A stretch of DNA of 21,281 nucleotides from a virus: positions 1 to 21,281 of the IMG/VR virus record IMGVR_UViG_3300028115_000143; one strand, written 5' to 3'. Shown here piece after piece: positions 1 through 21,281 of this stretch. How positions within the stretch are numbered: the stretch's first letter is position 1; the number at the start of each line of letters is the position of its first letter. A program made the translations under genes and the position numbers. Below the pieces are notes generated by a model. It was not told where the DNA came from, did not search any database, and was given only the letters and a program-made list of their open reading frames with translations.

Positions 1-617
1 CTTCACCTGAAACTATTTGGGACGGTTCCTCAAAATATGTTTTCCCTCCAAACGCAGGAACAGGAATACAAATAAAATCTTCTGAAGGAAGCGACTCACA
101 AGAATTTATAGTTCAAGGTTTGGATGAGAACTTCAAAGATCAAAGTTGGACTGGAAATCTAAACGGAGTTTCAGATGTTAATATTGAAGGTAGTTGGAGT
201 CGAGTTTTTAGATCTTTTAATAATGACTCTACACCAATAAGCGGAAATATCAATATACACGCAAGCGGTGACGCAGCAACATCTTATGCTCAAGTATTGG
301 CTGGAAACGACCAAACCTTAATGGCTTTGTATACTGTTCCATCCGATTGTACTGGTTATTTAATGGGTTATCACTCAACTGCATATAACCCTAGTAGTGC
401 AAGTGAAATTAACTATACAATTCAGCTTAGAACTAGAGAATATGGAAAAGTTTTTAGAGTTCAAGAAATATTTTCGGTAAATACTAGTAATGATATTAGT
501 CAAAACTTGCCTTTTCCTAGCAGGTTAGAACCTAAAACAGATATCCTCTTTGACGTTGTATCTGCTAATGGTAACAATGGGGCTGTTAATGCTGATTTTG
601 ACGTTGCTTTAGTTTAA
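1..617 (+). CDS. Virion structural protein, 3' part (5' end outside window)
   Basis: The reading frame is open from the first bases (first full codon at 3) to TAA at 615-617, so this is the C-terminal ~204 residues of a longer protein. The TTG at 120 lies inside the frame and is not a credible start. Visible pieces are 'IWDGSSKYVFPPNAGTGIQI', then 'EFIVQGLDENF', an RVFRSFNN stretch, and near the end 'TLMALYTVPSDCTGYLMGY' followed by 'REYGKVFRVQEIF' and a PKTDILFDV strand. The alternation of short beta-type segments with 'GLDENF', 'TLMALYTVP' and 'LxxxTDIxF' pieces resembles a family of uncharacterised structural proteins common in uncultured marine phages; that match is from memory. It is followed after 19 nt by the next gene on the same strand, so the two are probably co-transcribed. 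The exact virion role is unknown. Confidence 0.8.
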   Translation, partial: SPETIWDGSSKYVFPPNAGTGIQIKSSEGSDSQEFIVQGLDENFKDQSWTGNLNGVSDVNIEGSWSRVFRSFNNDSTPISGNINIHASGDAATSYAQVLAGNDQTLMALYTVPSDCTGYLMGYHSTAYNPSSASEINYTIQLRTREYGKVFRVQEIFSVNTSNDISQNLPFPSRLEPKTDILFDVVSANGNNGAVNADFDVALV

Positions 618-636
618 GTTTTTAATTAATAACAAT

Positions 637-1341
637 ATGGCTCAGTTAAACGCAAACACCCCGTATATTCAATGCTACATAAGAAATAAATATATATTCA
701 GCCCCGAAGATAAAGGACTGACGGAAGGTTACATATTCGGAGCAAAATCTATGATTAATAGGCCAATGCATTTTCACTTTCAGTCTTGTCTTGGTGCAAT
801 TTTTTGGCAGATTCCTATATCAGCTTTTTGCCATAAGGAAGACTACGATATTTTAAGCGAAGATGAAGAAAAACGTTTATCATTATTGCAAACATGGGAT
901 TGTCAAGATAACAATATTGCAGTAACGACATTTGGGTTTTTGCAGAATAAACGGGTAGACATTCATTGTCGTGATGGTGTGTGGCGTTCAGGTAAATATA
1001 TATTTACTATTGACGATTACGAAGGAGATTTAAATGAACTTAACATTGGGTACGCTAATGATCAAGACTCAAAATGTTTTCATTTTATAGAACTGGACGA
1101 TGGTAATTATGCTATACCCCCTAATAACCTTTTGCGTTGGCATAATGCTGATTTTATAGTTCCTTATCCTAAAGACAAACCTCCTAAAATTAAAATGTTT
1201 AATGACCCTTTATGTTCGGAAGATATAGACAGGTCTTACGGAAACACTCCATACTTTTTTTACAATCACTATTCGAAAAAAGAAGAGCTCAAAGAGCAGG
1301 AAGACAACAAAAAGCCTTTAAAAGAGTATCGTTCAGCTTAA
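637..1341 (+). CDS. Conserved-looking phage protein of unknown function (234 aa)
   Basis: This is an intact 234-residue frame starting ATG GCT CAG. I do not recognise a named domain. The N-terminal half (about 5-80) contains 'PYIQCYIRNKYIF' and an aromatic/His-rich stretch ('MHFHFQSCLGAIFWQIPISAF'-like order of residues). The middle holds WDCQDNNIAV near residue 90. The region from about 145 has 'FHFIELDDGNYAIPPNNLLR' followed by a proline/lysine-rich segment. The last ~25 residues are highly charged (KKEELKEQEDNKKPLKEYRSA-type) and probably disordered. There is no signal peptide or membrane segment. It lies between a structural gene and a small hypothetical gene, which suggests a virion-assembly or accessory role, but that is only positional. 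No Shine-Dalgarno is visible in the 19-nt AT-only leader. Confidence 0.75.
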   Translation: MAQLNANTPYIQCYIRNKYIFSPEDKGLTEGYIFGAKSMINRPMHFHFQSCLGAIFWQIPISAFCHKEDYDILSEDEEKRLSLLQTWDCQDNNIAVTTFGFLQNKRVDIHCRDGVWRSGKYIFTIDDYEGDLNELNIGYANDQDSKCFHFIELDDGNYAIPPNNLLRWHNADFIVPYPKDKPPKIKMFNDPLCSEDIDRSYGNTPYFFYNHYSKKEELKEQEDNKKPLKEYRSA

Positions 1342-1348
1342 TATTTTA

Positions 1349-1359
1349 AGTGTATTAAT
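1349..1359 (+). promoter_or_regulatory. AGTGTA motif upstream of the 87-aa gene
   Basis: AGTGTATTAAT lies in the 22-nt gap before the ATG at 1364. Read as GTG-TAnnnT, the hexamer TATTAA begins at 1353, 11 nt before the start codon. If it is a -10 element, the transcript would begin at or next to the ATG. It is the same motif seen at seven other gene starts in the window. The promoter function is inferred. Confidence 0.45.
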
Positions 1360-1363
1360 AATT

Positions 1364-1627
1364 ATGGCAATTTACACTGGTAATAACCCAATGATTTTAC
1401 AGTCTTTAATTCATCAAGAATTTAACACTGGAGAATTAGCGACGGGTTATGACGCTTTAATAACTGGATTGATAAATACTGGAGATTCAGATCAACTTCA
1501 ATTATTAATAAATCATTTGGGTCGAGAATATTTTAGAAAACAGTACAACGCAGGTCTTTCTGAATACATATTAGATACATATGATGCAGGTTTTAGACCA
1601 ATTACTGTTACAGGAATCTATTCTTAA
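1364..1627 (+). CDS. Small protein of unknown function (87 aa)
   Basis: This intact short frame begins ATG GCA ATT 5 nt after the AGTGTA-type motif and ends just before a strong terminator, which supports it as a real gene. The protein is acidic to neutral and predicted largely helical in the middle ('ALITGLINTGDSDQLQLLIN' is amphipathic), with no Cys, membrane segment or signal peptide. 'LGREYFRKQYNAGLSEYILD' forms a second helical, charged stretch. No family is recognised. It could be a small virion or assembly factor, being the last gene of the leftmost plus-strand unit. Confidence 0.65.
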   Translation: MAIYTGNNPMILQSLIHQEFNTGELATGYDALITGLINTGDSDQLQLLINHLGREYFRKQYNAGLSEYILDTYDAGFRPITVTGIYS

Positions 1628-1636
1628 AGGCATGTA

Positions 1637-1664
1637 AAAAACCCCCGCATTCACGGGGGTTTTT
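1637..1664. terminator. Bidirectional rho-independent terminator
   Basis: An AAAAACCCCCG / CGGGGGTTTTT hairpin with an 11-bp perfect stem and a 6-nt loop (cattca) sits between converging genes that end at 1627 (+) and 1687 (-). The T tract follows the GC stem on the plus strand. The A tract before it serves as the T tract on the minus strand, so it can terminate both units. The flanks also carry near-symmetric GCATG sequences (1630-1634 and 1671-1675) that could extend the structure. It is the only strong intrinsic terminator I see in the window. Confidence 0.9.
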
Positions 1665-1686
1665 ATTTTTGCATGCTTTAATTTTT

Positions 1687-2250
1687 TTAGTACAAGTCCG
1701 AATAGTCCACTGAAGCAGAAGCTTCGCTGACTTTTATTCCGAACTTTTTAGCCGCAGCTTTAATTTTTTTCAGGGCTGTTTTTTTGGCTTCTTCACTAAT
1801 GTCAGTTTGGTCCAAACGAGCTAGGGCATTGCGTACATGAGCAGCATCGTTAATTGGGAGATGTCTTAATGAACGGGGGACTGTCTTACCTTCATCGTCT
1901 TTTTCTCCTCCGGGCTCAATATATGCAAAATCAGAATCAGGAAGATTATTTTTTTCTTTTGAGCTTAAGACAGCACTTTTCATCTGCTTAAGATTTTCCT
2001 TATCGTACTTTTTATCTTTTTCGATATCGACTATTTCGACGCTTTTCTTCTCGGAAGGTTTACCCTTTTTGAGTTTTTTGATTTTACTATCGTCGTCTTT
2101 TAAAGCATCTTTTTCATGCTTTTCTTTTTCTTTTTGGTTATCGCGTTTGAGTTCTTTGGTATCAATTTTTTCATACTGCTTTTTACTCATAGCAGCTTCT
2201 TGCTCTTCGCGCCATTTAATAATCTTTTCTGAAAAGTCTACAATTTTCAT
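1687..2250 (-). CDS. Charged phage protein with DUF6582-like C-terminal domain
   Basis: The 187-aa protein has two parts. Residues ~1-100 are Lys/Glu/Asp-rich, low in complexity and probably coiled-coil or disordered. Residues ~103-175 form a compact domain with the order LPDSDFAYIEPGG, an EGKTVPRSLRHLPI segment, then DAAHVRNALARLDQ and KIKAAAKKFGIKV. That C-terminal pattern (LPDSxFA, Lxx(H/N)DAxHVRNAxAR, IxAAAKxFG) is familiar from phage proteins and from the end of some head-maturation proteases and scaffold-like proteins (DUF6582-like, from memory). Its biochemical role is unknown to me. It is transcribed against the neighbouring structural genes and uses the shared terminator at 1637-1664. 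The start is the ATG at 2250, 18 nt downstream of a TAATTA hexamer. A scaffold or capsid-associated role is possible but unproven. Confidence 0.8.
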   Translation of the reverse strand: MKIVDFSEKIIKWREEQEAAMSKKQYEKIDTKELKRDNQKEKEKHEKDALKDDDSKIKKLKKGKPSEKKSVEIVDIEKDKKYDKENLKQMKSAVLSSKEKNNLPDSDFAYIEPGGEKDDEGKTVPRSLRHLPINDAAHVRNALARLDQTDISEEAKKTALKKIKAAAKKFGIKVSEASASVDYSDLY

Positions 2251-2261
2251 GTTTCTTAAAT

Positions 2262-2271
2262 CTAATTACAC
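2262..2271 (-). promoter_or_regulatory. GTGTA motif proximal to the DUF6582-like gene
   Basis: Reading down the minus strand, GTGTAATTAG precedes the ATG at 2250. The TAATTA hexamer starts at 2268, 18 nt before the start codon. It is a weaker match than other copies because the leading base is G rather than A. The proposed role is promoter. Confidence 0.3.
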
Positions 2272-2275
2272 CCTT

Positions 2276-2326
2276 TTAAGATACAGTGGGCATTTTTTTA
2301 TTTTCTCCCTCCTTATAACTTTTCAT
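2276..2326 (-). CDS. Possible 16-codon leader ORF
   Basis: On the minus strand, ATG at 2326 opens a frame MKSYKEGENKKMPTVS followed by TAA. It begins 10 nt after the hexamer of the AGTGTAATAT motif at 2340, the same geometry as the other genes in the window. It contains AAGGAGGG (2314-2307), the best Shine-Dalgarno match I noticed in the window, 13 nt before an internal ATG at 2293. It could be a short leader peptide for the 187-aa gene, or chance. It is too short to judge from composition. Confidence 0.15.
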   Translation of the reverse strand: MKSYKEGENKKMPTVS

Positions 2327-2329
2327 TTT

Positions 2330-2340
2330 AATATTACACT
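2330..2340 (-). promoter_or_regulatory. AGTGTAATATT motif, distal for minus-strand unit
   Basis: On the minus strand this reads AGTGTAATATT, identical in its first ten bases and the eleventh T to the plus-strand copy at 3442-3452. It is placed to transcribe leftward toward the DUF6582-like gene, with a leader of about 70-75 nt containing AAGGAGGG. Two exact copies in two short intergenic gaps on opposite strands are the best direct evidence for the motif. Confidence 0.5.
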
Positions 2341-2357
2341 AAAAGCGTGTATCATAT
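2331..2357. promoter_or_regulatory. Imperfect palindrome between divergent promoters
   Basis: ATATTACAC (2331-2339) and GTGTATCATAT (2347-2357) form an imperfect inverted repeat around the 7-nt spacer TAAAAGC. The symmetry arises because two AGTGTA-type motifs face away from each other in the 112-bp gap between the minus-strand gene at 2250 and phoH at 2363. It may simply be back-to-back promoters. It could also be an operator that coordinates both. Confidence 0.3.
2345..2357 (+). promoter_or_regulatory. GCGTGTATCATAT motif upstream of phoH
   Basis: GTGTATCATATTA precedes the ATG at 2363. The hexamer TATCAT starts at 2350, 13 nt before the start codon, so a transcript would be nearly leaderless. 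No Shine-Dalgarno is present. It differs from the consensus AGTGTA by having GCGTGTA. Confidence 0.4.
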
Positions 2358-2362
2358 TAGTG

Positions 2363-3124
2363 ATGTCAAGAGCTAAACACACAGGGGATTTTGAGTCCCT
2401 TGAAGTTACCGACGGAAAAGTGAAAATTCACCAAAGGGATACTATCAAACCAAGAGAAAATTTTTATATAGAAGAATTACCTTGGACAGAAAAACAAAAA
2501 CGATTTATAGAAATATCATTAAATAAATCCACAAGACTAGTATTGTGCAAAGGGCCTGCAGGTAGCTCTAAGACTTTAACAGCAGTATATTCTGCCCTTA
2601 ATCTTCTTAATGACTCTAAGGTCTCTGATGTAATATATATGCGTTCTGCAGTGGAAAGCTCGGATTCTAGGTTAGGTTTCCTCCCCGGAGATGCTGATGA
2701 GAAGTTGCATTATTATAATCTACCTTTTATGGATAAGTTGGATGAACTTTTAAATGAAGATACTGTAAAAAAACTACAAAGAGATCAAAGAGTCTCAATA
2801 CATCCCGTAAATTTTGCTAGGGGTATGAGCTGGAATGGAAAAGCTATTCTTTTAGACGAAGCTCAAAACAGCTCTTTTAGAGAAATAGTAACAGTTCTAA
2901 CTCGAATTGGAAGGTATTCTCGAGGATTTATTATGGCTGATCCTATGCAAACAGACCTAAAGAATGGAAATAGAGGAGGGTTTGAAAAGATATTTTCAGC
3001 TTTCAACAATGAAGAAAGCAAAGATATGGGAATTCATACGTTTGAATTTGATGAAACTGATATTGTTAGGTCTGCATTAACAAGATTTATTGTTCAAAAA
3101 ATTAGCTCTATCGAAAATCATTAA
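2363..3124 (+). CDS. phoH: PhoH-like P-loop ATPase
   Basis: This is a 253-residue protein of the PhoH family, a P-loop NTPase group common in marine phages and linked by name to the phosphate regulon, whose molecular role in phages is unresolved. The Walker A motif GPAGSSKT is at residues 64-71, after the strand RLVLCK. The family segment SRLGFLPGDADEKL is around 102-115. Walker B AILLDEAQN is at 161-169, and RGFIMADPMQTDL follows near 187-199. Length and domain content match a single-domain PhoH. The start is the ATG (MSRAKHTGDF). The frame runs further upstream as far as 2069, but that part is antisense to the neighbouring gene and gives an implausible Phe/Ser-rich peptide, and the divergent regulatory gap supports 2363. 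The 3' end overlaps the convergent gene by 17 bp. It has its own AGTGTA-type motif and so appears to be a one-gene unit. Confidence 0.92.
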   Translation: MSRAKHTGDFESLEVTDGKVKIHQRDTIKPRENFYIEELPWTEKQKRFIEISLNKSTRLVLCKGPAGSSKTLTAVYSALNLLNDSKVSDVIYMRSAVESSDSRLGFLPGDADEKLHYYNLPFMDKLDELLNEDTVKKLQRDQRVSIHPVNFARGMSWNGKAILLDEAQNSSFREIVTVLTRIGRYSRGFIMADPMQTDLKNGNRGGFEKIFSAFNNEESKDMGIHTFEFDETDIVRSALTRFIVQKISSIENH

Positions 3125-3386
3125 TATTTTTCTTTATTAATCGCGCTACAAGAGCAGAAAATTTTCTAACTTTATATTCGGGAATATCCCAAAAGAAAGC
3201 ATGAGTGACTTCTTCAACGAGGACACTCATCTTTCTTCTATTTTTTAAAGTAGGGTCTATTTCAATGGTAGGCTTCTCAGTCTCTGGGCTACTACATAAA
3301 CCATCAGCTTTATATTTATAATGAGGTTTTTTCCATATTAGATCATATTCAACACCATCCGCATTGGTAAACTTGGAGTTTTCCAT
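3108..3386 (-). CDS. Small metallopeptidase-like phage protein with EExxH in place of HExxH
   Basis: The 92-residue protein MENSKFTNADG... is followed by an 'IEIDPTLKNRRKMSVLVEE' segment, the motif VEEVTHAFFWD (around 58-68) and a helical, basic C-terminus. The layout (substrate-like strand, 'RRKMSVLV', EExxHAxFWD, then a helix) resembles small phage zinc-peptidase-like proteins of the type LIHExxHAxxWD. Here the first zinc-binding His is replaced by Glu, so catalysis is doubtful and a structural or regulatory role is possible. The start is the ATG at 3386. An in-frame GTG at 3404 is rejected because it lies inside the AGTGTA motif. The gene runs antisense to its neighbours and converges on phoH with a 17-bp overlap, so the two transcripts may interfere. 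Confidence 0.75.
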   Translation of the reverse strand: MENSKFTNADGVEYDLIWKKPHYKYKADGLCSSPETEKPTIEIDPTLKNRRKMSVLVEEVTHAFFWDIPEYKVRKFSALVARLIKKNINDFR

Positions 3387-3394
3387 ATATAAAA

Positions 3395-3405
3395 GAGAAT
3401 ACACT
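3395..3405 (-). promoter_or_regulatory. AGTGTATTCTC motif; decides the start of the metallopeptidase-like gene
   Basis: On the minus strand, AGTGTATTCTC covers the in-frame GTG at 3404 and leaves the ATG at 3386 as the natural start, 15 nt after the TATTCT hexamer begins. It is arranged back-to-back with the plus-strand copy at 3442, so the 71-bp gap is a divergent promoter region. Confidence 0.4.
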
Positions 3406-3441
3406 TTTTTTGAAAAACTGATAAGGATTAATACTATATAT

Positions 3442-3452
3442 AGTGTAATATT
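3442..3452 (+). promoter_or_regulatory. AGTGTAATATT motif upstream of the sigma/terminase operon
   Basis: AGTGTAATATT, followed by a T run, directly precedes ATG at 3458; the TAATAT hexamer starts at 3446, 12 nt before the codon. Just upstream is a plausible host sigma-70 promoter: TTGAAA at 3410-3415, 16 nt, then TACTAT at 3432-3437. This operon may therefore be readable both by host polymerase and through the phage motif, which would suit a unit that encodes its own sigma factor. Confidence 0.5.
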
Positions 3453-3457
3453 TTTTT

Positions 3458-3847
3458 ATGAAAGCGTATTGTCCAGATTGCGGTTCAGCAACAGAGTATT
3501 CTTTAAGTAAGCCTAAATTTTGTGCTTCTTGCGGTAAGTCTTTTTCTTTGACTGCATCAGCGCCGGTTAAAAAAATTTTTAAACCCCGAGCTAAAACTGT
3601 TGAACCTCAAATTGAAATAGAGGAAGAAGAAGAATTTTCAATTCCAGATATTGATAAACTACAAGTTAGTATTGAAGCGTCTAGATTTAAAAATGTAAAT
3701 AAAATAGGGGAAATCATGGGGTCTAATACCGATAGCGAACAAGAAGAGTTTCAAAGGCAACCTGATTCGAGTTATTCTTTAGATAGTTTCGAACAGGATT
3801 TCATGAGGGACGCGGGAAGTTCACGTAAATCTGATGCGAAAACCTAA
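3458..3847 (+). CDS. Zinc-ribbon protein encoded with the sigma factor
   Basis: The 129-aa protein opens with a four-cysteine zinc ribbon: CPDC at residues 5-8 and CASC at 22-25, separated by 13 residues, with Gly after the second Cys of each pair (CPDCGS, CASCGKS). After a basic linker (KKIFKPRAK, ~38-46) comes an acidic run (EIEEEEEF, ~53-60), then a mixed helical/disordered tail rich in Ser, Asp and Gln ending in SLDSFEQDFMRD. There is no catalytic motif. It is the first gene of the operon and its end overlaps the sigma-factor start by 14 nt, indicating translational coupling. By analogy with T4, where the late sigma factor gp55 works with the coactivator gp33, this could be a partner of the sigma factor. 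I have no sequence similarity to gp33, so that is inference from position. Confidence 0.85.
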   Translation: MKAYCPDCGSATEYSLSKPKFCASCGKSFSLTASAPVKKIFKPRAKTVEPQIEIEEEEEFSIPDIDKLQVSIEASRFKNVNKIGEIMGSNTDSEQEEFQRQPDSSYSLDSFEQDFMRDAGSSRKSDAKT

Positions 3848-4517
3848 ACTAAAATTTGAAGATAATATTGAACAAATAGATAGAGAAATAAAAAAAAGAA
3901 GATCCAAGTGGAACCTGACGGCACTTTCATGGATGGACTTTGATGATGTTTCTCAAATACTTAGAATTCATATATTTAACAAATGGCATTTATATGACAT
4001 TAACAAACCGTTAAATCCGTGGATTAATAGAATAATTTCTAATCAGATTAAAAATTTAATCCGTAATAATTACGGAAACTATTGTAGACCTTGTCTGAAA
4101 TGTGCTGCCGCAGAAGCTGGAGACTTATGCTATATTTATGGAAAGCAAAGTGATTCATGCCCTCTATTCGCCAACTGGGAGAAAACAAAAAAGCAAGCTT
4201 ATAATGCTAAACTCCCCGTTTCAATAAATGACCATACCTATGAATTAAATTCAGCTGAATACAACAATATTGACATAATTAATATAATGTCGAAGGTAAA
4301 TGCCAAAATGAAAGAGACTCTAAAGCCCGCCGAATGGAAAATATACAAAGCTTTATATATTGATCATTTATCTGAAGAAGATGCCGCAACTTTAATGGGG
4401 TATAAGACGAATGAAAAAAATCGTGTCCCCGGCTACAAACAAATTAAAAATGTAAAAAAAGCTATAATAAATAAAGTAAAAAAAATGTTACATAACGGTG
4501 AAATAGAGATATTATGA
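3834..4517 (+). CDS. Phage RNA polymerase sigma factor, gp55-like, with inserted Cys cluster
   Basis: The 227-aa protein has a sigma-70-like split architecture. Residues ~33-80 (WMDFDDVSQILRIHIFNKWH... then PWINRIISNQIKNLIRN) match region 2: an acidic DDVxQ helix followed by the WINRxxxNQIxNLIRN helix that contacts core polymerase and the -10 DNA. Residues ~163-216 (KPAEWKIYKALYIDHLSEED, AATLMGYK, then GYKQIKNVKKAIINKVKKML) look like a region 4 helix-turn-helix. Between them is a Cys cluster (C84, C87, C90, C99, C109) that may bind zinc. The length suits phage late sigma factors of the T4 gp55 type rather than full host sigmas. The ATG at 3834 overlaps the upstream gene by 14 nt, and its stop overlaps the next ATG (ATGA). 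The likely role is to direct host polymerase to phage promoters, plausibly the AGTGTA motif. Confidence 0.82.
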   Translation: MRKPKLKFEDNIEQIDREIKKRRSKWNLTALSWMDFDDVSQILRIHIFNKWHLYDINKPLNPWINRIISNQIKNLIRNNYGNYCRPCLKCAAAEAGDLCYIYGKQSDSCPLFANWEKTKKQAYNAKLPVSINDHTYELNSAEYNNIDIINIMSKVNAKMKETLKPAEWKIYKALYIDHLSEEDAATLMGYKTNEKNRVPGYKQIKNVKKAIINKVKKMLHNGEIEIL

Positions 4518-5623
4518 GCGCTAAAAAGTTTACCCTTAATGAAGATCAGCAATTAGCTATCCTAGAGCTATGGAACAGTGGAGAGGATAAAAATCTTTAC
4601 ATAAATAACATTATGAAATCTGTGTTCCCTGACTTGCCAAAAGATAAACAGGACGGTAGATCTAAGGAAGGGAGAGCTGTTAAAAAGTTTCTACATGAAA
4701 AAGGTATAGAAGTCAAGGTCACAAGTAAGCATTATCCAAAAGAAAAAGTTGAGCTTACTGAAGATCAAAAAGAGTTTATATATAATAATTGCGGGTCCAT
4801 GAAACCCATGGAAATAGCTCGAACTATATTCGAAGAACCTAAAATATCTGCACTCGATCTTAGATATAAAGTGCTTTTTGAATACCTGAGCGCTATAGAT
4901 AATAAGGTTAAATATTCTGATATCACACCTGAAGACACAGCGGAAGGGGGATATGCTCCTCCTAAGTCTGAGGCTAGAGCACTAGTTAGGGTAAATAAGT
5001 ATGTTCATAACGGTATAGATAAAAATAAAGTTACTTCAAAACATAAAAGAAGTTTGTCGACTTTAATTGGGTATATGCACACCTATCGTTTTCTTCATCA
5101 GATTAGCACTTACTCTATAGAAACTGATAGAGAATTATTTGAAAGTAGTTTCGTAAGATATACTTGGGACAAGGATGACTTAACCCAAGAAGAGGTAGAT
5201 CAATATATAGTACTTTCTGCTGAAGTTGTTATAGCTTCTAATATTCAAAGAAGGGTCGAAAGATTACAAACTCTTTTGGATCAAAACGCAGAAGACACTG
5301 AAGGTCGGAAAATGGCAATGAGTTTGGTTGAAGCAATCAACACCGCACAGACTGAATATAATCAATGTGTAAATAGACAAACTAAACTACTCAATGAACT
5401 AAAAGAAAAAAGAAGTCAGCGGATGAGTAAACAGATGCAGCAGTCTGCCTCTATTTTAAATCTGGTAGAACTTTGGAAAGATGAAGAGTCTCGCAATAAA
5501 ATGATTAAGATAGCCGACCTTAGACGTAAAAATATCTCTTCAGAGATAGAAAGATTAGGATCTATGGAAGATATAAAGTCTAGGATCATGGGTATAAGCG
5601 AGGAAGAAATTTTAAATGGTTAA
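4514..5623 (+). CDS. DNA-binding protein, probable terminase small subunit
   Basis: This is a 369-aa mostly helical protein. Two N-terminal helical segments look like DNA-binding helix-turn-helix units: ~7-62 (FTLNEDQQLAILELW ... EGRAVKKFLHEKG) and ~80-125 (LTEDQKEFIYNNCGSMKPME, then IARTIF ... ALDLRYKVLFEYL). A Pro/Gly linker follows near 137-150. Residues ~175-300 form a long helical core, including DRELFESSFVRYTWDKDDLT and VVIASNIQRRVERLQTLLDQ, and the charged C-terminus contains SILNLVELWKDEESR. The core is of a type I associate with conserved marine-phage proteins encoded just before terL. The small-terminase assignment rests on this position, the DNA-binding N-terminus and the helical oligomer-like core; it is longer than typical TerS. 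The start overlaps the sigma stop by 4 nt and the end overlaps the nuclease by 8 nt. An alternative is another packaging or transcription regulator. Confidence 0.6.
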   Translation: MSAKKFTLNEDQQLAILELWNSGEDKNLYINNIMKSVFPDLPKDKQDGRSKEGRAVKKFLHEKGIEVKVTSKHYPKEKVELTEDQKEFIYNNCGSMKPMEIARTIFEEPKISALDLRYKVLFEYLSAIDNKVKYSDITPEDTAEGGYAPPKSEARALVRVNKYVHNGIDKNKVTSKHKRSLSTLIGYMHTYRFLHQISTYSIETDRELFESSFVRYTWDKDDLTQEEVDQYIVLSAEVVIASNIQRRVERLQTLLDQNAEDTEGRKMAMSLVEAINTAQTEYNQCVNRQTKLLNELKEKRSQRMSKQMQQSASILNLVELWKDEESRNKMIKIADLRRKNISSEIERLGSMEDIKSRIMGISEEEILNG

Positions 5624-6554
5624 ATGTAAAATATGCGAAAAAGAATTTACGAAAGATAAAGGGCTTCATTTACATCTTAAAGCTCATAAAATCTCTGTGA
5701 AAGATTATTATCATGAGCACTACCCCCGGTATGACTTGTATACTAAAAAATTAATAAATTTTAAAAATAAAGATCAGTATTTTTCTTCAGACTTCAATGA
5801 TAAAAGAAGTTTAAAAAGTTGGCTCAAAAAGATTCCTTTAGATCAATCCCGAGAGTATTGTAAAAATTTACTAATTAAAAGAAAAAATGAAAAAAATATA
5901 AAGTATGCCCCAACTGAAGTTGAACTAAGGACATTGCCTTTCCCTCCTATTCATTATTACGAAATGATTTTTGAGGATTACTATAAGTTATGTGAGTCTA
6001 TAGGTCTTAAAACGAAATTGTCAAAATTTCCGAGCAATATGACTTTTACAGAAAACTTTACAAAAGATCATTTAATATATATCGACTCACGAGAACAAAA
6101 ACCTTTGAGAATCTTAGATTTCCCTACTGAGATAAAAGGTTTAAAATTCGGAGATTATTGTTTAAACGATAAAGATAAAACTCACAACACTTACATAGAA
6201 AGAAAATCTGTACCTGATTTAATTGGCACTCTTAGCTCTGGTTTAGAAAGATTTAAAAATGAAATAGATAAAGCTGCGGAAGAAGGTGCCTATATGATCA
6301 TATTGATTGAAAGAAAAATAGAAGAGTGTCTTGCTTTTAATAAACTTTCTTATGTTTATAAAAAAAATACTAGAGTTACTCCTGATTTTATTTTTCATAA
6401 TGTCAGAGATTTAATACAGCAATATCCTCATATACAATTTCTTTTTGTAGATGGTCGACAGGAGTGCGTGAGAATAGTTAAAAAACTTTTACTATCAGAT
6501 ATTTTAAAAGAAAAATTTGATCTTCAGTTAGCTTACGAACTAAAATTATTATAA
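5616..6554 (+). CDS. C2H2 zinc finger - ERCC4-type nuclease fusion
   Basis: The N-terminus is a classical C2H2 finger (C4, C7, H20, H24; CKICEKEF...HLHLKAH) followed by KISVKDYYHEHYPRYD, a form frequent in phage DNA-associated proteins. A linker of ~110 residues leads to an ERCC4/XPF-type nuclease domain at ~152-245: IDSREQ (D157, R159, E160, Q161), GDY at 179-181, and IERKSVPDL (E195, R196, K197, D201). This keeps the GDxn-ERKxxxD signature used for metal-dependent cleavage, so it is probably active. Targets are likely branched or flapped DNA. The gene lies within the packaging operon, sharing 8 nt with the upstream gene and one base with terL (TAATG). A role in trimming replication or recombination branches before packaging is plausible but inferred. 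An SD-like GAGGAAG precedes its ATG. Confidence 0.88.
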   Translation: MVKCKICEKEFTKDKGLHLHLKAHKISVKDYYHEHYPRYDLYTKKLINFKNKDQYFSSDFNDKRSLKSWLKKIPLDQSREYCKNLLIKRKNEKNIKYAPTEVELRTLPFPPIHYYEMIFEDYYKLCESIGLKTKLSKFPSNMTFTENFTKDHLIYIDSREQKPLRILDFPTEIKGLKFGDYCLNDKDKTHNTYIERKSVPDLIGTLSSGLERFKNEIDKAAEEGAYMIILIERKIEECLAFNKLSYVYKKNTRVTPDFIFHNVRDLIQQYPHIQFLFVDGRQECVRIVKKLLLSDILKEKFDLQLAYELKLL

Positions 6555-8386
6555 TGTGGTACTGTCCAGAAAAATATGAGACTTCTCTCACTAACCTAAA
6601 CGAGGAGTACAAGAATATAGAGGGAGAGATAGGTGATAAACAAGCTAAAATTACTTTAGCTAAATTTCTTCGTCAAAATCTAGGTTTTACTACAGAGCTG
6701 CTTTCAGGAATTAAATTAGCTCCTTTTCAAGAGATTACATTAAAAGCATTTTTTAATAGAAACTTTAATATGTGCGTATGGGGACGTGGTTGTGGTAAAA
6801 GTTTTATAGCTGCTGTATATTGTTTTCTGCAATGTGTATTTGAGCCTAGAACAAAAATATTAATCGCTGGCCCTACTTTTCGTACCGCTAGATTTATTTT
6901 TAACAACATTGAAAAGATTGTTGAGTCTAAAGAAGCTCAAATGCTAGCTCATGCTTTCGGAGCTAAATCTAAACGTAATGACCAATTCGAATGGAAAATA
7001 AATGAAGGAACTATTACGGCTATTCCATTAAGCGGTGAAAAAATTCGTGGTTTTCGCGCTAACATTCTAGTGCTAGACGAATTTCTCCTTTTACCTGAAG
7101 AAACAATTAAAACTGTTCTGATGCCTTTCTTGGTTGCTCCTCAAGATATGGCTGAAAGGATAAAAATAAGAGAAATGGAAGATGAATTAATTGCTAAGGG
7201 GCAAATGCAAGAAAAAGATAGGGTTGTATTTAAAAATAATTCTAAAATGATAGCTCTTTCTTCCGCTAGTTTTAGTTTTGAAAATTTATACAAAACCTAT
7301 AAAGAGTGGATGGGTAATATTTATTCTGATGATATTTTGCAGTCAAATTATTTTATATCTCAGATGGCTTTTGATTCTATACCTCCTGATATGATCGACA
7401 GTACTGTTATAGAAGAAGCTAGGGCAGGTGGGTCTTCCAATTCTTCTTTCTTAAGAGAATATTGTGCTCAATTTACAGATGGTAGCGATAGTTACTTTAG
7501 TGCAAAAAAAATGTACGATTGTACTATCCCAGACGGAGAGAAGCCTAACACGCTTTTAAAGGGGGACAAAGATAAAGAGTATATTTTAGCAATTGATCCA
7601 AGTTTTAGTAATAGCCCTAGCTCAGATTATTTTGCAATGTCTGTTCTTGAGGTGGACGCAGATTCTAAAAATCATTCTACATTAGTTCATTCTTATGCTG
7701 TGGCTGGGGGAAACCTCAGAGACCACATAAAATATCTTTATTATATTGTAACGAATTTTAACCTATCCTTAATAATTATTGATAACGCTGGATACCAATT
7801 TATTGATAGCGCTAACGAGTCTGAATTGTTTAGCAGTTCAAAAATCAATATTAAATTCTTTGATTATAATAGTGATAAATCAGGGGTCGATTATCAAAAC
7901 ATGCTCCAAAAAGCTAAACAGGATTATAATAAAAAAGAAAGCGTTATTTGTTTTAAGCAGTTATTTTCTACCACTTTCCTAAGAGAAGCTAATGAATACC
8001 TACAGGCTTCAATCGATCACAAACGTATTTGGTTTGGGTCTAGAACCGCAGCTTGTGGAAGCTACTTCGACAAATGTGTCAATCAGTCAGTTCCTTTAAA
8101 ACTGACTCCTCATGATACAAAAGGTGAGTTTATAGAGTTTCAGGACGATATGATTCATCAAACTAAAAAGCAGTGCGCTTTAGTTGAAGTCAAAACAACA
8201 GCTAAAGGAACACAGACTTTTGATTTGCCCCAACACTTGCGTCGTAGCAATTCTGTTAACCGAGCTCGAAAAGATAATTACACTACACTAATGTTAGGTA
8301 ATTGGGCGGTTAAGGCCTATAATGATATTAAAAATACCAAACAAGAGGAAATTAACTATACGTTTACTCCCAAAATGTTTGGTTAA
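6554..8386 (+). CDS. terL: Terminase large subunit (packaging ATPase-nuclease)
   Basis: The 610-aa protein has both terminase halves. ATPase domain: Walker A VWGRGCGKS at about 75-83, Walker B ILVLDEF at 171-177 with D175/E176, and a coupling-type ALSSAS at 234-239. Nuclease domain of RNase H/RuvC type: AIDPSF (D348), LIIIDNAG (D410), and a late acidic pair in EFQDDMIHQ (D531/D532). It translocates DNA into the prohead through the portal and cuts the concatemer. The length is normal for T4-like or related terminases. It starts on the overlap TAATG with the nuclease gene, without a Shine-Dalgarno, and is the last gene of the 3458-8386 operon. The portal gene follows 20 nt later behind a new AGTGTA motif. 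Confidence 0.96.
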   Translation: MWYCPEKYETSLTNLNEEYKNIEGEIGDKQAKITLAKFLRQNLGFTTELLSGIKLAPFQEITLKAFFNRNFNMCVWGRGCGKSFIAAVYCFLQCVFEPRTKILIAGPTFRTARFIFNNIEKIVESKEAQMLAHAFGAKSKRNDQFEWKINEGTITAIPLSGEKIRGFRANILVLDEFLLLPEETIKTVLMPFLVAPQDMAERIKIREMEDELIAKGQMQEKDRVVFKNNSKMIALSSASFSFENLYKTYKEWMGNIYSDDILQSNYFISQMAFDSIPPDMIDSTVIEEARAGGSSNSSFLREYCAQFTDGSDSYFSAKKMYDCTIPDGEKPNTLLKGDKDKEYILAIDPSFSNSPSSDYFAMSVLEVDADSKNHSTLVHSYAVAGGNLRDHIKYLYYIVTNFNLSLIIIDNAGYQFIDSANESELFSSSKINIKFFDYNSDKSGVDYQNMLQKAKQDYNKKESVICFKQLFSTTFLREANEYLQASIDHKRIWFGSRTAACGSYFDKCVNQSVPLKLTPHDTKGEFIEFQDDMIHQTKKQCALVEVKTTAKGTQTFDLPQHLRRSNSVNRARKDNYTTLMLGNWAVKAYNDIKNTKQEEINYTFTPKMFG

Positions 8387-8396
8387 GTGTAAAATT
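8386..8396 (+). promoter_or_regulatory. AGTGTAAAATT motif upstream of the portal gene
   Basis: It lies immediately after the terL stop codon. The TAAAAT hexamer starts at 8390, 17 nt before the ATG at 8407. The predicted leader is only a few AT-rich bases with no Shine-Dalgarno. The proposed role is promoter for the portal unit. Confidence 0.45.
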
Positions 8397-8406
8397 ATAT
8401 TAAATT

Positions 8407-10281
8407 ATGGCAGTAAGGAAGAAAACGGAACAAGGCTCGGAACCTTTAATGGCTATGCATCAATCGACAGCTAGCCAAACGAGGACTCGTAGAAATGCAG
8501 CGGCTGATATTCCGCGAACTGACAGATTTAGGAATATTGAAAATGGCATGATACCATTTAAATATTCTCATGGTGTCAAGAATAATTCGAATATCGATGT
8601 TAGAGATACGATTATTCTATGCCAGAAAGCTTATTATAATTTTTCAGTTTTTAGAAATACTATAGATCTGATGACTGAATTTTCTATAAGTGATCTTTAC
8701 TATACAGGCGGTAGTAAAAAATCCCGAGAGTTCTTTGACACCTTATTTAAAAGAATTAACATTGGAGACTTGCAGAGTAGATTTTTTAGAGAATATTATA
8801 GATCCGGTAATGTTTTTATATATCGATTTAACGCTAAAATGGACAAATCTGATGCTATTAAAATTAATCAGACTTTTGGACTGTCCCAAGCTTCCGACGA
8901 ATTAGAAATCCCTGCTAAGTATATTATTTTAAACCCATCTGATATTCAGCTTCAAGGGAGTATAACATTTAGCACTGGTATTTACTATAAAGTAGTTACT
9001 GATTATGAACTGCAAAGACTTAGGTATCCTCAAACTGAAGAAGAGGAAGAAGTCTTCCACAGTCTCCCTGAAGAAACTAAAAAAATAATTCAAGATTCTA
9101 AAAATGTAGGAGCTGCTGCTATTACTATCCCCCTGAATGCAGAAAGATTAGCCGCTGTTTTCTACAAAAAGCAGGATTACGAGCCGTTTGCGGTTCCTAT
9201 GGGGTATCCGGTCTTAGAAGATATAAACTGGAAGCAGGAGATGAAACAGATGGATATGGCGGTAGCTAGAACCACCAATCAAGCTATACTGTTAGTTACA
9301 ATGGGAACCAAACCTGCAGAAGGCGGAGTTAATCAGCAAAATCTTACCGCAATGCAGAAACTTTTTGAAAATGAATCTGTAGGTCGTGTCCTTATATCTG
9401 ACTATACAACTGATGCTAAATTTGTAATACCAGATATTGGAAATATTCTTGACTCAAAAAAATATGAGGTAGTTAACCAAGATATTCAGATGGGTCTTAA
9501 TAATATTCTTCTTAGTGATGAAAAATTCGCGAATACCAGTATAAAAGTTCAAGTCTTCATGGAGAGGTTAAAACAGGGACGTCGGGTATTTCTTGAAAAC
9601 TTCTTAATGCCTGAGATTAGAAGAATTTCTAAAGAAATGGGTTTTAAAAATTATCCTACTGCACATTTTGAAGATGTCGATTTAAAAGATAACTCAGTAT
9701 ATTCAAGAATCTATAGTAGATTAATAGAGCTTGGGGTTCTTACTCCAGAAGAAGGTGTTCAAGCAATTGAGTCTGGAAGATTCCCTACTTTAGAAGAGTC
9801 TATAGAATCTCAACGCAAATTCAAGGATCTGAAAGAAGAGGGACTATATCAACCAATTATAGGGGGAGCAAAAGGCCCCCAAATGACAGGAAGACCTTCT
9901 GGCTCTAATACGCCAAAAGAAACTGATACTAAGACGCCAATAGGAACAAAAGCTAAAGTACATTTTAGCTTATCTACAATTCAAGAGAATCTAAACCTTT
10001 CCGACAAACTTAATCTGGAGGTGGAGTCTTCTTTAAGGCAACTTCACAATAGAAAAAGGTTAAGTAAGCAGCAAAAACAAGTTGCAAAAGAAATTGCGAA
10101 TATAGTTATTGCTAACGAAGATCCTGAAAACTGGTTAGCTAAAGCTGGAAGATACGCTGCGGAGCCTACGGATAGAAATCACGAAAGGGTCAAGAAAGTC
10201 CAAGATGTAGCTTTAGAACATCAAGTGGACGACTTTTTGGCTGGAATCCTTTACGCTAGTGTTTATGAAGGGAAAAAATAA
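8407..10281 (+). CDS. Portal protein
   Basis: This 624-aa protein lies immediately downstream of terL, the usual place for the portal, the dodecameric ring through which DNA enters and leaves the head. Residues 1-45 are basic and Ser/Thr/Ala-rich (probably disordered). The region ~60-160 has the portal-like helical start (DTIILCQKAYYNFSVFRNTI, then LQSRFFREYYRSGNVFIYRF). A mixed region around 266-300 (GYPVLEDINWKQEMKQMDMA) is followed by 'TNQAILLVTMGTKPAEGG'. The helical end is at ~400-460. A Gly/Pro/Thr-rich linker near 485-515 is followed by a separate helical, basic C-terminal segment from ~518 to 624 (SLRQLHNRKRLSKQQKQVAK) that is longer than the core fold needs. There is no motif diagnostic on its own; the call rests on size, fold-like pattern and context. 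Confidence 0.85.
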   Translation: MAVRKKTEQGSEPLMAMHQSTASQTRTRRNAAADIPRTDRFRNIENGMIPFKYSHGVKNNSNIDVRDTIILCQKAYYNFSVFRNTIDLMTEFSISDLYYTGGSKKSREFFDTLFKRINIGDLQSRFFREYYRSGNVFIYRFNAKMDKSDAIKINQTFGLSQASDELEIPAKYIILNPSDIQLQGSITFSTGIYYKVVTDYELQRLRYPQTEEEEEVFHSLPEETKKIIQDSKNVGAAAITIPLNAERLAAVFYKKQDYEPFAVPMGYPVLEDINWKQEMKQMDMAVARTTNQAILLVTMGTKPAEGGVNQQNLTAMQKLFENESVGRVLISDYTTDAKFVIPDIGNILDSKKYEVVNQDIQMGLNNILLSDEKFANTSIKVQVFMERLKQGRRVFLENFLMPEIRRISKEMGFKNYPTAHFEDVDLKDNSVYSRIYSRLIELGVLTPEEGVQAIESGRFPTLEESIESQRKFKDLKEEGLYQPIIGGAKGPQMTGRPSGSNTPKETDTKTPIGTKAKVHFSLSTIQENLNLSDKLNLEVESSLRQLHNRKRLSKQQKQVAKEIANIVIANEDPENWLAKAGRYAAEPTDRNHERVKKVQDVALEHQVDDFLAGILYASVYEGKK

Positions 10282-11711
10282 TGGCAAGGCCGAATGTAAT
10301 TTACAACTGTCAGGCTTTATTCGTAGGGCCTGCTCCAGAAAGTGGTTATAATTATTTTGACTACAACGGCGGTCCTGCCACTAATGATCATAGCAACCTA
10401 GTTCAGAAAATAAACCGTTTAAACCCTATAGACCGGGTACAGTCTGTTAGTTATCAAATTAATCTTCCTCATGAAGATATACTTCAGCTAAATCAGCGCG
10501 GTATAGTAGACAGACCTATCATAAATTACCCGACTGTAAACCTTTCTTTTAATTACCTACTCTGCGGAACAAAAAATGAAGCTAGGCTCGGTTTTAACGT
10601 AAATTACCCCCTCTATAATTTTCCTTTCGAAGGTAGACCGTATTACAATAATAATGAAGATGTGTCTTTATTGTCAGGATTTTTTGAAGAAAATAAAGGT
10701 AGAACTAATAAAAAATATTGGGAAACTTTCCCGGTGAATCAGTACCGAGATTGTAAAAATATATATTTGGTAGTTAATCAAGAAGGAGACGATATAAATA
10801 AATTTTACCAAAAAGAAGATTTTTTATCTCCTGATATTTATCAATCTATAGATCCAAACGCCCCAGATTATCATGTTATATCTTTTGGTAATTGCTATAT
10901 AAACAACTATACAACTCAAGGAGCAGTTGGAGCTTTACCTGCTGCTTCGGCTTCATTTACTGCGTATAATGCTAATTTTGATATGAGTGGGAGTGGTTTT
11001 CAAGCTCCCGGTATAGAAACAAAAAGTGGAACCATTTCTCCCGACAAAGACGTTATCATACCTAGAATTTTAGCAGACGAAGGTTATCCTGCGCTAAAAC
11101 CGGGAGACATTACAATTACTACAGATTCTTTTTCTGGTTTAGGGGTCGATTTTAATAAGCTGCATATTCAAGGATATGACATTTCCATTGATTTTAACAG
11201 ACAACCCTTAACTAGTCTTGGTTATAAATTTCCTGTAGATAATCGTTCTACTTCCCCAGTTTTTGCCAGCCTTTCTTTAAATGGTATAGTAGAGTCAGGT
11301 AATAGCGGTTCATTAGTTGATCTAGTTTCAATTAATAGTGGTTATGATTTTACTATTAGCGTTGATCCTAAAAATTGTGAAAAACCTATAACACCTCCGA
11401 TTAATGGGGGGACAATTCCAATAAATACTCAAGTGGAAGCTTTAAGGTATATATTTAAAGGGGCAGTTTTAGAAGATTTTAATTATGATACTAGTATAGG
11501 GGATAGTAAAACTTTCGGCGCATCATTTTCAGTAGAGCTAAACCCTGATAATTTAGCTTCAGGGCTTTTTATAAGTGGAGTGTTAGGTATGGAAAAGATT
11601 GAAGATTTTGTATTATTGGAGGGGGCTCCGGATGGGGTAAATCAAGATGGCTATTATTTACAGCAGGAAACTGATGATTTATTGGTAACAAACTTAATCC
11701 CACCGTATTAA
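10281..11711 (+). CDS. Virion structural protein, possibly tail tube
   Basis: This is a 476-aa beta-rich protein with no membrane segment. The N-terminus MARPNVIYNCQALFVGPAP is followed by 'RVQSVSYQINLPHEDILQLN', then 'YPTVNLSFNYLL'. The C-terminal half has further beta strands ending in FGASFSVELNPDN and LFISGVLG. The phrase 'PTVxLxFxYxL' after a 'RVQSVSYxxxxxxxDIxQxx' strand resembles uncharacterised structural proteins next to portals in marine phages (from memory), which may be tail tube or tail sheath-like components. The start overlaps the portal stop (TAATG), with an SD-like AAGGG before it, so it is co-transcribed with the portal. The exact virion role is uncertain. Confidence 0.6.
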   Translation: MARPNVIYNCQALFVGPAPESGYNYFDYNGGPATNDHSNLVQKINRLNPIDRVQSVSYQINLPHEDILQLNQRGIVDRPIINYPTVNLSFNYLLCGTKNEARLGFNVNYPLYNFPFEGRPYYNNNEDVSLLSGFFEENKGRTNKKYWETFPVNQYRDCKNIYLVVNQEGDDINKFYQKEDFLSPDIYQSIDPNAPDYHVISFGNCYINNYTTQGAVGALPAASASFTAYNANFDMSGSGFQAPGIETKSGTISPDKDVIIPRILADEGYPALKPGDITITTDSFSGLGVDFNKLHIQGYDISIDFNRQPLTSLGYKFPVDNRSTSPVFASLSLNGIVESGNSGSLVDLVSINSGYDFTISVDPKNCEKPITPPINGGTIPINTQVEALRYIFKGAVLEDFNYDTSIGDSKTFGASFSVELNPDNLASGLFISGVLGMEKIEDFVLLEGAPDGVNQDGYYLQQETDDLLVTNLIPPY

Positions 11712-11713
11712 AC

Positions 11714-11724
11714 AGTGTATATTA
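11714..11724 (+). promoter_or_regulatory. AGTGTATATTA motif upstream of the fibre genes
   Basis: The hexamer TATATT starts at 11718, 25 nt before ATG 11743, the longest spacing of the series. The extra leader contains AAGG twice (in ATAAGGTAAAAGGAT), the second 2 nt before the ATG. The gene with room for a leader is also one with Shine-Dalgarno-like bases, which fits the idea that the other units are nearly leaderless. Confidence 0.45.
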
Positions 11725-11742
11725 AATATAAGGTAAAAGGAT

Positions 11743-12756
11743 ATGGCAAATAAAAAAATATCTCAATTAGTAGGAATAGGAACGAGTTCAACAGTAAGTG
11801 GCACGTTCCTTTTGCCTGTAGCAGTAGGTCCTGATGGAGGACAGTACACCACAAATAGAATTACAGTTTCAGAATTAGCAGATTATATATTTTCAGGAGA
11901 TAATGCAGGGGGCGGATACCCAGCTCCAGTTCTTTCTGGGCAAACTAATGTTTATTTCAATAACCCAAGTTGGCAGGATACTACTGCTGCTGCTGACGGC
12001 ACTAATTACGCCTATATAATGCTTAATGTTAATAACGGTTTGTTAACTACAGGAAGTGGTATAGGGAAGCCAGTTGGTGGAGATAATCTAGGTAACCATA
12101 CTGCCACTCAAACTTTAAACCTACAGGATAATATTATTACTAACGTAGGAGAAATTATTAATTTTAACGATGGAGGAGGAGTGTCTAGTACTTCAGCCCA
12201 AGTTTCACTTACTCATCCTACGAAAATACAATTCGATGCCCCAACAATACAAATAGGCAATGCAGACTCTATAGAGGTAAACGGTGATTTTACCGCAAGA
12301 TCCGCTGATTTTGCAGGTACCATTACAGGAGATTCTCTAGAGATTCAAGGAGCTTCTTATCACAACGTTGGTAATATTGGTGCATCAGCATCTGCTGGAA
12401 ACATAGGTGTGGACTGGACAAACGGTAATATTCAGTACCAATCCATAGACGCTAATACAACTTTTTCATTTACGCCGGGAACTCCTCATCCCGGACAAAC
12501 TTTGACTATGTATGTAGAAAATACTCAAGCTAACTTTAATGATTTCAGAACAGTACTATTTAAATCTGGTAGTTCTACAGATAAAGTTTTATGGAGTGAG
12601 CAAAATGATAATTTACCTCATGCTCAAGGTACAGCTGTAAGTTCGGCGGGTGCCGGTAAATGTCCCGGAGTTAGCGGATCAAGAACAAATGTTTATACTT
12701 TTATCGCAATGAATGAAAAAATATTTGCTTCAGCAGTAACAGGATACAATCACTAA
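11743..12756 (+). CDS. Tail fibre-like protein (337 aa)
   Basis: The N-terminus MANKKISQLVGIG, then 'LLPVAVGPDGG' and 'RITVSELADYIF', is the arrangement of many phage fibre base regions, which anchor to the baseplate or tail tip. The middle (~120-220) is Gly/Asn/Thr-rich with repeated short strands (TATQTLNLQDNIITNVGEI), as in beta-helical fibres. The C-terminus from ~225 ('NGNIQYQSIDANTTFSFTPG' to the end) looks like a separate small beta domain containing 'GQTLTMYVENTQ' and 'VYTFIAMNEKIFASAV', which could be a tip or receptor-contact domain. Its stop overlaps the next start (TAATG). Confidence 0.75.
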   Translation: MANKKISQLVGIGTSSTVSGTFLLPVAVGPDGGQYTTNRITVSELADYIFSGDNAGGGYPAPVLSGQTNVYFNNPSWQDTTAAADGTNYAYIMLNVNNGLLTTGSGIGKPVGGDNLGNHTATQTLNLQDNIITNVGEIINFNDGGGVSSTSAQVSLTHPTKIQFDAPTIQIGNADSIEVNGDFTARSADFAGTITGDSLEIQGASYHNVGNIGASASAGNIGVDWTNGNIQYQSIDANTTFSFTPGTPHPGQTLTMYVENTQANFNDFRTVLFKSGSSTDKVLWSEQNDNLPHAQGTAVSSAGAGKCPGVSGSRTNVYTFIAMNEKIFASAVTGYNH

Positions 12757-13772
12757 TGAGCATTAACTTCCCAACAGCATTTTGGAAAAATCAATCAGAG
12801 TCAGATAGTTCTACGTCAACTCCTTCTGAAACTGCAATTAATTGGGGAGGTGGTACTGTGGGTGTAGGAACTGTCAATAGTTTATATTATGGGAGTGTTG
12901 ATTTTGGAGATACTGCTAATGTGGGTCAATATATAAATCCAATAAATTATGGCAACATAGGACTTTCATTAAATACGACCTATCCTTTTGATGACGCTAC
13001 TAGTGAAGATTTTTTTCCTACTTATAAATCTGCCAGTTTAACAACAGATTATGACTTCTCTTCCATCACGCAAAGACCTTATTTTGGTTGGTACATACCT
13101 TCTGATGGTAATGTTGGTATTGGAAGTCAGCCTCTCACTAGATACCACAGAGAAGACCCTTGGATAATAGAAGATAACGGTAGAAAAATTAACCTTTTTT
13201 TTCAGGCCGATGATAAAACTTTATATGACCTCGGATGGGTTGATTATTATGCAAATGTAGGGCTTGGCGAAGAATATTCGTTTCAATATTACAACCATTT
13301 TATACAGAGCGGTTATGCCGAAGGCTCTTTCAATTTATCTGAAGCAGCAGATCTAGAAATTAAAGCTTCTGGTCTGGGTGAAGTCAATTCTGATGAATAC
13401 GATTTATTTCAATTATACATAGATGACGAGTTAATTTGTAAAGGTACTGCACCCGGTGGCGGCGGAACTAGACCATGGGATATGGATCATTGTAAATTCT
13501 TTAATGCGGGGGGGACCCAAACCCCTGCTAGCCCCGGAACCAGAAAAAATTTGGGGACTTCAATCAAAAAATTTAATTCTATTGGAGACACAACGGATAT
13601 TAGTAACGTAGTCGAACAAACCACAAGGAGAGATTATGTAAAAGATTCCGCTGTGTTTACTCATACCAAAAGTTTAACGCAAGGAGACCACAAAATAAAA
13701 ATATTTTATAATACTAACGATGGTGAGTATAACAGTGGAGCATTTTACGGCGCAACATTTAATTTTTCATAG
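12756..13772 (+). CDS. Fibre-region structural protein of unknown fold (338 aa)
   Basis: The protein is rich in Gly, Asn, Ser, Tyr and Asp. Residues ~25-80 are repetitive (GGGTVGVGTVNSLYYGSVDF and similar). At residue 118 it carries GNVGIGSQP, the same motif that punctuates the giant fibre, also at DNA level. From ~170 a beta-sandwich-like C-terminus is suggested by 'DLEIKASGLGEV', 'DLFQLYIDDELICKG' and 'HTKSLTQGDHKIKIFYNTND', compatible with a carbohydrate-binding jelly-roll, but no residue pattern proves it. It overlaps the upstream fibre gene by one base and lies 2 nt before the giant fibre, so it is very likely a component of the same fibre assembly. Confidence 0.7.
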   Translation: MSINFPTAFWKNQSESDSSTSTPSETAINWGGGTVGVGTVNSLYYGSVDFGDTANVGQYINPINYGNIGLSLNTTYPFDDATSEDFFPTYKSASLTTDYDFSSITQRPYFGWYIPSDGNVGIGSQPLTRYHREDPWIIEDNGRKINLFFQADDKTLYDLGWVDYYANVGLGEEYSFQYYNHFIQSGYAEGSFNLSEAADLEIKASGLGEVNSDEYDLFQLYIDDELICKGTAPGGGGTRPWDMDHCKFFNAGGTQTPASPGTRKNLGTSIKKFNSIGDTTDISNVVEQTTRRDYVKDSAVFTHTKSLTQGDHKIKIFYNTNDGEYNSGAFYGATFNFS

Positions 13773-13774
13773 TT

Positions 13775-16700
13775 ATGGCAATTACAAGATACGCAGGAGA
13801 TAGATTTACAATAGGAGCGGGGGAAACTAAACCTACCGGCGTTCTTGATGGTGCAGTACTTATTGATACTGGCAATCTAGAACTCTACGTAAAAAGAGAT
13901 GGGGTTTGGGTCGAGATTACTGGAGCTGGAACCGATGCTCTTCCCGGCGCTCCACTTAACTCCGTCCAATTTAATAACGCAGGATCTTTCGGTGGGGACG
14001 CTGATTTAACTTTTACAGATGGTAATCGACTTAATGTTAATAAACTTGGTATCTCTGGTAACATTTACGACTCAAATAATTCCATTGGCAATAATGGAAT
14101 GGTGCTTACAAACGAAGGTGCTACTGGTGTTAATTGGAAAGCTATAGAAGACGTTTTATCTGGCGTAGGAGGTTCTGGTGTTGCTAATTATGTAGCTCGC
14201 TGGGCTGATGAAGATACTCTCACATCAGGGGTATTATATGACAACGGTACCAATGCTGGCGTAGGAACAGCTTCGCCTTTGGGTAAATTTGATGTTCTTA
14301 GAAGCTCTAGTGCTACTCCCGGTTTAATTGCTAGATCGAATAAGGATGGCGCAAAAATGAATTTTGCGTATACCGATACCAACTCGATGGGTGAAATTGG
14401 TACTACATACTATAATAGTACTGGAGCTATGAGGTTATGGATTGGTGGTAACTTAAACTCTAACAGTACAGGTCATGTAGGACCTACGCAACAAGGTGCA
14501 TCAAGCTCCTCTTGGTTTAGTGAATATAATACAAATAACGACTACTACCAAATTAACAGAATTGCCGCAGGTGGAGCAACTAGCAGTTCTACATTATTTT
14601 ATATAACCTCTGCTGGTAATGTTGGTATAGGTGGAGTAACTCCTACATTAGGCAAGTTACAAGTTGCTGGTAGAGGGTATTTTGGTCCCGTTGGGACTGG
14701 TGATGCTACAACCAAAGCTTTAATGGACACTTACAGTGTTCTTAAGCTAAAACCTCATGATAGTAATTCCACCAATATGACTTTCGCACAAGTTAATAAT
14801 GGTGCTGGTATTGGTATTCAGGTAACAAATGGTACGCAAACCGCAGATTGGGATATTGCGTTAAATCCTTATGGTGGTAATGTTGGTATAGGTACTCCAA
14901 GTCCCGACGCTAAATTGGAAATCAAAAGCGATGGCTCTGCAGCGGGTGGAGCTGAAATAAGACTTACTCACGCTAATAATAATAGCACTGATGTAGTTTC
15001 TACTGTCAATTTCGCAAATAACGTTGGATCTGTAGCAATGATTCAAGGGGGAACGACGGGTGCGAATAATACTGGCTACATTTCGTTCTTCACAGACAAC
15101 ACTGGCACATCTTCAGAAAAGGTGCGTATTATTGGTGATGGTAATGTTGGTATAGGTGCAGTAAGTCCAAGTGCAAAACTTCACGTTAAAGAAGCCGTCT
15201 CAGGTTTATCTAGCTTCGACGGAAATGCTGATACATTAATTCTTGAATCAAATGCTAATGGTGGAATGACCATCGTCACTGCAGCAGCAAATACGGGGAG
15301 GATTATTTTCGCTTCCCCGAATGATGCTACTGGTGCAGAAATAAAATATAGTGATGCCACTGATCTTATGACCATTGGTACTACTAATCCTAATGCTGAT
15401 CTTGCGCTTCAAGCAGGTAATGGTGTCGAAGCTGTAAGAATTTTAGATGATGGTAATGTTGGTATAGGAACAACATCTCCTGTTCATGAATTAAATGTTG
15501 CTGGACCCGGGGATGCAACCATAAGAATAACCAGCACATCAACGAACATATCTGACAACACTCGCATTGGTACATTGCAATATTTTAGCTCTGACACTAC
15601 CAATAATACTGTGGTCGGGGAGATTGTGTCTCGTAATCCCGTAGGTGATTTTGGCAATGTATTTGATATGGCATTTTCAACATATAAGGTCAACTCAGGA
15701 GCTTTATCTGAAAAAATGCGTATTACTGGTGCTGGTAATGTTGGTATAGGTACAACTGATCCAAAACAAAAATTAACTGTTACAGGTCGATCAAATTTTG
15801 ACTCTCAAAATAATTATTATGGCTCTTGGATAGATGGGGATAGTTCTGGAGATAGTTGGTTTGCTGTTGGTCAATGGCATAATCTAGGTGGACGAATGGA
15901 GGCAGGAGCTAATAATTTAAACCTATATACTCACAATACTTCCCACCATCTCACTTTACAAAAAGACGGAGGTAATGTTGGTATAGGTACAACAGCTCCT
16001 TCTCAAAAACTCCACGTTCAAGGGAACTTAAGAGTAACTGGAGCTTATTATGATTCCAATAACGAAGCTGGAACCAGTAATCAAGTTTTAACATCAACAG
16101 GATCAGGAGGTACCGATTGGAAATCTTTAAGCGATATAGGTGACACGGTTACAGGGTCCGGGACAACTAACTATGTCACAAAATGGTCTAACGGTGCTAA
16201 TTCAGATTTAACCAATTCTTTAATTTACGATAATGGAACTAATGTAGGTATAAGTACTGCAAGTCCTTCTGCAAAACTACATGTTCACTCAACCACGGGA
16301 ATCCTGCACACTGGGGATAATTATAGCTCTTGGGTGTTAAAATATTTATCAAATCAAGGGTCGGGATCAGCAGTTATTAATTATTATTTAATAGCTGCAA
16401 AAACTCAAACCAATGTTCGGTTTGATGGGGTTTTAAAAGGTGCGAGACAGGTAGGTACATCTGCTACTGGTTCTGGTGGTGCAAGAATTACATTTTATAC
16501 TAATAATGCTGGAACCCCACTAGCTACAGGAGGCTTAGAATCTTGGGCGACTGATTCTTATGGGCACCCTATATTTAAATTAGTTGAGTTGACTTATAAT
16601 TCTGTTGAATATTATGCAATTGAAATATCTCCTTCCACTAGTTGGTCAGCAGCATTTGCGCATGTCCAATTTGAGGGGTATGCTAACAATGTATTATTTA

Positions 16701-19700
16701 CAAATTTAGGTACTGCAAGTGTAAGCGGTGTTACAGAATTTTCTGGTGAAGAGTCAGTTTTTTCCTACAAATATGGAAATCTTGGTATAGGTACAGATGG
16801 ACCAGAAGGTAAATTACATATTTTTACCGGTAACAGCGGAGGTAGTGTTAATTCTAGTGCAGGTGAATTAGTAATTGAATCTGAATCAACCGGTGGTATT
16901 CAGTTTTTGAATGGATCTACTGCATCTGGTTACATTCTATTTGGAGACAGTGGGGGCAATTCGACAGGTCAAATTCGTTATTTACATTCTGATGATTCAA
17001 TGCGAGTAACTACCGCAAATGTTGAAAGACTGATAATTAATTCATCTGGTAAAGTTGGAATAGGTACAACAAATCCTTCTCGAAAACTTCATGTAAACGG
17101 GACAATAAAAGCTGGCATTGCTGGAAATTCTTCAGCGAATACACCTGCTTTATTAGTAGCGTCTGCTGGAACAAGCCCACAACAATCTGCAATTGCAATC
17201 CAACAAGACACTACCGAAGGTGATACAATCATATTTGCTGATTATGAGCCTTATGTTGAATATGGTATTAATACAGATAATGGCAGTGATACTATAGAAT
17301 TTACTGCTGGAACTTCTACAAATAATTTAGGATCTAAAACGCTTTATAATCAGAGTGGCAACGCAAGAACTGCATATAAAAAGGTAATTATTTCATTGAC
17401 CTCAGGAAATATGTCTGTAGGTGGTAATGTTGGTATAGGTACAGATAGTCCTGAAGGAAAGTTACATATTTATGGTGGAGACTTAGACACTAGAGAATAC
17501 CAGCAAAGCAATCCTACAAATAGTATTTATTTAAATCCTACCAATGGTAATGCAGATGGAACCTCAAATACTGAGGGAGGAGGAGTAATTTGGAAAACTT
17601 GGTACAACAATTACACAAAGAAAAGCGCTGGTATATTAGCAATAGGTGAGGGTAATTATTTTAGATCGGGACTTGCTTTTTATACAAACAATAACGCAAA
17701 TCAGACCACAGACTGGTCGGAAAAAATGCGTATAGACATGGACGGTAATGTTGGTATAGGTACAACCGATCCTAACTCTTTACTGCATATTGATACAGGA
17801 GCGAACAGTGCAGCTAATTTTAGGTTAGGAGCGAATAGAACGGTAGCCAACGCTGCAGTAGGTCAAATAGTTGGTGACTGGAATGGTACTGTTGTATCTA
17901 AAATAGCATTAAAAACCGGAGATGATACTACTAACAAAGATAATGGTGAAATTGCTTTTGAAGTAGCTGCTGCAGGCTCGACTGCAGAAGCGATGCGTAT
18001 TGATTCTGCTAGAAATGTTGGTATTGGTACAACGAGTCCTTCAGATAAACTACATGTTGTACAAAATATTGACTTAAACACTGCACTCTTTAAGAACACA
18101 AGTGGCCGCGCTCAAGTTATTATTGATAGCCAATCAACAGCTCACAATTCGTATTTAACTCTGTCTAATGGTGGGACTGAGTTCGCGTTCTTAGACGCTA
18201 AGACGAGTATCAATCTTTTAAGAATAGCTACTAATAACACAGGCGCAGAAATTGCTATTGAAACAAACTCTCAGGATGAAGCTGTAAGGATTGATTCCTC
18301 TGGTAATGTTGGTATAGGTAATGCAAGTCCAAATGACAAGCTTGATATTCATGGTAACATGCGGGTTAGAGGTAGTGATGGTTTCGGTGCTACTAGTACT
18401 GCAAACTATAACCCATCTTATGTAGCGTTTCCCGGTGGAGGTAAAATAGGTTCTGCTTCAAGCAGCCAAGCTGGATATGTAAAAATTACATTACCTCAAA
18501 GCTGGACCAGCACAATGATGCAGTTCAGTGTTGATATTTTTGAATATCAAGTTAACGAAGCAAAGACATTTGTACTAGCAGGTTATAATTATACTTCTGG
18601 CTCTAAATGGGTCAATGCAAGCGCAATGGTATTAGCCGCAGATGATGGATCAACATATAAAGTGCAGTTTGGACATGATGGTAGTAAATGTGCTATTTAT
18701 ATTAGTAAAGGCACAAGTGGAGCAAGTAGTAGCTGGACATACCCATATGTTGTAGTAAGAGACGCATCCTTTGGTTTTACGAGTACCGGTATATCGAACT
18801 GGATAGATGGTTGGAGTGTGAGCTTCACTACCTCTCTTGGAACAATAACTCAAACAAGAGATGTAAACACTCAAGTAACTGGTACAGGTACATCTCAATA
18901 TATAACTAAATGGAGCTCCACTGGTACGGAAATTACCGACTCTGTAATAGTTCAGGATAATAATAATATTGGTATAGGTATAGCAAATCCAACTCAAAAA
19001 TTACATGTTGTTGGTGCCGTAAAATCAACCACAAATTTCACCGCAGAAACAGCAGCTAATGCAGCTTATTTTGATCATGATGGAACTAACGCTAGGATTA
19101 CATCGAAGGGAGCTGATGTCGATACTTTAGGTGGATTTAAAGTTTTACAGCAAGCAAGTGATGGTTTTCCCAATAATGCTCCTATTGAAGTACAAATAGA
19201 CGGGGATGTTCTTTTAGCTCAAAGTTCTGGTAATGTTGGTATAGGTATTACAAGTCCCGCTAACCCTTTACATATTAAACATAGCGGGACAACTACAGAT
19301 CAAGCTTTATTTATCCATAATACAAGTAATGGAAATGACGCAGGAATAAAATTTAGTGATCATGTTTCGGCTACTCAAAATGGTATTTTTTACTATGCTC
19401 ATTCTGACGCTGCAAGTAATGGAACAGGAAATAGTTTTCACTTTAATTCAGATCAAACCAATTTAGCGGTTATAATTGATCAAACAAATGGTAATTCCGG
19501 CTATTATATAGGAGAAACTTCCCCCGTAGTAGCAATAAGAGGTGGTGGAAATTCATTTTTTAATGGCGGTAATGTTGGTATAGGTAATACAAATCCTCAA
19601 GGTACTCTTGATTTAGGTAATGCTACTGGCGGTAAATCAATTGTATGGGGAGGTAGTAGTGGCACTAACCATTACACTTCGATCTGGAGTGAGTACGGAA

Positions 19701-21281
19701 CAGGTAGTTTAGTATTAGCTGGCGGTTTAAAATCATCAACGACTGCCGCAGATTTTATTTATCCGTATACAGGTACTTACGGTTACGCTGCGATTGAGTT
19801 GGATTCATTTCACGATGATGGTATAAAATTTTATACTGCTGCGGATGCAGCAAGAACTGCTGGTGCTGTTGCTACGAAGCAAGAGCGAATGCGTATTGAT
19901 ACCTCTGGTAATGTTGGTATAGGCACAACTGGTCCCGGAGCAAAACTTGCTGTACGAGATGGTCAAGTAACTATATATGATAGTTTAAGTACTCCTACTT
20001 ATGGTGATGGTAGTCAGGAAAGATTGAGAGTGGGTCGTAGCGCTAGTCAAAGTATAAGTTTTCAAGTTAATGATCTTAATAACTATATCACAGCTTACCA
20101 AGATGAAAGTGGAACTGAAGCTCATAGGTTCATACTTGATAGAGAATCTTCAACTTCAGGAATACATAATTTTCACATCGCAAGAAATGGAAGTTATCAA
20201 GTAACTGTAGACAGGGTTGGTAATGTTGGTATAGGTACAGCTGATCCAAATCAAAAATTACATGTTAGCGGGGGTTCTACAAATTTACCAGTCATACGTT
20301 TACAACGTAATGATACGAGTGTTGTCCCTGACGATTTAATTGGTGGTTTTGAAAATTACAGTAATGACGCAGACGGAGCATTCATATCATCTTATATAAA
20401 GGGATATGCGACTGAGACGTATGGTAGACAAGGTTATTTAACTTTTGGTACAGCGGGTACTAATTCTACAGATGCGTCAGAAAAAATGCGTATAAAGGCT
20501 GATGGTAATGTTGGTATAGGTACTCCAACTCCAGATGTAAAATTAGAAGTTATTGCTTCTCCTGCAGATGGAATTATTGCTGATTTTGTAAACGGTACAA
20601 ATGCTGGTGGAACGACTGCGGCAATTAAACTTTCTAACGCAGATTCAGAGGCGTGTGATGTTGTTTTGGGCGCTAATAGAGTTAATGCAAATTTTGGTTC
20701 AGATTTTTTTATAAGTCTGTCGGACAATGTCGATGGTACGAATCAAGAAAGATTCAGAATTACCGAAGCTGGCAGTGTTGGTATAGGTATAACTAACCCC
20801 GGAGTAGCACTTCACGTAAATGGTAGCGCAGTTATAGGCGACGCTTCTCGGACATCTACTACTTTAACAATAAGAGCCACAAACACCGCAGGATCTCCTG
20901 CAGCTACGGCTAAAATTTTAATGGAGGGCTACGAGGGTCGAGGTATTGGAACTTTTTATACCGACTCCACTTATTCTGGAGAAGAGTGGTTCTGTGGAAT
21001 GAACTACTCTGGTAATTTCAATAGTTGGAATATTGGTTATGATCAAGCGGGTGGTCAAGCTGAATATCTCGCTAACACCTTATTTCAGCTGCATTATAAT
21101 GGAAAACTTCAACTTCATGCTTATGGTGCCGGAACTTTTACAGGGACAGCTACTAAAAGGTTAGCAGTAGATGCTAGCGGAAATGTTATAGAAATAGCAG
21201 GCGGTATAATAGATGGCAGTGGTACTGAGGATTATGTTGCAAGGTGGACAGATACTGACACACTTGAAATAGGTAAAATTC
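13775..21281 (+). CDS. Giant modular tail fibre, partial (3' end outside window)
   Basis: From ATG 13775 the frame is open without a stop to the window end (2502 codons). The N-terminus is MAITRYAGDRFTIGAG, followed by 'PTGVLDGAVLIDTGNLELYV'-like strands and 'PLNSVQFNNAGSFGGDADLT', a common fibre opening. The rest is a string of modules ~80-220 residues long, most ending in the pattern (E)KMRIxxxGNVGIGTTSPxxKLHVxG. This pattern is typical of long phage fibres and surface proteins that often carry a C-terminal S74-type chaperone domain; that end would be beyond 21281. The sequence is Gly/Asn/Thr/Ser-rich and beta-rich, almost lacking Cys, as expected for an extended beta-helical, trimeric host-recognition fibre. 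It follows the preceding gene by 2 nt and has no own promoter motif or Shine-Dalgarno, so it is probably read from the 11714 promoter. Confidence 0.93.
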   Translation, partial: MAITRYAGDRFTIGAGETKPTGVLDGAVLIDTGNLELYVKRDGVWVEITGAGTDALPGAPLNSVQFNNAGSFGGDADLTFTDGNRLNVNKLGISGNIYDSNNSIGNNGMVLTNEGATGVNWKAIEDVLSGVGGSGVANYVARWADEDTLTSGVLYDNGTNAGVGTASPLGKFDVLRSSSATPGLIARSNKDGAKMNFAYTDTNSMGEIGTTYYNSTGAMRLWIGGNLNSNSTGHVGPTQQGASSSSWFSEYNTNNDYYQINRIAAGGATSSSTLFYITSAGNVGIGGVTPTLGKLQVAGRGYFGPVGTGDATTKALMDTYSVLKLKPHDSNSTNMTFAQVNNGAGIGIQVTNGTQTADWDIALNPYGGNVGIGTPSPDAKLEIKSDGSAAGGAEIRLTHANNNSTDVVSTVNFANNVGSVAMIQGGTTGANNTGYISFFTDNTGTSSEKVRIIGDGNVGIGAVSPSAKLHVKEAVSGLSSFDGNADTLILESNANGGMTIVTAAANTGRIIFASPNDATGAEIKYSDATDLMTIGTTNPNADLALQAGNGVEAVRILDDGNVGIGTTSPVHELNVAGPGDATIRITSTSTNISDNTRIGTLQYFSSDTTNNTVVGEIVSRNPVGDFGNVFDMAFSTYKVNSGALSEKMRITGAGNVGIGTTDPKQKLTVTGRSNFDSQNNYYGSWIDGDSSGDSWFAVGQWHNLGGRMEAGANNLNLYTHNTSHHLTLQKDGGNVGIGTTAPSQKLHVQGNLRVTGAYYDSNNEAGTSNQVLTSTGSGGTDWKSLSDIGDTVTGSGTTNYVTKWSNGANSDLTNSLIYDNGTNVGISTASPSAKLHVHSTTGILHTGDNYSSWVLKYLSNQGSGSAVINYYLIAAKTQTNVRFDGVLKGARQVGTSATGSGGARITFYTNNAGTPLATGGLESWATDSYGHPIFKLVELTYNSVEYYAIEISPSTSWSAAFAHVQFEGYANNVLFTNLGTASVSGVTEFSGEESVFSYKYGNLGIGTDGPEGKLHIFTGNSGGSVNSSAGELVIESESTGGIQFLNGSTASGYILFGDSGGNSTGQIRYLHSDDSMRVTTANVERLIINSSGKVGIGTTNPSRKLHVNGTIKAGIAGNSSANTPALLVASAGTSPQQSAIAIQQDTTEGDTIIFADYEPYVEYGINTDNGSDTIEFTAGTSTNNLGSKTLYNQSGNARTAYKKVIISLTSGNMSVGGNVGIGTDSPEGKLHIYGGDLDTREYQQSNPTNSIYLNPTNGNADGTSNTEGGGVIWKTWYNNYTKKSAGILAIGEGNYFRSGLAFYTNNNANQTTDWSEKMRIDMDGNVGIGTTDPNSLLHIDTGANSAANFRLGANRTVANAAVGQIVGDWNGTVVSKIALKTGDDTTNKDNGEIAFEVAAAGSTAEAMRIDSARNVGIGTTSPSDKLHVVQNIDLNTALFKNTSGRAQVIIDSQSTAHNSYLTLSNGGTEFAFLDAKTSINLLRIATNNTGAEIAIETNSQDEAVRIDSSGNVGIGNASPNDKLDIHGNMRVRGSDGFGATSTANYNPSYVAFPGGGKIGSASSSQAGYVKITLPQSWTSTMMQFSVDIFEYQVNEAKTFVLAGYNYTSGSKWVNASAMVLAADDGSTYKVQFGHDGSKCAIYISKGTSGASSSWTYPYVVVRDASFGFTSTGISNWIDGWSVSFTTSLGTITQTRDVNTQVTGTGTSQYITKWSSTGTEITDSVIVQDNNNIGIGIANPTQKLHVVGAVKSTTNFTAETAANAAYFDHDGTNARITSKGADVDTLGGFKVLQQASDGFPNNAPIEVQIDGDVLLAQSSGNVGIGITSPANPLHIKHSGTTTDQALFIHNTSNGNDAGIKFSDHVSATQNGIFYYAHSDAASNGTGNSFHFNSDQTNLAVIIDQTNGNSGYYIGETSPVVAIRGGGNSFFNGGNVGIGNTNPQGTLDLGNATGGKSIVWGGSSGTNHYTSIWSEYGTGSLVLAGGLKSSTTAADFIYPYTGTYGYAAIELDSFHDDGIKFYTAADAARTAGAVATKQERMRIDTSGNVGIGTTGPGAKLAVRDGQVTIYDSLSTPTYGDGSQERLRVGRSASQSISFQVNDLNNYITAYQDESGTEAHRFILDRESSTSGIHNFHIARNGSYQVTVDRVGNVGIGTADPNQKLHVSGGSTNLPVIRLQRNDTSVVPDDLIGGFENYSNDADGAFISSYIKGYATETYGRQGYLTFGTAGTNSTDASEKMRIKADGNVGIGTPTPDVKLEVIASPADGIIADFVNGTNAGGTTAAIKLSNADSEACDVVLGANRVNANFGSDFFISLSDNVDGTNQERFRITEAGSVGIGITNPGVALHVNGSAVIGDASRTSTTLTIRATNTAGSPAATAKILMEGYEGRGIGTFYTDSTYSGEEWFCGMNYSGNFNSWNIGYDQAGGQAEYLANTLFQLHYNGKLQLHAYGAGTFTGTATKRLAVDASGNVIEIAGGIIDGSGTEDYVARWTDTDTLEIGKI
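14171..21270 (+). repeat. Four long-period GSGTxxYVxxW super-modules in the giant fibre
   Basis: Four in-frame copies begin near 14171 (GSGVANYVARW), 16154 (GSGTTNYVTKW), 18881 (GTGTSQYITKW) and 21215 (GSGTEDYVARW), 2.0-2.7 kb apart. In the first three copies the tail is DxDTL or similar, then S(L/V)IYDNGTN, and then a GVGTASP/GISTASP/GIGIANP motif; the window ends inside the fourth. The first two copies are also preceded by matching segments (IYDSNN... and YYDSNN..., then VLT...WK). So the fibre has a higher-order period above the basic repeat. Confidence 0.8.
14246..20790 (+). repeat. Tandem GNVGIGTTSP-type repeats (about 21 in-frame copies)
   Basis: Copies start near 14246, 14615, 14876, 15140, 15452, 15734, 15971, 16235, 16775, 17048, 17423, 17744, 18011, 18302, 18962, 19229, 19568, 19907, 20219, 20504 and 20771. 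All are in the same frame, spaced 237-660 bp. Fourteen carry the identical 17-mer GGTAATGTTGGTATAGG. The rest differ by a few bases (for example GGAAATCTTGG at 16775, AGAAATGTTGG at 18011). The sequence between copies is far more divergent than the motif. Confidence 0.95.

Follow-up and report, generated by a model that had tools for sequence, protein, structure and literature searches.

A GTGTA word as a likely late promoter, probably read by a phage sigma factor, in a large uncultivated tailed phage family

Several phages are known to use promoter words of their own. phiEco32 has the sigma factor gp36 and TAATGTATA promoters, and phage 7-11 is related to it (PMC4331800). T4 and cyanophage late promoters are of the TATAAATA / NATAAATA type and are used with gp55 (PMC2984593). 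In AR9, a phage of the phiKZ group, late promoters are AACA-(6N)-T(A/G) (PMC5312081). Here we analyzed a stretch of viral DNA, referred to as the window (IMG/VR virus record IMGVR_UViG_3300028115_000143, positions 1-21,281), that carries the word GTGTAATA in the short gaps before starts. A full-text literature search for GTGTAAT as a phage promoter motif matched no paper. Our analysis suggests that the element, with the consensus GTGTAATAT, is likely a late promoter read by the window's two-domain sigma factor, in a large uncultivated tailed phage family.

A sequence-only reading of the window had reported eight matches to an (A)GTG-TAnnnT-like motif in the gaps before starts. All eight were recovered, each oriented toward the start that follows it:

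1349..1358, + strand: GTGTA element before ORF 1364-1627; G at 1350, 14 nt from the ATG; predicted leaderless
2263..2272, - strand: GTGTA element before ORF 2250-1687 (-); G at 2271, 21 nt from the ATG
2331..2340, - strand: GTGTA element, arranged back to back with that at 2347; G at 2339, 89 nt from ORF 2250(-) as annotated and 13 nt from a 16-codon mini-ORF
2346..2355, + strand: GTGTA element upstream of the PhoH-like gene 2363-3124; G at 2347, 16 nt from the ATG
3396..3405, - strand: GTGTA element before ORF 3386-3108 (-); G at 3404, 18 nt from the ATG
3442..3451, + strand: GTGTAATAT element upstream of the zinc-ribbon/sigma/nuclease/terminase operon; G at 3443, 15 nt from the ATG
8386..8395, + strand: GTGTA element upstream of the portal-like gene 8407-10281; it overlaps the stop codon of the terminase gene; G at 8387, 20 nt from the ATG
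11714..11723, + strand: GTGTA element before ORF 11743-12756; G at 11715, 28 nt from the ATG

The word itself stands as described. Its leading A is a preference only in the aligned sites, and a de novo motif search in the relatives returned the consensus GTGTAATAT, far above shuffles. Two sites are identical over 11 bases on opposite strands, as had been pointed out (AGTGTAATATT at 2340- and 3442+). The proposed concentration in short gaps is also borne out: intergenic DNA accounts for 338 bases, or 1.6%, of the window, and of 21 GTGTA words counted over the two strands, 8 are located there (p = 7e-10). This enrichment is positional and not one of total count. GTGTANNNT is found 11 times in the window, compared to 10.7 expected from shuffles, a lack of over-representation that would fit an artefact, arising by chance or from the AT-rich composition of intergenic DNA. 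Such an artefact has a practically negligible probability given the positional bias, the flat results for shuffles and control words, and the conservation of the word at homologous starts. The distance profiles of reversed and permuted control words were flat; T4 served as the positive and four other phages as the negative motif controls.

The word is kept before homologous unit-first genes. Among non-redundant homologous starts, it precedes the PhoH-like gene in 20/20, ORF 11743 in 19/19, ORF 2250(-) in 16/16, the portal gene in 24/26 and ORF 3386-3108 (-) in 32/44. At ORF 11743 the distance from the G to the ATG is 29 nt in 18 sequences and 28 nt in one. The 1349 site has little footprint support because ORF 1364-1627 is poorly conserved, with the word at 1/2 starts in relatives. 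The counterpart of the 2340(-) site in relative G002 precedes a gene of 170 aa that the window does not have at this place, and the site probably served as promoter for a gene that the window lineage has lost. Genes inside overlap chains had been said to lack the motif, and in relatives the word precedes such genes at 0/71, 0/60, 0/86 and 1/100 starts, including those of the terminase large subunit inside the sigma operon (1/100 relatives). A scan of seven long relatives and about 270 loci, the kind of survey that the sequence-only reading had proposed, found the preference for unit starts. Presence at nearly every unit start holds for the eight sites and fails for the unit at 637, which has no word in the window and has one in 7/13 relatives.

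The G lies 14-36 nt away from the ATG, and the distance distribution cuts off sharply at its lower end of 14 nt. The start codons are backed by codon periodicity. An initiator-like T followed by a purine is found at +13/+14 downstream, fixed relative to the word and not to the ATG. No -35 signal is found in the aligned GTGTA sites, and A/T tracts about 25 nt upstream of them are weak. ACTTTTACTCC was considered as a -35 element in group B and rejected, as this signal belongs to the terminase gene, whose end is conserved. Shine-Dalgarno-like sequences are found at 2/79 sites located 14-18 nt from the ATG and at 30/55 sites located farther than 18 nt; when present, they lie downstream of the word. 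One of them is AAGGTAAAAGGA in the leader of ORF 11743. The 14-nt edge, the missing -35 element, the initiator step and the Shine-Dalgarno dichotomy support the earlier proposal of a -10 element with nearly leaderless mRNAs, and a -10-type phage promoter with such mRNAs is the best fit for the word. The general lack of Shine-Dalgarno sites that had been described applies to the near sites, and less to the farther ones, such as that of ORF 11743. Similarly, a placement 11-18 nt before the start codon applies to about half of the sites and not to most; by its position, the other half leaves a real, if short, leader.

The transcription start would probably lie 13-14 nt after the first G, in which case messages from sites 14-18 nt from the ATG would lack a Shine-Dalgarno sequence and have leaders of only 0 to ~4 nt. 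This combination of a -10-type word, a predicted start at or a few nucleotides from the ATG and no Shine-Dalgarno sequence is the placement of a leaderless unit. A message leader of 1-2 nt is predicted for the 3442 site. Sites 20-36 nt from the ATG would give short leaders, often with a Shine-Dalgarno sequence. The word could instead be an operator or RNA-level signal, such as an activator site or a leader-borne signal for the ribosome or for processing, which would agree with its fixed position near the ATG in many genes and its short AT-rich context. We find this hard to credit. The distance to the ATG varies from the lower edge upward, the word lies upstream of any Shine-Dalgarno sequence, the initiator-like step keeps its distance to the word, and genes inside operons lack the word although they are also translated.

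A separate class of TTGACA-17-TATAAT promoters is found in the same genomes, and each of the two classes favours other parts of the genome. In the long relatives, GTGTA sites avoid the replication-gene stretches, where TTGACA-17-TATAAT promoters occur; in G002 this stretch is empty of GTGTA sites and carries TTGACA/TATAAT promoters. GTGTA sites are clustered along the long relatives, only weakly in G001 and G006, and without clustering in G009. The contig carrying one relative, L221, had been binned as part of a Flavobacteriales MAG. The Bacteroidetes promoter type is TAnnTTTG. This bin may be wrong because the second class is TTGACA/TATAAT and not TAnnTTTG.

TGTAAT differs from TATAAT by one base and is found at a nearly equal distance from the ATG, so that the word might be a degenerate -10 of the host vegetative sigma, with no phage factor involved. 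This is very unlikely. TTGACA and TATAAT at 16-18 nt spacing are not found at GTGTA sites, with the composite promoter of the sigma operon as the exception, whereas the other class in the same genomes has a clear -35 and favours other regions. In addition, an A is key in the vegetative -10, and the word has a nearly fixed G at that position and an extra fixed G ahead of it.

The candidate reader is encoded by the operon that follows the 3442 site:

3410..3437, + strand: TTGAAA-N16-TACTAT, host-type half of a composite promoter, conserved in group A
3458..3847, + strand: zinc-ribbon-like ORF that opens the sigma operon, with weak zinc-ribbon Pfam matches
3834..4517, + strand: sigma factor with sigma2 and sigma4 domains and a Cys-rich loop between them
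6554..8386, + strand: terminase large subunit, at the end of the sigma operon (phrog_2, 1.2e-25)

The start codon of ORF 3458-3847 is fixed by the invariant Tyr4, Cys5, Cys8 and Gly9 (27 relatives compared). ORF 3834-4517 matches TIGR02937 (2.4e-6) and Sigma70_r2 (6.8e-5), and its predicted structure has fold matches to ECF sigma domains. The prediction used 44 more diverse sequences (pLDDT 72.7); a first one with 27 close sequences was judged too poor (pLDDT 58). Region 2 of this sigma is near-frozen across the family. The protein is present in 6/6 long relatives searched, which is not an independent correlate of the word because relatives were fetched by similarity of the sigma or the terminase and the set contains no sigma-negative close relative.

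In the window clade, TTGAAA-N16-TAnnAT is followed by GTGTA 7 or 11 nt on, and TTGAAA and TAnnAT are invariant at exactly 16-nt spacing in 26/27 group A sequences. This composite promoter suggests a start by host-type polymerase and then self-amplification. GTGTA is found at the sigma operon start in 47/88 non-redundant relatives, and the rest have a TATAAT-type promoter. Three further observations count against the model preferred below: other clades have a sigma operon without GTGTA, the sigma keeps an intact sigma4 domain although the search for a -35 element was negative, and site clustering is weak in G001 and G006 and missing in G009.

Recognition of GTGTAATA by ORF 3834-4517 is likely and is stated as such since a second phage sigma exists. 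This sigma-70-like protein is found in G001-G004 (G002:54857-55456 in G002). Its match to the sigma-70 superfamily (3.6e-10) is stronger than that of the terminase-linked sigma, and the window sigma operon itself sits behind GTGTA. The second sigma might therefore read GTGTAATA, with the terminase-linked one reading other sites, e.g. TTTAGA-N18/19-TATAAT. We regard this as unlikely. The second sigma drops to 31% identity between G002 and G003 while GTGTAATA stays fixed, its gene in G002 is within a stretch without GTGTA sites, and the terminase-linked sigma is conserved as strongly as the word. An RpoB-type subunit had no match in six long relatives, whose contigs may be incomplete (control positive in 14/14 genomes), and the bacterial beta clamp family PF02767 was found in 0/6. 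In the single-subunit polymerase search, the positive control gave no signal.

In the preferred model, GTGTAATAT would be a single-element, -10-type late promoter, most likely read by the terminase-linked sigma on host RNA polymerase. A TATAAT-like promoter would first activate the sigma operon; in the window clade, where the host-type promoter overlaps GTGTA, the sigma would then amplify its own operon. Its further targets would be the packaging, portal and structural units. TTGACA-17-TATAAT promoters would serve the other genes, those of the replication region among them. More tentatively, and at not quite even confidence, we picture a family with many leaderless units, TATAAT and GTGTAATA promoters, two phage sigmas, a -10 word shifted off that of the host by placing G at its key A, and composite self-amplification in one clade. 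The window's own sigma factor and the late/early partition are additions to the sequence-only reading.

The transcription programme of an uncultivated phage family, present in hundreds of viral contigs, becomes readable without transcript data: the DNA points to the units that are probably late, to their starts and to the sigma likely in control. The compact sigma/-10 pair may be orthogonal to host promoters. The results also suggest that leaderless translation is one of the main modes for many phage units, a point of relevance to the hosts and ribosomes used by these phages.

T4 late transcription uses the phage sigma gp55 on host polymerase. Its promoters resemble the GTGTA sites in having a single -10-type element without a -35 over structural genes. 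They differ in the TATAAATA octamer, compared to GTGTAATA here, and in lying 22-36 nt from the ATG with Shine-Dalgarno sites; the window sigma also has an intact sigma4 domain. A T4-like assignment was rejected, as the octamer differs and gp55 (one sequence) did not match the sigma family profile. AR9 likewise has a large genome and a late promoter specific to the phage, which ends in T and a purine where transcription starts. It differs in coding for multisubunit RNA polymerases of its own (the RpoB-type search in six long relatives had no match), and its leaders are 26-491 nt.

phiEco32 has a different word, TAATGTATA and not GTGTAATA, in a 77-kb genome. The first T of TAATGTATA is 20-68 nt from annotated starts, and 4/5 exact sites either have an annotated start close by or lie at 42-68 nt when all are counted. 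By hhalign, the window sigma family had no specific match to gp36 (one sequence), and a profile comparison with the Stills ECF sigma (single sequence) gave no match. The likeness lies elsewhere. Both sigmas belong to the broad ECF-like superfamily and match TIGR02937, both systems use a single short promoter word with a TGTA core, and both have late promoters over structural genes and bacterial promoters for part of the rest. As in the gp36 kind, a phage protein with sigma2 and sigma4 is found here together with a short word, lacking a -35, before structural and packaging units.

The sequence-only reading had placed eight GTGTA-type sites in the gaps before gene units, and all are present in the window as written. 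The total count of GTGTANNNT is 11 against 10.7 expected, i.e. it is not over-represented, so the signal lies in the placement of the words. Eight of 21 GTGTA words fall within 338 intergenic bases (p = 7e-10), which bears out their concentration in gaps. Expectation maximisation with no prior, on gaps of the window and two long relatives, recovered GTGTAATAT in ~40% of gaps (log-likelihood 153 vs 29-39 for shuffled gaps). In further diverged loci, GTGTAATatt was recovered in 59% of gaps (526 vs 39). As a positive control, the same pipeline found TATAAATA in T4 late genes, 22-36 nt from ATG, and a separate Shine-Dalgarno motif. In four phages serving as negative controls, GTGTA at 10-23 nt was found at 2 places in MaeS and at 0 in Stills, phiEco32 and T4.

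On the window, an IMG/VR contig of 21,281 bases, lie genes for a PhoH-like protein and the terminase large subunit, one gene with weak portal similarity and a long one resembling tail fibres. The terminase and portal match distant phages only, and no relatives of the sigma protein were found among 50,697 phage records. Viral metagenomes contain hundreds of relatives, including contigs of 144, 170, 209 and 134 kb. Relatives were chosen by sigma or terminase similarity, and G001-G006 and G009 were examined over their full length. Genes were called on them with a simple purpose-written caller, consistent with the window ORF list. tRNAs are present in G001-G004, and a tmRNA gene is predicted in G004 (L278:14725-15112). 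The relative L221 (NZWA01000041.1) lies on a 77-kb contig in a MAG labelled Flavobacteriales; this contig may point to the host or may have been binned wrongly.

Conservation was scored within 60 nt upstream of homologous start codons in ~270 loci, with near-duplicates removed.

GTGTA upstream of homologous starts of window genes
2250 (-): 16/16
PhoH, 2363-3124: 20/20
3386 (-): 32/44
3458, zinc-ribbon-like: 47/88
Portal, 8407-10281: 24/26
11743-12756: 19/19
Gene 10281: 12/48, intermediate

Genes inside overlap chains had been said to lack the motif, and their homologous starts have it at 0/71, 0/60, 0/86, 1/100, 0/8 and 0/20. Gene 637 has no GTGTA in the window, yet 7 of 13 relatives do. A 16-codon ORF (MKSYKEGENKKMPTVS; 2276-2326, minus strand) begins 13 nt past the 2340(-) promoter, and a relative has a 170-aa gene in its place. 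This site looks like a promoter left over after gene loss. Genes 1364-1627 and 2250-1687 converge on an inverted repeat at 1636-1665 (ACCCCCG...CGGGGGT with A and T tracts), which, read by eye, would be a two-way terminator.

The distance from the G of GTGTA to ATG has a sharp lower limit at 14 nt. Group A, the window's clade, has 44 cases at 14 nt vs 6 at 13 nt, and group B has 29 vs 0. Reversed and permuted control words gave a flat profile; the distance peak of the reverse complement coincides with divergent promoters. If a message must include its start codon, transcription starts at most ~14 nt after the G, suggesting that the word is a -10-type element. Non-redundant sites aligned on the G contain no -35, only a weak A/T tract. 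Sites with a more distant ATG still have a T at +13 followed by a purine at +14, with C almost absent, as an initiator would. The proposed general lack of Shine-Dalgarno sites holds at distances up to 18 nt (2/79 genes) but not beyond (30/55 with Shine-Dalgarno-like sequence; Fisher p = 1e-12). The start codons are trustworthy, because third-position divergence sets in within the first codons and a conserved cysteine at codon 5 of gene 3458 rules out a later start.

ORF 3834-4517 is a predicted sigma factor. It matches TIGR02937 at 2e-6, under that model's cut-off, and Pfam Sigma70_r2 at 7e-5. In a structure model of moderate quality, the N-terminal 84 residues match sigma2 domains and residues 147-226 match sigma4 (~2 Å), with a Cys-rich loop between them. 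The stretch INRIISNQIKNLIRNNYGN is near-invariant across the family at ~60% identity, as is the promoter word. The terminase-linked sigma was found in 6/6 long relatives searched, themselves picked by sigma or terminase similarity, and an RpoB-type subunit in 0/6. This sigma is the likely reader of GTGTA, a pairing that we infer, since G001-G004 also encode a second, more divergent sigma-70-like protein. It is located outside the late arms and is 31-63% identical between long relatives.

Second sigma-70-like protein
G002:54857-55456 (L145:14857-15456)
G001:38782-39384
G004:102820-103449
Also in G003

Gaps lacking GTGTA contain TTGACA-N17-TATAAT-like promoters in 88/388 cases vs 25 in shuffles. 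The commonest distance from their TATAAT to ATG is 12-13 nt, which makes these messages look leaderless as well. G002 has a run of 47 successive gaps without GTGTA (13 expected). G003, G004 and G005 show similar clustering, G001 and G006 show it more weakly, and matches in G009 are not clustered. The GTGTA-free stretch of G002 (~50-120 kb) encodes DnaB, DNA polymerase III alpha, a UvsX-like recombinase and an FtsZ/tubulin-like protein (L146:9850-11115; Pfam Tubulin 3e-11). The motif-bearing arms contain tail and virion-like genes. Gene content thus points to a late (GTGTA) versus early partition. An ankyrin-repeat protein of G002 with a weak guanylate-cyclase-like C-terminal match (L149:3202-4794) has its own GTGTA promoter.

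In the window's clade, 26/27 GTGTA-bearing regions upstream of the sigma operon contain an invariant TTGAAA-N16-TAnnAT, and in all of them the hexamer occurs at that spacing only. GTGTA follows 11 or 7 nt later. In other clades the operon often lacks GTGTA and has a TATAAT-type promoter ~11-21 nt before ATG instead. In several of these, TTTAGA is found 18-19 nt upstream of TATAAT. TTTAGA-N18/19-TATAAT, 11-24 nt before ATG, occurs upstream of the sigma operons of L193, L215, L228, L255, L270, G004 and G005. It forms a third promoter-like class, which may be a middle class. In the simplest reading, a host-type polymerase would start the operon, and in the window's clade the sigma would then amplify it through GTGTA. 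The operon also encodes an ERCC4-type nuclease (5616-6554), whose N terminus has a C2H2-like zinc finger.

On sequence grounds, we would class the system as a late sigma encoded by the phage and using a -10 word of its own. The nearest known system in kind is phiEco32 gp36, a phage sigma with TAATGTATA promoters (PMC4331800). Both have a TGTA core and belong to the broad sigma-70/ECF superfamily, but word-to-start distances are mostly longer in phiEco32, and no specific relationship between gp36 and the window-family sigma was detected. T4 and cyanophage late promoters (PMC2984593) share the single-element logic with a different word. AR9 encodes polymerases of its own, and its leaders are long (PMC5312081). 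The AR9 paper also reports that phage transcripts are often leaderless, so leaderlessness alone is not new. What sets the system apart is the word itself, the short distance from promoter to start codon in both promoter classes, and the composite promoter in front of the sigma operon.
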